A stretch of DNA of 64,000 bases from Plantactinospora soyae (GTDB taxonomy: Bacteria; Actinomycetota; Actinomycetes; Mycobacteriales; Micromonosporaceae), in assembly GCF_014874095.1 (NCBI RefSeq), contig NZ_JADBEB010000001.1, positions 5,766,001 through 5,830,000 of the forward strand, written 5' to 3'. The translations under genes were made by a program, and so were the position numbers. Shown in pieces: positions 1 through 64,000 of this stretch; the first letter of the stretch is position 1, and every line of letters starts with the position of its first letter. The notes beneath the pieces were generated by a model, which made no database searches, was not told where the DNA came from, and worked only from the letters and a program-made list of their open reading frames with translations.

Positions 1-692
1 GGACGGTCACCGCGATCGTCGGGCCGTCCGGGGGTGGCAAGTCCACGCTGGTGCGGCTGTTGCCCCGGTTCTTCGACCCGACCCACGGTTCGGTCGCGCT
101 GGGCGGGGTCGATCTGCGCGAACTCGGCAGTCGGCAGCTCTACCAGTTGGTCTCCTTCGTCTTCCAGGACGTCCGTCTGCTGCGCGCGTCGGTCCGGGAC
201 AACATCGCGTTGGCGGTACCGCATGCCAACCTCGATGACGTGGTGCGCGCCGCCCGCCTGGCGAACATCCACGATCGGATTCTTGAGCTGCCGCACGGGT
301 ACGAGACGGTGATCGGCGCGGATGTCGGACTCTCGGGTGGCGAGGCACAGCGGGTCGCGATCGCCCGCGCCCTGCTCGCCGACACCCCCGTACTGGTGCT
401 CGACGAGGCGACCGCCTTCGCCGATCCGCAGACCGAACAGGCGGTACGCCGAGCCCTGGCGACGCTGGCGGGCGATCGGACGATCCTGGTCATCGCCCAC
501 CGCCTGGAGACGATCGCCGACGCCGACGTCGTCGCGGTGCTGGAGGACGGGGCGATCGTCGAGCGCGGCCGTCCCGCCGAGTTGCTGGCCCAGGGCGGCA
601 GGTTCGCCGCGCTCTGGCGATCCCACGAATCGGCGATCGCCGACGAGACCGGAACCATTGGTGGCGTACCGCAGGGAGGCGAGCCGCGATGA
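1..692 (+). CDS. ABC exporter subunit, C-terminal nucleotide-binding domain (5' truncated by window edge)
   Basis: This is the last ~229 residues of an ABC transporter; the reading frame is open from base 3 and the membrane domain lies outside the window. Visible in order: Walker A GPSGGGKST (bases 21-47), a Q-loop segment SFVFQDV, signature LSGGEAQR (about base 330), Walker B VLVLDEAT (about 390) and an H-loop IAHR. Its stop overlaps the start of the next gene by 4 bases (ATGA), so the two are translationally coupled and probably form a heterodimeric exporter. The LSGGEAQR variant and the pair arrangement resemble IrtA/IrtB and YbtP/YbtQ transporters, linked to siderophores in other bacteria. 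Substrate cannot be read from this fragment. Confidence 0.9.
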   Translation, partial: TVTAIVGPSGGGKSTLVRLLPRFFDPTHGSVALGGVDLRELGSRQLYQLVSFVFQDVRLLRASVRDNIALAVPHANLDDVVRAARLANIHDRILELPHGYETVIGADVGLSGGEAQRVAIARALLADTPVLVLDEATAFADPQTEQAVRRALATLAGDRTILVIAHRLETIADADVVAVLEDGAIVERGRPAELLAQGGRFAALWRSHESAIADETGTIGGVPQGGEPR

Positions 693-2401
693 TCCGAATG
701 CTGCTGCGCGTGCTGGGACACGAGTACGCCCAGCCGATGCGTCGCACCGTCGCCCTTCTGACGACGACCGCGATGGTCGAGGGCCTGTCCTACGCACTGC
801 TGGTACCGGTGCTGCGGGCGCTGTTCGGGAGCAGACCCGCGGACACCCGGCCCTGGCTGATCGCGTTCGGGGTGGTGGTCGCGCTCTATGCGGTGCTGCG
901 TTACCGCAGTGATCTGTCCGGCTTCCGGGTCGGAACCGTGCTGTTGCGGGGCATGTACCGCCGGCTCGGCCACCACCTGGCCCGACTGCCGATCGGCTGG
1001 TACGACGCCGGTCGGGTCGGGGAGGTGTCCGTCCTGGCCAGCCGTGGCCTGCTACAGGCGATGGGCGTGGCGGCACATCTGCTGGCGCCGTTCATCTCCG
1101 CCGGGGTGACTCCCCTGACGATCGTCGTGGTGATGCTTGCCTTCAACTGGCAGATGGGACTGGCCGCGCTGGTCGCCGTTCCGGTCGTGGCGGCGATCCA
1201 GATCTGGACCGGACGCTCGATGGCCGCGAGCGATGTCGACAGCGCCGAACGCGGTCACGAAGCCACCGGGCGGGTCATCGAGTACCTCCAGGCCCAGCCG
1301 GTGCTGCGGACCGGCGGCCGGACCGTCGAACGCTTCCAGTTGCTGGACGACTCGCTCCAGGAGGTTCAGCGCGCGTCCCGCCGTACCACGATCTCCACCC
1401 TGCCCGGCGCGGTGGGCCTGACGCTCGCGGTGCAGGCGATGTTCACCGTGCTGCTGGCCCTGGGCGCCCACCTCGCGCTCGGCGGGCGGATCGGTGCGGT
1501 CGAGACGTTGACGATCCTGGTACTGGCCGCCCGCTGCGCGGATCCGCTGCTGTCGCTGTCGGACATCGGCGGCAAGCTCCGCGGGGCGCGTGCCGAACTG
1601 GCGCGGCTCGACACGGTGCTGCGTACCGAGCCACTGCCGCAAGCGCCCGAGCCGATCCGGCCGGTACGCCACGACCTGACGTTCGAGTCCGTCGCCTTCC
1701 GGCATGGCGGCCGTACGGTGATCGAGAACCTGTCGTTGTCCGTGCCGGAGGGAGAGCGGCTTGCCGTCGTCGGACCGTCCGGCGCGGGAAAGAGCACGTT
1801 GTTGCAGTTGCTCGCACGGTTCCACGACGTGGACGCGGGCGTGGTACGCGTGGGAGGCGTGGACGTGCGCGCCATCGACACCGAGGTGCTGATGGCGCGG
1901 ATCGCCATCGTCTTCCAGGATGTCTATCTCTTCGACGGCACTATCGAGGAGAACGTGCGGCTCGGTCGTCCGGACGCCGACGAGACCGAGGTGTGGGCGG
2001 CGGCGACCGCTGCCCGGTTGGACGAGGTGATCGAGCGACTGCCCGCCGGATGGGCGTCGAATGTCGGTGAGGGTGGCGCACTGCTGTCCGCTGGTGAACG
2101 CCAGCGTGTCTCGATCGCGCGAGCGCTGCTGAAGAACGCGCCCATCGTGCTGTTGGACGAGGTGACCTCGGCACTGGACCCGGTGAACGAGGCGGCCGTC
2201 CACGAGAGTGTCGAGCGACTGATGGCGGGCCGGACGGTGGTGATGGTGGCGCACCGGCCGCGGACCGTCCGCCGCGCCGACCGCGTCGTCCTGCTGGACG
2301 GCGGCCGGGTGGTGGAGGAGGGCGGCCACGACGAGCTGCTGCGCCGGGGTGGCCGCTACGCCGATTTCTGGCGCACCTCCGCCACCACGGTGGCAGGTTG
2401 A
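689..2401 (+). CDS. ABC transporter, fused permease and ATPase (IrtB/YbtQ-like)
   Basis: 570 residues: an N-terminal type-IV ABC exporter membrane domain (about 1-300, several hydrophobic spans) followed by a nucleotide-binding domain with Walker A GPSGAGKST (about 360), Q-loop IVFQDV, signature LSAGERQR, Walker B IVLLDEVTSALD and H-loop MVAHR. The signature deviates from LSGGQ at the first Gly. The start at 689 overlaps the upstream ABC gene stop, so the two subunits are likely made together and pair as a heterodimer. The family includes siderophore exporters and importers such as IrtAB. No siderophore gene is visible, because the operon begins left of the window. Substrate is therefore open. 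Confidence 0.9.
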   Translation: MIRMLLRVLGHEYAQPMRRTVALLTTTAMVEGLSYALLVPVLRALFGSRPADTRPWLIAFGVVVALYAVLRYRSDLSGFRVGTVLLRGMYRRLGHHLARLPIGWYDAGRVGEVSVLASRGLLQAMGVAAHLLAPFISAGVTPLTIVVVMLAFNWQMGLAALVAVPVVAAIQIWTGRSMAASDVDSAERGHEATGRVIEYLQAQPVLRTGGRTVERFQLLDDSLQEVQRASRRTTISTLPGAVGLTLAVQAMFTVLLALGAHLALGGRIGAVETLTILVLAARCADPLLSLSDIGGKLRGARAELARLDTVLRTEPLPQAPEPIRPVRHDLTFESVAFRHGGRTVIENLSLSVPEGERLAVVGPSGAGKSTLLQLLARFHDVDAGVVRVGGVDVRAIDTEVLMARIAIVFQDVYLFDGTIEENVRLGRPDADETEVWAAATAARLDEVIERLPAGWASNVGEGGALLSAGERQRVSIARALLKNAPIVLLDEVTSALDPVNEAAVHESVERLMAGRTVVMVAHRPRTVRRADRVVLLDGGRVVEEGGHDELLRRGGRYADFWRTSATTVAG

Positions 2402-2475
2402 CGAGTCGGTAGGCGTCGCCACATTCCTGCCGGGCTCGACGCCGGGTCGCCCACCGGCTACGGCTGCTTCCCGGG

Positions 2476-3066
2476 TCAGCTACCGGCCGGTCTCCGGCGG
2501 CGCAGCAGCAGACCTGCGAGGAGGGCGAGCCCGAGTACCGCGGCCGCGATCAGGATCCACCACAGGGCCGGGGACGTTCCGTCGTCGCCGGAGTCGGCCC
2601 CTGCGGCAGGCGACTGTGCCGGCGGCGTCGTGGCGGCCGGGGTCGGTGTCGGGGCGGCCGTCGGCGTGGGCTCGGCGGTGGGGGTGGGCGGCGCGGCCTT
2701 GTTGGTGAAGGTGAAGGTGCCCCGGATCGGGTGGCCGTCGGCGGAGACCGTGCTCCAGGCGACCGTGACGGCGCCGACCGGAAGCGGCTTCACCCTCTGC
2801 GTGATGGTCTTGTCCAGGACCTGCGCGGCGGCGTCGCTGTAGGAGACCTTGTCCGGGCCGGTCACCACGACCGTGGTGCCGGACTTCTTGATCAGTCCGC
2901 TGAAGGTCAGCGTCACCGCGCTCACCGGCTTCGCGACCGTGCTCCGGGCCGCCGGCGAGGTACGGCTCAACTCGGTGTGCGCGCGGGCGGGGCTGGCCGG
3001 CGAGACGGCGACGAGCGTCCCGGCGAGGAGGGCGGCGGCGGCGGAGAACAGGCGGTTCCGGGTCAC
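2476..3066 (-). CDS. CopC/YcnI-neighbour type copper-binding protein, membrane anchored
   Basis: 196 residues. Signal peptide about 1-29 ending in ARA, so the mature protein would begin with His (HTELSRTSP). A CopC beta-barrel domain follows (about 30-125), then a Pro/Thr-rich linker (repeats of PTPTA), a single transmembrane helix (about 168-188) and an Arg-rich cytosolic tail. In CopC proteins the N-terminal His and a later Asp/His pair bind Cu(II); here SADGHPIRG supplies the Asp and His. This fits extracytoplasmic copper binding or delivery. It stands alone, without a CopD gene next to it. Start chosen at the only Met ahead of the signal peptide. Confidence 0.88.
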   Translation of the reverse strand: MTRNRLFSAAAALLAGTLVAVSPASPARAHTELSRTSPAARSTVAKPVSAVTLTFSGLIKKSGTTVVVTGPDKVSYSDAAAQVLDKTITQRVKPLPVGAVTVAWSTVSADGHPIRGTFTFTNKAAPPTPTAEPTPTAAPTPTPAATTPPAQSPAAGADSGDDGTSPALWWILIAAAVLGLALLAGLLLRRRRPAGS

Positions 3067-3158
3067 TGGGTCACGGTAGCGTCCCGCCGTCCCACAGACG
3101 AGAGGGCGCCGATGGCGGCAGAACTCGACCGGGGCGACCGGTTGTTAGGCTTCGGCAG

Positions 3159-3893
3159 GTGATCGGACCGGACGCCTACGTCGAGAACGCCGCCGCGATG
3201 TGGACGGCGGTCGCCGTCGACGCACACCGGGACCAGACCTGTTTCCGCGCGGAGCTGCCCCGAATGACACGGCTGATCCTGCGCGCCCCGATGCCGGCGG
3301 ACGGTGTGTCGCGCCTCCTCGAAACCGCGTCCCCGGACAAGAGCGCGGTCGTGGAGGACGTGTTCGGCGCCGGGCCGCCCGAGTCGTCCGTTCCGATCGC
3401 GCGGGTGCTGCGCATGCCGGTGATGGTGCGCCCCGCGTCGACCGTACCGACCGTCGCCGACCGGGACGTGCGGATCGTACGTGTCGCCGAACCCGACGAG
3501 CTGGCCGTGGCGGAGCGGACCATGGTGGAGGGGTTTCCGCTGCCCGCGTTGCTGCCGTGGCGCAGGGGAGAGGCGCTGCCCGTCGGGGTGCTGGGGGTGC
3601 CGGGCTGGAGCGTCTGGCTGGCGTACCGGCACGGTGAGGCCGCCGCCGCCGCGTACACCTATGACGATGGGCGGGTGGTGGGCCTCTACTGGCTGGCCAC
3701 GTCGCCGGAACACCGGTCGGCCGGGCTCGGCCGAGCGCTGCTGACCCGGGCGGTCCGGGCCCGTCCCGACCGGCCGTTCACGCTGGTGTCGACGGACGCG
3801 GGGCGACCGCTGTACGAGTCCCTGGGGTTCCGCACGGTGGCGACGACCGTCTGGCACCTGCGGTCGCCCGCCCGGACGGTCGGCCCGGAGTAG
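3159..3893 (+). CDS. GNAT-family N-acetyltransferase
   Basis: 244 residues with a GTG start. The C-terminal half carries the GNAT fold: a beta-strand and acetyl-CoA loop around LATSPEHRSAGLGRALLTRAV (a Q/RxxGxG/A-type pyrophosphate loop, here RSAGLG), followed by the ending YESLGFRTV typical of GNATs. The first ~100 residues are a less conserved domain, as in two-domain GNATs. Substrate is unknown. The gene is divergent from the CopC gene with 92 bases between starts, and a single-gene unit is likely because the next gene is 190 bases away. Confidence 0.82.
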   Translation: MIGPDAYVENAAAMWTAVAVDAHRDQTCFRAELPRMTRLILRAPMPADGVSRLLETASPDKSAVVEDVFGAGPPESSVPIARVLRMPVMVRPASTVPTVADRDVRIVRVAEPDELAVAERTMVEGFPLPALLPWRRGEALPVGVLGVPGWSVWLAYRHGEAAAAAYTYDDGRVVGLYWLATSPEHRSAGLGRALLTRAVRARPDRPFTLVSTDAGRPLYESLGFRTVATTVWHLRSPARTVGPE

Positions 3894-4083
3894 GCCGGCC
3901 CGGCCAGGAGTAGGCCGGCTGGGCCCGTGGGTCCGTACACGACGTCGTATCCAGCCGACAGAGGGGATGAACGGGCAGAGTCCGGACACCGGTGCTGTCC
4001 GCCCGGCCCCGTACCGGTGCGAACCGCCACTGATCGTGCCACCGGCGTGAAACGGCCGGCCCGACCTCCGTAGCCTTGTAGCG

Positions 4084-5313
4084 GTGACATCTGTGCGGGA
4101 ACGGATCAGGGCGGTTCTCGCCGGCGCGGCGGACTACGAATCCGGGCTGGACGCGCTGACCGTCACACCGTCGGCCGAGGTCGACCCGGAACTCGTCGCC
4201 GCGCTGCGCGAGGCGTACGCGAGGCTGTGCAGGGGCGGGTGGCAGCCGGCCGAGTTGCACCGGGTGGTCGCCCGGCGGGGCCAGCCACAGCAGGCCGCCC
4301 TGGTGACCGACGCGATCGCCGCACACCTGCGGCAGTTTCCCCGGGCCACGGTCGACGAGCGCTGGCTGGCACAGGCGGAGACGCTCGGCGTACAGGTCTG
4401 GTGGGCCAGCGACGCGACCTACCTCGACGAGGTCGCCACCCGCTGGCGGCTCGACCGGGTGGCCGTACTCGATCTGGTGTTGGGTCTGCTCGCCGTCCTG
4501 GCCACGCTGCCGCGGATCGAGGTGCTCGTCCCGCCGCCGGGGACCGCCGCGCCGGTCGACCGCCCGGGCGCCGCCGGGTCGTCCCGGATCGACACCCGGC
4601 TGCTGGACCGGGTACGCGCCCTGCTGGCCAAGGCGGAGTCGACCAGCTTCCCGGCCGAGGCGGAGGCGTACACGGCCAAGGCCCAGGAACTCGTCACCCG
4701 GCACAGCCTGGACGTGGCGTTGCTGGTCGCCCGGAGCGGCGACACGGCGCGGGTGGTGCCGTTCGCGCGCCGGATCGGCGTGGACCACGCGTACGAGGGG
4801 GAGAAGGCCTCCCTGCTGGACGCCGTCGCCGGGGCCAACCGCTGCCACACGGTCTGGTCACCGGAGTTCGGGTTCAGCACCGTCTTCGGCTTCGACGCCG
4901 ACCTCGACGCGGTCGACCTGATCTACACCTCCCTGTTGGTGCAGGCCCACCGGGCGATGGCGCGGACCGAGCCGCCGGGCGGCAAGGCCGGTCGGGCCCG
5001 GTTGAAGTCGTTCCGGCAGTCCTTCCTGGTGGCGTTCGCGGTACGGATCGGCGAACGGCTGACCGGCGCCGCCCAGGCCGCCGTGGCGGACGCCACCGGT
5101 ACGGGGAACGGGAACGGGGTGACCGATCCGGCCGGCCTGCTGCCGGTGCTCGCCTCCCGGGACGAGCAGGTCCGGGAGACGATGCAGCGGGTGTTCCCGC
5201 GTACGGTCCGGGCCCGGGGCAGCCGGGTGGACAGCCGCGAGGGTTGGGACTCCGGCCGGGAGGCCGCCGACCACGCCGCCCTGCCCGGCCGCGACACCGC
5301 GTCCCGGGGGTAG
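4084..5313 (+). CDS. DUF2786-domain protein of unknown function
   Basis: 409 residues, no signal peptide or membrane span. The middle contains the DUF2786 signature: LLDRVRALLAKAESTSFP followed by EAEAYTAKAQELVTRHSLD (about residues 174-215), a helical module found in actinobacterial and phage proteins. The C-terminal region after it (about 215-330) carries a conserved-looking segment around HTVWSPEFGFSTVFGF. The biochemical role of the family is not established. GTG start at 4084, immediately after a 190-base gap that contains a 13-base direct repeat GGAGTAGGCCGGC (about 3888 and 3908). Confidence 0.8.
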   Translation: MTSVRERIRAVLAGAADYESGLDALTVTPSAEVDPELVAALREAYARLCRGGWQPAELHRVVARRGQPQQAALVTDAIAAHLRQFPRATVDERWLAQAETLGVQVWWASDATYLDEVATRWRLDRVAVLDLVLGLLAVLATLPRIEVLVPPPGTAAPVDRPGAAGSSRIDTRLLDRVRALLAKAESTSFPAEAEAYTAKAQELVTRHSLDVALLVARSGDTARVVPFARRIGVDHAYEGEKASLLDAVAGANRCHTVWSPEFGFSTVFGFDADLDAVDLIYTSLLVQAHRAMARTEPPGGKAGRARLKSFRQSFLVAFAVRIGERLTGAAQAAVADATGTGNGNGVTDPAGLLPVLASRDEQVRETMQRVFPRTVRARGSRVDSREGWDSGREAADHAALPGRDTASRG

Positions 5314-5349
5314 CGCCGCAGTCCAGTCCGGTGGCATCCGGCGTCCCCA

Positions 5350-5453
5350 CCCGCTACTCCTGCCCGCAGGGAGTGCGTCCGCGCCCGCTACCCCGGCCTG
5401 GGGGGACGTGCGCCCGCGTTCGCTACCCCTGCGCCGCGGGGACGCGCGCGCCG
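5350..5453. repeat. Degenerate ~35-bp tandem repeat, three copies
   Basis: Three successive segments (5350-5383, 5384-5418, 5419-5453) share the pattern CGCTACYCC...GC...GGGG/GGGA...GCG...CCGCG. The third copy contains the last codons and stop of the convergent ATPase gene, so the first two look like decayed duplications of that gene's 3' end. Confidence 0.5.
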
Positions 5454-6208
5454 ATCTCGGCCTCGCTCACCCGGGTCGGTTCGAGTACCCGGTGCAGGAA
5501 CTCGCGGGTGCGGGCCTCGCGCGGCGAGCCGAGCAGCTCCTCGGGCGGGCCGGACTCGATGACCATCCCGCCGTCCATGAAGACCACCCGCGACGCGACC
5601 TCGCGGGCGAAGCTCATCTCGTGGGTGACGACCAGCATGGTCATGCCCTCCGCGGCGAGTGAGCGCATCACCGCCAGCACCTCGCCGACCAGCTCCGGGT
5701 CGAGCGCACTGGTCGGCTCGTCGAAGAGCATGAGTCGGGGGTCCATCGCCAGCGCACGGGCGATCGCCACCCGCTGCTGCTGGCCGCCGGAGAGCTGCGC
5801 GGGGTAGGCGTCGGCCTTCTCGGCCAGGCCCACCCGCTGGAGGTTCTCCGCCGCGATCCGCTCCGCCTCGGCCCGGGACCGGCCGAGCACCCGACGCTGG
5901 GCGATGGTCAGGTTCTCCCGTACCCGCAGGTGGCCGAAGAGGTTGAACTGCTGGAAGACCATGCCGATCCGCCGCCGTACGGCATCGATGTCGCAGTCCG
6001 GGTCGGTGACCTCCACGCCGTCGACGTGCACCGATCCGCTGGACGGCTCCTCGAGCAGGTTGACGCAGCGCAGCAGGGTGGACTTGCCCGACCCGGAGGG
6101 CCCGATCACGCAGACGACCTCACCGGTCTCCACCGACAGGTCGATACCGCGCAGCACCTCCAGTTTGCCGAAGGACTTACGCAGGTCACGGATCTCGATC
6201 GCGGGCAC
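5423..6208 (-). CDS. Amino-acid ABC transporter ATP-binding protein (GluA/GlnQ family)
   Basis: 261 residues. Complete ABC ATPase of the polar-amino-acid uptake family: Walker [10 protein letters not shown] (about 36-44), Q-loop VFQQFNLF, signature LSGGQQQR, Walker [15 protein letters not shown], and H-loop VTHEMSF. The FQQFNLFxH segment and DPELVGEVL are characteristic of GlnQ/GluA-type proteins. It energises import of an amino acid, most likely glutamate or a related polar one, with the permease and lipoprotein encoded directly upstream. It is the last gene of a three-gene minus-strand operon, with 6 bases between it and the permease gene. Confidence 0.93.
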
Positions 6209-6214
6209 CGCCGG

Positions 6215-7078
6215 TCACCTCTCCTTCGCGGCCCGGCGTTCGAGCCACCGGACCAGTTGTGACAGCGGCAGCGTTATCGCCAGGTAGAGCAGGCCGGCGA
6301 CCACGAGTGGGGTCGGGTTGACCCGGGTGTTGAGGGCGTCGCCGGCGAACTTCGTCAGCTCGATGGTGCTCACGGTCACGCCCAGCACGTAGGCCAGCGA
6401 GGTGTCCTTGGTGAGCAGGATTATCTCGTTGGTCAGCGGCGGGATGACGATCCGGAACGCCTGCGGCAGCACGATCGAGACCATCGCGCGGGCGTGCGAC
6501 ATGCCGAGCGTCCGGGCCGCCTCCAGCTGTCCCTTCGGTACGGCCTGGATCCCGGCCCGGATCGTCTCGGCCATGTACGCGGCGGCGGTCGCGCCGAGGC
6601 CGACGGTGACCGCGCCGTACACCCCGCCGGGGATCTCCCGGTCGGGGAAGGCGAGCGGGACGCCGTAGCCGACCATGAAGAGCACCAGCAGGGAGGGCAG
6701 CCCTCGGAAGAGTTCGATGTAGCCGGTCGCGAACCAGCGGTACGGCCCGACGGACGACAGTCGCATCAGGGCCAGTACCAGCCCGAGCGCCAACCCGAAG
6801 GCGAACGCCAGCAGCGTGTAGACGATGGTGTTGCGCAGCGCGACCGTGATCGCCTCGGGGAACATGCCCCCGGCGATGTCCAGTCGGAAGAACGAGTCGG
6901 CGAGGCGGCCCCAGTCGGCCGACCCCACCACACCGAGCAGCACGAGGGCGAAGACCAGGTAGCCGGCCAGTCGCCACAACCGTTGTCGCTGCCGGCGGCC
7001 CAGCCGTCGCCGAGGAGGTGGCGGGACCGGGGCCGGTCGGATCTCGGCCCCGGTCGTCAGCGTCTTCGGATCTGCCAT
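6215..7078 (-). CDS. Amino-acid ABC transporter permease (GluC/HisM family)
   Basis: 287 residues from the Met at 7078 (a longer frame to 7108 exists but overlaps a better-spaced leader). An N-terminal cytosolic extension rich in Pro/Arg precedes a hydrophobic span (LAGYLVFALVLLGVVG), then the HisMQ domain with about five transmembrane segments. The EAA loop that docks the ATPase is EAARTLGMSHARAMVSIVLPQA (about 190-210), the standard signature. A single fused-in-one permease would act as homodimer, in line with one permease gene in the operon. Sits between the ATPase gene and the binding-protein gene. Confidence 0.92.
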   Translation of the reverse strand: MADPKTLTTGAEIRPAPVPPPPRRRLGRRQRQRLWRLAGYLVFALVLLGVVGSADWGRLADSFFRLDIAGGMFPEAITVALRNTIVYTLLAFAFGLALGLVLALMRLSSVGPYRWFATGYIELFRGLPSLLVLFMVGYGVPLAFPDREIPGGVYGAVTVGLGATAAAYMAETIRAGIQAVPKGQLEAARTLGMSHARAMVSIVLPQAFRIVIPPLTNEIILLTKDTSLAYVLGVTVSTIELTKFAGDALNTRVNPTPLVVAGLLYLAITLPLSQLVRWLERRAAKER

Positions 7079-7135
7079 GCCTCCCCCAGGTCGCGCGGCG
7101 GGAAGCACCGCGCGATGTCGTCACGCCAGATCCGG

Positions 7136-7966
7136 TCAGACGGTCGGCTTGGCGCCGATCCACTTTTCGTAGATCTTGTCATAGCCGCCGTCGGCCCGTG
7201 CCTCCGCGAGTGCCTGGTTGATCGTCTCCAGCAGCTTCGGGTCGCCGCCCTTCTTGACCGCGAGGCCGTACTGCTCGCCCGTGTCGAAGCCGCCAGCGAC
7301 GACCGCCTTGCCGGGGCTGGCCTCGATGTACTCGTTCCAGACCGGCAGGTCGCCGACGGCCGCCTCGATCTGCCCGGTGACCAGGGCCTGCTGCACGGCG
7401 GCCAGATCCTTGTAGGAGACCACCTCGACCTTGAGACCCTGCTGCTGGACCTGCTGCTTGACGTAGTCCTCGCCGGTGGTGGCGCCCTGCACGCCGAGCC
7501 GCTTGCCGGCCAGGTCCGCGAGCGCCCGGTACGTCTTGCCGACCGGCACCACGAGCGCCTGGGTGGCGTCGAAGTACGGCGCGCTGAAGTCCAGCACCTC
7601 CTTGCGGGCATCGGTGATGGTCATCCCGGCGGCGGCCACGTCGCACTTGCCGGAGTTGAGGTCCGCACCGGACTTGATGCCCTCGAACGGGGTGTCGACG
7701 ATCTCCTGTGTCACGCCGAGCTTTCTTGCGGCGAGGTCGACGATGTCGACGTCGAACCCGACCACCTTGCCACTGTCGTCCTTGGACTGGAACGGCGAGT
7801 ACGGCAGGTGGGTGCAGGTGGTCAACACACCGGCCCGGACCAGTTTCACACCGTCGGCGGTGGTGCCGCCGGTGTCCTCCTTCGCACAGCCGACCAGACC
7901 GGTGACTGCCAGCACCGTACCCATGGCCAGCGCCGTACCACCCCGGGCACCTCGAAGCTTTGCCAT
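7136..7966 (-). CDS. Amino-acid-binding lipoprotein of ABC importer
   Basis: 276 residues from the ATG at 7966, which has a GGGGAGGA ribosome-binding site 6-13 bases upstream; the longer frame to 8026 lacks one. Lipobox LVGC at about 29-32 anchors the mature protein to the membrane. The rest is a type-II periplasmic-binding fold of the polar-amino-acid family (SBP_bac_3): GFDVDIVDLAARKLG, GKCDVAAAGMTITDAR, DFSAPYFDATQALVV. First gene of the importer operon; the 57-base gap to the permease holds no terminator. Ligand is probably glutamate/glutamine or another polar amino acid, by family only. Confidence 0.92.
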   Translation of the reverse strand: MAKLRGARGGTALAMGTVLAVTGLVGCAKEDTGGTTADGVKLVRAGVLTTCTHLPYSPFQSKDDSGKVVGFDVDIVDLAARKLGVTQEIVDTPFEGIKSGADLNSGKCDVAAAGMTITDARKEVLDFSAPYFDATQALVVPVGKTYRALADLAGKRLGVQGATTGEDYVKQQVQQQGLKVEVVSYKDLAAVQQALVTGQIEAAVGDLPVWNEYIEASPGKAVVAGGFDTGEQYGLAVKKGGDPKLLETINQALAEARADGGYDKIYEKWIGAKPTV

Positions 7967-8139
7967 CCGCGCATCCTCCCCAGCCGAGCAATACGTACGT
8001 TCCCCATAGGTTAAGCCATGATTCACTCCGCCGGACCGCGCGCCGGAGTCGCGGAAGATGCCCTGGTGGAAGGCGTTACGGCCGGGTCAGGGCCGGCGCG
8101 ACGAGGCGGCGTTGCGGATGGGATGCGCGGGCGTACCAC

Positions 8140-8240
8140 CGCGTTTTAAATTATTAGTAAGGTTTACGAACAGAACGTGTTACGGTCACCTCCATCGATG
8201 CGTGGCCGGCCATCGGCCCGATGTATCTCAGGAGGGAGTG
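8140..8240 (+). promoter_or_regulatory. AT-rich promoter region and RBS of the GH19 chitinase gene
   Basis: An abrupt AT-rich block (TTTTAAATTATTAGTAAGG, 8144-8162) stands out in >70% GC surroundings and includes the imperfect palindrome GTAAGGTTTAC (8157-8167). GGAGGGA at 8231-8237 is the ribosome-binding site and decides the ATG at 8246. Such short AT-rich operator/promoter blocks are common ahead of secreted hydrolase genes; the cognate regulator is not identifiable. Confidence 0.5.
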
Positions 8241-8245
8241 ACCTC

Positions 8246-9139
8246 ATGTCGAGACTGCGCGCCCTGGCGGCGCTCGCGGCACTGGTTGTCGCCGTTGGAC
8301 TCGTGGCGATCATCCCGGGAACCCCGGCATCGGCGGCGGCCTGCACGGCGTCGTGGCAGGCCTCGACGGTCTACTGGGGAGGTGACCAGGCCTCCCGCGG
8401 CGGGCGTAACTACCAGGCGAAGTGGTGGACCCAGGGCGAGGCGCCCCCGGGCAGCACCGGCGTCTGGCAGGACCTCGGTGCCTGCGGCGGCGGCACCACG
8501 CCGCCACCGACCAACCCCGGCGGCTTCGTGGTCAGCGAGGCGCAGTTCAACCAGATGTTCCCGGGCCGCAATTCCTTCTACACGTACTCCGGCCTCGTCG
8601 CCGCCCTCGGCGCCTACCCGGCGTTCGCCAGGACCGGCAGTGTCACGGTCCAGCGCCAGGAGGCGGCGGCGTTCCTGGCCAACACGTACCACGAGACCGG
8701 CGGGCTGGTCCACATCGTGGAGCAGAACACCGCGAACTACCCGCACTACTGCGATCCCGGCCAGCCCTACGGCTGCCCCGCCGGGCAGTCCGCCTACTAC
8801 GGGCGCGGGCCGATCCAGCTCAGCTGGAACTTCAACTACAACGCGGCCGGGAACGCCCTCGGGCTGCCCCTGCTGACCAACCCCTGGCTCGTCCAGAACG
8901 ATGCCTCGGTGGCCTGGAAGACCGCCATCTGGTACTGGATGACCCAGAACGGGCCGGGCACCATGACCGCGCACAACGCGATGGTCACCGGCGCCGGATT
9001 CGGGCAGACCATCCGCAGCATCAACGGCTCGATCGAGTGCAACGGTGGGAATCCCGCCCAGGTGCAGAGTCGCGTCACCAGGTACCAGCAGTTCGTGGGC
9101 ATCCTCGGTGTGCCGGCCGGAGCCAACCTGAGCTGCTGA
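8246..9139 (+). CDS. Secreted chitinase, CBM5/12 plus GH19
   Basis: 297 residues. Signal peptide 1-~30 (ends ASAA), then a chitin-binding CBM5/12 module (about 31-80) with WQASTVYWGGD and YQAKWWTQGEAPP aromatic motifs, a short Pro/Thr linker, and a GH19 domain to the end. GH19 inverting enzymes hydrolyse chitin with two Glu: here Glu150 in YHETGGL and Glu159 in IVEQN. The YYGRGPIQLSWNFNY segment is the family hallmark. Cys pairs in the catalytic domain fit an extracellular enzyme. Resembles the bacterial ChiC type. Monocistronic, closed by a strong hairpin. Confidence 0.95.
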   Translation: MSRLRALAALAALVVAVGLVAIIPGTPASAAACTASWQASTVYWGGDQASRGGRNYQAKWWTQGEAPPGSTGVWQDLGACGGGTTPPPTNPGGFVVSEAQFNQMFPGRNSFYTYSGLVAALGAYPAFARTGSVTVQRQEAAAFLANTYHETGGLVHIVEQNTANYPHYCDPGQPYGCPAGQSAYYGRGPIQLSWNFNYNAAGNALGLPLLTNPWLVQNDASVAWKTAIWYWMTQNGPGTMTAHNAMVTGAGFGQTIRSINGSIECNGGNPAQVQSRVTRYQQFVGILGVPAGANLSC

Positions 9140-9206
9140 CCCACGCCCCGGGCTCCGGCATCCGTCGCCGCGACGATGCGGGCGGCCAGGGCCCGACATG
9201 CGCGAC

Positions 9207-9241
9207 CGGCCCCGCGACCGTCTCCACCGGTCGCGGGGCCG
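9207..9241 (+). terminator. Hairpin terminator after chitinase
   Basis: Perfect 14-bp arms (CGGCCCCGCGACCG and its complement) with a 7-base loop, 68 bases after the chitinase stop. It also faces the metalloprotease remnant on the other strand and could work in both directions. Confidence 0.75.
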
Positions 9242-9266
9242 CTGGCGTGGGGGCGAGCGGTCTCGC

Positions 9267-9446
9267 TCAGGACAGGAATGCGCCGTAGCGGCCGTTCAGG
9301 ATCCTGTCCTTCTGCGCCTGGCTGAAGTGCGTGTTCGGGTAGTTGTAGAAGGACGCCGACATCGGGGTGCCGTCGGTGTAGGAGGAGTCCGGCAGGCCCA
9401 GGGCGTGGCCCAGCTCGTGCACCATGCCGACGTACCAGCGGTTCAT
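9267..9446 (-). pseudogene. Remnant of a secreted zinc metalloprotease (metzincin C-terminus)
   Basis: About 60 codons from Met 9446 to the stop at 9267 encode a clear metzincin zinc site HELGHALGLPD (HExxHxxGxxD) followed by a plausible Met-turn region (GTPMSASFYNYP) and a short C-terminal helix (SQAQKDRILNG). Everything N-terminal of the active-site helix in an intact matrixin-type protease is absent: upstream in all frames the sequence has no homologous look and no signal peptide. It is therefore read as a 3' fragment left by a deletion. The intact zinc motif without decay suggests that the truncation is recent. Confidence 0.65.
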
Positions 9447-9731
9447 GTTGCGCGCTCCGGCGCCTCGGTGGTGACTGGGTCTCGCCACCTACTGTGCCGG
9501 CCGAAACCTTTTCGGCAAGGCTTCGACGAAAGTCGATGAAAGGCGTCCCTTGACGTCGTGCCGGCCCGGCCTCGGCGTCCGTACCGGCCCGGCGTCGTAC
9601 CGGAATCTCTTTCCGTCGGTGTGCCCGGCACGGCGACCCCGGCCGGCCGGCGCGGGTCACGGGGGTGGGGCGGGCACGACGGTGACCGGGGCGCGATCGC
9701 GACCGCGGCGGCGTCGAGGAAGATGGGTCCC

Positions 9732-10493
9732 ATGACCGCTGACGCACCTTCCGCTTCCCACCCGCTCCAGCCCGTCGACGAGAGCTGGCAGCGCGGGCTC
9801 GCCATCGTCGCCCACCCGGACGACCTGGAGTTCGGCGCCGCCGCGGCCGTCGCCCGCTGGACGCGGCAGGGCAAGCAGATCACCTACGTGCTGCTCACCA
9901 GCGGTGAGGCCGGCATCGACGGACTGGACCCGGCCGAGGCCGGTCCGGTCCGGGAGGAGGAGCAGCGCGCCTCCGCGGCGATCGTCGGGGTGTCCCAGGT
10001 CGACTTCCTCGGGCTGCCCGACGGCGTCCTGGAGTACGGCGTCGCGTTGCGTCGCGACCTGAGCCGGGTGATCCGGACGTACAAGCCGGACATCGTGTTC
10101 ACCAACAACTTCCGGGACAGCTGGGACACGGCCGGCGACGCGCTGAACATGTCCGACCACATCGTCACCGGTCGAACCGTGCTCGATGCCGTCCGGGACG
10201 CGGCCAACCGCTGGGTCTTCCGCGACCAGATCGACGCGGGGCTGGAGAAGTGGGGCGGCGTCCGGGAGGTCTGGGCGGCCGGCTCGCCGATGGCGAAACA
10301 CGGCGTCGACATCACCGAGACGTTCGACCTCGGCGTCCGGTCACTCGAGGCGCACGCCGCCTATCTGCGCGGTCTCGGCTCCGGGGACTTCGACCCGGAG
10401 GAGTTCCTGGAGGGCATCTCCCGGCAGACCGGCAACCGCCTCGGCGTCAGGTACGGAGCCGGCTTCGAGGTGTTCCGGCTCGGCCTGCACTGA
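9732..10493 (+). CDS. PIG-L/LmbE-family deacetylase
   Basis: 253 residues. Zinc-dependent N-acetyl deacetylase fold: AIVAHPDDLEFG near the N-terminus gives the AHPDD metal motif (about residues 25-31), and MSDHIVTGR supplies the second His region. The family includes mycothiol enzymes MshB and Mca and antibiotic/teichoplanin-type deacetylases; it is shorter than Mca and most like uncharacterised actinomycete PIG-L proteins. Start is either ATG 9723 or ATG 9732; GAGGA at 9716-9720 favours 9732. The APH-like gene follows after 37 bases and could be co-transcribed. Confidence 0.85.
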   Translation: MTADAPSASHPLQPVDESWQRGLAIVAHPDDLEFGAAAAVARWTRQGKQITYVLLTSGEAGIDGLDPAEAGPVREEEQRASAAIVGVSQVDFLGLPDGVLEYGVALRRDLSRVIRTYKPDIVFTNNFRDSWDTAGDALNMSDHIVTGRTVLDAVRDAANRWVFRDQIDAGLEKWGGVREVWAAGSPMAKHGVDITETFDLGVRSLEAHAAYLRGLGSGDFDPEEFLEGISRQTGNRLGVRYGAGFEVFRLGLH

Positions 10494-10530
10494 GGCTGCG
10501 GACCGGAACCGCGCTGGGAAGGATTCCGTG

Positions 10531-11469
10531 ATGAGCCGTATCCCGGACGACCAGGCGACCAGGGCGCTCGGGCGGTGGATCGGCACGACCACTCCCACGC
10601 TGCTGGGCGAAGGGATGGAAGGCTCGGTCTACGAGATCGACGAGTCGCGGGTGGCGAAGCTCTGGTTCTCCGGTTCCGTCGACCTCTCGCGCCGGATGGC
10701 GACGTTCTACGACGTCCTGAACGCGAAGTCGTTCGCGTTCTCCGTACCGAGGATCGTGCAGGTGGCAGCCGTCGAGGGGCGGGTGGTCACCATCGAGCGG
10801 CGGTTGACCGGCAGCACGTTGTCGGCCGCCCTCGCGGCGGGCACGATCCGGCCCGACGACGGGTACGCGGTCTTCGTCGACATCCTCGTCGAACTCGCCG
10901 CCGGTGGCGAGCTCGCGGCGGCCCGGGAGCTGTCCGTACTGGGTGAGGAGTCCCCGCTGTTCGTGCCCGGGGAGGACTTTCCGCTGGCGCTCGCCCGGCT
11001 CGCGGGACGCCGGGTCGAGCGTTTCCGGCCCGTGTTGAGCCGGGCCGTCGAGGGCTTCGAGGCGAAGGCCGCGGCACTCGTCGGCCGGCTGCGCGAGGTC
11101 GACAGTGGCCGGCGAGCCGTGGTCCACGGTGACCTGATCCCGGGGAACATCCTGGTCGACGTCGCGGGCAGACCGAGCGCCGTCCTGGACTGGGGCTTTC
11201 TGACCACCGAGGGTGATCCGGCCTTCGAGGCGGCGGTCGCCGCGGCGATCTTCGACATGTACGGGCCCGAGGCGCGGCAGGTCGAGCAGGATCTCCTCGA
11301 CCGGATCACCGAGCGGATGGGCTATGACCGTGTCGCGCTGCTCGTCTACCGGGCCGCGTACTCGCTGATCTCGGCGAACGCCTTCGACCCCCTGGGCCGG
11401 GACGGCCACTTCGCCTGGTGCGTGGCGGCGCTAAACCGGGCCGACGTCACCAGGGCCCTGCTGGACTAG
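10531..11469 (+). CDS. Aminoglycoside-phosphotransferase-like kinase
   Basis: 312 residues with GGGAAGGA 7 bases before the ATG (GTG 10528 is an alternative). Protein-kinase-like APH fold: glycine-rich loop LLGEGMEGSVYEI (about 24-36), a conserved Lys (VAKLWF), the catalytic loop VVHGDLIPGNILVD with the catalytic Asp (about 203-216), and metal-binding AVLDWG. The family phosphorylates aminoglycosides, homoserine, choline and other small molecules; no resistance gene subfamily is recognised and an antibiotic role should not be assumed. Likely in one unit with the PIG-L gene upstream. Confidence 0.82.
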   Translation: MSRIPDDQATRALGRWIGTTTPTLLGEGMEGSVYEIDESRVAKLWFSGSVDLSRRMATFYDVLNAKSFAFSVPRIVQVAAVEGRVVTIERRLTGSTLSAALAAGTIRPDDGYAVFVDILVELAAGGELAAARELSVLGEESPLFVPGEDFPLALARLAGRRVERFRPVLSRAVEGFEAKAAALVGRLREVDSGRRAVVHGDLIPGNILVDVAGRPSAVLDWGFLTTEGDPAFEAAVAAAIFDMYGPEARQVEQDLLDRITERMGYDRVALLVYRAAYSLISANAFDPLGRDGHFAWCVAALNRADVTRALLD

Positions 11470-11586
11470 GTCGGGTGGTCCGGCGAAATGGCGACTCTCC
11501 GCCGGACAGGTTTGTGACCGGTCGAGGAGTTTGGGATGCTGCGCCGGGCTACCCGCCGACACCAGCTGCGCGAAGGGACCACCACG

Positions 11587-12201
11587 ATGGCAAAGGTCAT
11601 CTCTACGCTGTTCATCTCGGCCGACGGTGTTGCCGAGATCGACCCGGATTGGCACTTTCCGTACTTCGACGAGAACATGGGCCGTGCCGTCAGCGAGGAC
11701 TACGACACCGCCGACGTGCTGCTGATCGGGCGGGAGACGTACGACAGCTTCGCCGGAGCGTGGCCCGACCGGGAGGCGGCGGGTGGGGACGACGCACCGT
11801 TCGCCAAGCAGATCGGGGACGTACGCAAGGTGGTCGCCTCGCGCCAGCCGCTGGAGTTCAGCTGGCGCAACTCCGAGCTGATCAAGGGCGATCTCCTTGA
11901 CGCCGTCACCTCGCTCAAGGCCGACGCCGGCATCAGGGGCATCCTCATCCCCGGTTCGATCTCGGTGGTGCAGCAGTTGCTCGCGGCGGGGCTGATCGAC
12001 GAGTTGCGCCTGCTGGTGCACCCGGTGGCGGCGCGCAAGGGACGCCGGCTCTTCGACGACGGCGACGCGCCGTACCACCTGAGGGTGACGGCGACCGAGA
12101 CGTACCCGACGGGTGTGATCCGGGTGGTCTACGCGCCGGCCGAGGCGCCCGGCAAGGTCGGCTACGACGAGGTCAAGGGCCAGGTGCCGACCGCCGACTA
12201 G
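11587..12201 (+). CDS. RibD C-terminal / dihydrofolate-reductase-like protein
   Basis: 204 residues from ATG 11587, preceded by GAAGGGA. NADPH-binding reductase fold of the RibD-C family: N-terminal strand KVISTLFISADGVAE, DVLLIGRETYDSF (nucleotide-binding helix), and GILIPGSISVVQQLL followed by IDELRLLVHPV, the usual C-terminal signature. Stand-alone RibD-C proteins in actinomycetes are of unknown substrate and are common near sigma factors and ArsR regulators; a second, unlinked member occurs at 55766 in this window. It is followed by a 166-base gap without clear signals. Confidence 0.85.
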   Translation: MAKVISTLFISADGVAEIDPDWHFPYFDENMGRAVSEDYDTADVLLIGRETYDSFAGAWPDREAAGGDDAPFAKQIGDVRKVVASRQPLEFSWRNSELIKGDLLDAVTSLKADAGIRGILIPGSISVVQQLLAAGLIDELRLLVHPVAARKGRRLFDDGDAPYHLRVTATETYPTGVIRVVYAPAEAPGKVGYDEVKGQVPTAD

Positions 12202-12367
12202 CCGCAGCGGCCGATCCGGGCGTACCCGTGACGGGTTTCCCGGACCGGGTGACCGGCGCGACGCGATCCGCGCACCGGGCGGAGTTCCGGCACGGGCCCG
12301 CGCGCCGGGTTCGGAACGGAACCGCCGTGCCGCGACCGGCGTCGAACCCCGGACAGGAGGTTCGACT

Positions 12368-13632
12368 GTGCAGACATCCCGAGGTCCCGCGCGGCCGTCC
12401 GTCCGGATGGGCGCGGTTCTGGTCACCGGCGCGATGCTGCTGGCCGGCTGCGCCGGACCCACCCCGCCGGGCGACGCGGCGCGGATCGACGCGCAACTGG
12501 TCGCCGACCTCGCGCCGAACGACGCCCGCACGGTGAGCCAGGCGGTCAACGCCTTCGCCTTCGACCTCTTCGACGAGGTGGCCGACGGCCGGCAGAACAC
12601 CGTCACCGCGCCGCTGTCGATGACCGTGCTGTTGGCGATGATCCTGGCCGGTGCCGACGGCGACACCGCCACGGAGCTGGCCAGGGTGCTGCACCTGGGC
12701 GACCGACGCGACGTACGGGTCGGTGCGCTGCTGGGGAAGCTGGCCGACACCGACGAGGTGACCCTCTCCGTGGCCAACTCGCTCTGGGCGGATCCGGGCA
12801 GGCCGTTCGAGGCGGACTACCTGACGTTCCTGCGTCGTGTCTTCGGCGCCACCGTGGAACAGGGCGACCTCGGTTCGCCCGGCACCGCCGAGAAGATCGA
12901 CGCCTGGGCCAGCAGGAACACCAACGGGCTCATCGACCGGATCGCCAGGGACCTCGGGTTGCCCGACTCGGCCGCGATCCTGGTGCTGCTCAACGCGGTC
13001 TACTTCCTGGGGGAGTGGACGACCCGGTTCGACCCCGGCGACACCCGGCCGGAACCGTTCACGCTGGCCGACGCGGGGACGGCCGACGTACCGATGATGC
13101 ACCTGACGGGTGGGCGGTTCGGTTACGCGCAGCGCGACGGCTACCGGATGCTGCGACTGCCCTACGGCGAACACGGGCGGTACGGCATGGAGATCATGCT
13201 GCCCGACGACGGCGGTACCCTGGCCGACCTGGTCGCCTCGCTGGACGCGGCGCAGTGGCGTGCCGCCGTCGACAGCCTCACCACGCAGACCATCGACGAA
13301 CTCGCCCTGCCGCGCTTCGAGCTGCGCTGGAAGGGCGAGCTGACCGACCCGCTGCGCCGGCTCGGCATCTCCACCGCGTTCACCCCCGGCGACGCCAACT
13401 TCCGGCCGATGTCCCCGGCCGCCCCGTGCTGGAGACGGTGGTGCACAAGACCTACCTCCGGGTGGACGAGCGCGGCACCGAGGCCGCCGCCGTCTCCGGC
13501 GGGGTGATGAGCACCTCGGCTGGGCTGGGCCGGACGGTGTTCCGCGTCGACCGGCCCTTCGCCTTCAGCATCTCCGACCAGCGGACCGGAGCCATCCTCT
13601 TCCTCGGCGCCGTCGCCGACCCTCGCGGCTGA
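12368..13632 (+). pseudogene. Lipoprotein serpin, interrupted by a 1-base frameshift
   Basis: GTG start with GGAGG 7 bases upstream. Lipobox LLAGC (about residues 24-28), then a complete-looking serpin fold: NTVTAPLSMTVLLAMILAGADGDT, NAVYFLGEWTTRFDPGDT, GRYGMEIMLPDDGG. The first frame runs on to a stop at 13507 with nonsense after FRPMS; the correct continuation (ETVVHKTYLRVDERGTEAAA, hinge of the reactive loop, then FRVDRPFAFSI) lies in the next frame to 13632. Adding one C in the CCCC run at 13413-13416 restores a ~421-residue serpin. This is either a sequencing slip or a recent inactivation. Serpins trap serine proteases; reactive-loop residues after the hinge read VSGGVMSTSAG. Confidence 0.85.
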
Positions 13633-13655
13633 ACCGCAGACCGTGCCGGGACGGT

Positions 13656-13690
13656 GTTCGGGTGGCCACCTGGACGGCGGCCACCCGAAC
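13656..13690. terminator. Bidirectional terminator between serpin and M14 peptidase genes
   Basis: Perfect 12-bp arms GTTCGGGTGGCC / GGCCACCCGAAC around an 11-base loop, located between two convergent genes (stops at 13632 and 13712). Confidence 0.75.
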
Positions 13691-13711
13691 TCGGGCGGTG
13701 TACCCAGCGCG

Positions 13712-16402
13712 TTACCGCTGGGCGAGCGCGCCGTCCGGGCCGAACTGCGGGCGCAGTTGCTGGACCGAGTTCGCGTCCACCGCGGCGGCCGGGCCGTGGT
13801 AGATCGCGTTGTACAGCAGGTTGAACTGTGACCGGGGCAGCGTACGGAAGGTGATCTCGCTGCCGTACGTCACGACCTGCCCCTTACCGACCTCGAAGGA
13901 GGCGATGTTGGTGGCGCCCCGGATGTGCTCGGCACCGCGCAGATAGCCGCTGGCCAGTACGTCACCTTCGGTCGGGTACTTCGACACCACCTGCCCGCCC
14001 TCGCCGGTCAGCTCCCACGCCTGGGTGTCGTACAGCCACACCGGCCAGGACTTGGGCATGCCCCAGGCCACCGGGTTGTTCGGGTCGAACTCCTGGTGCA
14101 GAAGGCTTCCGCCGGTGGTGAACTGGTCCTCGTCGTCGGGCAGCGCCGGCTTCATCGGAAGGTTGAGCAGTTCCTGGGTGGTCTCCACCGAGCTGCCGAT
14201 GGCCAGCAGCGTGCCGCCGTTGCGGACGAACTGCTGCAACTTCCGCCAGCCCTTGTCGCCCACCCCGTAGGCCCAGGAGTACTCCTCGCCGTACTCCTTC
14301 GGGTCCAGGCCCTCGACGATGTCGTCCCGGGACACACCGTGCGAGACGACGATCGTGTCGTACAACTCGTTGAGGGACTTCCGCTGGAAGTCCTGGGCGG
14401 ACACGACGTCGTAGTTGACGCCGTACTGGTCGAACTGCCACATGTCCCAGCCGCCGGGCATGTTCCCGATGCCCCGCAGCAGGCCGACCTTGGTCTGTGG
14501 CTTGAGCTGGACCCCGGGGGTACGGGGAGCCCGGTCGACCGCGGTGACCTGGAGGCCAACCTTGGCCGAGGCGGTCGCCAGGACGTTGCGGGCCTGCGGG
14601 GTGGCCGGCACGACGTAGGTCCCGGCGGGGTAGCTGACGCCCTGCTGGGTGAAGCTCTTGCTGCTGCGGAACGTCGGGATGTTGGCGTCCTGGAGCGCCG
14701 AGACGATCTGGACCGTCCCGTAGGACTCGGGGCGAACCAGGTAGGCACCCTTGTCGCGGGGGGCGGCCGGCATCGTCACCTGGGGCACCTTGACCGACGT
14801 CACCCGTTCCAGGCTCGCCTGGAACGGGGCGCGGATCTCGGCGACGTCGACACCGAGTTGGAGCGGCAGGCTCGTCGTCGCCTCCGCGTACGGCAACAGC
14901 GCCGGGCACTCGCCGCAGTCCCGGACCTCCGGATAGGCGTCGACGCCGAGCACCTGATGTGCCCAGTTACCGCGTGGCTGGTGCATCTTGATGACGTACG
15001 AGCCGGCGCCGTAGCGCTTTCCGCCGGCCGAGAACTCCGACGTGGCGCGATCGATCTCGACCTGGGTCCACTCGAGACGCTGGAGCATCTCGAAGGTGGC
15101 GTACGGGTCACGCTGGTTGGCGTCGACGACGAACGCGAAGGTGCCCGACGGTACGCCCTGGGTCATGTACTCGTACGGCACGGCGTACAGGTTGTCGTAG
15201 AGCAGCTTCTTGCCGTTGTCGGCGGTGTACTCCATGCCGGCATAGGTGGCGATCTTCGCGTAGTCCACGATGTCGGCCAGGGTCCAGGTGTTGGAGCGAT
15301 AGGGCTCGATCAGGCTCATCCGGGCCTGCTGCGGACCCAGCGGCTTGCCGTCCGAGGAGACCTGCGGATAGGCGTAGTCCGTCACCGAGGCGATCTCGGT
15401 CAGGTAGACGCCGGAGCCGGTGAACGGGAAGAACCCGACGGGTTGTTCGAGGGTCCAGTAGATGTGGTAGTCGAGGCTGCCGACGCCGGTCTTGCCGGCC
15501 GCGGCGAGTTCCCGGGCCGCGTGCTGACCGATCGCCGAGACCGAGGAACTCATGTTCGCCGGCACGTTCTCGCTGGTGATGCCGCCGTAGGGCGGGACGA
15601 AGATCCGGCTGCCGGAGTTCCCCTTCTGGTGCATGATGTGCACGATCGCCGGGCGGTACTTCTTCTCCAGGGCGAGTCGGTACTGCGCCTCCACCTGGGT
15701 GAACATCGTCCAGTCCCGGTTGTCGTCGTGACCGGTGTACTTGTGGTACAGGTCCGGGTATGTCCGGGCCCGGTCCGTGCCGGCGGTCCGGTTGAAATGG
15801 TCGATGATGAGATGCTGTCCGTCCGGGTTCTGTGACGGCACCAGAACGATTACCGAGTTGTTCAGCACGTTCTTGGTGAAGTCCGAGTCCTCCGAGGCGA
15901 GGCGGTGGACGATGTCGTTGATCGCCTGTCCGTTGCCCACCTCGCTGGAGTGGACCGTCGCCTCGAGGTGGTAGAACGGCACCCCTTCCTCGGCGAGCTT
16001 CCGGGCCTCTTCCGGAGTCGTGTTGCGGGGGTCGGAGAGTTTCTGGTTGATTTCGACCAGCCGGTCGAGACGGCGGAGATTCGCCGGTGAACTGATGATG
16101 ACGGTCGCGTATTCGTTGCCCATTGTCGTCGACCCGATGGTCTCGTAGTCGACGCGATCGGACCGTTCCGCGATCAGTTTCATGTACCTGAGTACGTCGG
16201 GATAGGAGGCCAGTTTTCCTTCGGTGCCCATCTTGAAGCCGAAGTGCTGCTCCGGGGTGGGGATGTCCGCGGCGCGAGCGGCCGCGACGGAGAGTGTGGA
16301 GCCGGCGCCGGCGGTGGCGCTCGGTGCGACCGCGGTGGATCCGACCAGAGCTACCAGGGCCACACAGGCGCCGTATAACAACGGCGGACGGGTCTTGAGC
16401 AT
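13712..16402 (-). CDS. Secreted zinc carboxypeptidase, M14 family
   Basis: 896 residues. Signal peptide about 1-31 (hydrophobic VALVALVGSTAVA, ends ATAG). The M14 domain follows: zinc ligands HSSE (in ATVHSSEVGN, about 150-155), a third His in the HIMHQKGNSG region, the NPDG substrate loop (SQNPDGQHLI) and catalytic Glu in YLTEIASVTDY. A ~450-residue C-terminal extension contains a glutamine-amidotransferase/ThuA-like Rossmann segment (VGLLRGIGNMPGGWDMWQFDQY, NGGTLLAIGSS), as in large actinobacterial M14 proteins. It probably degrades peptides outside the cell. Monocistronic, divergent from a MocR-type regulator. Confidence 0.9.
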   Translation of the reverse strand: MLKTRPPLLYGACVALVALVGSTAVAPSATAGAGSTLSVAAARAADIPTPEQHFGFKMGTEGKLASYPDVLRYMKLIAERSDRVDYETIGSTTMGNEYATVIISSPANLRRLDRLVEINQKLSDPRNTTPEEARKLAEEGVPFYHLEATVHSSEVGNGQAINDIVHRLASEDSDFTKNVLNNSVIVLVPSQNPDGQHLIIDHFNRTAGTDRARTYPDLYHKYTGHDDNRDWTMFTQVEAQYRLALEKKYRPAIVHIMHQKGNSGSRIFVPPYGGITSENVPANMSSSVSAIGQHAARELAAAGKTGVGSLDYHIYWTLEQPVGFFPFTGSGVYLTEIASVTDYAYPQVSSDGKPLGPQQARMSLIEPYRSNTWTLADIVDYAKIATYAGMEYTADNGKKLLYDNLYAVPYEYMTQGVPSGTFAFVVDANQRDPYATFEMLQRLEWTQVEIDRATSEFSAGGKRYGAGSYVIKMHQPRGNWAHQVLGVDAYPEVRDCGECPALLPYAEATTSLPLQLGVDVAEIRAPFQASLERVTSVKVPQVTMPAAPRDKGAYLVRPESYGTVQIVSALQDANIPTFRSSKSFTQQGVSYPAGTYVVPATPQARNVLATASAKVGLQVTAVDRAPRTPGVQLKPQTKVGLLRGIGNMPGGWDMWQFDQYGVNYDVVSAQDFQRKSLNELYDTIVVSHGVSRDDIVEGLDPKEYGEEYSWAYGVGDKGWRKLQQFVRNGGTLLAIGSSVETTQELLNLPMKPALPDDEDQFTTGGSLLHQEFDPNNPVAWGMPKSWPVWLYDTQAWELTGEGGQVVSKYPTEGDVLASGYLRGAEHIRGATNIASFEVGKGQVVTYGSEITFRTLPRSQFNLLYNAIYHGPAAAVDANSVQQLRPQFGPDGALAQR

Positions 16403-16584
16403 GGCGGGACCTTTCGACTCGAGCTCAGCCGCTGAAGATCGACTGTTGCTGAACCGTAACGGCGGGTGTGCTTGTCCTCGCTCGCGCCGCTGTTCGCGTT
16501 TGTTCGCTCTTGTGGTGGCCCGGAAAAGCTCAAGAATGCCTCAACATGGTTGCCCCGGCAGCGGCCCGCGATGTATCAAGAGCC

Positions 16585-17994
16585 ATGATCGCGCAGGCGC
16601 CTCAGTCACCGATGGCCGATCAGCAACACACCGTTGCCGACGCGGTACCCACGCCACGGCCCGAACGACTGCACGCCCGCGCACTCGCATTGATGCTCAC
16701 CGACCAGTCCGCCCGGGGGATCGCCGACCGGCTCGGTCATCTGATCTACTCCGGCGAACTCGCCCAGGGACTGCACCTGCCGACCGTGCGCGCGCTGGCG
16801 GCGGCCCTGCACGTCGGCCCCACGACGATCGCGTCCGCGTGGGCCCAACTGCGGCAGCGTGGACTGATCCACTGCGACCGGCGCCACGGCAGCGTCATCC
16901 GCGGTCCCGGCAGGTTGGCCGGCCGCCGGTACGCGAGCCTTCCGCTCCGGTCGGCCGTACGACTGGACCTCTCCACGGCGTTGCCCGACCCTGCCCTGCT
17001 CCCCGACCTGGCCGTCCCGATGGCCGAGGCCGTCAGCGGTACGCACTGGCGGAGCTACCCCGACGACGCCATGGACGTGCACCTGGCGGCGGTGCTGCAC
17101 GGGACGTGGCCGTTCGAGGCCGAGGACTTCGTCGTCACCAGCGGTGCCCACGACGCCGTCCACCGGGTCGCCGACGTCGTCCTGCACCCGCATGACCGGG
17201 TACTCGTCGAGGAGGTCGCCGCCGCGTCACTGCTCGACATCGTCGAGGACCACCAGGCCCAGGCGACGCCGATCAGGTGCGACGACGAGGGCCCGCTGCC
17301 CGAGGCACTCGAACCGGCGCTGGCCAGCCAGCCCAGGATGCTGCTCCTCCAGTCCCGGATGGCCAGCCCGCACGGCCACGCACTGTCCCGCCGACGCGCC
17401 CGTGCCCTGGTGCCGATGCTGGCCGCGAGCGACGTCGTGATCGTCGAACAGGACACCGCCCACGAACTCGCCCCGACGCCGGACGTGTCGCTCGGAGAGT
17501 TCCTGCCGGAGCAGACCCTTCTCGTCCGGAGCTGGAACAAGTCGCACGGACCCCACCTGCGGGTCGGGGCGCTGGCCGGGATCAGGCGGGTGGTGGCCCG
17601 GGTGCGGGCCCGGCAGAAGTCCACCGGAAGCTGGCCCTCGGTGCTGACCCAGCGGGCCCTCGCACAGATGCTCACCGACCCGCAGACGCAGGAGACGATC
17701 CGGCTGGCCCGGTGCTGCTACCGCCAGCGCCGGCACCGGATGGTCCGGGCCCTGCACGACCACGGCCTCGCGCCCACCGGTGTCGCGGGGCTCTCCGTCT
17801 GGGTGCACGTGCACAACGCCGGGACCGCGATCCGCTCGTTGGCCGGTGACGGCATCGGCATCGCCTCCGGGGCGCCGTTCGTCACGCACGGGGACGGGCG
17901 ATCGCATGTCCGGATCGGCACGACCCTGCCCCACGACCAGCACGCGCACATCGCCCGTACGCTCGGCGCGGCTCATCGCGGTCAACCGCTCTGA
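16585..17994 (+). CDS. MocR-type regulator (GntR wHTH plus aminotransferase domain)
   Basis: 469 residues from ATG 16585; an upstream in-frame Met at 16546 is possible and no strong RBS settles it. A winged helix (about 30-105: GIADRLGHLIYSGELAQG, LPTVRALAAALHVGPTTIASAWAQLRQRG) is joined to a fold-type-I aminotransferase domain. The PLP lysine region is SWNKSHGPHLRVGAL, the equivalent of SKTLAPGLRLGY in MocR proteins. MocR regulators such as PdxR and GabR sense PLP-linked metabolites. It is divergent from the M14 peptidase gene with 182 bases between starts, so the two may share a control region; the ligand is unknown. Confidence 0.88.
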   Translation: MIAQAPQSPMADQQHTVADAVPTPRPERLHARALALMLTDQSARGIADRLGHLIYSGELAQGLHLPTVRALAAALHVGPTTIASAWAQLRQRGLIHCDRRHGSVIRGPGRLAGRRYASLPLRSAVRLDLSTALPDPALLPDLAVPMAEAVSGTHWRSYPDDAMDVHLAAVLHGTWPFEAEDFVVTSGAHDAVHRVADVVLHPHDRVLVEEVAAASLLDIVEDHQAQATPIRCDDEGPLPEALEPALASQPRMLLLQSRMASPHGHALSRRRARALVPMLAASDVVIVEQDTAHELAPTPDVSLGEFLPEQTLLVRSWNKSHGPHLRVGALAGIRRVVARVRARQKSTGSWPSVLTQRALAQMLTDPQTQETIRLARCCYRQRRHRMVRALHDHGLAPTGVAGLSVWVHVHNAGTAIRSLAGDGIGIASGAPFVTHGDGRSHVRIGTTLPHDQHAHIARTLGAAHRGQPL

Positions 17995-18080
17995 CCCGGT
18001 CTCCGTGGTCCGGCCGCCATGCGGGATCCGGTGCGGCGCACCCGGCCGTCCGGCTGTGGCGGCGGCTCGGCGGCGTCCAC

Positions 18081-18734
18081 TCACTCGCGTGGTCGGACGA
18101 GTCCCGCGTCGTAGGCGAAGACGATGGCCGCGGCCCGGTCGCGCGCGCCGAGTTTGTTGAAGAGCGATCCAATGTGGGTCTTCACCGTGGTCTCCGCGAG
18201 GAACAGTTGTTCGGCGACCTCACGGTTGGAGGCGCCGCGTGCCATCAGGCGGAGGACGTCGAGTTCGCGTTCGGTGAGCGCGTCGAGCCGGTTGTCGCGG
18301 CGGCTCGTCGGCCGGGCGAACTGCCGGTAGGAGGCGAGGATCGGGCCGAGGAGGGTGCCGTCGATCCAGGTGCCGCCGGCCGCGACCGTGCGGACCGCCT
18401 CGATCAGGTTCTCGGGGGTGGCGGACTTCAGCTCGAATCCTGCCGCGCCGGCGTCGACCGCGGACCAGAGCACGTCCTCGTCATCGAAGGTGGTGAGGAT
18501 GCAGACCGGTGGCCCGCCGGCGGCCCGTAGCCGGCGGGTCGCCTCGACCCCGTCCACGCCGGGCATCCGCACGTCCATGCAGACGAGGTCGGGGGAGCAC
18601 CGCGTCACGGCGTGGACGACGTCGCCGCCGTCGTCGCACTCGCCGACGACCTTGATGTCCGGCTGAGTGCGCAGGATCAGGCCGAGACCGGCACGGACCA
18701 TCGGCTGGTCGTCGACCAGCAGCACCCGGATCAC
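18081..18734 (-). CDS. NarL/LuxR-family response regulator
   Basis: 217 residues. Receiver domain 1-~120 with acidic residues VLLVDDQ, phospho-acceptor Asp in LVCMDVRMPG (about 54), Thr in CILTTFDDED and a Lys region (FELKSATPE). A LuxR-type HTH follows (about 150-215): LTERELDVLRLMARGASNREV, then LAETTVKTHIGSLFNKLG. Its start overlaps the kinase stop by 4 bases (ATGA), so kinase and regulator are coupled. The pair lies back-to-back with an MMPL exporter gene, a plausible target. Confidence 0.93.
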   Translation of the reverse strand: MIRVLLVDDQPMVRAGLGLILRTQPDIKVVGECDDGGDVVHAVTRCSPDLVCMDVRMPGVDGVEATRRLRAAGGPPVCILTTFDDEDVLWSAVDAGAAGFELKSATPENLIEAVRTVAAGGTWIDGTLLGPILASYRQFARPTSRRDNRLDALTERELDVLRLMARGASNREVAEQLFLAETTVKTHIGSLFNKLGARDRAAAIVFAYDAGLVRPRE

Positions 18735-19849
18735 GCGGACGCTCCGGCGAGCCGGCGGGGCAGGCGGGCCTGGACCACCCAGTGTTCCCGGTCCGGCCGG
18801 GCCTGGAAGGTTCCCTCGATGGCGGCCACCCGGTGCTCGAGTCCGGCCAGTCCCATGCCGCTGCCGGCGCGCCCGGAACCCGGCCCGAGCGCGCTCTCCA
18901 CCCGTACGTCGACCCGGTCACGGTCGACGCCGATCCGGATCGTCGCCTCCGGGGAGCGGGCGTGTTTGGCGACGTTGGTGAGGGCCTCCCGGAGCACGTC
19001 GTGCAGGACGATGCGGGGTGCCGCCGACACGCCCTCCATGTCCCCGGCGACGTCGAGATCGATCCGCATCCCGGCGTCGCGGTACGTGCCCAGCAGATGT
19101 TCGAGTTCGTCCGGATCGAGTGGGGCGAGCGAGGAGGAGCCCTGGTGCATGAGCATCAGGGCCTGGCGCAGCTCGTCCATGCCCTTGCGGCCCACGAGTT
19201 CCGCCTGCCGCAGGGCCGCCGCGGCCTCGGCGACCTCCGTCGGCGAGGAGGTGAGGAGCATCCGCGCCCCGGAGAGGTGGAGCAGGACGACGCTGAAGCT
19301 GTGCCCCACCAGGTCGTGCAGGTCCCGGGCGATGCGTTGCCGGTCCTCGGTCACGGCGGTCTCGGCCAGCCTGGTGCGGGTACGTTCCAACTCGTCGATC
19401 AGCGCGAACTGCCGGCCGACGACATGCCCGAAGCCCCAGCCGATCAGCAGGCCGCCGAACCAGAGCCACGCGCCGATCCCCCGGTGCCAGTTGTTCGTCT
19501 CGAGCAGCCAGATCAGGAACGGCGACACCAGGCAGAGCATCATGACGACGGTGTCGAGCCGTCGGGTACGCCCGGCCGCGACCACTGCCAGCGCGGTGAC
19601 GACCACGAGGTAGGCGCTCTGGGTGACCACCGCCGCGTCGCCGACGAGCGTCGGAATCGTGACCCAGGACAGCAGCAGCCAGCCCGGCATCGACCGCCAG
19701 AGCGCTCGCACGATCAGCGCCGGAAGCATCAGGACCGCCAGGATCCAGCCCCAGTCCGACGTGTAGGCGAGGTTGAGCACCCCCAGGCCGGTGCCGAGAA
19801 CGGCCGCCCCGATCACGAACTCGTCGCGGTCACGCAGCAGTGCGGGCAT
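18731..19849 (-). CDS. Sensor histidine kinase, HisKA_3 family
   Basis: 372 residues from ATG 19849. About four to five transmembrane helices (roughly 15-150) with almost no extracytoplasmic domain, so the signal is probably sensed in or at the membrane. Phospho-acceptor motif EDRQRIARDLHDLVGHSFS (His about 195), typical of NarL-family partners, and a HATPase domain with DVLREALTNVAKHA (N-box) and SGMGLAGLEHRV (G-box). Works with the response regulator that overlaps its stop codon. Divergent from the MMPL gene, 200 bases between starts, similar to other actinomycete two-component/efflux pairs. Confidence 0.9.
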   Translation of the reverse strand: MPALLRDRDEFVIGAAVLGTGLGVLNLAYTSDWGWILAVLMLPALIVRALWRSMPGWLLLSWVTIPTLVGDAAVVTQSAYLVVVTALAVVAAGRTRRLDTVVMMLCLVSPFLIWLLETNNWHRGIGAWLWFGGLLIGWGFGHVVGRQFALIDELERTRTRLAETAVTEDRQRIARDLHDLVGHSFSVVLLHLSGARMLLTSSPTEVAEAAAALRQAELVGRKGMDELRQALMLMHQGSSSLAPLDPDELEHLLGTYRDAGMRIDLDVAGDMEGVSAAPRIVLHDVLREALTNVAKHARSPEATIRIGVDRDRVDVRVESALGPGSGRAGSGMGLAGLEHRVAAIEGTFQARPDREHWVVQARLPRRLAGASA

Positions 19850-20049
19850 GTCAGGAATATAGGTCAGCCTCGGCACCGTCGACTCCGACCACGGTGCCGT
19901 GGCGCCTCCTCCCGGGGTAGGAGCGGGCGGGCCTTTCCCGGCCCGGGGAGGGATTGGCAACGGCACCACACTCCGAGGACACCGGGGTCCGCCCACTCCA
20001 GACTTCATCAGCAGGTGTCCGGACCGACCGGAGCCTGGAGGAGGTCGTC

Positions 20050-22293
20050 ATGTTCACTGCGCTCGGGAGGCTGGTCGTCCGACGCGCCCGGCTGACCCTG
20101 TTCGGCTCGCTGGTCGTCATCGCGCTGACCGCGATCCTCGGCGGTGGAGTCTTCAGCCTTCTGTCAACGGGCGGCTTCGAGGATCCGGGTTCGGATTCCG
20201 CGCGGGCGGGCGAGCTCCTCGAAGACGAGTTCGGCGCAGGCACGCCGAACATCCTGCTCGTCGTCACGGCCGACGGTGCCGACGTCGACGCCCCGGACGC
20301 GGCAACCGCCGGCCTGGCCCTCGGCACCGAACTGGCCGCCGTGGAGGGCGTCGACGAGGTGACGTCGTACTGGAAACTCGGCGCACCGCCGTCGCTACGC
20401 TCGGGCGACGGTTCGTCGGCGCTGATCCTCGCCCGCGCGGGCGGCGAGGACACGGACGCGGAGGCGACGGTCCAACGCGTACGGGACCGGCTCGACGGAG
20501 ACCGGGATGCGGTCACCGTCGAGATCGGCGGTGCCGCGGCCATCGGCGAAGCGCTCGGCCACGGCCTGGAGCAGGACCTGGTACGCGCCGAGCTGATCGC
20601 GATCCCGCTGACGTTGCTCCTGCTGCTGTTGGTCTTCCGGGGCGTCGTCGCGGCGCTGCTGCCGCTCGTCGTCGGTGGCGCGGCGACATTCGGCACGTTC
20701 TTCGTACTGTGGGCGATCGCCCAGTTCACCGACGTCTCGGTCTTCTCGATCAACCTCGTCATGGCGCTGGGTCTCGGCCTGGCCATCGACTACTCGCTGC
20801 TCATGGTCTCCCGGTTCCGCGAGGAACTGGACGCCGGGCACGGGGTCGGCCTGGCCACGATCCGCACCGTGGAGTCCGCCGGCCGGACGGTCGTGTTCTC
20901 CGGGGTGACGGTGGCCGTGGCGCTGCTGGCGCTCGCCGCCTTCCCGCTCTACTTCCTGCGCTCGTTCGCCTACGCCGGTGTCGGTGTCGTGCTGGTCGCC
21001 GTACTCGCCGCGGTGATCACCCTGCCCGCGCTGCTGATGGTGCTCGGCCACCGGGTCAACGCGTGGCGGTTGCCGGGGATGCGGCGGGGCGGGGAGACCG
21101 GGTCCCTCCGGTGGGCGGCCCTCGCCGAACGGGTGCTCCGCCGGCCCGGCCTGGTCACCGGCGCGGTGGTGGCGCTGCTGGTGCTGCTCAGCCTCCCCAT
21201 CCTCGGCACCCGGCTCGGCAATCCCGACGCCCGGGTACTGCCGGCCGACGTGCCCGCGCGGCAGGCGACCGAGAAGGTGCAGCGCGACTTCGGCTTCGCC
21301 GCCGAGGCGTTCCCGGTGGTGACGAACGGGTCGGCGAACCCGGCCGAGATGGAGGCGTACGTCGTGGCCGTGTCCCGGGTCGCGCACGTCGCCGAGGTCG
21401 TCACCGCGCGTGGCACCTGGGCCGACGGGCAGCGGGTCAGCGGCCCCGCTCCGGACTCGGCACGGTACGTCGCGGACGCCGGGGAGTGGTTCGAGGTGGT
21501 GCCCTCGGTGCTGCCGATCTCGTCCCAGGCCGAGGAACTCGTGCACGGCCTGCGGGACCTGGCTCCGCCCTTCGAGGCCCTCGTCGGCGGCAGCACCGCC
21601 CAACTCGTCGACACCAAGGCGGCGATCTTCTCCGTCGCTCCGTGGGCCGCGCTCTGGATCTCCCTGGCGACGTTCGCCCTGCTGTTCGCGATGTTCGGCA
21701 GCTTCCTCGTGCCGTTGAAGGCGATCGTGCTCAACACCGTCAACCTGACGGCCATGCTCGGCGTGATGGTGTGGATCTTCCAGGACGGAAACCTCTCCGG
21801 CGTCCTGGAATTCACCGCGACGGGTATGACCGACACCTCGATGCCGCTGCTGATGTTCGCGGTGGCCTTCGGGCTGTCGATGGACTACGAGGTCTTCCTG
21901 CTCGCGCGGATGAAGGAGGAGTACGACCGCACCGGCGACAACCACGTCGCGATCGTCACCGGAATCGCCAGGACCGGACGGATCGTCACCGCCGCGGCGC
22001 TGGTGCTCTCCATCACCTTCTTCGCCTTCGCCGCCAGCGGGATCACCTTCATGAAGATGTTCGGTCTGGGCCTGGGCATCGCCGTGCTGATCGACGCCTT
22101 CCTCGTTCGGGCGACCCTGGTGCCGGCGCTGATGAAGCTCGCCGGGGCGGCGAACTGGTGGGCACCGGGATGGGCCCGGCGCCTGCACGCACGGGTGGGA
22201 CTGGACGAGACCGGCGGCACCCTGTCCACCGAACCGCCCGGCGCGCCGGTGGTCGACGAGCGATCCGGCCCCGTACCGGAACACGTCTCCTGA
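20050..22293 (+). CDS. MMPL-family RND transporter
   Basis: 747 residues from ATG 20050 with AGGAGG 5 bases upstream; a longer frame to 19954 has no RBS. Twelve predicted transmembrane helices in two repeats: helix 1 (LTLFGSLVVIALTAILGG), a first extracytoplasmic domain, five helices, an internal repeat beginning about residue 370, a second extracytoplasmic domain and five more helices. Proton-relay Asp motifs NLVMALGLGLAIDYSLLMVSR and VAFGLSMDYEVFLLARMKEEYDR are classic MMPL signatures. It exports lipids, pigments or drugs in other actinobacteria; substrate here is unknown. Probably controlled by the divergent two-component system. Confidence 0.93.
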   Translation: MFTALGRLVVRRARLTLFGSLVVIALTAILGGGVFSLLSTGGFEDPGSDSARAGELLEDEFGAGTPNILLVVTADGADVDAPDAATAGLALGTELAAVEGVDEVTSYWKLGAPPSLRSGDGSSALILARAGGEDTDAEATVQRVRDRLDGDRDAVTVEIGGAAAIGEALGHGLEQDLVRAELIAIPLTLLLLLLVFRGVVAALLPLVVGGAATFGTFFVLWAIAQFTDVSVFSINLVMALGLGLAIDYSLLMVSRFREELDAGHGVGLATIRTVESAGRTVVFSGVTVAVALLALAAFPLYFLRSFAYAGVGVVLVAVLAAVITLPALLMVLGHRVNAWRLPGMRRGGETGSLRWAALAERVLRRPGLVTGAVVALLVLLSLPILGTRLGNPDARVLPADVPARQATEKVQRDFGFAAEAFPVVTNGSANPAEMEAYVVAVSRVAHVAEVVTARGTWADGQRVSGPAPDSARYVADAGEWFEVVPSVLPISSQAEELVHGLRDLAPPFEALVGGSTAQLVDTKAAIFSVAPWAALWISLATFALLFAMFGSFLVPLKAIVLNTVNLTAMLGVMVWIFQDGNLSGVLEFTATGMTDTSMPLLMFAVAFGLSMDYEVFLLARMKEEYDRTGDNHVAIVTGIARTGRIVTAAALVLSITFFAFAASGITFMKMFGLGLGIAVLIDAFLVRATLVPALMKLAGAANWWAPGWARRLHARVGLDETGGTLSTEPPGAPVVDERSGPVPEHVS

Positions 22294-22312
22294 CACGCCG
22301 GCACGACAGCGC

Positions 22313-22339
22313 GGCGCCGACCCGATCGGGGTCGGCGCC
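22313..22339 (+). terminator. Hairpin terminator after MMPL gene
   Basis: GGCGCCGACCC and its exact complement around a GATCG loop, 20 bases after the stop codon. Confidence 0.75.
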
Positions 22340-22453
22340 GTGACGGTCGACCGCCACCCCGATGGCGCCGGTCGATCGGACCATCTCGAACCATCGATGC
22401 CCTTGTGTCGTGGCGTCGGCTCTCGTAGCGTGCGTTACGACCGGTTCCGACAA

Positions 22454-22468
22454 CCCTTTTAAGAAGGG
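22454..22468. promoter_or_regulatory. Near-perfect palindrome ahead of the GH30 gene
   Basis: CCCTTTTAAGAAGGG is a 15-bp palindrome with one mismatch, 30 bases before the ATG and AT-rich compared with the flanks. It is too close to the start for a terminator and fits an operator, or a leader hairpin. The regulator is unknown. Confidence 0.45.
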
Positions 22469-22497
22469 CTGTCGCAAGGGGTGTTCGGAGGCGTGCA

Positions 22498-25400
22498 ATG
22501 GCGGCTCGACGTGGAATGACCCGGGTGGCGAGCGCGACGCTGGCCGCGACACTGGGCGTGGCGGGCGTCGCCGTGCCGCACGCGGTCGCCGGAGCGGCGT
22601 CCGCGGCGGGCGCGGCCGGGGTCACGATCCGGATCGATCCCTCGTACCAGCAGCAGCCGTTCCAGGGCTGGGGCACCAGCCTCGTCTGGTTCGCCAACGC
22701 CACCGGCGGCTACCCGGACGAGGTCCGGAACAGGCTCGTCGACCTGCTCTTCGGCGAGGACGGCCTGCGGCTCAACATCGCCCGGTACAACATCGGCGGT
22801 GGCAACGCGCCCACCGTCGACGACTACCTGCGGCGGGGCGGCGCGGTGCCGGGGTTCTGGCGGGCGCCGCAGCCCTACGGGCCGGGGGAGAAGGAGTGGT
22901 GGGACCCCGACAACCCGGACCACTGGAACTGGGACGCCGACGCCAACCAGCGCTGGTGGATCGACCAGATCAAGGACAGGGTCGACACCTGGGAGGCCTT
23001 CAGTAACTCGCCGCCGTGGTTCCAGACCGTCAGCGGGTACGTCTCCGGCGGCTTCGACCCCAACGCCGAGCAGATCCGGGCGGACCGGGTGGACGAGTTC
23101 GCCGACTACCTCGTCCGGGTCACCGAGCACATCGAGCGGGAGCACGGCATCGCGTTCGACACCATCGACCCGTTGAACGAGCCGAACACGCCGTACTGGC
23201 GTACCACGCTGGGGCCGGACGGCCGGCCCACGGGCGGGCGGCAGGAGGGCGCACACGTCGGGCCCGCGCTCCAGGCGCAGGTCGTACTGGCCCTGCGGCG
23301 CCGGCTCGACACGGCGAGCACCGACGCGGCCATCTCGGCGCCGGACGAGACCAATCCCGGCATCTTCCTCCAGGACTGGTACGGCTACCCGGCCGAGGCG
23401 CAGGCGGCGGTCAGCCAGCTCAACGTGCACACCTACGGCACGGGGCAGCGCACCGCCGCCCGGGACGTGGCCAAGGCCGAGGGGCGCCCGCTCTGGATGA
23501 GCGAGGTCGAGGGCAGCTGGGGCAACGACTTCACCAGCATGGACTCCGGCCTGGGCATGGCCCGCCGGATCATCGACGACCTGCGCGAGCTGGAGCCGGC
23601 GGCGTGGGTGCTGTGGCAGCCGGTCGAGGACGCCGAGAACATGGTGGCCGAGGGCAACCTGCAGTGGGGGAGCATCCACGTCCCGTTCACCTGCACCTCC
23701 ACCGACACGCTCGCCAGCTGCCCGATCCGGACGAACACCAAGTTCGACACGATCCGTAACTTCACCCACCACATCCGTCCCGGCGACCGACTGGTCAAGG
23801 TCGACGACACCGCCAGCGTCGCGGCGGTCAAGGAGTCCGGCCGTGGTGCCGTGGTGGTCCACGCCAACGCCGACACCAGCCCGCGCGCCGTGACGCTCGA
23901 CCTGTCGCGCTTCGCCGAGGTCGGTGCCCACGCCACGGTCACGCCGGTGTTGACCAGTGCCGAGGGCAAGCTCGTCCGAGGTCGCCCGGTCCGGGTCGAA
24001 CGGCGCTCGGCCACGCTCACGGTGCCCGGCGAGTCGGTCAGCACGTTCCTGATCGATGGTGTCCGGGCCGGGGCCGGCCGGCCACAGCACATCCAGCCCG
24101 GCCACGCCTACCGGCTCCAGGGGGTGCAGAGCGGTCGCTCGCTCGCCCCGTCCACGGACGGCGCCCGTCCGGTGCTCGGCACCACCGACACCAGCCGCCC
24201 CGAGCAGCTCTGGTACGTCCGCAAGCTGGGCCACGGCGCCGGCAATCGGGACCGCTACACCATCGGGAACGCCGGTACGGGCCGGCGGCTCGCCGTGCGC
24301 GGCGGGGCCACCGTGCTGGAGGGCGCCGACACCGCCGCCGACCAGGGTGCACAGTGGATCCTGTCCACGACCGGCGACGGCACCTACACGTTCGTCAACG
24401 TCGCCGCCCGGCGCGTGCTCGACGTCTCCGGCGGCGCCACCGAGGACGGCAGCCCGGTCTCGGTCTGGCAGCCGACCGGGTCGGGCAACCAGCGCTGGGC
24501 GGCACTGGACGAGACCGTGGCCAGCACCGAGGCCGCGCGACTGCACACCGTTCCCGGCCGCGTTCCGGCGCTGCCGCAGACCGTGACGGCGGTGCTGTAC
24601 AGCGGGGAGCGCCGCAGCCTCCCGGTGACCTGGCACCCGCCGCCGGACGGGGCGTGGCGCCGGCCCGGCGTCGTCACCGTGCGGGGCGTCGCGACCGACG
24701 TGCTCGACCGGCGGGTTCCGGCCACCACGCGGGTCACCGTCGACACCTTCACCGCGACCGAGCCGGCCCGGGCCAAGGCGTACGCCGGCGGACAACCCGA
24801 CCTGCCGGCCACCGTGACGGGCCTCGGCGCGCACGACGGCACGGCCACCCTGCCGGTCAGCTGGGAGCCGCCGCCGGTGGGCGCGTTCGACCGCCCCGGC
24901 GTGGTGACCCTGACCGGCGTGGCCCGGGTGGTGGACGGGACCGAACTGCCCGCATCCGTACGGGTGCAGGTCACCGGGCCCGCGCAGACCAACGTCGCGC
25001 TCGCGGACGGGGCCACGGTGGCCGCGACCTTCACCGAGGGCGGGTACTCGCCGGCCGGGCTCCGTAACGGCGTCACCGCCGAGAAGGCCTGGTCCAACTG
25101 GAGGTCCGGCACCCAGAACCCGTCCGAGACCATCAGCGTCACCCTGCCCCGACCGGCGGACCTGCTCCGGGTGGTGACCCACTTCCACCGGGACAGCATC
25201 GGCGGTGGCGGCCTCGCCGCGAGCCTGCGCGTACAGGTCCGTGACGCCGGCGGCACGTGCGTCGACGCGAGCGGCGAGGTGGCCGTCGGCACCGAGGGCG
25301 CACCGGCGGTCGACGTTCCGGTGACGGCTCCGGTCACCGATGGCGTCTGCGTGCTGCTCACACCCCGCCCCGGCGGCTACCTGACGCTCGGCGAGATCGA

Positions 25401-25680
25401 GGTCATGGCCAAGGCCCCGGGTGTCTCGTCCGACGCCACGCTCGCGTCGATCGCCGTGGACGGCGTGCCGATCACCGGCTTCGACCCCGACCGCACCGAC
25501 TACCGGGTGTCCGCGGCCCGGCCGGGGCGCAGCACCGTCACCGCGACCGCGAGCGACCCCTACGCCACGACCCGGATCGTCCGGGACACGTCCACCCGGC
25601 GAACCACCTGGACGATCAGCACGACCAGCGAGGACGGGTCGCAGCGCCGCACGTACCGGGTGACGGTCACGCCCCGCTGA
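22498..25680 (+). CDS. Secreted multidomain GH30 enzyme, probable endo-beta-1,6-galactanase
   Basis: 1060 residues. Signal peptide 1-~35; GH30 barrel and side domain about 42-520, with acid/base Glu228 (DPLNEPN) and nucleophile Glu336 (MSEVEGSWGND). FQGWGTSLVWFANATGGYP and GLRLNIARYNIGGGNAP are features of the endo-beta-1,6-galactanase subgroup acting on arabinogalactan side chains. Then: a ricin-like trefoil (about 530-680, ending NQRWAAL), two bacterial Ig-like repeats (LPVTWHPP, LPVSWEPP; about 685-830), an F5/8-type carbohydrate-binding module (TNVALADGATVAAT on, about 832-970), and a cadherin-like beta-sandwich at the end. GH30 subfamily is inferred, not searched. Confidence 0.88.
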   Translation: MAARRGMTRVASATLAATLGVAGVAVPHAVAGAASAAGAAGVTIRIDPSYQQQPFQGWGTSLVWFANATGGYPDEVRNRLVDLLFGEDGLRLNIARYNIGGGNAPTVDDYLRRGGAVPGFWRAPQPYGPGEKEWWDPDNPDHWNWDADANQRWWIDQIKDRVDTWEAFSNSPPWFQTVSGYVSGGFDPNAEQIRADRVDEFADYLVRVTEHIEREHGIAFDTIDPLNEPNTPYWRTTLGPDGRPTGGRQEGAHVGPALQAQVVLALRRRLDTASTDAAISAPDETNPGIFLQDWYGYPAEAQAAVSQLNVHTYGTGQRTAARDVAKAEGRPLWMSEVEGSWGNDFTSMDSGLGMARRIIDDLRELEPAAWVLWQPVEDAENMVAEGNLQWGSIHVPFTCTSTDTLASCPIRTNTKFDTIRNFTHHIRPGDRLVKVDDTASVAAVKESGRGAVVVHANADTSPRAVTLDLSRFAEVGAHATVTPVLTSAEGKLVRGRPVRVERRSATLTVPGESVSTFLIDGVRAGAGRPQHIQPGHAYRLQGVQSGRSLAPSTDGARPVLGTTDTSRPEQLWYVRKLGHGAGNRDRYTIGNAGTGRRLAVRGGATVLEGADTAADQGAQWILSTTGDGTYTFVNVAARRVLDVSGGATEDGSPVSVWQPTGSGNQRWAALDETVASTEAARLHTVPGRVPALPQTVTAVLYSGERRSLPVTWHPPPDGAWRRPGVVTVRGVATDVLDRRVPATTRVTVDTFTATEPARAKAYAGGQPDLPATVTGLGAHDGTATLPVSWEPPPVGAFDRPGVVTLTGVARVVDGTELPASVRVQVTGPAQTNVALADGATVAATFTEGGYSPAGLRNGVTAEKAWSNWRSGTQNPSETISVTLPRPADLLRVVTHFHRDSIGGGGLAASLRVQVRDAGGTCVDASGEVAVGTEGAPAVDVPVTAPVTDGVCVLLTPRPGGYLTLGEIEVMAKAPGVSSDATLASIAVDGVPITGFDPDRTDYRVSAARPGRSTVTATASDPYATTRIVRDTSTRRTTWTISTTSEDGSQRRTYRVTVTPR

Positions 25681-25718
25681 ACCCGGTCGGTCCGGACGGG
25701 CTGCGCGGGTACGGACCG

Positions 25719-25748
25719 CCGGTGGCCGGGTTCGGATCCGGCCACCGG
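25719..25748. terminator. Bidirectional terminator between GH30 and PL11 genes
   Basis: Perfect 11-bp arms CCGGTGGCCGG / CCGGCCACCGG with an 8-base loop, between convergent stops at 25680 and 25767. Confidence 0.8.
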
Positions 25749-25766
25749 CGGGTCTGTCCCGGTTCG

Positions 25767-27665
25767 CTATCCGATGGCGAAGCTGGGGTGCGGCGGTTGG
25801 TTGTAGGCGGTGTTCTGCCACGCGACGGCGACCCGGTACTGCCGGTCCTGCATGAGGGAGGGCCGGGCGATGCTGGTCGAGTCCGTGGTGGAGTAGATGC
25901 GCAGCGCCGAGTTGTTCGACGTTCGCCAGATGACCTCCTCGCGCCAGTCGCCGAGGATGTCGGCGGAGAGCGCGGGGGTGGACTTGGTGCCGTTGTTCGA
26001 GGCGACGCCGGAACCGGTCAGCAGCCGCGTGTCGCCGCCGGTGCCGTACTTGTCGATGTGGGTGCCGTCGAGCAGCTCGCGTTGCGCGTCGCCGTCCCAC
26101 CAGATGACGAAGTTCGCCGAGGACGGGTTGCGGCCGATCGAGGTGCCGGAGGCGTTGTACAGGTTGCCCATGTTCGTTCCGGAGCCCCAGAACTCGGCGC
26201 CGGGGCTGCCGGCGTAGATGTCGGCGGCCACGCCACGACCGGGTCCTTCGGCTCCGCCGTTGCCGGGGCGCCGCCAGATGACCTGGCCGTTGCTGCCGGC
26301 GTGTACGTCGGCGGCCGGCTGGCTGCCGGACTCGTGGATGGTGAACACCTCGATGCCGGCCCGGCTGGGGATGAGGTCGCCGACGTGTAACGCGTCGCCG
26401 TGTCCGAAGCCGGTGGAGTACATCAGGGTGCCGTTGTCGTTGATGGTGGCCGCGCCGTAGATGATCTCGTCGCGGCCGTCGGCGTCGACATCGGCGACGG
26501 ACAGGTTGTGGTTGCCCTGCCCGTACGCGCCGCCACTGCCGGAGTCGTAGGTCCAGCGGCGGGTCAGGCTGCCGTTGCGGAAGTCCCAGGCGACGATCAC
26601 GGCCCGGGTGTAGTAGCCCCGCGCCATGATCAGCGAGGGGCGCGAACCGTCCACGTACGCGGTCGCGGCGAGGAACCGGTCGACCCGGTTGCCGTAGTTG
26701 TCCCCCCAGGAGGAGACGTTGCCCCGGGCCGGTTCGTAGTTGACCGTGGACAGCACCGCACCGTTCTGCCCGTTGAACATGGTGAGGAACTCGGAGCCGG
26801 CGAGGACGTAGCCGCTGGAGTTGCGGTGGTCGGCGCTGGCGTTGCCGATGACCTGCCCGGTGCCCGAGCGGGTACCGTCGGCGGTCTTCATCGCCACTTC
26901 GGCCCGGCCGTCGCCGTCGTAGTCGAAGACCTGGAACTGGGTGTAGTGGGCACCGGCCCGGATGTTGCGGCCGAGGTCGATGCGCCACAGCCGGGTGCCG
27001 TTTAGTTTGTACGCGTCGACGTAGACGTTGCCGGTGTAGCCGGACTGTGAGTTGTCCTTGGCGTTGGACGGGTCCCACTTGAGTACGATCTCGTACTCGC
27101 CGTCGCCGTCCAGGTCACCGACGCTCGCGTCGTTCGCCGCGTAGCTGTACGACTCACCGCTGGGCGTCGTTCCGCCGGGCGGGATCTGCAGCGGTACGTC
27201 CCGTGAGGTGGCGAACGGTACGACCTCCTCGGCGGTGGCGGACCGCAGTTCCATCCCGTCGGCGACCGGGCGCACCGAGTACCTCGCGTCGGCGGGCGCG
27301 CCGGCGTCCAGGTAGCTGGTGGCGGTGGTCACCGGTGCGGGGTTGACCTTCACCGAGTCGCGGTAGACGTTGAAGCCCGTGCCGGCCGGGTCGGTGTTCA
27401 GCAACCGCCAGGACACGAAGTTGCCCTTGCCGGTGCGGATGCTGATCAACCCACGGTTCAACTTCTCTGTCGTCGTACCGGCCTCGGCGGGCGCGGGGGC
27501 GGCTCCGGCGGTGGCCGTGGCCGGGTCGGTCGTGGCGTGCGCGGCGCCTGCGGTGACGATGCTGGCGGCTGCCACGGCGAGGGACGTCGCGGTGGCGAGC
27601 AGGAGCCGTGGCCCGGGCCGGTGGGTCCGGGGTGGATCGAGCGGAGGGTGATTGATACGTTTCAT
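25767..27665 (-). CDS. Secreted rhamnogalacturonan lyase, PL11
   Basis: 632 residues from ATG 27665; the frame stays open to 27848 but that extension covers the operator region and reads as non-protein. Signal peptide about 1-43 (LLLATATSLAVAAASIVTAGAAHA). The mature protein starts with the N-terminal PL11 beta-domain (LNRGLISIRTGKGNFVSWRL, FNVYRDSVKVN) followed by the eight-bladed propeller with repeated calcium loops: DLDGDGEYEIVLKWD, DYDGDGRAEVAMKTADGT, DVDADGRDEIIYG, and the end ADILGDWREEVIWR. It cleaves the rhamnose-galacturonate backbone of pectin by beta-elimination. Usual length for YesW/YesX-type enzymes; no C-terminal CBM. Confidence 0.95.
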   Translation of the reverse strand: MKRINHPPLDPPRTHRPGPRLLLATATSLAVAAASIVTAGAAHATTDPATATAGAAPAPAEAGTTTEKLNRGLISIRTGKGNFVSWRLLNTDPAGTGFNVYRDSVKVNPAPVTTATSYLDAGAPADARYSVRPVADGMELRSATAEEVVPFATSRDVPLQIPPGGTTPSGESYSYAANDASVGDLDGDGEYEIVLKWDPSNAKDNSQSGYTGNVYVDAYKLNGTRLWRIDLGRNIRAGAHYTQFQVFDYDGDGRAEVAMKTADGTRSGTGQVIGNASADHRNSSGYVLAGSEFLTMFNGQNGAVLSTVNYEPARGNVSSWGDNYGNRVDRFLAATAYVDGSRPSLIMARGYYTRAVIVAWDFRNGSLTRRWTYDSGSGGAYGQGNHNLSVADVDADGRDEIIYGAATINDNGTLMYSTGFGHGDALHVGDLIPSRAGIEVFTIHESGSQPAADVHAGSNGQVIWRRPGNGGAEGPGRGVAADIYAGSPGAEFWGSGTNMGNLYNASGTSIGRNPSSANFVIWWDGDAQRELLDGTHIDKYGTGGDTRLLTGSGVASNNGTKSTPALSADILGDWREEVIWRTSNNSALRIYSTTDSTSIARPSLMQDRQYRVAVAWQNTAYNQPPHPSFAIG

Positions 27666-27823
27666 TTGACCGTCCAGGTTAGGGCGCACGTGAACGTACG
27701 CCAGCGGGGGTGCGGTCGCCTCGGGGTTGGTGGTGGTGCTCGAGGCGGGCCGGTGCTGCTCGCGGGGGATGCGAGCGTCGTGCCATCGGGACCGGGCTGC
27801 CCCGATGTGCCTTCGTCGACTCG

Positions 27824-27841
27824 TGGAAAGCGCTTGTTCCA
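27824..27841. promoter_or_regulatory. LacI-type operator ahead of rhamnogalacturonan lyase gene
   Basis: TGGAAAGCGCTTGTTCCA is a near-palindrome centred on AGCGCT, the core common to LacI-family operators. It lies 159 bases before the PL11 start, with TTGACT (on the minus strand, 27856-27861) just upstream of it, so a bound repressor would block initiation. Confidence 0.6.
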
Positions 27842-28060
27842 GGGCCAACGAGGGTAGTCAATCGACGTACATAAGTGTTATTCGATCGACTGGAGCCTGT
27901 CAACCGCCCGCGGTGGCCGGCCGGGCGTCAAGGTCGACGGTTGCCACCCGGTCCGACGGCGCCTCGCCGCGCACGGCCCCATCGACGGACGCCGCCGCGT
28001 GGATCCATCTCCGCGACGTGCGCGATGATCTCCCCGGTCGTCGCCCTGGTCGGGCATCCA

Positions 28061-28119
28061 CTTTGTTTGGGCACCAAACTATTGACAAGCCACATTCATC
28101 CGCGTAAATCTTTGTTTAG
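28061..28119 (+). promoter_or_regulatory. LPMO promoter with ROK-type operator
   Basis: TTGACA (28082-28087), 17 bases, then TAAATC (28105-28110) form a good sigma-70-like promoter. Immediately upstream is a perfect inverted repeat GTTTGG-GCA-CCAAAC (28065-28079), and the half-site CTTTGTTTRG occurs at 28061-28070 and again at 28110-28119, so sites flank the promoter. TTTG...CAAA palindromes are typical of ROK-family sugar repressors. Confidence 0.6.
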
Positions 28120-28209
28120 CGGCACCCCGCCCGGAGCCGGGTGATTGGTGCGGGAGCGCCGGGCAGCCTCCCGCCTACCCGTTCGTGCAATCGATGTCTG
28201 GGGATCCCC

Positions 28210-28941
28210 ATGTCTTCACTCGCCCAACAAGTCAACCCGTCCCGGTACCGCGCCACGATGCTCCTGCGGATCCTCGCTCTCGCGGTGACCGGGGCCGTCG
28301 CGCTCACTGTGTCCCTGGTGGTCACGCAGGACACCGCGAGTGCGCACGGCTCGACGATCAACCCGGCCTCGCGCAACTACGGCTGCTGGAAGCGCTGGGG
28401 CAGCGACTTCCAGAACCCGAACATGGCCAGCCAGGACCCGATGTGCTGGCAGGCGTGGCAGGCCGACCCGAACGCCATGTGGAACTGGAACGGTCTGTAC
28501 CGCGACGGTGTCGCGGGCAACCACCAGGCCGCCGTGCCGAACGGGCAACTGTGCAGCGCCGGGCAGACCGGTGGCGTCCGGTACGCCGCGTTGGACAACC
28601 CGGGCAACTGGCAGTCCACGAAGGTCAGCGCCAACTTCGGTGTCAAGCTCCACGACCAGGCGCTGCACGGCGCGGACTACTTCCGGATCTACCTCACCCG
28701 GCAGGGGTTCAACCCGCTCACCCAGCGGCTGAACTGGAGCAACCTCGAACTCCTCAAGGAAACCGGCCGGTACGCGCCGGGCGCGGGCACCCGGGAGACC
28801 GGCGACCCGGTGCTGAACGGCGTCTCCAACACGATCAACGTCAGCTCGTCGGGACGTAGCGGCCGACACATCGTCTACACCATCTGGAAGGCCAGCCACT
28901 CCGACCAGACCTACTACTGGTGCGCCGACGTCAACTTCTGA
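28210..28941 (+). CDS. AA10 lytic polysaccharide monooxygenase
   Basis: 243 residues (ATG 28210; ATG 28258 would shorten the signal peptide only). Signal sequence ends TASA, so the mature protein begins at His46 (HGSTINPASRNYGC), the N-terminal copper ligand of the LPMO histidine brace; the second His is His153 in ALHGADYF. The end TYYWCADVNF provides the axial Phe and disulfide Cys usual in AA10. No extra CBM. The family oxidatively cleaves crystalline chitin or cellulose. HGSTINPASRNYGCW resembles the chitin-active CBP21-like and some cellulose-active forms, so substrate is not settled. The GH19 chitinase elsewhere in the window makes chitin plausible. Confidence 0.95.
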   Translation: MSSLAQQVNPSRYRATMLLRILALAVTGAVALTVSLVVTQDTASAHGSTINPASRNYGCWKRWGSDFQNPNMASQDPMCWQAWQADPNAMWNWNGLYRDGVAGNHQAAVPNGQLCSAGQTGGVRYAALDNPGNWQSTKVSANFGVKLHDQALHGADYFRIYLTRQGFNPLTQRLNWSNLELLKETGRYAPGAGTRETGDPVLNGVSNTINVSSSGRSGRHIVYTIWKASHSDQTYYWCADVNF

Positions 28942-29168
28942 CTCGGGAACCCGTAGCCGACCGGTCCCCGCCAACCGGGGTACCGACCCCGAGGTGGGCT
29001 GCGGGAATGACCAGCCGGTGACGGTCGGGCACGGGCCGGGTCCGCGACACGCGTGGACCCGGCCCGGCGCTGGTCGAGTACGCCGGTCGGCCGGCGGTCG
29101 ACCTGCCGTGGTGTGGGACGGGCGGACGTCCGATCGGTGCCTTGGCGGGAGCCGGCTCCGGGTCTTCG

Positions 29169-30068
29169 TCAGCGACCGCGGACGAGGGTGAGCATCTCCT
29201 CCACCGAGCCGGCAGGATCGCTGATCGGAAACTGCACCGCGCGGATGACGGCGTCGGCGTCGGCCAGCAGGGTGAGGCGCTTCAGGCGGTCGACCCCGGA
29301 CGCCCGGAAGGTCGGCAGCCGCAGCCCGGCCGCGAGCTTCATGTCCTGGTCGGACAGCAGGGGGTAGGGCAACCTCGCGTGGTCGGCAAAGGCGGCCAAC
29401 TGGTCGGGTCGCTGCGTGCTGATGCCTCGGACCGTGGCACCGGACATCTCGAAGTCGTTGTGCCGCGACGCGTAGGTGAGGGACTCCAGGGTGCAACCCC
29501 CGGCGCCCGGGATGTCGCCCCAGCCGGGTGGGTGCCCCTGCGTGCCGGGGGCGAAGGCGCCCGGGAAGAGGTACAGCACGGTCCAGAGGGCGCCGGACGC
29601 GCTGGGGGCGACCCGTTCACCGTCCTGCCGTTCCAGCACGACATCCGGCAATTTGCGCCCGACCAGCTCATGCACCCGGCGGGCCTCGGCACCGCCGTCC
29701 TCGCTGGTCCCGGTCAACGTGCCGTTGCCCATCACATGCCTGGTGCCCCAGTCCTGCAGCGCGATGAGCGCCGGGAGCAGGCCCTCACCCTTCGCGGTCA
29801 GCAGGTAGTCGTAGCGTGGCGGGCGATTGGAGTACGCCCGCTTCTCCAGCACTCCGTGTGCGACGAGGCTGGCCAGGCGCTCGGCCAGTGCGCGGCGGCT
29901 GACGCCGAGTTCCCGCTGAAGGCTGTCGAAGCGGGTGGTACCGCCGGCTATGTCGCGTACCACCAGGAACGTCCACCAGTCGCCGATCACACCGAGCGCC
30001 TGCGCCACCCCGCAGTCGGCATCGGCAAGATCCGCACGCTTCACGGGCTCCAGTATAGTGCGTTCCAT
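29169..30068 (-). CDS. HxlR-type regulator fused to a peroxiredoxin domain
   Basis: 299 residues from ATG 30068. Residues 1-~115 are an HxlR winged helix (DCGVAQALGVIGDWWTFLVVRD, FDSLQRELGVSRRALAERLASL, DYLLTAKG), including the conserved Cys. Residues ~135-299 are an AhpC/TSA-Prx domain: ALWTVLYLFPGAFAPGTQG, PGWGDIPGAGGCTLESL and ATVRGISTQRPDQLAAFA. The peroxidatic Cys lies in GGCT, in the long-loop PGW..IPGA.GCT arrangement known for some actinobacterial Prx proteins. Combining redox domain and DNA-binding domain suggests a direct thiol-based sensor. The start is 29 bases from the divergent MFS gene, so it almost certainly controls that gene. Confidence 0.85.
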   Translation of the reverse strand: MERTILEPVKRADLADADCGVAQALGVIGDWWTFLVVRDIAGGTTRFDSLQRELGVSRRALAERLASLVAHGVLEKRAYSNRPPRYDYLLTAKGEGLLPALIALQDWGTRHVMGNGTLTGTSEDGGAEARRVHELVGRKLPDVVLERQDGERVAPSASGALWTVLYLFPGAFAPGTQGHPPGWGDIPGAGGCTLESLTYASRHNDFEMSGATVRGISTQRPDQLAAFADHARLPYPLLSDQDMKLAAGLRLPTFRASGVDRLKRLTLLADADAVIRAVQFPISDPAGSVEEMLTLVRGR

Positions 30069-30097
30069 TCTGAAACTCACTGACGGGAGGATGCCGG

Positions 30098-31381
30098 ATG
30101 GTAGTTGACGACGCACGCGGGGTGAGCATCTTCTGGCGGTGGTGGACGGCGGGCACCAGTAGCGCGCTCGGTTCGGCGGTGGGCGCGGTGGCGCTGCCGT
30201 TGACGGCGGTGACGGTGCTGCACGCCACCGCCTTCGAGATGGGCATGATCGTCGCGGCCAGCTACGTCGCCTGGATCGTGGTCGGCCTGCCAGCCGGAGT
30301 GATGGTGCAGCGGATGCCGATGCGGAGGGTGCAGATCGGGGCGGACCTCGCTCGTGCGGCGGCGGTCATCTCCATCCCGCTGGCCTGGTGGGCGGAGCGT
30401 CTGACCATCGCACAATTGGTGATCGTCGCCCTGGTGATCAGCTTCGCGGACGTCATGTTCGACGTCGCCAACTCGACATTCCTGCCGTCGATCGTCAGCA
30501 AGGAGCAGCTGCAGTCCCGTAACAGCCTGACCTCCGGAACGCACGCCACCACCCAACTCGGCGGACCATCCATCGGCGGCCTCATTGTCCAGTCGATCGG
30601 CGCGGTACCCACTCTGCTCTTCGACGCCGGCAGTTACCTTGTCTCCGCCCTGCTGCTCCGGACCCTGCCCGAACGCCGTACCGAGGCCCCCGACCGCTGG
30701 CCACCGATCCGCGCGATGATCCGCGAAGGCTGGCGGTTCGTCGTACGGCACCCCGTGATGGGTCCCTGCATGTGGGCCGCCACCGCCGCGAACACGGTCT
30801 GCGGAGCCCAGCACGCCCTCTACGCGCTCTATCTCGTGCGTGAGTTGCACGCCAAGCCCGGCCTCGTCGGCCTCCTGTTGGCAGCGGACGGGGTTGGCAC
30901 CCTGATCGGCGCGGCGCTGACGAACCGGATCGCGGCCCGATTCGGAACGGCCCGTACGCTGATCGTCGCCGGATTCGTCTCGGTCGCCGGGGCGCTCATC
31001 GTCCCCCTCGGCGCCGGCTGGCAGGCGTTCGTGGCCTTCGCGGTCGGCAACGTGGTCTTCTCCGTCGGCGTGGTGGTGCTCAGTGTGCTGACCCGGACCT
31101 ATCGGCAGATCGCCAGCCCACCCGACCTGCTGCCCCGGGTGATGGCAACGGTCCGCTTCGTCTCCTGGGGCGCGATCCCGATCGGCGGCCTGATCGCCGG
31201 AGCCGTCGCCGGAGTGCTCGGCGGCCGGGTCACCCTGATGATCTTCGTTGTCGCGGCCGCCTGCGTGCCACTGGTCCTACTGGCCTCACCGGTCCGGCAG
31301 CTGCGCGATCTCACCGACTACCAGCAGGGGGACCAGTCGACAGAATCGCCGACGGATCAGGTCGTCGGAGCGCGCCACTGA
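30098..31381 (+). CDS. MFS transporter, EntS-like
   Basis: 427 residues with GGGAGGA 8 bases before the ATG. Twelve hydrophobic segments; the loop 2-3 motif is GLPAGVMVQRMPMRRV and helix 5 has SIGGLIVQSIG, as in the EntS/TetA(P)-like subgroup with a large interdomain loop (LPERRTEAPDRWPPIRAMI). It probably exports a small toxic compound or siderophore. The gene is divergent from the HxlR-peroxiredoxin fusion with only 29 bases between start codons; the promoters must overlap, which implies control by that regulator. Confidence 0.88.
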   Translation: MVVDDARGVSIFWRWWTAGTSSALGSAVGAVALPLTAVTVLHATAFEMGMIVAASYVAWIVVGLPAGVMVQRMPMRRVQIGADLARAAAVISIPLAWWAERLTIAQLVIVALVISFADVMFDVANSTFLPSIVSKEQLQSRNSLTSGTHATTQLGGPSIGGLIVQSIGAVPTLLFDAGSYLVSALLLRTLPERRTEAPDRWPPIRAMIREGWRFVVRHPVMGPCMWAATAANTVCGAQHALYALYLVRELHAKPGLVGLLLAADGVGTLIGAALTNRIAARFGTARTLIVAGFVSVAGALIVPLGAGWQAFVAFAVGNVVFSVGVVVLSVLTRTYRQIASPPDLLPRVMATVRFVSWGAIPIGGLIAGAVAGVLGGRVTLMIFVVAAACVPLVLLASPVRQLRDLTDYQQGDQSTESPTDQVVGARH

Positions 31382-31469
31382 CCATTTCGGAACCCCTCCC
31401 GGCGGTGTCCGGACCGGTGTGGGTGTGAGGAAACACGTACGGGGCAGGTCCACCAATCCGTGGACACGG

Positions 31470-32816
31470 TCAGCGCGAAGGTCCCCTCGGCGGGATGTTG
31501 AAGTTCAGCCGGAACATGTTGTCGGGGTCGTACGCGGTCTTGAGGTCGGTGAGGCGGTCGAAGTCGGCCGGTGTGTAGGCGGCGCGGACCAGGTCAGGTT
31601 CGGCGTCCTCGACACCGGCGAAGTTGAGGTTCGTTCCGCCGGTGCGCCAAGGACCCAGCTGGCGGAGCAGTTCGTCGCGTCGCCGGAGGCTCTGTGCCGA
31701 GGGGACGGTGCCGGTGAAGACCGAGAAGGCCGCGTCCCGTCCGCCGACGCAGTTGGGGACCTTCGGTGATCGGCCGTAGGCGCCACCGAAGTGCCGTAGC
31801 TCGGTGACGAACGGCGGCGCCGCTTTCGGTCCCGCGTTCGAGACGATGGCATGTACGGCGTCGCGGTTGAGTTCGCTCAGCAGCACGTTGCGGTCGTGGG
31901 CGACGTACGGCACGGCGGTGGGCTCGTGGTGGATGGTGCCGACCTCGGCATAGGGCATGTCCCGGACGGTGTCGAGCAGAGTCGGGCCGAGATCGCGCAG
32001 CGGCTTCACGAGGCGTTCGCCGTCCGCCGTTTCGCCGCTGTGGGCGATGCGGACATGGATGACGAACTTTCCGCGCAGCGGGTCGGGGACGGCGGAATCG
32101 TCCGGATACTGGACCAGGAGCACGGAGGAGGCCATCTCCTCGGGCGCCCGGGAGGTCCAGTCGGCGTAGGCGTGCAGCACCTCTGCCGTGGCATCGCCCG
32201 GAAAGTAGAGCCCACCGCCGAAGAGTCGCGGTACCGGGAACAGGTCCACTTCCATCCCCACCACGACGCCGAAGTTGTCCTTACCGCCGCGTACCGCCCA
32301 GAACAGGTCCGGGTCGCTGTCGACCGACACCTCGCGCAGGCGTCCGTCGGCGGTGACGACGCGCAGTTGCCGTACGTGATCGGCGGCGAAGCCGTACCGG
32401 CGGCCGAGGAGTCCGGCGCCGCCGCCCACCAGATAGCCGACGGCGCCCACGTCAGGGCTGGAGCCGTTCAACGGGGCCAGCCCGTGTGGGGTGGTCTGCT
32501 CCAGGACCTGCCGCCAACGCGTTCCGGCCTCGATCCAGGCGGTTCTCCGGCCCGGGTCGACGTCGACACCGTCCATCCGCCGGGTGTTGATCAACACCGC
32601 GTCGTCCGCCGGTACGGCGGGACCATGCCCGGTGGCCAGCACCGCGACCGCCCGCTGCTGCGCCGCGGCCAGCCGGACAGCGGCCACCACGTCCTGGTCG
32701 CCGGCCGCCCCCACGACGTATGCCGGTCGCGACTCGACCGCTCGGTTCAGTCCCAGCCGTTCGTCGTCATATCCCTGCTCACCTGGCCTGGCAACCGGTC
32801 CGGTCATCCCGTTCAT
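31470..32816 (-). CDS. FAD-linked oxidoreductase (BBE-like family)
   Basis: 448 residues from the Met near 32816 (a second in-frame Met lies three codons in; the frame remains open to 33083). FAD-binding type-4 domain first: [23 protein letters not shown] supplies the His normally linked to FAD, then [13 protein letters not shown] and [24 protein letters not shown]. In bicovalent enzymes a Cys sits in that loop; here it is not seen, so the flavin would be singly attached. The C-terminal BBE motif is [15 protein letters not shown]. Oxidises an alcohol, sugar or alkaloid-like substrate; which one is unknown. No signal peptide, so probably cytoplasmic. Confidence 0.87.
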
Positions 32817-32909
32817 GCAGGTCAACGTAGCAGCGCGGGGTCGCACCAGGATTGAAGAAATCGGACCAGCATCGCTGTTCCAGGGCTGGTCACCATTGAC
32901 ATCGACTCC

Positions 32910-32923
32910 TGTTAGCGCGAACA
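32910..32923. promoter_or_regulatory. LacI-type operator, copy 1
   Basis: TGTTAGCGCGAACA, one mismatch from a perfect 14-bp palindrome with the central GCGC/AGCGCT-like core typical of LacI-family regulators; 94 bases before the FAD oxidoreductase start. Confidence 0.6.
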
Positions 32924-33105
32924 TCCTGTGACGGGCCGTCGCTGAGGGCACGCGGTGGTCCCGGGGCCGGGTGGCTACCGGCTGTGCCGGTGATATTGGA
33001 GCCGTACGTCGAGGGTGTTCCCTGCGGTTCCTGCATGGTTCCTGACAAGCTCGCTGCGCTGGCCACCACATCCGCGAACCCACCGTCCACGACCCGTCGA
33101 TCCCC

Positions 33106-33121
33106 GTGTTAGCGCAAACAC
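33106..33121. promoter_or_regulatory. LacI-type operator, copy 2
   Basis: GTGTTAGCGCAAACAC, palindromic over 16 bases with one mismatch, 104 bases before the GH43 start. Same motif as copy 1, so one regulator probably controls both divergent genes. Confidence 0.65.
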
Positions 33122-33224
33122 GGAAGCGTCACGACGTCCTCTCGGGCCCGTCCCGGCGCCCCGTCCGAAAGTGCCGCCCTCCGGTCATCCGGCGGCCAAC
33201 ACGTCCCGCCCCCAGGAGTCAGAC

Positions 33225-34742
33225 ATGTTCGTTGGTGAACCGTCCCCCGGCACGGACCGTCGGCGTCTCCGTCGCTACGGCGCCGCGCTGGCCAGCGCGG
33301 CGCTCGTCGTCGGGGTCACCGCGCTTCTCCCCACTCCGCAGGCCGACGCCGCCACGATCGATCCGTCGGCGTACTACCAGATCGTGTCCCGGCACAGCGG
33401 AAAGGCGATCGAGGTCGCCGGCCAGTCCACCGCCGACGGCGCGGCCGTCCAACAGCGGACCCGGGCCAGTCAGAGCAACCAGCAGTTCCAGTTCGTTGAC
33501 GTCGGCGGCGGGTACTTCAAGCTGCGTGCCCGGCACAGCGGCAGCCTGATCGACGTCTCGGGCGCCGCCAGCACCGACGGCGCCAACGTCGTGCAGTGGC
33601 CCGACAACGGTGGCGCCAACCAGCAGTTCCGGGTCGTGGACACCGACAGCGGGTACGTCAAGCTGCTCAACCGGAACAGCGGCAAGGCCCTGGAGGTGTG
33701 GGACTGGTCGACCGCGGACGGCGGCCGTATCTCGCAGTACACCGACACCGGCGGTGCGAACCAGCAGTGGCAACTGATCCGCACCGACGTGTCCGTACCC
33801 GGCGCCGGGGGCTACCTGTTCAGCTACATGACCGGTGAGGGCAGCGCCAACGGTGAACAGATCTACTTCGGGCTGAGCCAGGGCAACGACCCGGTCCGGT
33901 GGCGCCAGCTCAACGGCGGCCAGCCGGTCCTGCTCTCCAATGTCGGCACCAGGGGCGTACGCGACCCGTTCATCATCCGCTCTCCGCAGGGCGACCGGTT
34001 CTTCCAGATCGCGACCGACCTGCGCATCTACGGCGGCGGCAACTGGGACACCGTCCAGCGTACCGGCAGCAAGTCCATTGTGGTCTGGGAATCCACCGAC
34101 CTGGTGACCTGGAGTGCTCCCCGGCTGGTGCGGGTCTCGCCGGACACCGCCGGCAACACCTGGGCGCCGGAGGCCTACTACGACGAGAGCATCGGCCAGT
34201 ACGTGGTGTTCTGGGCCTCGAAGCTATACGCCGCCAACGATCCGAACCACACCGGCAGCAGCTACAACCGGATGATGTACGCGACCACCCGCGACTTCCG
34301 TACCTTCAGCACCGCGCAGATCTGGGTGGACAAGGGCTACTCCACCATCGACTCCACGCTGATCAAGCACAACGGCACCTACTACCGCTACACCAAGGAC
34401 GAGCGTAGTTCCTCGCAGTCGACGTGCGGAAAGTTCATCCTGGCCGAGCGGTCCACCACGGTGCTCAACAGTAACTACTCCTTCCTCCGGGAATGCATCG
34501 GCCAGGGCTCGCTCAACCAGGGTGAGGGACCGCTCGTGTTCAAGTCGAACACCGAGAACCGTTGGTACCTCTACATCGACGAGTACGGCGGCCGTGGCTA
34601 CATCCCGTTCACCACGACCGATCTGACCACCGGGCAGTGGAGCATGGTGTCCAGCTACACCATGCCCGGCCGGCCCCGGCACGGCACCGTCCTCCCGCTG
34701 AGTCAGGCCGAGTACGACAGCCTCGCGCAACGGTGGGGTTGA
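33225..34742 (+). CDS. Secreted CBM13 plus GH43-type glycoside hydrolase
   Basis: 505 residues from ATG 33225 with CAGGAG upstream. Signal peptide about 1-42 (ends ADA). A ricin-type beta-trefoil (CBM13, about 45-190) shows three repeats each ending in a QxW-like motif: NQQFQFV, NQQFRVV, NQQWQLI. The rest is a GH43-like five-bladed propeller with candidate catalytic Asp (VRDPFIIRSP), pKa-modulating Asp (STIDSTLIK) and acid Glu (NQGEGPLVFK). GH43 enzymes remove arabinose, xylose or galactose from plant polymers; activity here is not assignable by eye. Two LacI-type operators upstream suggest sugar induction. Confidence 0.87.
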   Translation: MFVGEPSPGTDRRRLRRYGAALASAALVVGVTALLPTPQADAATIDPSAYYQIVSRHSGKAIEVAGQSTADGAAVQQRTRASQSNQQFQFVDVGGGYFKLRARHSGSLIDVSGAASTDGANVVQWPDNGGANQQFRVVDTDSGYVKLLNRNSGKALEVWDWSTADGGRISQYTDTGGANQQWQLIRTDVSVPGAGGYLFSYMTGEGSANGEQIYFGLSQGNDPVRWRQLNGGQPVLLSNVGTRGVRDPFIIRSPQGDRFFQIATDLRIYGGGNWDTVQRTGSKSIVVWESTDLVTWSAPRLVRVSPDTAGNTWAPEAYYDESIGQYVVFWASKLYAANDPNHTGSSYNRMMYATTRDFRTFSTAQIWVDKGYSTIDSTLIKHNGTYYRYTKDERSSSQSTCGKFILAERSTTVLNSNYSFLRECIGQGSLNQGEGPLVFKSNTENRWYLYIDEYGGRGYIPFTTTDLTTGQWSMVSSYTMPGRPRHGTVLPLSQAEYDSLAQRWG

Positions 34743-34928
34743 TCCGTGAGGACCGCCAGGAAATCGGCGGCTCCTCCACTCCCACCCCCGGCGCAGCGGC
34801 CTGGAGCCGATCACGATCAGCTCGACCGACCGGTTGGCGAATTCGTTTGACGCAAGTTCCTGCTATTGATGGAGGACAATAGATATAGACATACTGTGCA
34901 GGACGGACTGTTTCAGGGATGGAGTGCT

Positions 34929-35579
34929 ATGCAGCACAAGAATTGGATGTCGGATTATCTTGGCAGGAGCGGTAGGCGCCACGGTGGATGGCTCGCCGTG
35001 CTGGTCGCACTGCTCCTCGCGGTCACCGGGGTCGGCACCGCCTCGGCGGCGACCCTGGCCAGCGACGACTTCGAGGACGGCAACGCCGCAGGCTGGGTCA
35101 CCACCGGTGGCACGTGGATCGTCACGCGCGAAGAATCCAGAGTGCTGCGCCAATCCAGCCTCGCAGGCAACGCGCTGGCCAGGACCGGTCAGCCCGGCTG
35201 GCGGGACTACACCATCGTGGCCGAGGTTCGGCCCGACTCGTTCAACGGAATGCCCGGCTCCGTCGGCGTCGTGGCCCGGGCGCAGTCCAGCTCGACCTTC
35301 TACGCGCTGGTACTGCGCCCGAACAACACCGTCGCGTTGATCCGGACCGTCGGGGGCAGGTCGACGACGCTCGCGGCCGCGTCCATGACCGTCGCGGCGG
35401 ATCGCTCGTACACGCTGGTGCTGCGGACGGCCGGCCAGACCCTGACCGGATTGGTTGGCGGAGTTCGGCTGACCGCCTCCGACGGTTTCATCCTCAGCGG
35501 GCCGGCCGGTCTGGTCACGACCTGGACCATCGCTTCCTTCGACGACGTCTCGGTCGATACCGACGCCCCGGCGCTCTAG
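34929..35579 (+). CDS. Secreted LamG/concanavalin-like domain protein
   Basis: 216 residues from ATG 34929 with GGAG at 34921-34924. Signal peptide about 1-40 (WLAVLVALLLAVTGVGTASA). The mature part is a single beta-sandwich: SDDFEDGNAAGWVTTGGTW at the start, DYTIVAEVRP, GVVARAQSSSTFYALVLRP, and a closing IASFDDVSVDTD. This type of module is usually the N-terminal domain of pectate lyases and similar enzymes. Here it ends right after the domain (DTDAPAL), so the protein is either a free-standing lectin-like domain or a gene that has lost its catalytic half. The next 249 bases carry no continuation that I can recognise. Confidence 0.72.
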   Translation: MQHKNWMSDYLGRSGRRHGGWLAVLVALLLAVTGVGTASAATLASDDFEDGNAAGWVTTGGTWIVTREESRVLRQSSLAGNALARTGQPGWRDYTIVAEVRPDSFNGMPGSVGVVARAQSSSTFYALVLRPNNTVALIRTVGGRSTTLAAASMTVAADRSYTLVLRTAGQTLTGLVGGVRLTASDGFILSGPAGLVTTWTIASFDDVSVDTDAPAL

Positions 35580-35828
35580 CTCCTTCCGCTGATCATGAAG
35601 CTCGCTCGGCGAACCCGCCGTGGTAGGAGGTGTAGCGACCGATCACGGTGATCTGGCGGATCACGAGTGGGCTGTGCTGGCGCATTGCCGCCGACACGGC
35701 CCACTCGTGGCGGCCGGTGGCGGGATCACCGGCAGCTCACCAGCGCGTTCTGTCGGGGTCGGGCGCGCCGGCCGGCCGGCGCGTGACCTGGCCAGCCGGC
35801 CCTTGTGTACGAGTGGCCGAGCGCCGCC

Positions 35829-36521
35829 TCACCTCTGCGCCGCCGTCCCGCCAACTCGCCGGACGGCGCGTACGACGACGTCGTCCAGCGGGACCACCCG
35901 GCCGCCATGGCCGGTGATCGTGCGGTGGACCTCGTCGGCGACGACGATCTCCCAGGCTGCGTCGTCCAGCCGCGCGGTGATGGCCGCGGCGGTGACCGAT
36001 GCCTCGGCAGGCGGCAGGTGCCCGGGGGAGGGGCCATGCCCGTGGCGGTGACCGTCGGCGTCACCGTTGGCGCCATGAGCGTGCAGGTGACCGACGATCA
36101 GCAGGGTGCCACCGGGTGCGACCCAGCCGGCGATGCGGTCGTAGAACTCCAGTTGCGGTGTCGCCGGGTGGGCGTAGTGGGTCGTGACCAGGTCGAACCG
36201 GGTTCCCGGCTGCCAGGCGCTCAGGTCCGCCTCGACCCACTCCACCCGATCGGAAACGCCGCTTGTGCTCGCGCGCCGGGCAGCGCCGGCCAGCGCCTCG
36301 GACGAGATGTCGGCGGCGGTGACCTGCCAGCCGTGCGAGGCGAGCCAGATCGCCTCGGCGCCCGTACCGCACCCCGCATCCAGCGCGGTTCCCGGCACCA
36401 GGCCGCGGGTCTCCCGGCCGAGGTAGGGGTTCGGCGGGTTTCCGGCGATGGCTCCGGGGCTGTCGGTGCTTCGCCGGTGCCAGTGCTGCTCCCAGTACTC
36501 CTTGTCGAACCCGTGCGTCAT
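35829..36521 (-). CDS. Class I SAM-dependent methyltransferase with His-rich insert
   Basis: 230 residues. SAM-binding Rossmann motif I ALDAGCGTGAEAIWLA (about 45-60), motif II acidic end VTAADIS, motif III VEADLSAW, and post-motif VAPGGTLLIVGH. Unlike typical relatives, the strand after VGH carries HLHAHG..DADGHRHGHG, a run of seven His within about 18 residues that could bind a metal such as Ni, Zn or Cu. Overall sequence resembles TehB/UbiE-like small-molecule methyltransferases; compare the related gene at 45151, which has VGHAPS at the same place. Divergent from an XRE-cupin regulator with 94 bases between starts. Confidence 0.87.
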   Translation of the reverse strand: MTHGFDKEYWEQHWHRRSTDSPGAIAGNPPNPYLGRETRGLVPGTALDAGCGTGAEAIWLASHGWQVTAADISSEALAGAARRASTSGVSDRVEWVEADLSAWQPGTRFDLVTTHYAHPATPQLEFYDRIAGWVAPGGTLLIVGHLHAHGANGDADGHRHGHGPSPGHLPPAEASVTAAAITARLDDAAWEIVVADEVHRTITGHGGRVVPLDDVVVRAVRRVGGTAAQR

Positions 36522-36592
36522 CGGTCGCCCTCCACGTTCGTTCCGTTACGTCCCCCAGGGTGACGACGGCGGCGGTGAACCCGCAAATGTTG

Positions 36593-36606
36593 TTGCCGAA
36601 TGGCAA
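36593..36606. promoter_or_regulatory. XRE-type operator
   Basis: TTGCC-GAAT-GGCAA is a perfect inverted repeat 9 bases before the XRE-cupin start and 71 bases before the divergent methyltransferase start. Its position over the regulator start fits autorepression with joint control of the methyltransferase. Confidence 0.65.
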
Positions 36607-36615
36607 AATGCGATC

Positions 36616-37212
36616 ATGGACGAGTTGGTGGACCGCACTCTCGATGCCGTCGGGCCCAGGCTGAAGCAGCTTCGGCAGCGTCGCGAGGTCACGCTCGCCG
36701 AGCTCGCCGAGGAGACGGGCATCTCGATCAGCACCCTGTCCCGACTCGAGGCCGGCCTGCGGCGCCCCACGCTCGAGCAGCTCCTGCCACTGGCCCGCGC
36801 CTACGGGGTGACCCTCGACGAGCTCGTCGACGCGCCGCCCACCGGCGACCCCCGGATCAATCTGCGTCCGATCGCCGGCAGCGACGGATCGACCATCCTG
36901 CCCCTCACCCGCAGGCCGGGCGGTATCCAGGCCTACAAGTTCGTCCTACCGGCGGGACACGACGACACCGAGCCCGACCTACGCATCCATGAGGGCTACG
37001 ACTGGGTCTACGTCCTCAACGGCACGCTCCGGCTCGTCCTGGGCGAGCATGACCTTCTCCTTCGACCCGGTGACGCCGCCGAGTTCGACACCCGTACCCC
37101 GCACTGGTTCGGCGCCACCAGCGCCGGCCCCGTCGAGTACCTCAGCCTGATCGGAAGGCAGGGCGAACGCGCGCACATCCGTATCGCACCCAAGCTTCGG
37201 CCGTCCGAGTAG
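36616..37212 (+). CDS. XRE-family regulator with cupin domain
   Basis: 198 residues from ATG 36616. Helix-turn-helix about 14-68: LKQLRQRREVTLAELAEETG, then ISISTLSRLEAGLRRPTLEQL. A cupin_2 sensor domain follows (about 105-185): HEGYDWVYVLNGTLRLVLGEHD and PGDAAEFDTRTPHWFG, which keep the usual His/Glu region. These HTH-cupin proteins repress divergent metabolic genes and release DNA on binding a small ligand. A perfect TTGCC-N4-GGCAA repeat sits between this gene and the divergent methyltransferase. Confidence 0.9.
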   Translation: MDELVDRTLDAVGPRLKQLRQRREVTLAELAEETGISISTLSRLEAGLRRPTLEQLLPLARAYGVTLDELVDAPPTGDPRINLRPIAGSDGSTILPLTRRPGGIQAYKFVLPAGHDDTEPDLRIHEGYDWVYVLNGTLRLVLGEHDLLLRPGDAAEFDTRTPHWFGATSAGPVEYLSLIGRQGERAHIRIAPKLRPSE

Positions 37213-37304
37213 CCGGCCCAACGGACCGTACGTCCCGAGCGCCGCCCGTGCCTCGTCCGGCGTCATCCCGAGCCGGACCGGACGGTGCCGAAGAGGTACG
37301 CCCG

Positions 37305-38240
37305 TCAGTCGATCGTCCAGGGCCGGAGCTTCTCGGGGTTGCGGACCGACCAGACGCGGGTGATCCGATCATCGGCGATGTCGAACGCGATCACCGTCAG
37401 GCTGACGCCGGCCGCCTGAACCACCAGGCCCGGCTGACCGTTGACCGTACGCTCCAGGATCGTCAGGCCGGGTGCCCTGCCGGCGACGTCCACGAGCACG
37501 CGTGCGACCCGCTCGCTGCCCTCGATCGGCCGGAGTTCGGCGTTTACCAGTCCACCGCCGTCACCGATCGCCGTGACATCGGGATCGAGGAGGCCGATGA
37601 GGGCCTCGATGTCCTTGGCTTCCCACGCCTGCTTGAAGTCCCGGACGATGGCGGCGCGCCGGGCCGTCGGCGTCGCCGGAGCCTGCGAGGCGCGGATGCG
37701 GCGGCGGGCCGACGAGGCGAGTTGGCGGCATGCCGCCGGGGTACGGCCGACGATCTCGGCGATTTCGGCGAAGGGGTAGCGGAAGACGTCGTGCAGGATG
37801 AACGCGACGCGTTCGGCGGGGGTCATCGATTCGAGTACGACGAGGAAGGCCATGTTGACCGACTCGTCGAGGGTGACCCGGTCGGCCGGGTCGGTCGTGA
37901 TCCCGTCCGAGCGTGTGTTGATCCACTCGGTGGGTTCGGGTAGCGGCTCGGGGATCCATTCGCCGACGTAGCGTTCCCGTCGGGCCCGCGCCGAGCCCAG
38001 CAGGTCGAGGCAGATGCGGCTGGCCACGGTCGTCAGCCAGGCGCCGGGGGACTCGATGGCCTGCTGGCGCTGCGTGGACATGGCGTACCAGCGGGCGTAC
38101 GTCTCCTGTACGACGTCCTCGGCGTCGGCCAGCGAGCCGAGCAGCCGGTACGCGAGATTGATCAGTCGATGCCGCTCGCGTACGACCGCGTTCAGGATCG
38201 GATCGAGCTGGTCTCTGCCGGGCCCGGACTGGGTGCTCAT
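37305..38240 (-). CDS. ECF41-family RNA polymerase sigma factor (SigJ-like)
   Basis: 311 residues from ATG 38240. Sigma region 2 (LINLAYRLLGSLADAEDVVQE), the linker signature GEWIPEPLPEP (WLPEP in the family), and region 4 (MTPAERVAFILHDVFRYPFAEIAEIVGRTPAACRQLASSARRR). The ~120-residue SnoaL-like C-terminal extension carries the family motifs DGGG (AIGDGGGLVN) and NPEKL at the end (RNPEKLRPW). That extension sets activity and replaces an anti-sigma factor. No COE carboxymuconolactone/oxidoreductase/epimerase gene is adjacent except the divergent wrbA, a redox partner. An identical promoter element precedes both genes. Confidence 0.93.
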   Translation of the reverse strand: MSTQSGPGRDQLDPILNAVVRERHRLINLAYRLLGSLADAEDVVQETYARWYAMSTQRQQAIESPGAWLTTVASRICLDLLGSARARRERYVGEWIPEPLPEPTEWINTRSDGITTDPADRVTLDESVNMAFLVVLESMTPAERVAFILHDVFRYPFAEIAEIVGRTPAACRQLASSARRRIRASQAPATPTARRAAIVRDFKQAWEAKDIEALIGLLDPDVTAIGDGGGLVNAELRPIEGSERVARVLVDVAGRAPGLTILERTVNGQPGLVVQAAGVSLTVIAFDIADDRITRVWSVRNPEKLRPWTID

Positions 38241-38281
38241 GGTGTCGCCGACTCCCTTGATCGCATCTGCCTCACCGGTTC

Positions 38282-38308
38282 GACGAAACAACGCACCGGA
38301 CTGTGAGG
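38282..38308 (-). promoter_or_regulatory. ECF41-type promoter of the sigma gene itself
   Basis: Read on the minus strand: CCTCACA (complement of 38302-38308), exactly 16 bases, then CGTC (complement of 38282-38285). This fits the ECF41 consensus TGTCACA-N16-CGTC at 5 of 7 plus 4 of 4 positions and predicts autoregulation. The gene starts 42 bases downstream. Confidence 0.75.
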
Positions 38309-38319
38309 TCGACGCGTCG

Positions 38320-38346
38320 CCTCACATTCCGAGCGGTCGGGTCGTC
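38320..38346 (+). promoter_or_regulatory. ECF41-type promoter of wrbA
   Basis: CCTCACA (38320-38326), 16 bases, CGTC (38343-38346): the same element as on the opposite strand. The two -35 boxes face each other as TGTGAGG-N11-CCTCACA (38302-38326). It leaves a ~155-base leader before the wrbA ATG. Confidence 0.75.
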
Positions 38347-38506
38347 GTACTGGTCGGACGAACACCCCGGCCAGTCAACCACCGCGTCGGCGCTGACCAT
38401 CCTGCTGGCACTCGTGTCCAGCCGGCGCACCAGCCCCCGCGGCCCGGCTGGACTGGGCACCCACCGGCAACGCCGGACAGAACGCCGCGAAGGAAGGAAA
38501 CCGATC

Positions 38507-39115
38507 ATGGAACCCGTGCAGGTCGCGATCGTCTACTACAGCGCCACCGGCACCGTGCACACCCTGGCGCGAGCCGCCGCCGACGGCGCGGAGAAGGCCG
38601 GCGCACACGTCCGACTGCGCAAGGTCGCCGAACTGGCCCCGCCGGACGCGATCAACGCCAGGCCGGCCTGGGCCCAGCACGTCCGGGACACCGCCGACGT
38701 CACCGAGGCCAGCCTCGCCGACCTGGCCTGGGCCGACGCGGTGCTGTTCGGCACCCCGACCCGGTTCGGCAACGTGGCCGGCCAGCTCAAGGCGTTCATC
38801 GACACCACCGGTGGCCTCTGGTACCAGGGCAAACTCGCCGACAAGGTGTACTCGGCATTCACCGCGTCCAACACCGCGCACGGCGGACAGGAGTCCACCA
38901 TCCTGGCGCTGGCGAACGTCTTCTACCACTGGGGCGGCATCATCGTGCCCCCCGGCTACACCGATCCGGTCCAGTTCCAGACCGGCAATCCCTACGGCAC
39001 CTCGCACGTGACCGCCGATGGCCCACCCGGAAACGTGGTTCTGGAAGCCGCCCGCTACCAGGCCCGGCGCGTCGTCGACATCGCGGCGGCGCTCAAGGCG
39101 GGCCGCACCGCCTGA
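38507..39115 (+). CDS. wrbA: NAD(P)H:quinone oxidoreductase, WrbA type
   Basis: 202 residues from ATG 38507 with AGGAAGGA upstream. Flavodoxin-like fold: FMN phosphate loop YYSATGTVHTLARAAADGA (about 9-27), FGTPTRFGNVAGQLKAFIDTTGGLW (about 78-102, the WrbA signature) and SNTAHGGQESTILAL, FYHWGGIIVPPGYT near the FMN. The family makes two-electron quinone reductions, limiting redox cycling. It is the divergent neighbour of the ECF41 gene and shares its promoter signature, so it is the probable target, in the role the COE genes play elsewhere. Confidence 0.92.
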   Translation: MEPVQVAIVYYSATGTVHTLARAAADGAEKAGAHVRLRKVAELAPPDAINARPAWAQHVRDTADVTEASLADLAWADAVLFGTPTRFGNVAGQLKAFIDTTGGLWYQGKLADKVYSAFTASNTAHGGQESTILALANVFYHWGGIIVPPGYTDPVQFQTGNPYGTSHVTADGPPGNVVLEAARYQARRVVDIAAALKAGRTA

Positions 39116-39146
39116 CCGGAGCCGGCGAGACCGTCGAGGCGACCGG

Positions 39147-42100
39147 TCATCCCGGGCGGGCCTCGGCGAGCGTGCGCAGTGCCCGGGCCTCGATCAGCCG
39201 GTACCCGGATCGGCGAGCGAGTTCGACGGCCTTGCCGCCCTGTGCCCTGGCCCCGGCGAGATCGCCGAGGTCCAGTAGGGCCTCGGCCGATCCGCGCAGC
39301 GCGTCCGCCTCGCACCAGCGGAAGCTGGTCGCCCGCGCGATCTCCAATGCCTGGCCGTGATGCTCGCTGGCCTCCGCGGCCAGTCCCAGCCGCAGGCAGA
39401 CGTCGCCGAGCGAGATGAGCGCCCACGCCTCGGTGCCGTGGTCGCCGATCTGACGGGTCAGCTCGACTGCCGACCGGGCATCCGAGCGTGTCTGCGCCGA
39501 CGGGCCGGTCTGGCAGTGCAGCAGCGCGCGGCCGGAGAGCGCGGTCGCCTCGCCGTACGAGTAGCCGAGCTCCCGGTTGGCGACCAGCGCCCGGGTGTAG
39601 AACTCCTCGGCCGTGTCCCGGTGGCCGAGGTCCCGGTGCACGTTGCCGAGGTCGACGAGCAGGACCGCGACGCTGTACCGGATGCCCTCCCGCTCGGCTG
39701 TCTCCAGCGCCGGGCCGAAGTGTCCGAGCGACTGGTCCAGCACGCCGAGCTGCCAGTACGCGAAGCCGAGGTTGGCCAGCGCCATGACCGTTCCGCCGCT
39801 CTGGCCCAGTTGCCGACTCAGCCGCAGCGACTGCAACCCGCAGTCGATCGACGCCCGCGGGTTGCCCAGACGCTGGTGCACCGCACTGAGATTGTTCAGC
39901 ACGGCGGCCCGGCCCTCGTGCCAGCCGTCGGCGACGTTCCGCCGCAGTGCGCTGACGAGATGCGCCCGGGCCTCCTCGTACCGGCCCGTGTTGACGTAGG
40001 CGAGCGAGATGCTCTGGTGCATCGCGGCCTGTGCGCGCTCGTCGCCCTCGGCACGCGCCACGTCCAGCGCCGCCGTCGCCATGTTGGCCCACTCCGTGTG
40101 GTGGCCCCGGTAGTGGAAGAAGGCGCGCAGGGCGTCGGCGATGTGCCAGGCCAGCGGCCGGGGGCCTCGTTCCGCGACCTGGTCGACGGCCGCGGCCAGG
40201 TTCGGCCATTCGGCGTCGAGCCAGGAGAGGGCGCTCGGGTTGTCCGTGAAGGCGATCCCGTCGGGCAGCTCCCTCGGCAGTCGGAGGAACTGTGGAACGA
40301 GCCGCCGGCCCGCCGCGTCGGCCGTGTGCAGGTAGTGGTCGAGTACCAGTCTGCGGGCCTGCTCGCGCTCGGCCGTCGTGTCTTCGGTCAGCGCCCGGTC
40401 GACCGCGTACTGGCGGAGCAGGTCGTGGAACCGAAAGCGTCCGCGTGCGTACTGCTCGACCAGGTGTGCCGCGACCAGCGCCTTCATCAGCCGTTCCGTA
40501 CGAGCCGGCGGCAGCCCGGAGACGACACTTGCCGGCAGTGCGGTGAAGGTCTGTCCCGGCAACAGCCCGAGACGGCGGAACAGGAGTCGGTGCTCGGTCG
40601 GCAATGCCTTGTAGGACAGGGCAAAGGCCTTGGTGATGGCACTCTCTTCGGCACCGTCCACGGTCAGACCCGCCAACGGGTCACCCTCGGCGAGGTCCTG
40701 CACCAGTCCGGCGATCTCGGACTCGGGGTCCGCACCGACGTTGGCCACCGCGATCCGCAGGGCGAGCGGCAGGTGACCGCAGAGTTGGGCCAGCCTCTCG
40801 GCGGCCATCGCCTCGGCGGCGACCTGGTCGACACCGAGTGCGACCTCCAGCAGCCGGCGGGAGTCCGCGGCCGGAAGCACCGACAGCGGCAGCGCCTGTG
40901 CGCCGGTGCGGGCGATCAGGTCACCGAGCCGCTGTCTGCTGGTGACGACGACCGTGCCCACCGGCGGGATCAGCGTGATCACCTGGCCGGTGTCGCGTAC
41001 GTTGTCCAGCACCAACAGGACGTGTTCGTCGGCGAGCATGGAGCGGAACAGGGCTGCCCGGCCGTCCACGTCCGCCGGGATCAACCGGGGGTCGGCACCC
41101 AGGCCGGTCAGCATCTGGATGAGCGCGGCGGCCGGGGTCAGCGGTTCGTGCTCGGCGTCGAAGCCGCGCAGGTCGAGGTAGAGCTGTCCGCCCGGAAACC
41201 GACCCCGGTTGCGGTGGGCCCAGTGGACGGCGAGCGCGGTCTTGCCGACCCCCGCGATGCCGCTGATCACCCAGAGCTTCGTGCCCGACGGCGACGTCAG
41301 CCCGGCATCGAGCCGGTTCAGTTCGCCGGTACGCCCGACGAACCCGAGGGCGTCGTGTGGCAGTTGGGCCGGCCGTACCGGTTCGGGCGACGTTCTCCGC
41401 CGCGACTGCCCGGGAGCATGGTCGAGGGCCGGATCCGCGCGCAGGATCGCGGACTCGAGCCGCCGCAGTTCCGGTACCGGATCGAGGCCGAGTTCGTCGG
41501 TCAGTCTCGTCCGCAGGGTGTGGTACGTCGCGAGCGCGTCGGCGGTACGGCCCTCCCGGTACAGCGCGAGCATGAGCTGGCCCACCAACCGCTGCCGCAG
41601 GGCGTGTTCGGCCACGAGGCCGGTGAGTTCGGCGAGCAGTTGCCGGCTGCGGCCCAACCGCAGTAGGGCGTCCACCCGGCTCTCCAACGCCGCCCACCGG
41701 CCTTCGTGCAGGTGGCCGCAGAGCCGATCCGCGACGTCCCTGGACACCACCTCGCCGAGGGCGTCGCCGCGCCACAGCGCGAGCGCCTGGTCGAACAGTT
41801 CGACGGCGGGCTCGTCGGCGCAGGAGGCCGCCCGGGCGACCAGGTCGGTGAACCGGTGTGCGTCCACCGAGAGCGGGTCCACCCGTAGGACGTATCCGGC
41901 CCCCCGACCGACTATCTCGGGCGCGTCGTCGCCGAACTGCCGGAACGACGTTCGCAGCCGGGATATCAGCGTCTGGATCGAGGCTCGTGCGGACGCCGGC
42001 ACGTCCTGGTCCTCCCAGACGAGGTCGACCAGGCGGTTCAGCGGCACCAGGCGGTTGGCCTCCAGTAGCAGGACCGCCAGTACGAAACGCTGCTTGCGCG

Positions 42101-42173
42101 AACCGAGGCTGACTCGTTCCCTGCCCACCCATGCCTCGACGGGGCCCAGGATGCGGAACTCGATCTCGTTCAC
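39147..42173 (-). CDS. AfsR/SARP-type transcriptional activator with NB-ARC and TPR domains
   Basis: 1008 residues from GTG 42173 (preceded by GGAGAG; the open frame to 43253 reads as a shadow of the next gene). Domains in order: OmpR-type winged helix (EFRILGPVEAWVGRERVSLG, about 3-95), BTAD (about 100-250), a P-loop ATPase of the NB-ARC type with Walker A GIAGVGKTALA (about 310) and LLVLDNV, then about 6-8 TPR repeats from residue ~690 (NTGRYEEARAHLVSALR, LGNVHRDLGHRDTAEEFYTRALVANRELG). Length matches AfsR. SARPs activate by binding direct repeats; matching repeats lie upstream of the two divergent genes. Confidence 0.93.
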   Translation of the reverse strand: MNEIEFRILGPVEAWVGRERVSLGSRKQRFVLAVLLLEANRLVPLNRLVDLVWEDQDVPASARASIQTLISRLRTSFRQFGDDAPEIVGRGAGYVLRVDPLSVDAHRFTDLVARAASCADEPAVELFDQALALWRGDALGEVVSRDVADRLCGHLHEGRWAALESRVDALLRLGRSRQLLAELTGLVAEHALRQRLVGQLMLALYREGRTADALATYHTLRTRLTDELGLDPVPELRRLESAILRADPALDHAPGQSRRRTSPEPVRPAQLPHDALGFVGRTGELNRLDAGLTSPSGTKLWVISGIAGVGKTALAVHWAHRNRGRFPGGQLYLDLRGFDAEHEPLTPAAALIQMLTGLGADPRLIPADVDGRAALFRSMLADEHVLLVLDNVRDTGQVITLIPPVGTVVVTSRQRLGDLIARTGAQALPLSVLPAADSRRLLEVALGVDQVAAEAMAAERLAQLCGHLPLALRIAVANVGADPESEIAGLVQDLAEGDPLAGLTVDGAEESAITKAFALSYKALPTEHRLLFRRLGLLPGQTFTALPASVVSGLPPARTERLMKALVAAHLVEQYARGRFRFHDLLRQYAVDRALTEDTTAEREQARRLVLDHYLHTADAAGRRLVPQFLRLPRELPDGIAFTDNPSALSWLDAEWPNLAAAVDQVAERGPRPLAWHIADALRAFFHYRGHHTEWANMATAALDVARAEGDERAQAAMHQSISLAYVNTGRYEEARAHLVSALRRNVADGWHEGRAAVLNNLSAVHQRLGNPRASIDCGLQSLRLSRQLGQSGGTVMALANLGFAYWQLGVLDQSLGHFGPALETAEREGIRYSVAVLLVDLGNVHRDLGHRDTAEEFYTRALVANRELGYSYGEATALSGRALLHCQTGPSAQTRSDARSAVELTRQIGDHGTEAWALISLGDVCLRLGLAAEASEHHGQALEIARATSFRWCEADALRGSAEALLDLGDLAGARAQGGKAVELARRSGYRLIEARALRTLAEARPG

Positions 42174-42307
42174 CTCTCCGTCGATCTGCGACTCGCGGCC
42201 GGGGCGGCGACGCCGTTCGGGGCCCGGCCGGCGGACCGCCCGCGAGGAGGTCGGCGAACCAACGGCGCGGCCGGTTCTCGGCCAACGGGTGGCCGGGGAA
42301 GGTCGGA

Positions 42308-42338
42308 TTGCAAGGGCCTTGCAAGCGCGGTACGCAAG
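42308..42338 (+). promoter_or_regulatory. Triple GCAAG repeat (site A), predicted SARP box
   Basis: GCAAG at 42310-42314, 42321-42325 and 42334-42338, i.e. spacings of 11 and 13 bases. The first two form a palindrome TTGCAAGG-G-CCTTGCAA (42308-42324). It lies 54 bases before the secreted-protein start. SARPs bind heptamer repeats spaced by about one helix turn. Confidence 0.65.
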
Positions 42339-42392
42339 GGTACTGCGCCATCCGTACCCGTCGCCCGAACATCCATCGGTAGGAGTCAAAAC

Positions 42393-43421
42393 ATGCGAAG
42401 AGCCTTCAGTGTGGTCGTGGCCATGCTGTTCGTCGTCACGTCCGCGAGCGTCGCGCACGCCGACGAGGGGTCGGTGACCAGGGTGACGCTGACGAGTGCG
42501 AACAGCTTCCAGTCGAGGGTCGAGGAGCGCCTGTTGAGCAGGACCGTCACCCTCGCCGCCGGGGAGTCCCGGCACGTGCGGGGACGCCTCCAGGCGACCA
42601 GCAGCGTGCCGCAGATCGTGTCGATGAACAACACGCTCAAGTGCGTCAACTCGGCCGGTGCCGTGGTCGGCACCACCTCGACGTCGTCGCGCAACCACGA
42701 AGGCTCGGACACCACCTACTACGCCAGGCCCGGGCATCTGCCGATCGACGCCGACCTCCTGTTCACCGCGCCCTCGGCGGGCACCTACACCTGTGGCCTG
42801 TACGGGTACACGGCCTCCACCTCGCTCAGCGGTTACCACCTGACCGCCGTCGCCACCGACACCTGGCTCGAGGTCAGCGACACCAACCAGGTGGGCGCGC
42901 GTTGGTGGCAGAACCCGGCCTGTAGCAGCACCGGTACCTCGAGCACCTGTACCTACGTCGGCGCCGGTACGTCCACGGCCTGGGTGTTCTACGACGACGG
43001 TACGCCGGTCCACAAGTGGAACGCCGCCGCCAACGCCAGCTCCGTGCAGGCTCTGGCCACACTGGAGCTGACGACGTGTTACACCGGTACCGCGTCGTGT
43101 AAGAGCAGCATCGACGCGTACGAGCAGCCGCGCGGTACGAACGCGGTGGTCGACGTACGTTTCGAGTTCATCCAGCTGGACCCGACCGCACACACCTGTC
43201 GGACGACGAGCACCGCGACCTCCCGGAAGACGATCCGCGACGACGCGCACCACTACGTCGCGAACTTCGCCCTCTCAGGTATTCCGATCGATCCGACCTG
43301 TGGGACCCGGACCTTTCTCATGCGGATCTTCGTCAAGCACGTCTCCGGCAACCCGATCAAAATCGACGGGGAGCAGAGCACGACCTCGTTGACGAACGGC
43401 ATCGCGATGAACATCTTCTGA
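42393..43421 (+). CDS. Secreted protein of unknown function, 342 residues
   Basis: ATG 42393 with TAGGAG upstream. Signal peptide about 1-23 (ends AHA). Mature protein is beta-rich, low in charge, Thr/Ser-rich, with ten or more Cys in spaced pairs (LKCVNSAG, YTCGLYG, NPACSSTG, STCTYVG, TTCYTG, ASCKSS, HTCRTT, PTCGTR), consistent with disulfides outside the cell. I do not recognise a family; it has no catalytic motif, repeat or sortase signal. It lies between the SARP gene and the trypsin-like protease gene and shares its upstream GCAAG repeats with that protease gene, so the two are probably co-induced. It could be a protease inhibitor, toxin or envelope protein; none is supported. Confidence 0.75.
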   Translation: MRRAFSVVVAMLFVVTSASVAHADEGSVTRVTLTSANSFQSRVEERLLSRTVTLAAGESRHVRGRLQATSSVPQIVSMNNTLKCVNSAGAVVGTTSTSSRNHEGSDTTYYARPGHLPIDADLLFTAPSAGTYTCGLYGYTASTSLSGYHLTAVATDTWLEVSDTNQVGARWWQNPACSSTGTSSTCTYVGAGTSTAWVFYDDGTPVHKWNAAANASSVQALATLELTTCYTGTASCKSSIDAYEQPRGTNAVVDVRFEFIQLDPTAHTCRTTSTATSRKTIRDDAHHYVANFALSGIPIDPTCGTRTFLMRIFVKHVSGNPIKIDGEQSTTSLTNGIAMNIF

Positions 43422-43469
43422 CCACCGCTCGTTCCCGCCGCGCGAGGACGAGTCTGAGGAGGCGGGAAA

Positions 43470-43504
43470 GGGTCCGGGCCCCCTCGATCGAGGGGCCCGG
43501 ACCC
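43470..43504. terminator. Strong hairpin terminator
   Basis: Almost perfect 15-bp arms, GGGTCCGGGCCCC against GGGGCCCGGACCC, through a CTCGATCGA-type centre, about 48 bases after the secreted-protein stop. Confidence 0.8.
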
Positions 43505-43592
43505 CTGGTCGGGGCGGCTGACGGCCCCGCCGTGATGTTCGCCTCGCCCGGTCGGCCGGAGTGGTCGCCGCGAGCCGGCGGCTGAGCGGGCT

Positions 43593-43621
43593 GCAAGGCT
43601 TGTGCAAGCGGGTCACGCGAG
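43593..43621 (+). promoter_or_regulatory. Triple GCAAG repeat (site B), predicted SARP box
   Basis: GCAAG at 43593-43597 and 43604-43608, then GCGAG at 43617-43621: spacings 11 and 13, identical to site A. The surrounding 40 bases are also similar (GCAAGG....GCAAGCG....CGC(A/G)AGGGT). Lies ~95 bases before the protease start. Confidence 0.65.
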
Positions 43622-43715
43622 GGTGGCCGCGTCCACCCACCACATCGGATCTGCCGAAGGCGTATCCGTGGGTGGGAAACGGTCCGACCATCCGAACGTG
43701 TCAACAGGAGGTTCC

Positions 43716-44945
43716 GTGCGTAGACGCATGGTGTTCGTGGGCTGCCTACTCGTCGCGGTCGCGGGCACGACGTCAGCCGCCCAGGCGGACGTGTCGACAG
43801 CGAAAGCGGCCGAACAATGGTCTACCGCCGGCTTCGCCGCGGACGTCGACACTGCGGCGATGACCCGGCAGTACCACCGTCTCAGGGCCATGGCGGCCGC
43901 CGACCCCGAGGGTGCCGGGAGCACCTACTTCGACGAGGCCACCGGCCAGCTCGTCGTCAGGTACGTGAAGAACGAGGACGGCGCCCGGTGGCAGGCGAGG
44001 GGGAGAGGACTGGCCGCCCAGGCCGGTGACGTGCCGGTCCGGTACGAGGCGACCGACGTCTCGTTGCGGCGTCTGGAGGAGGCAACCAAGAGCCTGGACG
44101 ACTCCCGCGGCTGGGCGGGTTCACTGGCCGGCCTGGTGCATCAGGTACGCCTCGACGAGCTCGCCGATGAGATTGTCATCGAGGCCGCCGGCGAGGCGGA
44201 GAAGCTTGCCGCGGCGGCGGAGCGGGCCACCGGACTTCCACCCCGGGTCACCGTCTCCAAGGCCGGGCCGGTCCAGCAGAGCCGCCGGTCGGACACGGCA
44301 CCGTTCTACGGCGGCCTGGCGCTCTGGCGGCGCGTTGTCGGGAACCCGCTCACGGAAAACGCGGCCTGCACGACCGGCTTCCGGATGACGCGCGGCGGGA
44401 CGAACAGCAACTGGGTGACCATCGCGGGGCACTGCGGTACGAACGGAGACCAGTACTGGCACCCGGGCGGTTGGGCGGTCCGGATCAGTTCGGACTACGA
44501 GAGCCTGGGCACGGACGTCGCGATGCTGGCGCCACTCGGCGACGCCTACTTCAGCCGTAACTCGTGGTTCGGCGGAAGAAACGCCGCGACCGCGCACCCG
44601 GTCAGTGGAAAGGACACCGACTGGCCCGCGGTCGGTTCGGCGCTCTACATCTCCGGGTCGAACGGCGGGCTGGTCTACGGCCGGGTGACGTCGGACCGCG
44701 GCACCTGCGGCGGCGAACGCATGGTCGTCGTCGACACCACCAACGGGCACACCAACGACGGCGCCACCCTGGGCGGCGACTCCGGAGCGCCGGTCACCCG
44801 GTGGAACACCGCCACCTCGGCCACCGACGATCTCGCGGCGGTGGGCAGCCATTCCTGCGGCAACGCCGTCGACACCTCGTGGTTCGTGCCGATCCACCGG
44901 GTGGAGTCGGCCACCGACGCCGTCGTGGTGATCGGCGGCAACTGA
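43716..44945 (+). CDS. Secreted trypsin-like serine protease (S1, streptogrisin-like)
   Basis: 409 residues from GTG 43716 with AGGAGGT upstream. Signal peptide about 1-26 (LLVAVAGTTSAAQA), a propeptide of about 150 residues, then a chymotrypsin fold with His239 (TIAGHCGTN), Asp267 (LGTDVAML) and Ser356 (GGDSGAPV). The catalytic domain Cys pattern (AGHC, GTCGG, HSCG) resembles streptogrisin / S1E enzymes. Likely autocatalytic maturation outside the cell. The GCAAG repeat box upstream matches that of the preceding gene, despite the terminator in between, indicating two separate promoters under one regulator. Confidence 0.92.
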   Translation: MRRRMVFVGCLLVAVAGTTSAAQADVSTAKAAEQWSTAGFAADVDTAAMTRQYHRLRAMAAADPEGAGSTYFDEATGQLVVRYVKNEDGARWQARGRGLAAQAGDVPVRYEATDVSLRRLEEATKSLDDSRGWAGSLAGLVHQVRLDELADEIVIEAAGEAEKLAAAAERATGLPPRVTVSKAGPVQQSRRSDTAPFYGGLALWRRVVGNPLTENAACTTGFRMTRGGTNSNWVTIAGHCGTNGDQYWHPGGWAVRISSDYESLGTDVAMLAPLGDAYFSRNSWFGGRNAATAHPVSGKDTDWPAVGSALYISGSNGGLVYGRVTSDRGTCGGERMVVVDTTNGHTNDGATLGGDSGAPVTRWNTATSATDDLAAVGSHSCGNAVDTSWFVPIHRVESATDAVVVIGGN

Positions 44946-45150
44946 CAGGTACCGGTACGCGGGCGGCAATGGTGCCGTCCGCGTACCGCCGGCTCGGCCG
45001 CGCGTGCCGCGAGTGCTTCGGTTTGCCAAAGTAGCAAGAAAGGTTGTCGGAGTCGCAGGCGTTCCGGATGCTGGTGGGCACGGACCTCACGAGTCCTACG
45101 CCGCGATCGTCGCGGCGCCCGCTGTGGAGCACCGGAAGGGAAACCGTCTG

Positions 45151-45804
45151 ATGAGTGGACACGGACACCAGCTCACCGAGGACGAAGCGGCCGCGATGTT
45201 CGAGCCGCCGAGCTGGGACGAGCGGTACTCCGGGTCGGAAACGATCTGGAGCGGGAAACCCAACGCGCAGCTCGTCGCGGAGGTGGCCACACTGACGCCG
45301 GGCACCGCGCTCGACGTCGGCTGCGGTGAGGGCGGCGACGTGATCTGGCTGGCCGGCCAGGGTTGGACGGCCACCGGTGCCGACTTCTCCGCCAACGGCC
45401 TGGCGCGGGCCGCCCGGCACGCCGAGCAGGCCGGAGTCGGCGACCGCACGCACTGGTGGCAGGTCGACGCACGGACCTTCGCGGCGGACGGGCGCTCCTA
45501 CGACCTGGTCACCAGCCACTTCCTGCACGCGCCGGACGGTCAGATGGTGGAGGTGACCCGCCGACTGGCCGAGGCCGTCGCCCCCGGCGGGCACCTGCTC
45601 GTCGTCGGCCACGCCCCGTCCGAGGTGTTCGCCCAGCTGACCGCGAGCCAGCGCAGGGCGATGTTCGTCGCCGAGGAACTGCTGCCCGGCCTGCCGGACG
45701 ACTTCGAGGTCCTGGTGGTCGAGCAGCGGCCCAGGACGATGACCCGCGACGGGGTGACGGTCGACGTGCACGACTCCACGCTGCTCGCTCGCCGTACGTC
45801 GTAG
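45151..45804 (+). CDS. Class I SAM-dependent methyltransferase
   Basis: 217 residues from ATG 45151 (AAGGGA upstream). Motif I ALDVGCGEGGDVIWLA (about 52-67), then ATGADFS, and APGGHLLVVGHAPSEV after motif III. Related in outline to the methyltransferase at 35829 (ERYSGSETIWSGKPN at the front and the VGH post-motif) but without the His-rich insert. A role in detoxification or small-molecule methylation is possible, as with TehB-like proteins. The 205-base upstream gap has an A-rich patch AAAGTAGCAAGAAAGG (45028-45043) that may hold the promoter. Confidence 0.87.
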   Translation: MSGHGHQLTEDEAAAMFEPPSWDERYSGSETIWSGKPNAQLVAEVATLTPGTALDVGCGEGGDVIWLAGQGWTATGADFSANGLARAARHAEQAGVGDRTHWWQVDARTFAADGRSYDLVTSHFLHAPDGQMVEVTRRLAEAVAPGGHLLVVGHAPSEVFAQLTASQRRAMFVAEELLPGLPDDFEVLVVEQRPRTMTRDGVTVDVHDSTLLARRTS

Positions 45805-45848
45805 CGCGGGTGGCACCGTTGCCCCGTGTCGCCGGGGTGGCTCGGCGA

Positions 45849-46823
45849 TCACGGGACCAGCAGGGTGCCGGCGCCCTTCACCCGCCGTACGACCGGTGCG
45901 GTCTCGGCCCGTGACACGCCGTCGAGTGTGCCGATGCCGTGCGCGAGATACTGGTACAGGTCGTCGAGGTCGTGGCAGACCACCGATGCCGCGACGTTGG
46001 CCGGTCCGGTGACGGCCGCGGCGTAGCCGACCTGTGGATGGCCGGCGAGGGCCCGGGTGACGGTGGTCAGCGCGGCCGGGGCGACGGTGAGCCACAGCAT
46101 CGCCTCGGCGGTATGGCCGAACAGGGCGGGCTCGATCTCCACGTCGAAGTACAGCACGTCGATGCGGCGCAGGTGCTCGATGCGGCGCCGGACCGTTGTC
46201 TCCGACCAACCGGTGGCGGCCGTGAGGGCCGGAGCGCTGGCGCGGCCGTCCTTGGCCAGCACGGTCAGCAGGTGGTTGTCGGCGGTGCTGAGGCTGATCC
46301 GCTCGCCGGGCGCGGCCACCTCCGGTGCCGGGCGCAGTGCGGCGACCTGGTCCGGCTCGAGCGCGGCGGTGCGGCCCGGCCAGCCGTTGGTGCCGGCCAC
46401 CGCCCGCAGGATGCAGTGCGCGGTGACGGCCGTGATCCGCGACGTACGGGGCAACTTCTGCAGCAGCAGTTCGCCCTCGACGCTCTGCGCCCGGGTCCGG
46501 GTGATGCAGGTGATCTCCGTGCCGCCGGACAGGAGCGTGACCCAGGAGGTGTCGGCGCGCTGGGCCAGCGCGCTGGCCACCGGCACGGCGGCATCGGGCG
46601 GGCACCGCATCCGTACCAGCCATTCCACGTGGCCGAGGGCTGCGGCGTAGGGCAGGCCGACCACGCGGAGGAGGCCGGCCGAGCGCAGCCGCCGGTAGCG
46701 CCGGGCGATCGTCCGGTCGGAGGTGCCGAGCACCGCGGCGATCTGGCTGAACGAGGCGCGACCGTCGATCTGTAACGCGTGGGCGAGTTGGCGGTCGAGC
46801 CCGTCGAGGGTGAGTGGATCCAC
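45849..46823 (-). CDS. Lrp/AsnC regulator with two tandem units
   Basis: 324 residues, about twice a normal Lrp. Unit 1: HTH LDRQLAHALQIDGRASFSQIA / SDRTIARRYRRLRSAGLLRVV and a RAM-like domain (about 60-155). Unit 2: HTH NHLLTVLAKDGRASAPAL / SETTVRRRIEHLRRIDVLYF (about 180-235) and a second RAM domain to the end. Such fused double Lrps are frequent in actinomycetes. Start is GTG 46823 or TTG 46826. Divergent from the EmrB-type MFS gene with 86 bases between starts, so it probably controls that pump. Confidence 0.88.
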   Translation of the reverse strand: MDPLTLDGLDRQLAHALQIDGRASFSQIAAVLGTSDRTIARRYRRLRSAGLLRVVGLPYAAALGHVEWLVRMRCPPDAAVPVASALAQRADTSWVTLLSGGTEITCITRTRAQSVEGELLLQKLPRTSRITAVTAHCILRAVAGTNGWPGRTAALEPDQVAALRPAPEVAAPGERISLSTADNHLLTVLAKDGRASAPALTAATGWSETTVRRRIEHLRRIDVLYFDVEIEPALFGHTAEAMLWLTVAPAALTTVTRALAGHPQVGYAAAVTGPANVAASVVCHDLDDLYQYLAHGIGTLDGVSRAETAPVVRRVKGAGTLLVP

Positions 46824-46909
46824 CAATCAAAGGTAGCAACGGGTCGGATTCCGCCACCTATGCTCGGATAGACGCCGGATGGCCGGACGATCGGGCACCG
46901 TTCCGAGTC

Positions 46910-48412
46910 ATGCGCAAATGGTTACCCCTGCTCGCCGTCTCGTTGAGCACATTCATGCTGCTGGTCGACCTCACGATCGTCAGCATCGCGGCACCGGACC
47001 TGGTCCGGGAACTGCACTCGTCGTTCGCCGCGCTGCAATGGACCGTCGATCTCTACGTGCTGGTACTGGCCGCCCTCCTGATGGCTGCCGGCTCGCTGTC
47101 CGACCGGCTCGGCCAGCGGCGTGTCTTCATCACCGGCCTGGTCGTCTTCGCGGTCGCCTCACTCGCCTGCGGGCTGGCGCCCAACACCGGCGTACTCATC
47201 GCCGCCCGGGGTGTGCAGGGCCTCGGCGCCGCGGCGATGTACGCCACCAACGCCGCACTGCTCGGCGTCACCTACAGCGGCCGGGATCGCTCGCTGGCGT
47301 TCGGCGTCTGGGGCGCCGCCAACGGCGCGGCGGCCGCGGCCGGGCCGATCCTCGGCGGGGTGCTGACCGAGCACGTCGGCTGGAGATCGATCTTCCTGGT
47401 CAACCTGCCGGTCGCCGTGGCGGCCGTGGTGCTCGCCCGAATGGCCCTGCCCGCCGGTCGAGGCACGGCCGCCGGGCGCGTCGACGTACCCGGCGTGGCG
47501 AGCTTCACCGTCGCCGTGACGCTGGTGGTCTACGGCCTCATCCGGGCCGGCGACGCGGGCTGGGGCGACCCGGTCACGATCGGTGCGCTGGCCGCCGGTG
47601 CGGTGGCGGCCACGCTGTTCCTCCTGCTGGAGCGGGGCCGGGCCAACCCCATGCTGGACCTGGCGCTGTTCCGGCGGCCGGCTTTCTCCGTGCTGATGCT
47701 CGGTGCGGCGGCGCTGACCGCGGCCGCCTTCGCCAACCTGGTGTTCGTCTCGATATGGGCGCAGTCGGTGCTCGGCCTCGGCGCGATGACCGCCGGCCTG
47801 GTGCTGGCACCGATGGCCGTCGTCGCGTTCGTGGTCGCCGGCGTCGGCGGCCGGCTGCTGCACGCCGTCCACCCCCGGTACAGCATCGGGTGGGGTCTGC
47901 TGCTTGTCGCCGTCGGTACCGCGCTGTGCATGCTGGTCGGCCCGGACTCCGGCTGGGGCGCGCTGGTGCCCGGACTCTGCGTGACCGGCCTTGGTGTGGG
48001 CCTGAGCACGCCGGTGCTGGCCTCCGCCGTGCTGGCCGTGGTGCCGACCGAACGCACCGGTATGGCCAACGGCGCGTCGAACACCTTCCGGCAGCTCGGC
48101 TACGCCCTGGCCGTACCCGTCTTCGCCACCATGGTGGCCGGCCAGGCCGGACACGTCCTGGCCGGAGTCGGTGCCGTTGCCGCGCCCGAGGCGGCGGCCA
48201 AGCAGCTCACCGGCGGCGGGTACGCCGAGTTGCTCGGGCAGGCGCCCGCCGCGCTGCTGCGCACCGGCTACGCCGCGGGTCTCGACCGGATCTTCCTGGT
48301 CAGCGCCATCCTGGCCGCCGTCGCCGGGGCCGCGGTTCTGATGCTGCTGCGCCCGCCGGTCCACCCGCAGGCGGCGGACGAGCCCGCCACCGCCGGGGCG
48401 GGCCGCGCCTGA
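46910..48412 (+). CDS. MFS drug transporter, DHA2 (EmrB/QacA) family
   Basis: 500 residues from ATG 46910. Fourteen transmembrane segments. N-terminal LLVDLTIVSIAAPDLVREL carries the Asp of DHA2 motif D1, loop 2-3 has GSLSDRLGQRRVFITG (motif A), and helix 5 has GAAAAAGPILGGVLTEHVGWRSIFLVNLP (motif C plus the G-W-R-x-I-F-x-I-N-x-P signature). Expected to export multiple drugs by proton antiport. No clear Shine-Dalgarno precedes the ATG, so a leaderless transcript is possible. Divergent from the double Lrp regulator. Confidence 0.92.
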   Translation: MRKWLPLLAVSLSTFMLLVDLTIVSIAAPDLVRELHSSFAALQWTVDLYVLVLAALLMAAGSLSDRLGQRRVFITGLVVFAVASLACGLAPNTGVLIAARGVQGLGAAAMYATNAALLGVTYSGRDRSLAFGVWGAANGAAAAAGPILGGVLTEHVGWRSIFLVNLPVAVAAVVLARMALPAGRGTAAGRVDVPGVASFTVAVTLVVYGLIRAGDAGWGDPVTIGALAAGAVAATLFLLLERGRANPMLDLALFRRPAFSVLMLGAAALTAAAFANLVFVSIWAQSVLGLGAMTAGLVLAPMAVVAFVVAGVGGRLLHAVHPRYSIGWGLLLVAVGTALCMLVGPDSGWGALVPGLCVTGLGVGLSTPVLASAVLAVVPTERTGMANGASNTFRQLGYALAVPVFATMVAGQAGHVLAGVGAVAAPEAAAKQLTGGGYAELLGQAPAALLRTGYAAGLDRIFLVSAILAAVAGAAVLMLLRPPVHPQAADEPATAGAGRA

Positions 48413-48563
48413 TCCGGTACGCACACGCCCGCGAGACCCGAGCCGTCGACCCGTACGGGCAGGTCGTCGACGTGCTCGTTCCGCCCGGAAGCGCCACCGC
48501 AGCAGCCCGGCGGTTCTTCGAAACGCACGCGGTGCGGAAGGATCCACCGGGCGTGCTGCCCAG

Positions 48564-49655
48564 TCAGCGGCTGGCGGCGCCCGGCTCGGCGGGCTCGGCG
48601 ACGATGAGCCCGGCCGGCGGCGGCAGCGGCTGGTGGCTGACGAACCGCCAGCCGCTGGCGGCCAGCCAGTCCGCGACCTCGTCCGGCCGATACGTGTCGC
48701 CGCCACTGATCATCAGGAACTCCCCGGCGGCGAACCGGGCCGATGGATGGGGCGTCGGACCGTCCCGCCACCAGTCGACCAGCAGCAGCCGGCCGTCCGG
48801 CGGGGCGACCTCGCGCAGCCGGGTCAGCAGGGCGATGTTGTGTTCCGGCGAGAACAGGTGCAGAAAGTTGGCCACCACGATCGCGTCGTGGCCGTTCGGC
48901 AGCGGATCGGTGAAGACGTCGGCGCCGCGCACGTCGAGCCGCTGGGCGAACTCGCTGGACGAGATGTCCGGGCCGACCATCGAGGCCACCTCGGGCAGCT
49001 CCAGCAGGGTGCCGGTCAGCCGGGGGTGGTCGCGCAGGATCGGCCGGGTGAAGGTGCCGATCCCGCCCCCCACGTCGAGCAGCCGGCGGTGCCGGCTGAA
49101 GTCGTACGTCCGGGCGAGGTCGGCCGCGGTCTCGGCGGTGACCGCCGCGACCGCCGACTCGTACGCCTGGGTCTGTTCGGGGGACAGTTCGCCGCGTACG
49201 GCCTGGCGGGTGCGGAATGCCGTGCCCGCCCGGCCCCAACTGGCGTAGCTCACCGTGTCCCAGTAGCGCAGGATCGGGCGCAGGTCGAGTGGGCCCCGAC
49301 CGCTGAGGAAGGCCTCGGTGTCGGGAGCGTTGCGGTAGCGGTCGCCGTCGCGCTCGAGCAGACCGGCGGCCGCGAGCAGGTAGGACAGGGTCGACGCGCT
49401 GCGCTCCGGGAGCTGGCAGCGCTCGGCGATCGTCTGCGGCGTCGCGCCCTCCGGCGGGATGGCGGCGAACAGGTCCACCTCGGTGGCGACGAACAACAGC
49501 TTCGACAGCATGAAGCCGGCCGCGGCCTCGGTGATCCGGGCCGGTGTCGGCCCGCCGGCCGGTGCTGGCCCCGGCCCGTCGTCAGGGGCGGGTCCGGCGT
49601 CCGCCGACGGCTGTCCAGGTACGGCAAACACTCGGGGTACGGGTCGCTCGGTCAT
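48564..49655 (-). CDS. O-methyltransferase, acetylserotonin/carminomycin type
   Basis: 363 residues from ATG 49655 with GGAGG 8 bases upstream; a longer frame to 49709 lacks an RBS. An N-terminal Ala/Pro-rich tail (about 1-38) precedes a dimerisation winged helix (TEVDLFAAIPPEGATPQTIAERC, ASTLSYLLAAAGLLERD, about 55-115) and a SAM domain with LLDVGGGIGTFTRPIL (about 195), LELPEV, IVVANFLHLFSPE and DGRLLLVDWW. This family methylates hydroxyls of aromatic polyketides and related metabolites. No biosynthetic cluster surrounds it, so the substrate is open. Confidence 0.88.
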   Translation of the reverse strand: MTERPVPRVFAVPGQPSADAGPAPDDGPGPAPAGGPTPARITEAAAGFMLSKLLFVATEVDLFAAIPPEGATPQTIAERCQLPERSASTLSYLLAAAGLLERDGDRYRNAPDTEAFLSGRGPLDLRPILRYWDTVSYASWGRAGTAFRTRQAVRGELSPEQTQAYESAVAAVTAETAADLARTYDFSRHRRLLDVGGGIGTFTRPILRDHPRLTGTLLELPEVASMVGPDISSSEFAQRLDVRGADVFTDPLPNGHDAIVVANFLHLFSPEHNIALLTRLREVAPPDGRLLLVDWWRDGPTPHPSARFAAGEFLMISGGDTYRPDEVADWLAASGWRFVSHQPLPPPAGLIVAEPAEPGAASR

Positions 49656-49811
49656 CGAACCTCCGCCGATCCACTGTCGCCATCCGCGTCGATGTGATCG
49701 TACGTCCACGGGTGGTGCCAGGCGGTCCTGTGCCGAATGTATCCACAGTGCACTGCGGCGGCGGGCGGGGTGCCGGGCGATGTCACCGGGTCAGTGACTC
49801 GACAGGGGCAT

Positions 49812-49830
49812 GACACTAGTGTCCTAGGAT
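49812..49830 (+). promoter_or_regulatory. Orphan GACACTAGTGTC operator with TAGGAT promoter box
   Basis: Perfect 12-bp palindrome GACACTAGTGTC (49812-49823) followed at once by TAGGAT (49825-49830). ACTAGTGT with CTAGGAT is the usual look of a GntR-family (YtrA/MmyB-type) autoregulated promoter. No plus-strand gene follows: the next gene is on the minus strand. Confidence 0.5.
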
Positions 49831-49889
49831 GCTCTACGGGGTGTGTCCGCGCTCATCCGCGCCGGGCCGGACGAGTGGCCGTACGCGGC

Positions 49890-49926
49890 GGAGGGCCCGC
49901 GGCGCAGACATCGCCGCGGGCCCTCC
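49890..49926 (-). terminator. Terminator of the CBM2 gene
   Basis: Perfect 15-bp arms starting GGAGGGCCCGCGGCG with a 7-base loop, 17 bases past the minus-strand stop at 49943. Confidence 0.8.
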
Positions 49927-49942
49927 TGTCAGCAGGGGTCGA

Positions 49943-51700
49943 TCAGTTCGGCGCGTGAATGTGGTCGGCGGCGTAGTCCCTCGTCGCACCCCGGACGTAG
50001 AGCTGCGTCGAGGAGTTGCCCGAGAAGTACTGCTGGATCGAGCCGCTGAACGGGGTGGTGGCGGCGTTGCGGCCGTACGCGTCGGTGTAGACCGTGGTCG
50101 GGCCGCTGTTCCGGACCGAGAAGGTGCCCGGCCGGAACTCCCGCAGGGTGCCCTTGAACGGCGATCGCGGATCGTCCCAGGCGACCTGCTGCCCGGTCTG
50201 CTGGGTGATCCGGCGGACCGGGTCGCAGTAGCTGCCACCGGCGAGTTCCGTGTAGCACAGGTCCACGATCCGGCCCAGCCGGTCGGGCTTGGTCGGGTCG
50301 TAGTAGCGCGACGGGTTGACCACGTAGAACAGTGGCGCGAGCCGGAAGTTCAGCCCGGAACCCGTCACCTGGACGTCGGAGAACCAGAAGTCGTCCATGT
50401 CGGAGACGGTGAACGGCACCGGGTTGGGGTAGAGCGGGTCGTTGTGGGTACGGCCTTCCCGGATCGCCTGCACGCAACCCGGCTCGGTGATCAGCCGGCC
50501 CAGCGACCGGGTCTCCGAGGGTGAGTCCGCCGGCACCGCAGGCCCGACGTTGATGAACTGGCCGCCGAAGCCCGGGCACTCGCTGGGGCTGAAGCCCCCG
50601 GCCCGGCCGAGCGGGATCATCATGCTGAACCTGGCCTCGGTAACCGCCCCGCCGCTGCTCTGCTGGCACCGGCTGTTGTAGATCAGCTCGTGGTTGTTGT
50701 TGGTGAAGGCGTCCTTGGAGTGGGTGCCCTGGTGGAACTTGAGCAGTACGTCGCAGGTCGCGATCGTGGTGCCCTGCGGCGGGAAGAAGCTGCTGCCGTT
50801 GTCACCCTGGATGACGTTGACGTTGTTGACCGTCAGCACCTTGTGCCCGACGTGGTCCTCGTGCCGCTGACTGCTCTCGGGGAGGGTCGCCGCCATCACC
50901 TCGCTGGTGTAGCCGAAGGCCGGCCACCCGGCGGTGGAGAACAGGTCCGAGGGACGCGGGTCGTCACCGTGCTCGTGCCCGAAGCTGCACCCGCTCGGGT
51001 CCCGGGCCGGGTGCCAGGTGGGGTAGACCTTGCCGTCGGGTCCGTAGGCCCAGTAGCGGGCGTGGACGTCCACCAGGCACTCGCCGCTGCGCGGCAGGTA
51101 GTCACTTCCGTTGCGGATCCTGTCGTACGCCCGGCTCGTCGACGCCGTCGCCGGTGGCAGCCCCTGTCCCCAGGTCGGGTTACCCGGGGGGCTGCTGGTC
51201 GGCGGGTTGCCCGGCGGTGTGGTCGGGTTGCCCGGCGGCGTGGTCGGGTTGCCCGGTGGGGTCGGACTGCCGGTCGACGGCGCGCCGGTGCAGGCCGTGC
51301 CGTTCATGGCGAAGCTGGCCGGCACCGGGTTGCTGCCGGTCCAGGACCCGTTGAAGCCGAACGAGACGGTCGCCCGGGTGGCGAGGCTTCCGTTGTAGCT
51401 GGCGTTGCGGGCGGTGACCTGGCTGCCGCTCTGCGAGACGGTCGAGCTCCAGGCCTGGCTCACCTGCTGCCCGCCGCCGAAGGACCAGATCAGCGTCCAT
51501 GAGCTGACCGGATCTCCGAGATTGGTCAGCGTCACGTTCCCGGTGAAGCCGCCCTGCCACTGGGAGGCGATCGAGTAGGTGACGCCGCAACCGGTGGCGG
51601 CGTGTGCGGGGGTGAGTGAGACGACCATGCCGCCGGTGACGGCGAGCACGGTGACCCCGGCGGCCGACAACAGCCGCGATCGGTATCGATCGATATGCAT
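49943..51700 (-). CDS. Secreted CBM2 protein with unassigned C-terminal domain
   Basis: 585 residues from ATG 51700 with GGAGG upstream. Signal peptide about 1-35 (ends AHA). CBM2 module about 36-140 (CGVTYSIASQWQGGFTGNVTL, WSSTVSQSGSQVTARN, PASFAMNGTAC), with the Trp pattern of cellulose/xylan-binding CBM2a. A linker of PPGNPTT repeats (about 145-180) leads to a ~390-residue domain I cannot assign. It has clustered metal-ligand-like residues: DVHARYWAYGPDG, FGHEHGDDPRPS, RHEDHVGHKVL, KFHQGTHSKDAF. Six or more Cys fit secretion. The CBM suggests action on plant cell walls. Monocistronic with its own terminator. Confidence 0.85.
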   Translation of the reverse strand: MHIDRYRSRLLSAAGVTVLAVTGGMVVSLTPAHAATGCGVTYSIASQWQGGFTGNVTLTNLGDPVSSWTLIWSFGGGQQVSQAWSSTVSQSGSQVTARNASYNGSLATRATVSFGFNGSWTGSNPVPASFAMNGTACTGAPSTGSPTPPGNPTTPPGNPTTPPGNPPTSSPPGNPTWGQGLPPATASTSRAYDRIRNGSDYLPRSGECLVDVHARYWAYGPDGKVYPTWHPARDPSGCSFGHEHGDDPRPSDLFSTAGWPAFGYTSEVMAATLPESSQRHEDHVGHKVLTVNNVNVIQGDNGSSFFPPQGTTIATCDVLLKFHQGTHSKDAFTNNNHELIYNSRCQQSSGGAVTEARFSMMIPLGRAGGFSPSECPGFGGQFINVGPAVPADSPSETRSLGRLITEPGCVQAIREGRTHNDPLYPNPVPFTVSDMDDFWFSDVQVTGSGLNFRLAPLFYVVNPSRYYDPTKPDRLGRIVDLCYTELAGGSYCDPVRRITQQTGQQVAWDDPRSPFKGTLREFRPGTFSVRNSGPTTVYTDAYGRNAATTPFSGSIQQYFSGNSSTQLYVRGATRDYAADHIHAPN

Positions 51701-51849
51701 GGATTCCTCCAGGCGGAGTCGGTGGGTTACTCCGGCGGAGCTGCGTGATCCTGCCAGGTCGCGCGCGGTGTGCCCGGGCGAGTGACGTGCCGCCACCCAC
51801 GGGCGGGATCGCGTCAAGGTTGCCCTCCGCCTCGACGTCCAGCTCTGTC

Positions 51850-51865
51850 ATCGATAAGTATCGAT
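51850..51865. promoter_or_regulatory. Perfect palindrome upstream of CBM2 gene
   Basis: ATCGATA-AG-TATCGAT, perfect 7-bp arms, AT-rich, 150 bases before the start. A related TATCGATCGATA occurs at 51684-51695 inside the first codons. Candidate operator; regulator unknown. Confidence 0.5.
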
Positions 51866-51980
51866 TAAACGGGCTCGCGTGACAACCACACTTTGTAGTC
51901 GGGTGGCCCGGTATTCCGCCACGCCCTGTCACCGCATCTCCCGCTGGACGTCCCGCCCCTCCGGCGTGGGACTGTACGGC

Positions 51981-52733
51981 TCAGTAGAGGACGCGGTGAT
52001 AGGTGCGTATGACGTCCCCGTCGGGGGTGAATCGCTGCGCTCCGGCTTCCCATCCCAACCGCTCGTAGAATCCGGCCGCTCCCAACGGCCCGATCGAGGT
52101 CTGCAACTCGACCCACGTCGCGCCGGCGGCCCGGACGTACTCGACGAAATGCGCCACCAGCCGCTCACCGACTCCGCTCTTGCGCCACTCCGGTTGCACC
52201 GCCAGCGCGGTCATGACGGCCACCTGGGCAGAGGTGATCGACCGGGTCTGTCCCGGCTCTGTCTGGAGGTGGAGCAACCGGCGTGTCCACGGACGGATCC
52301 GCGATCGCAGCAGGCGGGCAGCCACCCGTGGCCGGACACACAGCGCGGCAAACCCGGTGACCGCGAGGGACGCCACCGTACGCCGGTCCGCCATCAGCGC
52401 GGTGGCGTACGCGGCCTGGTCGCTGGTGCCCACCAGGAAGCCGACGAGCTCCTCCGGTGCGGCCGTCGGGTCGACGACGACAAAGCCGATGCCGTGCCGC
52501 GAGTCGAGGAAGGTGCGCTGCCAGCGGCGGACAAAACGGGCACCGAGCGATGGGAACAGCCCAAACGGTAGGAGAACCACGTGGGCCCGGGACATCGCGG
52601 GGAGGTCTTCGTCCGTCGCGCGCCGGAGCACGAATCGGCCGGGGTCCGGGTCGGTCGTCGTAGAGCCGGGGTGTGGCCGTGCTGGCGTGGCGCTGGTATG
52701 GGATCCGCTCTTGATGCTGGGGATGAAGCGCAT
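51981..52733 (-). CDS. GNAT-family N-acetyltransferase
   Basis: 250 residues. GNAT core in the C-terminal half: VAVMTALAVQPEWRKSGVGERLVAHFVEY contains the acetyl-CoA loop RKSGVG, then AAGFYERLGWEAG as the closing motif. The first ~35 residues are Pro/Thr-rich and disordered. A middle stretch (RTVASLAVTGFAALCVRPRVAARLLRSRIR) is an unusual helical insertion between early strands, seen in some actinomycete members. Substrate unknown. Single gene, transcribed away from the DGPF/ECF42 pair. Confidence 0.82.
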   Translation of the reverse strand: MRFIPSIKSGSHTSATPARPHPGSTTTDPDPGRFVLRRATDEDLPAMSRAHVVLLPFGLFPSLGARFVRRWQRTFLDSRHGIGFVVVDPTAAPEELVGFLVGTSDQAAYATALMADRRTVASLAVTGFAALCVRPRVAARLLRSRIRPWTRRLLHLQTEPGQTRSITSAQVAVMTALAVQPEWRKSGVGERLVAHFVEYVRAAGATWVELQTSIGPLGAAGFYERLGWEAGAQRFTPDGDVIRTYHRVLY

Positions 52734-53082
52734 AACCTCGACACCCTCGATGTCAGGGCGGAAGGTCGCCCCCGCCGCAGGTCACCCTCGCCTTGCTGGT
52801 ACGGCGCTCCGGTCCTGGGTCCCGTCAGGGCACTCGGGTACCCCTGCCACCGCCTGCCCCGGCGGTTCACGCCGGCACCACCGACGCGTACCCGTGCGCC
52901 CTGGTCTTATGCATGCGGCCGGACGGCTGGCCGAGCGGCCCGGCCCCCACGGGACGGCTCACCAGGAGCATCCACGAGCCGCCAAAGAAATTCCGACGGC
53001 GATGTCGAGAACCCGGGGCCGGCTCCGTCCCCGCCGTGGAACGTGACCAGAATGGGTCGCACCAGCACCGAGGAGAAACACG
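52734..53082. other. Intergenic region with ECF42 promoter
   Basis: 349 bases between divergent genes. Apart from the ECF42-type promoter at 53003-53029 I see no gene or repeat; the middle part has frames open on both strands with poor codon bias. Confidence 0.55.
53003..53029 (+). promoter_or_regulatory. Probable ECF42-type promoter
   Basis: TGTCGA (53003-53008), 17 bases, CGTC (53026-53029), 54 bases before the DGPF start. From memory, the ECF42 consensus has TGTCGA at -35 and CGTC/CGAC-like at -10. Confidence 0.6.
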
Positions 53083-53490
53083 ATGGCCAAGTACCTGCTG
53101 CTCAAGCACTACCGCGGCGCCCCGGCAGCGGTCAACGACGTGCCGATGGACCGCTGGACGCCGGAGGAGGTCTCGGCGCACGTGCGGTACATGCACGACT
53201 TCGCGGTCCGGCTCGAGGGGAGCGGCGAGTTCGTCGACGGCCAGGCACTCGCCCCCGAGGGAACGTTCGTCCGGTACGACGGTGAGGGGCGCCCGCCGGT
53301 CACCGACGGCCCGTTCGCCGAGACCAAGGACCTCATCGCCGGCTGGATGGTGATCGACGTCGACAGCTACGAGCGCGCCGTCGAGCTGGCCGGGGAGCTG
53401 TCGGCCGCTCCCGGGGCGGGCGGGAAGCCGATCCACGAGTGGCTCGAGCTGCGCCCGTTCCTGACCGAGCCGCCCACCGTCACGGAGTGA
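53083..53490 (+). CDS. DGPF/YCII-related protein (ECF42 partner)
   Basis: 135 residues. YCII-like ferredoxin fold: MAKYLLLKHYRG at the start, a conserved active-site-like His/Asp patch (VRYMHDFAVRLE), and the family tag VTDGPFAETKDLIAGWMVIDVDSYE containing DGPF. Proteins of this type are encoded next to ECF42 sigma factors in most genomes; their biochemical activity is unknown and they may be enzymes or targets rather than anti-sigma factors. The sigma gene starts 8 bases after its stop, so the two are one operon driven by the ECF42-like promoter upstream. Confidence 0.92.
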   Translation: MAKYLLLKHYRGAPAAVNDVPMDRWTPEEVSAHVRYMHDFAVRLEGSGEFVDGQALAPEGTFVRYDGEGRPPVTDGPFAETKDLIAGWMVIDVDSYERAVELAGELSAAPGAGGKPIHEWLELRPFLTEPPTVTE

Positions 53491-53498
53491 TCCGTTAG

Positions 53499-54701
53499 AT
53501 GAACGAGGCACTGCTCCGGAGCCTTACGCCGGGCGTGCTCGGCATCCTCGTCCGTCGCGGAGCCGACTTCGCGGCGGCCGAGGATGCCGTTCAGGACGCG
53601 CTGGTCGAGGCGGTCCGGGTCTGGCCGGCCGACCCGCCGCGCGACCCGAAGGGCTGGCTGATCACCGTCGCCTGGCGCCGGTTCCTCGACGCGACCCGGG
53701 CGGACGTCGCCCGCCGCCGACGGGAGGACCTCCTCGACGAGGAGCCGGCGCCCGGGCCCGCGCCCGTGGCGGACGACACGCTCCAGCTCTACTTCCTGTG
53801 CGCCCACCCGTCGCTGACCCCGTCGTCCGCGGTCGCGCTCACGCTGCGCGCCGTCGGCGGGCTGACCACCCGCCAGATCGCCCAGGCCTACCTGGTGCCC
53901 GAGGCGACCATGGCGCAGCGGATCAGCCGGGCCAAGCGCACCGTCTCCGGCGTGCGGTTCGATCAGCCCGGCGATGTCGCCACCGTGTTGCGCGTCCTCT
54001 ACCTGGTCTTCAACGAGGGCTACTCCGGCGACGTCGACCTCCTCGCCGAGGCGATCCGGCTCACCCGGCAGCTCGCGGCCGCGATCGACCACCCCGAGGT
54101 GGCGGGGCTGCTCGCCCTGATGCTGCTTCACCGTGCCCGCCGGGCCAGCCGGACCAGGCCCGACGGCAGCCTGGTGCCGCTCGCCGAGCAGGACCGGGGC
54201 CGGTGGGACACCGAGTCGATCGCCGAGGGCGTCGAGATCCTCCAGGCGGCCCTCGCCCGCGACCGGCTGGGCGAGTTCCAGGCCCAGGCCGCCATCGCGG
54301 CACTCCACGCCGACGCGCCCACCGCCGAGGAGACCGACTGGGTGCAGATCGTCGAGTGGTACGACGAACTCGCGCGCCTGACCGACAGCCCGGTCGTTCG
54401 GCTCAACCGTGCGGTGGCCGTCGGAGAGGCCGACGGACCGCGCGCCGGGCTGGCGGCGCTCGCGGCGCTGGACGACTCACTGCCCCGGCACACCGCGGTG
54501 GCGGCGTACCTCCACGAGCGCGACGGCGACCTGGCGACGGCGGCACGGCTGTACGTCGAGGCGGCCCGGAAGGCGACCAACCTCGCCGAGTGCGAACACC
54601 TGACGCGTCAGGCCGCCCGGCTCAACACACCTGCAGCTCAGGCATCGGGCTGTCGGCCTGCCCCGCTGAGCAGCCGGTCGCCGAGTTCGCTGCGGGAGTA
54701 G
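53499..54701 (+). CDS. ECF42-family RNA polymerase sigma factor
   Basis: 400 residues. Region 2 (EALLRSLTPGVLGILVRRGADFAAAEDAVQDALVEA), region 4 (VALTLRAVGGLTTRQIAQAY, then TMAQRISRAKRTV) and the ~200-residue TPR-like C-terminal extension typical of ECF42, with YLVFNEGYSG, AIRLTRQLAA and VRLNRAVAVGEADGP. That extension is thought to control activity in place of an anti-sigma factor. Usual proteins end near HLTRQAARL; this frame continues ~27 further residues of poor quality that overlap the 3' end of the convergent ArsR gene by 64 bases, suggesting a lost stop codon or a natural overlap. Confidence 0.92.
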   Translation: MNEALLRSLTPGVLGILVRRGADFAAAEDAVQDALVEAVRVWPADPPRDPKGWLITVAWRRFLDATRADVARRRREDLLDEEPAPGPAPVADDTLQLYFLCAHPSLTPSSAVALTLRAVGGLTTRQIAQAYLVPEATMAQRISRAKRTVSGVRFDQPGDVATVLRVLYLVFNEGYSGDVDLLAEAIRLTRQLAAAIDHPEVAGLLALMLLHRARRASRTRPDGSLVPLAEQDRGRWDTESIAEGVEILQAALARDRLGEFQAQAAIAALHADAPTAEETDWVQIVEWYDELARLTDSPVVRLNRAVAVGEADGPRAGLAALAALDDSLPRHTAVAAYLHERDGDLATAARLYVEAARKATNLAECEHLTRQAARLNTPAAQASGCRPAPLSSRSPSSLRE

Positions 54702-55663
54702 AGCACCTGCCGGCCCGCCCGGCGTGAGCTGAGCAGTCCGGCGGCGCGCAGCGCCTGGAGGTGCACGCTCAGCGTCGGCGCGGAGAGCGCCATCTGGGTG
54801 GCGGCCTGGCTGGTCGACATCGGCAGGTCGAGCTGGGCCAGCAGGGCGGCGCGGGTCTGCCCGAGCACGCCGGCCAGCGCCGAGCCGGCCTGTTCGGGGT
54901 GTTCCTCCCAGAGCCGGCCGAGGCCGCGCGGCGAGTAGGAGACGCTGGGGGACTCCGGCTGCGCGGTCCGGACCAGGACGTCCGGCCAGGCGAAGGCGCA
55001 CGGTACGAGGAGCAGACCGCGCCCGGCGCAGTCGGCGTGGCCCTCGTAGTACTTGACGATCGTCAGCGTCTGGCCGGCGAACGTGACCGACGGGTGCAGG
55101 TTGCTCATCATCCGGTCGACGCCGCCGTCGGCCAGGGCGTCGAGTCGGTAGGCGATGTCGTCGTGAAGTAGCGCGTCGATCCGCGGCCAGTCCGGGGCGA
55201 TCGCGACCCGGTGGTATGCCTCGAGCGCCTCGGTGACCGGGCCGATGCCCGCGTCGGGCCGGCCGACCAACGCCTGGAGCAGGGCTCGCCGCGCTTCGCG
55301 GCCGGGCCCCTGCTGGGCGACCCGGTGTGCCGCCAGGTGCGCCAACTCCCGCGCCACGGTCTCCGGATCGGCGTCGGCGACCTGGCCGAGCGCGTCCGAA
55401 AAGGTCGAGGACCGGCGACCCGGCGGCGGCACCAGGAAGTCGGGGACATAGCCCTCCGGACGCACCAGCGCCCGCAGCAGGTCGAGGTCGCGCTCGCGCA
55501 GCTGGCCCGCGCGCTCGGCGAACCGGTCGATCCAGGGACGGTGCAGGTGAGGTCCCCGCCCGCCGGCGGCCAGCGCCCGCAGGCTGGTCACGGTCTCGGT
55601 CAGCGGCGAGGCGGCGAAGCGTACCCGGGTCAGGTCGGCCGCCGTGAAGTGCAGGTGGATCAC
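54638..55663 (-). CDS. ArsR-family regulator with DUF5937-type N-terminus
   Basis: 341 residues from GTG 55663; the open frame further to 56512 is a shadow of the RibD-C gene. The N-terminal ~230 residues start IHLHFTAADLTRVRFA and are of the DUF5937 type. The C-terminal winged helix is ArsR-like: LPMSTSQAATQMALSAPTLSVHLQALRAAGLLSSRRAGRQVLYSRSELG. It lacks ArsR metal-binding Cys, so the effector is probably organic. A perfect 22-bp palindrome lies 13 bases upstream, between it and the divergent RibD-C gene, and predicts repression of both. Confidence 0.87.
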   Translation of the reverse strand: MIHLHFTAADLTRVRFAASPLTETVTSLRALAAGGRGPHLHRPWIDRFAERAGQLRERDLDLLRALVRPEGYVPDFLVPPPGRRSSTFSDALGQVADADPETVARELAHLAAHRVAQQGPGREARRALLQALVGRPDAGIGPVTEALEAYHRVAIAPDWPRIDALLHDDIAYRLDALADGGVDRMMSNLHPSVTFAGQTLTIVKYYEGHADCAGRGLLLVPCAFAWPDVLVRTAQPESPSVSYSPRGLGRLWEEHPEQAGSALAGVLGQTRAALLAQLDLPMSTSQAATQMALSAPTLSVHLQALRAAGLLSSRRAGRQVLYSRSELGDRLLSGAGRQPDA

Positions 55664-55676
55664 GCGGCCGCCCTTC

Positions 55677-55698
55677 CGATTAGGGCTGAGCCTAATCG
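55677..55698. promoter_or_regulatory. ArsR operator
   Basis: CGATTAGG-GCTGAG-CCTAATCG: perfect 8-bp arms, 6-base centre, in the 102-base gap between divergent starts. CGATTAGG resembles winged-helix half-sites and is AT-rich relative to surroundings. Confidence 0.75.
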
Positions 55699-55765
55699 TG
55701 GCGACGGATGTGGCGCCACCGGAGACTGATGACATCACCCCAGCCCCACGGATTGGACATCGAAG

Positions 55766-56347
55766 ATGCGCACGCTGATCTACACCGCCTTTGTCTCGTT
55801 GGACGGCGTCGTCGACTCTCCCGGCGGCGGTACCCCCGTCGAGCCCCACCGCAGTGGCGGCTGGACCTACCGGGACATCGACTTCCTGCCCGAGGCGTAC
55901 GAGATCAAGGGCCGGGAGACCGAGGAGGCCGCCGCCCTGATGTTCGGCCGGACCAGCTACCAGGTGTTCTCGCCGTCGTGGCCGGACATCGAGGAGTTCG
56001 CCGCCCTCAAGGACCTGCCGAAGTACGTCGTCTCGACCACCCTCGGCCAGGACGCCCTCGTCGACAACTGGGGCGACATCACGATCCTGCGCTCCCTCGA
56101 GGATGTCGCGGAGGCGAAGGAGACCGACGGTGGCCCGATCATCATCCACGGCAGTGCCACCCTCGCCCGCAACCTCGGCGACGCCGGGCTGATCGACCGC
56201 TACCACCTGCTGGTCTTCCCGGTGCTGCTCGGAGCCGGCAAGCGGATGTTCAGCGACACCGACAAGGCCAAGCAGATGCTCAGGGTCGTCGAGTCCGAGA
56301 CGTACGCCAACGGCATCACCAAGCTCGTCTACGACGTGGTCCGCTGA
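55766..56347 (+). CDS. RibD C-terminal / dihydrofolate-reductase-like protein
   Basis: 193 residues. RibD-C fold: RTLIYTAFVSLDGVVDSPGGG at the front, ALMFGRTSYQVF (nucleotide-binding helix), IIHGSATLARNLGDAGLIDRYHLLVFPVLLGAGKRMF near the end. The last segment is the family signature. Directly controlled, in all likelihood, by the divergent ArsR regulator, and coupled to a questin-oxidase-like gene whose start lies one base after its stop. RibD-C proteins of this type reduce an unknown carbonyl or pterin/flavin-like substrate with NADPH; a two-step pathway with the downstream oxidase is likely. Confidence 0.9.
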   Translation: MRTLIYTAFVSLDGVVDSPGGGTPVEPHRSGGWTYRDIDFLPEAYEIKGRETEEAAALMFGRTSYQVFSPSWPDIEEFAALKDLPKYVVSTTLGQDALVDNWGDITILRSLEDVAEAKETDGGPIIIHGSATLARNLGDAGLIDRYHLLVFPVLLGAGKRMFSDTDKAKQMLRVVESETYANGITKLVYDVVR

Positions 56348-56348
56348 G

Positions 56349-57440
56349 ATGGCCGTCATGACCTGCGGATCGATGGTGGAGGCCCTGCCCGCGGCGTACG
56401 AGCGGCTGCACGCGTACGGGCCCGAGTTCGGCGGCGACGAGGAGGGCAACCACGGGATGACCAACCACGGGCCGATGGCGGTGGAGGTGATGGTCCGGCG
56501 GGGGCTCGACATCGACGTCGACGGCTGGCTCGACCGCTACGTACGCCGGCTGGCGGGGCTGCCCGGGACGAGCCGGGCGATCCAGCCCGACGACTGGGGT
56601 GCGGCGCTGGGCCAGGCGCGACGGCTGCCCGACTGGGCGGCCTACTTCCGGCACGAGCTGACCGGGCGACCGTGGTCCGAGGTGCTCGGCCAGTGGTGGC
56701 CACGGCTGCTGCCGGGGATCGTGGCCGGCTCGACCCACGGCGTGATCCGGGTCGGTCACGCGGTGCGTACGCTTCGCGGCACCGCCGGTGCCCCGGCCCG
56801 GCAGACCCTCGACGAACTGGCCCACGGGCTGGCGTTCTGGGCGGCGCGCTACCGCAGGCTCGCCGGGACGGTCGCGCCGGCGGGCACCCGCACACCGGGA
56901 CAGGTCCTGTCGGCCGTCACCCGGATCGAGGACCAGAGCGGCTTCATCGCCCACCGACTCGACCGGCTCGAACGCAGCCCTGGCTGGACCGCGAACCTAC
57001 GGGCGCTGGAACCCGTCGCGTCGGCCGAGGAGGTCCCGGCGCGGCTGGAGTCGCTCGTGGACAGTGCCGCCAGGGCCTACCTCGGGCTCGGCCACGGCTC
57101 GCCGGTCCTGCTGGTGCACGCCGCCACCGCGCCCAACGCCGTGCGGCACGTGCTTCCGGTCCTGCCGACCGAGCAGTGGCTGCCGAGCTTCGCGGCGGCC
57201 TGGGCGGCCGTGGTGGCGGTCGTCGCGACGTACGCCCCGCCCCGGCCGGCCCCGTGCGCGGAGATCGTCCGGCGCCATCCGGAGCTGACCCGCGAGGACG
57301 CGCTCCAGCGAGCGGCCGAGCACGGCGACGAGCACGTCCTCAAGTTCGCCGACACGGCCGTCGAGTCGTACGACCGCACCGGCGACCCCGAGCTGCTCGC
57401 CGCGACCCGGTACGTCGGCGAACTGATCGACCGTCCCTGA
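56349..57440 (+). CDS. Questin oxidase-like protein (PF14027/DUF4243 family)
   Basis: 363 residues. Recognised from the N-terminal HGMTNHGPMAVEVMVRRG and the following PDDWGAALGQARRLPDWAAYFRHEL, WSEVLGQWWPRLLPGIVAGSTHGVIRVGHAVRTL, with paired His (NHGMTNHGP, STHGVIRVGH) in likely catalytic positions; the C-terminal repeat of this layout is HAATAPNAVRHVLP. Members include fungal questin oxidase and AflY-type Baeyer-Villiger enzymes acting on anthraquinones. The bacterial substrate is not known. Coupled to the RibD-C gene (1-base gap), probably under the same ArsR operator. Confidence 0.82.
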   Translation: MAVMTCGSMVEALPAAYERLHAYGPEFGGDEEGNHGMTNHGPMAVEVMVRRGLDIDVDGWLDRYVRRLAGLPGTSRAIQPDDWGAALGQARRLPDWAAYFRHELTGRPWSEVLGQWWPRLLPGIVAGSTHGVIRVGHAVRTLRGTAGAPARQTLDELAHGLAFWAARYRRLAGTVAPAGTRTPGQVLSAVTRIEDQSGFIAHRLDRLERSPGWTANLRALEPVASAEEVPARLESLVDSAARAYLGLGHGSPVLLVHAATAPNAVRHVLPVLPTEQWLPSFAAAWAAVVAVVATYAPPRPAPCAEIVRRHPELTREDALQRAAEHGDEHVLKFADTAVESYDRTGDPELLAATRYVGELIDRP

Positions 57441-57706
57441 CGCCGAGCCGGCCGACCGTGTTGGGAACGACGTCGTGGAAGACCAGCAGTCCCCCCCGGC
57501 GAGCGGCAGTTGCCGGCCGTCCGGCTGGGGCCAGCGCGGGATTCTGGTGGCTGGTCGGGGCGGGCGGGTGACCGAATCACGGCCGCGCGGGGAGTGGGCC
57601 GGAAGTGTGGTGGATTGCCGGTGCGTGTCCCGTGGCAATTCGCGGTCAACGGAGATTCCGGTCCACATTGTCGTGCCGGTCGGATCGGACTGCCACACTC
57701 CACGCC

Positions 57707-59299
57707 GTGGATTTTCTGCTGAACCGTCGACAGGTGTTGACCGGGGCGGGCACGGCCGCCGGCGCGGCCGTGCTCGCGGTGGCCGGGGACCGGGCGGTGC
57801 CCGCGCGCGCCGTCGACACCGCGGCACCGTTCCTGTTGGGTGTGGCCAGCGGTGACCCGCTGCCGGACGGTGTGGTCCTCTGGACCCGGCTGGTCGGGGA
57901 CCGCTCCGCGCCCTGGTCCGGCCGCCCGGTACAGGTCGGCTGGCAGGTCGCCCGGGATGAGCGGTTCCGCCGGGTGGAGCGTTCCGGTGTCGCGGTGGCC
58001 GACCCGCGGCTCGGCCACTCCGTGCACGTGGACGTGCGGGGGCTGGAGCCGGGGCGGGAATACTTCTATCGGTTCCGCGTGTCCGGGCAGGTCAGCCCGG
58101 TCGGTCGGACCCGGACCGCGCCGCATCCGCTGTCCCGGCCGGACCGGTTGCGCTTCGGGGTGGTGAGTTGCCAGGACCTCCAGAACGGCTACTGGCCGGC
58201 GTACTGGGCACTGGCCGACGAGGACCTCGATGTGGTGTTCCACCTCGGCGACTACATCTACGAGTACGACCCGGACAGCCGGTTTCCCGACCGGGCCCAC
58301 GTCGCGCCGCACACCCCTGGCCTCGACCAGTTGCGCACCCTCGACGACTACCGGAGCCGTTACGCCCAGTACAAGAGCGACCCCGCGCTGCGCGCCGCAC
58401 ACGCCGCCGCCGCGTTCGTGGTGACCTGGGACGACCACGAGACCGAGAACAACTACGCCGATCTGGTCGACGAGTTGGACGAGGGCCCCGCCCACCAGAA
58501 CCAGGGCGAGTTCGCCCGGCAGCGGGCCGTCGCGTACCAGGCGTACTACGAGCACATGCCGATCCGGGCACACCTGCGCCCCGGCAGCGACGGCCTGCGC
58601 ATCTACCGCCGGTTCGACTTCGGCCGGCTCGCCCGGGTCAACGTGCTCGACACCCGCCAGTACCGCACCGACCAGCCCGGCCCGGGCGATCTGGGCCCGG
58701 AGCAGTCGGGCCGCGACAATCTCACCGGTACGCTGACCGGCGACGCCCAGGAGCGGTGGCTGGCACAGGGCCTGGTGCACTCGTACGCCCGGTGGAACGT
58801 GATCGCGCAGCAGGTGATGATGAGCCGGGTCCGATTCCCGAACCCGGCCGGGCCGGTGCCGCCGTCCGTGGTCAACCTCGACCAGTGGGACGGCTACATG
58901 CCGCAGCGTGACCGGCTGCTGCGGCTGCTGGCCGATGCGCGGGTCGCCAATCCGGTGGTGTTGGCCGGTGACATCCACTCCACCTGGATCAGCGACCTGA
59001 AACTCGACTTCGACGACCCGGCGTCGCCGACCGTCGCCACGGAGTTCGTCGGTACGTCGATCAGCTCCGACTTCCCGGCCGCGTTCGACGCGCCGATCAA
59101 GCAGGCCAACCCGATCCTGAACCCGCACGTGCGCTACTTCGACGGCCTTGATCGCGGCTACCTGCGTTGCGACGTCCGGCCGGACTCCTGGCGTACGGAC
59201 GTGCGGGTGGTGGAGACCATCGAGCGGCGCGAGTCGCCGGTGCGGACCTCGGCGTCCTTTCTGGTGGAGAACGGACGGCCCGGCGTCATCCCAGTCTGA
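57707..59299 (+). CDS. phoD: Alkaline phosphatase D, Tat-exported
   Basis: 530 residues from GTG 57707. Tat signal: LLNRRQVLTGAGTAAGAAVLAVAGD, with twin Arg at about residues 5-6 and cleavage near ARA. PhoD N-terminal domain (LLGVASGDPLPDGVVLWTRL, YFYRFRVSGQVSPVGRTRTA) then the calcineurin-like metal site: FGVVSCQDLQNGYW, HLGDYIYEY, VVTWDDHETENNY, and VVLAGDIHSTWISDLKLDF near the end. Uses Ca2+ and Fe3+ in the family and cleaves phosphomonoesters and diesters outside the cell, so it probably answers phosphate starvation. No obvious PHO box in the 266-base upstream gap. Confidence 0.94.
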   Translation: MDFLLNRRQVLTGAGTAAGAAVLAVAGDRAVPARAVDTAAPFLLGVASGDPLPDGVVLWTRLVGDRSAPWSGRPVQVGWQVARDERFRRVERSGVAVADPRLGHSVHVDVRGLEPGREYFYRFRVSGQVSPVGRTRTAPHPLSRPDRLRFGVVSCQDLQNGYWPAYWALADEDLDVVFHLGDYIYEYDPDSRFPDRAHVAPHTPGLDQLRTLDDYRSRYAQYKSDPALRAAHAAAAFVVTWDDHETENNYADLVDELDEGPAHQNQGEFARQRAVAYQAYYEHMPIRAHLRPGSDGLRIYRRFDFGRLARVNVLDTRQYRTDQPGPGDLGPEQSGRDNLTGTLTGDAQERWLAQGLVHSYARWNVIAQQVMMSRVRFPNPAGPVPPSVVNLDQWDGYMPQRDRLLRLLADARVANPVVLAGDIHSTWISDLKLDFDDPASPTVATEFVGTSISSDFPAAFDAPIKQANPILNPHVRYFDGLDRGYLRCDVRPDSWRTDVRVVETIERRESPVRTSASFLVENGRPGVIPV

Positions 59300-59374
59300 T
59301 GGTGCCACCGCCGCGGATTCCGGCCGGCCGGTCATCGCCGCCGTCCCGGCTCCGATCGCCGGTACGGTGGGTCG

Positions 59375-59950
59375 ATGCGGGGTGCCCGGATCTGGCTACC
59401 CGTCGCCGTGCTGTTCCTGCTCGCCAGCGCGGCAGCGGTGGCCGTACCGCTGGTGCGGGGTGGCGGGTCAGCCGGTGCACCAGATCCTCGGCCCACGGCG
59501 GCCGTCGAACGGTTCGCCTGCGCCCAGGTGGCGTCCAGCGTCGATGACTACTGCCGGCGCATAGCGGCGGATCTCGGCCGGCGTGCGCCGCTGGCGGACG
59601 GCGACCGTGCGGCGGCGCGGCCACTACAGCAGGCGCTGATGGAGGGCTTCGTCCGTGAGCTCGGTGCGGACTGTCCCGGACCGACGGAGCCATGCCTGTT
59701 GCCCCAGGCCACGCCACCGGAGGCGGTCCGGGCCACGCCACCGGAGGCGGTCCGGCGGGCGCTGGTCGCCGCCGGTTTTGTCGACCCGGTTGTGCGGGCG
59801 GCCCGGATCACCGACCCGGCCCCGTCGGGCGCGGTCCTCTACGCTGCGCGGGCCGGCTACGCCTGTCTGGTCGGCCACGTCCAGCCGGAAATCGCCGCGC
59901 CGCCCCGGGTCGTGGGTCGTCTTCCCGATGGTGCCTGCCTGTCGACGTAG
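59375..59950 (+). CDS. Small exported or membrane-anchored protein of unknown function
   Basis: 191 residues. An N-terminal hydrophobic helix (WLPVAVLFLLASAAAVAVPLV, about 7-27) could be a signal peptide or an anchor. Mature part contains four Cys (FACAQVA, DYCRR, ADCPG, EPCLL, YACLVG, GACLST; six in all) likely in disulfides. I recognise no family. An 8-residue segment, ATPPEAVR, is duplicated in tandem with the identical 24-base DNA (59708-59731 and 59732-59755). GC content and codon use match the neighbours. Starts 75 bases after phoD, so it may be read through from that gene. Confidence 0.7.
   Translation: MRGARIWLPVAVLFLLASAAAVAVPLVRGGGSAGAPDPRPTAAVERFACAQVASSVDDYCRRIAADLGRRAPLADGDRAAARPLQQALMEGFVRELGADCPGPTEPCLLPQATPPEAVRATPPEAVRRALVAAGFVDPVVRAARITDPAPSGAVLYAARAGYACLVGHVQPEIAAPPRVVGRLPDGACLST
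59708..59755 (+). repeat. 24-bp tandem duplication inside a coding region
   Basis: Two identical 24-base units encoding ATPPEAVR twice, in frame. Perfect identity at the DNA level marks a recent slippage event. Confidence 0.85.
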
Positions 59951-60048
59951 CACGCCGGTGCCGGACCGCGCAGGAGAGCCGCCGCCAGCGTCCGGATCGC
60001 GCGCCCGTCGTGAGCGCGCACGGTTCCGGGCGATGGCGGCGCGGTGGG

Positions 60049-60870
60049 TCAGTTTCTCAGGAAGGCGAGCAGGTCGTTGTTGATCTGGTCCTGGAGGGTG
60101 GCGGTCATGCCGTGCGGGGCGCCCGGGTAGTAGATCTCCTGGGCATTCGAGATCATCTGCGCGGTCTTGCGCGCCGAGTCCTTGACCGGCACGATCTGGT
60201 CGTCCTCGCCGTGCATCACCAGGGTGGGTACGTCGAATTTGGCGAGGTCGTCCCGGAAGTCGGTCTCCGAGAAGGCCTTGATGCTCTCGTAGGCGTTCTT
60301 CATGCCGGACTGCATGCTCCAGAGCCAGAATTGGTCGAGGACGCCCTTGGACACCTTCGCCCCGGGCCGGTTCGCCCCGTAGAACATCTGCGCCAGATCC
60401 TGGTAGAACTGCGAGCGGTCCTTGAACAGGTTGGCCCGCAGCTCGTCGAAGACCTGCACCGGCAGGCCCTCGGGGTTGTCCGGGGTCTGGACCATGATCG
60501 GCGGTACGGCGGAGATGAGCACCGCCTTGGCGACCCGACCGGTCCCGTATCTGCCGATGTACCGGGCGACCTCACCGCCGCCGGTGGAGTGGCCGACCAG
60601 CGTGGCTTCGGTGAGATCCAGCGCCTCGATCACGGCGGCCAGGTCGTCGGCGTAGCCGTCCATGTCATTGCCGGCCGAGGCCTGATCCGACCGGCCGTGA
60701 CCCCGTCGGTCGTGGGCGACGACCCGGAACCCGTTCTGCACCAGGTAGAGCAGTTGACCGTCCCAGGCGTCCGCGCTCAACGGCCACCCGTGCGAGAACG
60801 TGACAACCGGGCCCGAGCCCCAGTCCTTGTAGTAGATCCCGGTGCCGTCCTTGGCGGTGATGAAACCCAT
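60049..60870 (-). CDS. Alpha/beta hydrolase, non-heme chloroperoxidase-like
   Basis: 273 residues. Alpha/beta-hydrolase fold: oxyanion HGWP ([14 protein letters not shown]), nucleophile elbow [14 protein letters not shown] (Ser about 98), Asp in [14 protein letters not shown] (about 224) and His in [23 protein letters not shown] (about 255). Matches the cofactor-free chloroperoxidase/esterase group, which catalyse ester hydrolysis and perhydrolysis. No signal peptide. Divergent from rph with a long shared upstream region. Confidence 0.93.
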
Positions 60871-61052
60871 GACACTCCCCGTGGCGGATTGATCGACATG
60901 CTCGGGCTGGCGACGCTCCGGCTGCCCCCTGGAGCCCTCGCGCAGGCATCTCCCACTGACCCGATATTGTCAGTTTGCCCGATTTCGCCGGCAGGTGGAG
61001 CGCAATCGGCCCCGAGGGGCCGTGTTCTCCGGAGGAGGACTGGCGCGACGCC

Positions 61053-61106
61053 TCCGGCGGCAACGACACATCCGGCGGCAACGACAAATCCGGCGACAAC
61101 GACAAA
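61053..61106. repeat. Three tandem 18-bp repeats
   Basis: Units TCCGGCGGCAACGACACA, TCCGGCGGCAACGACAAA and TCCGGCGACAACGACAAA, 16-17 of 18 identical between neighbours, immediately followed by the hairpin. Confidence 0.85.
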
Positions 61107-61130
61107 GGCAGGGAGATCTCTCTCCCTGCC
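61107..61130. terminator. Perfect hairpin upstream of rph
   Basis: GGCAGGGAGA-TCTC-TCTCCCTGCC: 10-bp arms, 4-base loop. May end transcription arriving from the left on the plus strand, insulating the rph promoter, or act as a regulatory structure. Confidence 0.6.
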
Positions 61131-61153
61131 ACTTCTAAGGTATAGCCCACCAG

Positions 61154-61172
61154 GGGGCTTGCGGCAAGGCCC
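61154..61172. promoter_or_regulatory. Rifamycin-associated element (RAE)
   Basis: GGGGCTTGCGGCAAGGCCC, a 19-bp inverted repeat, matches the RAE described upstream of rifamycin-inactivating genes in actinomycetes. It lies 161 bases before the rph start, in the region expected for the rifamycin-inducible promoter. Confidence 0.85.
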
Positions 61173-61333
61173 GGGTTGGGGCGCAGAATCGTCGACCGAG
61201 GCTACAACCTGCAGAAATGGGGTCACGACGTGCCTGTGTTGTTGTCGACGTACGGGGGACGGGGTGCCGTCGAGCCAGCGATGGGGCTGGCGGCGGGGTC
61301 GCGAAGGAGCACGGCCGCCCCGGAGGTGTCGCG

Positions 61334-63931
61334 ATGATCGAGCAGTACGTCCTGGATCTCCAAGAGGTCGACCCGACGCAGATCGCGGTCGTCGGCGGCA
61401 AGGGCGCGCACCTGGGCGGGCTGTCGCGGATCGAAGGCGTCCGGGTGCCGGCCGGCTTCTGCGTGACGACGGACGCCTTCCGGCGGATCATGGCGGAAGC
61501 GCCGGGGATCGACGATCGGCTCGATCAGCTGTCGCGGCTGAACCCGGACGACCGGGAGGCGATCCACGGGCTCAGCGCGGAGATCCGCCGGACCATCGAA
61601 GGGATCGCCATCCCGGGCAATCTCGCGGCGGCGATCACCCATGCGCTCGCCCGGTCCGGCGAGCAGGCCGGCTACGCCGTCCGATCCAGCGCGACGGCGG
61701 AGGACCTGCCGACGGCCTCCTTCGCCGGCCAGCAGGACACCTACCTGAACGTCATCGGGCCGGCAGCGATCCTCCAGCACGTCAGCCGGTGCTGGGCCTC
61801 GCTGTTCACCGAGCGGGCCGTGACCTACCGCCAGCGCAACGGCATCGACCACCGTACGGTCCAGATGGCCGTGGTCGTGCAGCAGATGGTCTTCCCGGAC
61901 GCGGCCGGCATCCTGTTCACGGCCGACCCCGTCACCGGCAACCGGAAGGTGTCCACCGTGGACGCCGGCTTCGGCCTCGGCGAGGCCCTGGTCTCCGGCC
62001 TGGTGAACCCGGACGTCTTCAAGGTGCGCGACGACGGAATCCTCGCCAAACAGCTCGCCGCCAAACACCTCGCCATCCACGCCCTGCCGGCCGGCGGTAC
62101 GCAGGAGGTGGCGATCGACCCGCGGCGGCAGGAGCAGCCGGCGTTGACGGACGCGCAGGTCGTACGGCTCGTGCGGCTCGGGCGGCGGATCGAAGCGCAC
62201 TTCGGCCGCCCGCAGGACATCGAATGGTGCCGGGTCGACGAGGACTTCCAGATCGTCCAGAGCCGGCCGATCACCACGCTGTTCCCCATCCCCGAGACCG
62301 GTGACGCGGAGAATCACCTCTACGTCTCCGTCGGCCACCAACAGATGATGACCGACCCCATGAAGCCCCTGGGCATCTCCATGTGGCAGCTGACGGCCAT
62401 GGCGCCGATGCACGAGGCGGGTGGGCGGCTCTTCGTCGACGCCATCCGGGCCCTGGCCTCGCCGGCCGGCCGCGCCGGCTTCCTGGAGATGGTGGGAAGA
62501 TCCGATCCGCTGACCCGGGACGCGCTGGAGACCGTACTCGAGCGCGGCGACTTCGTACCGTCGCTTCCGGACGCGGGTCCCGGCAGGCCGCCGACCAGCG
62601 GCGCGTCCACCCCGATCGAGACCGACCCGGCCATCGTCACCGAGCTGATCGCGCGCAGCGAGGCGTCCATCGCCGCCCTCCGGCGGGACATCGCGACGTT
62701 GACCGGACCGGCGCTGTTCGACTTCCTGCTGGAGGCGTTCCAGGAGCAGAAACGAATCCTCGGTGAGCCGCTGAACTCGCAGGCGATCATGGCGGGGATG
62801 GAGGCCACCTGGTGGCTCAACGACCAGTTGCAGGAGTGGCTGGGCGAGAAGAACGCGGCCGACACGCTCACGCTGTCCGCCCCCGACAACGTCACCTCGG
62901 AGATGGGACTGGCGCTGCTCGACGTCGCGGACGTGATCCGCCCGCATCCGGAGGTGGTGGCGTTCCTGCGGGGCGTCGCGGACGAGAGCTTCCTGGACGA
63001 ACTGCCGAAGGTCGCGGGCGGGACCGAGGCGCGCGACGCCATCGAGGCATACCTCGACCAGTACGGCATGCGCTGCGCCGGCGAGATCGACATCACGAGG
63101 CCGCGCTGGAGCGAACGCCCCAGCACGCTGGTGCCCCTGATCCTCGACAACGTCCGGAACTTCGAGCCGGGCGCCGCGCAGCGGCGCTTCGCGCAGGGGC
63201 GGCAGGAGGCGCAGCGGATGGAACAGGACGTGCTGTCACGCCTGCGGGTCCTGCCGGACGGGGAGCGGAAAGCCGACGAGACCAAGCGGATGATCGATCG
63301 GGTCCGGACCTTCATCGGGTACCGGGAGTACCCGAAGTACGGCATCGTCAGCCGCTATTTCGTCTACAAGCAGGCCCTGCTGGCAGAGGCCGAGCGCCTC
63401 GTGCGGGCCAACGTGCTCCCGGACAAGGAGGACATCTTCTACCTCACGTTCCAGGAACTGCACGACGTCGTGCGCGCGAACCAGGTGGATGACCGGCTCG
63501 TCCAGCGGCGCAGGGAAGCGTTCCGGTCGTACCACGGGCTCACGGTGCCCCGGGTGCTCACCTCGGATGGCGAGGCCCTCACCGGGGCGTACCGGCGCGA
63601 CGACGTGCCGGCCGGTGCCCTGATCGGCCTACCAGTCTCCGCCGGGACCGTCGAGGGGAGGGCGCGGGTCATCCTCGACATGGCGGAGGCCGATCTCGAG
63701 GCGGGCGACATCCTGGTCACGGCCTACACCGACCCCAGTTGGTCGCCCCTGTTCGTCGCGATCGCGGGCCTGGTGACGGAGGTGGGAGGCCTGATGACCC
63801 ATGGCGCGGTGATCGCCCGGGAGTACGGCCTGCCGGCCGTCGTGAGCGTGCAGCAGGCCACCCGGCTGATCCGGGACGGTCAGCGGATCCGCGTACACGG
63901 AACCGACGGGTACGTCGAGATCCTGTCCTGA
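61334..63931 (+). CDS. rph: Rifampin phosphotransferase
   Basis: 865 residues from ATG 61334 with GGAGGTG upstream. Same architecture and length as characterised RPH: ATP-grasp domain (about 1-315: VVGGKGAHLGGLSRI, GYAVRSSATAEDLPTASFAGQQDTY), a rifampin-binding domain (about 330-750: MKPLGISMWQL and following helices) and a PEP-synthase-like His domain at the end. Catalytic His823 lies in GGLMTHGAVIAREYGLPAVV. The enzyme transfers the beta-phosphate of ATP to the C21 hydroxyl of rifampin and inactivates it. A RAE upstream supports the identification and implies induction by rifamycins. Confidence 0.95.
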   Translation: MIEQYVLDLQEVDPTQIAVVGGKGAHLGGLSRIEGVRVPAGFCVTTDAFRRIMAEAPGIDDRLDQLSRLNPDDREAIHGLSAEIRRTIEGIAIPGNLAAAITHALARSGEQAGYAVRSSATAEDLPTASFAGQQDTYLNVIGPAAILQHVSRCWASLFTERAVTYRQRNGIDHRTVQMAVVVQQMVFPDAAGILFTADPVTGNRKVSTVDAGFGLGEALVSGLVNPDVFKVRDDGILAKQLAAKHLAIHALPAGGTQEVAIDPRRQEQPALTDAQVVRLVRLGRRIEAHFGRPQDIEWCRVDEDFQIVQSRPITTLFPIPETGDAENHLYVSVGHQQMMTDPMKPLGISMWQLTAMAPMHEAGGRLFVDAIRALASPAGRAGFLEMVGRSDPLTRDALETVLERGDFVPSLPDAGPGRPPTSGASTPIETDPAIVTELIARSEASIAALRRDIATLTGPALFDFLLEAFQEQKRILGEPLNSQAIMAGMEATWWLNDQLQEWLGEKNAADTLTLSAPDNVTSEMGLALLDVADVIRPHPEVVAFLRGVADESFLDELPKVAGGTEARDAIEAYLDQYGMRCAGEIDITRPRWSERPSTLVPLILDNVRNFEPGAAQRRFAQGRQEAQRMEQDVLSRLRVLPDGERKADETKRMIDRVRTFIGYREYPKYGIVSRYFVYKQALLAEAERLVRANVLPDKEDIFYLTFQELHDVVRANQVDDRLVQRRREAFRSYHGLTVPRVLTSDGEALTGAYRRDDVPAGALIGLPVSAGTVEGRARVILDMAEADLEAGDILVTAYTDPSWSPLFVAIAGLVTEVGGLMTHGAVIAREYGLPAVVSVQQATRLIRDGQRIRVHGTDGYVEILS

Positions 63932-64000
63932 CCGACCAGACAGGGAAGGCCCGTCGACGCGTACGGCGAGGGGTCGAATGTCGTGGAAGGTGAGCTCCGA

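Follow-up and report, generated by a model that had tools for sequence, protein, structure and literature searches.

Known SARPs have been studied mostly as antibiotic switches, and a locus of Plantactinospora soyae raises the question of whether such a regulator may control exported proteins. Within the window, the whole 64-kb stretch of DNA analysed here, two adjacent plus-strand genes for a secreted protein and a putative trypsin-like protease are each preceded by similar GCAAG repeats. The initial annotation read these as a three-part box, GCAAG-6-GCAAG-8-GC(A/G)AG, with the same spacings before both genes, and assigned it to an adjacent SARP. The exact pattern GCAAGN6GCAAGN8GCRAG is present on the plus strand at 42310-42338 and 43593-43621, and it occurred in 0 of 100 dinucleotide shuffles. 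A search of the whole 9,715,930-base genome returned these two sites only, with no match for the reversed pattern; in six genus mates the exact pattern was absent, and the reversed control gave one match in each of three of them.

The SARP, its putative operators and their candidate targets

The features considered here, with the basis of each assignment in brackets, are the following.

39147..42173, minus strand: AfsR-like large SARP of 1008 aa with a GTG start, presumed regulator (Pfam, NCBIfam, phmmer)
42308..42314, plus strand: putative operator A, repeat 1, TTGCAAG (pattern search; kept in orthologues)
42319..42325, plus strand: putative operator A, second TTGCAAG, 11 bp downstream of the first (all 14 aligned sites have TGCAAGC here)
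42336..42341, plus strand: proposed -10 hexamer AAGGGT of site A, overlapping the third GCAAG of the initial annotation
42393..43421, plus strand: secreted protein of no known family, 342 aa, candidate target A (signal peptide by eye; orthologues)
43470..43504 (arms 43470-43482 and 43492-43504), no strand assigned: 13-bp perfect inverted repeat between both genes, probable terminator (sequence)
43591..43597, plus strand: putative operator B, repeat 1, CTGCAAG (pattern search, alignment, orthologues)
43602..43608, plus strand: putative operator B, repeat 2, GTGCAAG (pattern search, alignment, orthologues)
43619..43624, plus strand: proposed -10 hexamer GAGGGT of site B, overlapping the third GCGAG of the initial annotation
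43716..44945, plus strand: secreted trypsin-like (S1-type) serine protease, 409 aa, candidate target B (alignment, motifs)

Regarding the regulator, the gene divergent next to site A encodes a protein of 1008 aa on the minus strand (39150-42173) with BTAD, Trans_reg_C and TPR domains, in agreement with the AfsR-like SARP first described there. Matches above the Pfam cut-offs were obtained for Trans_reg_C (1.3e-6), BTAD (6e-39) and TPR_12 (4.8e-30), and NB-ARC stayed under its cut-off (17.9 of 23.5 bits). Residues 4-745, GIAGVGKT included, align with AfsR in phmmer (E 1.8e-96 against 8k60), and residues T88, S91, R92 and R94 of AfsR are identical in the alignment, with residues counted by hand. 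By its domain order (winged helix, BTAD, NOD with a P-loop, TPR) and its length of about 1000 aa, the protein is a large SARP. The NCBIfam AfsR equivalog model scored 452 bits, under its cut-off of 1430, and on these scores the protein is AfsR-like and not an AfsR orthologue.

The term "secreted" is used throughout for N-termini judged by eye. The 342-aa protein has no Pfam match and no solved-structure relative. In the 409-aa protein, H239, D267 and S356 are invariant in nine aligned sequences and lie in the motifs AGHC, GTD and GGDSG, which we take to be those of an S1-type, trypsin-like triad. These motifs agree with the earlier trypsin-like label. No family profile or solved relative matched by sequence in Pfam, NCBIfam or PDB, and the protein is therefore treated as a putative protease with a presumed S1-type fold. 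The strong terminator described between the two genes corresponds to the 13-bp perfect inverted repeat at 43470-43504, which a terminator scan requiring a T run did not report. Beyond the two genes, the window contains a methyltransferase gene at 45151-45801 (Pfam Methyltransf_25) and, at 38509-39112, a gene that is flavodoxin/WrbA-like by eye with no Pfam match at the threshold used. No GCAAG pair was found upstream of either in a window-wide search allowing one mismatch.

Two repeats and a hexamer at a constant distance

Alignment of 14 homologous sites yielded the consensus TGCA(A/T)G-NNTTT-TGCAAGCGCG-NN-ACGNGACGGT. The second TGCAAGC is invariant in this alignment, as are an A at column 30 and a T at column 34, and beyond the core the sites have CGCG..ACGNGACGGT in common. 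Only the two window sites have the third GCRAG (G at column 31 is found in 2 of 14), and the consensus at that position is CGNGACGGT. The three-box operator with 11 + 13 spacing was therefore ruled out. The alignment suggests instead a putative operator in which TGCAAG occurs twice as a direct repeat with 11-bp spacing. The third element is, in these aligned sites, a constant-distance feature overlapping a -10-like hexamer, nAnnnT, and is not a repeat. Accordingly, two repeats 11 bp apart survive from the initial three-part box, and the third is reassigned to the promoter. The protease sites of L051 and L131 (L and G numbers label loci and genomes of the comparison set), which are not part of the 14-site alignment, also carry nAnnnT in register.

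Offsets were counted from the T of the last repeat as 0, and the start of nAnnnT was scored at 16. The hexamer stands at this offset in 9 of 9 window-class sites. In the three-repeat class (7 sites), all six distinct tails have it, as do all 12 distinct tails from 14 loci of a search for relatives, one of which repeats a window-class tail. At other offsets in these three groups, it occurs at a mean of 0.6-2.7%. A Fisher p of 2.6e-5 was computed alongside these means with relatedness ignored; the sites are related by descent, and the counts are therefore not independent trials. In the orthologue comparison, nAnnnT is in register at all 15 places that have the repeat pair. A group of 19 further SARP-adjacent sites has 18 distinct tails; six of these tails have the hexamer at offset 16, and four of the six adjoin hemerythrin-like genes; sites of the SARP clade represented by L173 have it in 0 of 12. 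It is found in 7 of 43 sites classed as not SARP-adjacent, which were drawn from the 54 exact sites that have no divergent SARP start as close as 250 bp; the other 11 comprise seven placed in other groups, three overlapping copies in L122 and L123, and L227. A scan for the sigma-70 consensus found nothing. A TACTGC/TATTTA hexamer 16 nt after TTGCAA was also considered as the -10 and dropped because, unlike nAnnnT at offset 16 in the window class, it is not kept (e.g., TGGCCG at several sites). From the proposed -10 hexamers, transcription is predicted to start at about 42348 (site A) and 43631 (site B).

Association of the repeats with SARPs and alternative explanations

In a set of 300 genomes of the family, the 342-aa protein has 15 near-full-length copies, its own included, and any match in 23 genomes. 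The protease has 10 matches at E <= 1e-40, including its own and one fragment, and the window SARP has 12 at E <= 1e-250, including its own. Box presence was scored with one relaxed pattern in the 400 bases upstream, and the secreted-gene comparison covered 16 loci, namely the 15 plus L131. The repeat pair precedes the secreted gene at all six loci with an adjoining window-type SARP or a remnant of one, and at none of the ten others. Five of the six have a window-type SARP; the sixth, G146 (L054), retains only a SARP-like scrap, with 15 aa matching at E 0.019 and a stretch of 170 nt at 73% to its counterpart in G238. The ten loci without a box include L057 and L058, where the SARP lies beside the protease, and L056, with a distant 39% SARP nearby. 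Before the protease gene, the pair was found at 9 of 9 loci with an adjoining window-type SARP or its remnant and at 0 of 3 others (L055; L065, with a 36% SARP nearby; L099). Three of the nine box-bearing protease copies look broken (L054, L067 and L131), and G146 keeps boxes at both genes despite its SARP scrap and broken protease. These comparisons support the view that, across orthologues, box presence tracks a neighbouring window-type SARP.

A separate observation concerns G170 (L057:7086 onwards), in which the SARP is shortened to about 307 aa and still lies beside the box and the protease; it is a small-SARP-like form derived from the large one.

The exact form TGCAAG-N5-TGCAAG has 82 sites in the 300 family genomes and its reverse has 96, so an argument from over-representation was dropped; location, not number, is unusual. 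The box lies 18-200 bp from a divergent SARP start and reads away from the SARP at 28 of the 82 sites, nine of them in the window clade and 19 beside other SARPs. A further 53 sites have no SARP start within 250 bp. The remaining site, L227 (at 3017), lies 117 bp before a co-directional SARP match (E 7e-11), the only such orientation among the 82, and is possibly an operator for the SARP gene itself. Most of the 54 sites without a divergent SARP start are probably due to chance. As a control for SARP proximity, 31 of the 96 reversed-pattern sites (in 30 loci) were examined, and none had a SARP match in its 3-kb locus.

On a SARP tree of 64 rows, the box label requires 8 changes, versus 21.5 with shuffled labels; the initial 76 rows had been reduced to 73 by dropping three identical or X-rich rows, and then to 64 by leaving out nine Pseudonocardiaceae near-copies. 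The window SARP falls in a supported clade of 19 rows, of which 16 have the box, two have it on the 3' side and one is without it. Of 13 Pseudonocardiaceae loci, 12 have three phased copies, 11 of them from Amycolatopsis and one from the two Saccharothrix loci, with SARPs 61-66% identical; Saccharothrix coeruleofusca has the SARP (62% identity) and no box. In the same protein search, the repeat pair was absent from 18 SARP rows with identities of at most about 41%, which represent 17 of the 23 loci L145-L167.

Several further SARP and box arrangements were noted. In Amycolatopsis, about 31 bp separate the box from the SARP start, no gene follows closely downstream, and no secreted gene lies directly behind the box. 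At L132-L137, L139 and L141-L144, a conserved leader of about 400 nt without a clear gene comes after the three-copy box; behind it are a GntR-like gene and, as read in L132 and L144, ABC-transporter genes, all named by eye. Rfam gave no match at the gathering cut-off for L132, L133, L140 and L092. In L100, L102, L106 and L113 (near 1501-1517), a TGCAAG pair with an in-register -10 stands between a divergent SARP and a gene that we presume to be hemerythrin-like from an HHHH motif seen by eye; this is an apparent second pairing of SARP and target, in four genomes. In another SARP clade, some 110-120 bp lie between the pair and the start of the SARP gene, at L173:5019 (own genome, 3,211,502) and 11 other loci (L101, L105, L168, L179, L214, L215, L217, L220, L229, L230 and L233), and the downstream gene resembles MSTHEWSRVPIGIDASRW where read (L101, L105, L168, L173 and L179). 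Finally, five genomes of one genus have two to four TGCAAG copies before genes that appear by eye to encode ABC-transporter ATPases (L119 and L121-L124), with no SARP match in the 3-kb locus; three of these have nAnnnT in register.

Recurrence of the box before other secreted genes provides further candidate targets. A third site in the own genome, at 3,733,583 (L003:6584), has no mismatch to the repeats plus -10 and precedes a gene for a small secreted protein. Directly abutting it, at L003:6454-6616, is a SARP fragment (30 aa, 83% identity), a relic of a duplicated SARP locus. In G224, genes for two small secreted proteins follow the remote site L169, and one product is similar to that of L003 (28% over 134 aa, pairwise E 2e-10, signal peptide included); the genes divergent from the SARP of G224 include one for an HExxH protein. 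The divergent gene of G208 and G085 encodes a secreted protein of about 980 aa with HExxH, and G122 has the same N-terminus; the "protease" label of HExxH proteins is by motif only. Pfam matched DUF5005 weakly on the 980-aa protein (30.6 bits against a cut-off of 29.6) and nothing on the small HExxH protein of G224. In G254, the divergent region lacks a box, and a three-copy site 3' of the SARP (L255) precedes a secreted protein. The composite two-repeat form, with at most one mismatch, was found at 16 places in 10 SARP-bearing genomes (reversed control, 6), and the three-repeat form at 11 places in 8 of 9 genomes (control, 0). The genes downstream of the composite matches G053:75879, G224:6636842 and G000:6221633 could not be called secreted.

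Taken as sequence evidence, orthologue tracking, clustering by SARP clade on the tree and recurrence before other secreted genes argue that the box is a SARP operator common to several genes for secreted proteins. The main idea of the initial annotation is thus largely right, and the two boxes are probably operators of the adjacent AfsR-type SARP.

The strongest of the other explanations, which we nevertheless consider unlikely, is that another SARP of the genome binds the boxes, or that several sharing the TGCAAG core do so, and that the adjacent gene is not the main regulator. The same core does stand beside the L173 clade, with its own-genome member at 3,211,502, and beside SARPs linked to hemerythrin-like genes, but among orthologues the occurrence of the box before the secreted and protease genes goes with the window-clade SARP, and the aligned sites are alike beyond the core (CGCG..ACGNGACGGT). 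Much less probable is autoregulation, in which the box would be a promoter element of the SARP gene and its position near the other genes a coincidence. No intact SARP start adjoins site B, the third genomic site or L169 of G224, the SARP is not divergent in G184 and G254 and yet the box precedes the secreted gene, and the -10-like hexamer points to the target gene; these facts speak against such a role, although 28 of 82 boxes are next to a divergent SARP start, one precedes a co-directional SARP match, and the Amycolatopsis box near the SARP start has no close gene on its other side. That the repeats belong to the promoter of an alternative sigma factor, with no activator involved, would agree with the fixed distance between repeat and hexamer, but the phased copies vary in number between two and three and follow SARP clades, which makes this reading very improbable. 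Chance or recent duplication, leaving functionless copies of one ancestral upstream region, is scarcely credible: the SARP relic beside the third site fits it, but two other genera (G053; G184, G238, G146 and L131) have retained each of the two sites in its own place, repeats and -10 included.

Proposed mechanism and comparison with known SARP systems

For the adjacent SARP as regulator, the following mechanism can be proposed. Two SARP protomers would sit side by side on the two TGCAAG repeats with their 11-bp spacing. The bound SARP would place RNA polymerase on the weak -10 (nAnnnT), whose first base is 16 nt beyond the T of the downstream repeat, and would therefore compensate for a poor -35. 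The NOD and TPR parts presumably keep the SARP inactive until a signal, together with ATP, relieves this block, in line with the model proposed for AfsR. The proteins produced would be the 342-aa secreted protein, the serine protease and the third, small secreted protein of the own genome. The data themselves give sequence, conservation, co-occurrence and spacing; binding, activation and signal are extrapolated from AfsR and PimR, and the -10 assignment is likewise our inference. The core may also serve further SARPs of this genome (L173), and the pairing of this SARP with its box is therefore one that we infer.

A wider reading is conceivable, though we consider it doubtful. A STAND-type SARP clade of Micromonosporaceae and Pseudonocardiaceae might have left antibiotic control to become a dedicated sensor-activator of exported proteins, with one TGCAAG code before differing secreted proteins and putative proteases (the serine protease in the window clade, the HExxH protein in G224 and the HExxH protein of about 980 aa in G208 and G085, with a like N-terminus in G122), and peptide products of these proteases might feed back as the TPR ligand. 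If the main reading of the boxes as SARP operators is true, one SARP clade would be wired to exported proteins and putative proteases, and the layout of operator and promoter would make targets of many uncharacterised large SARPs predictable from sequence.

A SARP controlling extracellular proteolysis had been called unusual at the outset, and this assessment stands: no report of a SARP controlling secreted proteases was found in the literature searched, which lay outside most subscription journals, and by term count the main text of a 2024 SARP review has no word beginning with "protease" (PMC10972967).

In the accessible part of one study, SARP promoters are described with 11-bp repeats, the 3' repeat lying 8 bp upstream of the -10 (PMC4393881). 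With the proposed -10, the window layout would fit this arrangement exactly if the repeat unit is taken as TGCAAGCG, and the 11-bp repeats and the 8-bp distance would then be as in OtcR-type promoters; these differ in their cluster-situated SARP, CGGTCGAAG-like repeat and antibiotic genes (PMC4393881). In the available text on PimR, the operator consists of three footprinted CGGCAAG heptamers with 4-bp spacers, and SanG and PolR have the same heptamer (PMC5930380, PMC3367932). The likeness to the present sites lies in direct repeats with a GCAAG core, 4-bp spacers and two or three copies, and, for PimR, in an operator located in the intergenic region with the regulator's gene. The heptamer here is (T/C/G)TGCAAG, whereas it is CGGCAAG in those systems; the regulator is of the NOD-TPR (AfsR-like) type, in contrast to the LAL-type PimR, SanG and PolR; the present repeats are close to the proposed -10, whereas operator and -35 are free of overlap in the PimR case; and the candidate targets are secreted proteins instead of an antibiotic cluster. 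The candidate regulator most resembles AfsR in having the same domain order, 11-bp repeats just upstream of a weak -10 and the base-contact residues, T88 and R92 according to the accessible text (PMC10936776). At afsS, which has CACTGT as its -10, the two repeats extend from -40 to -19, and R92 makes contact with T-38 and T-27 (PMC10936776). Assuming that this -10 occupies -12 to -7, T-27 is 15 nt from it, compared with 16 nt here. The repeat sequence differs, and the target studied there is afsS (PMC10936776). The GCAAG core is thus already known from SARP operators, and the unusual part of the present system is its proposed target class, secreted proteins that include putative proteases.
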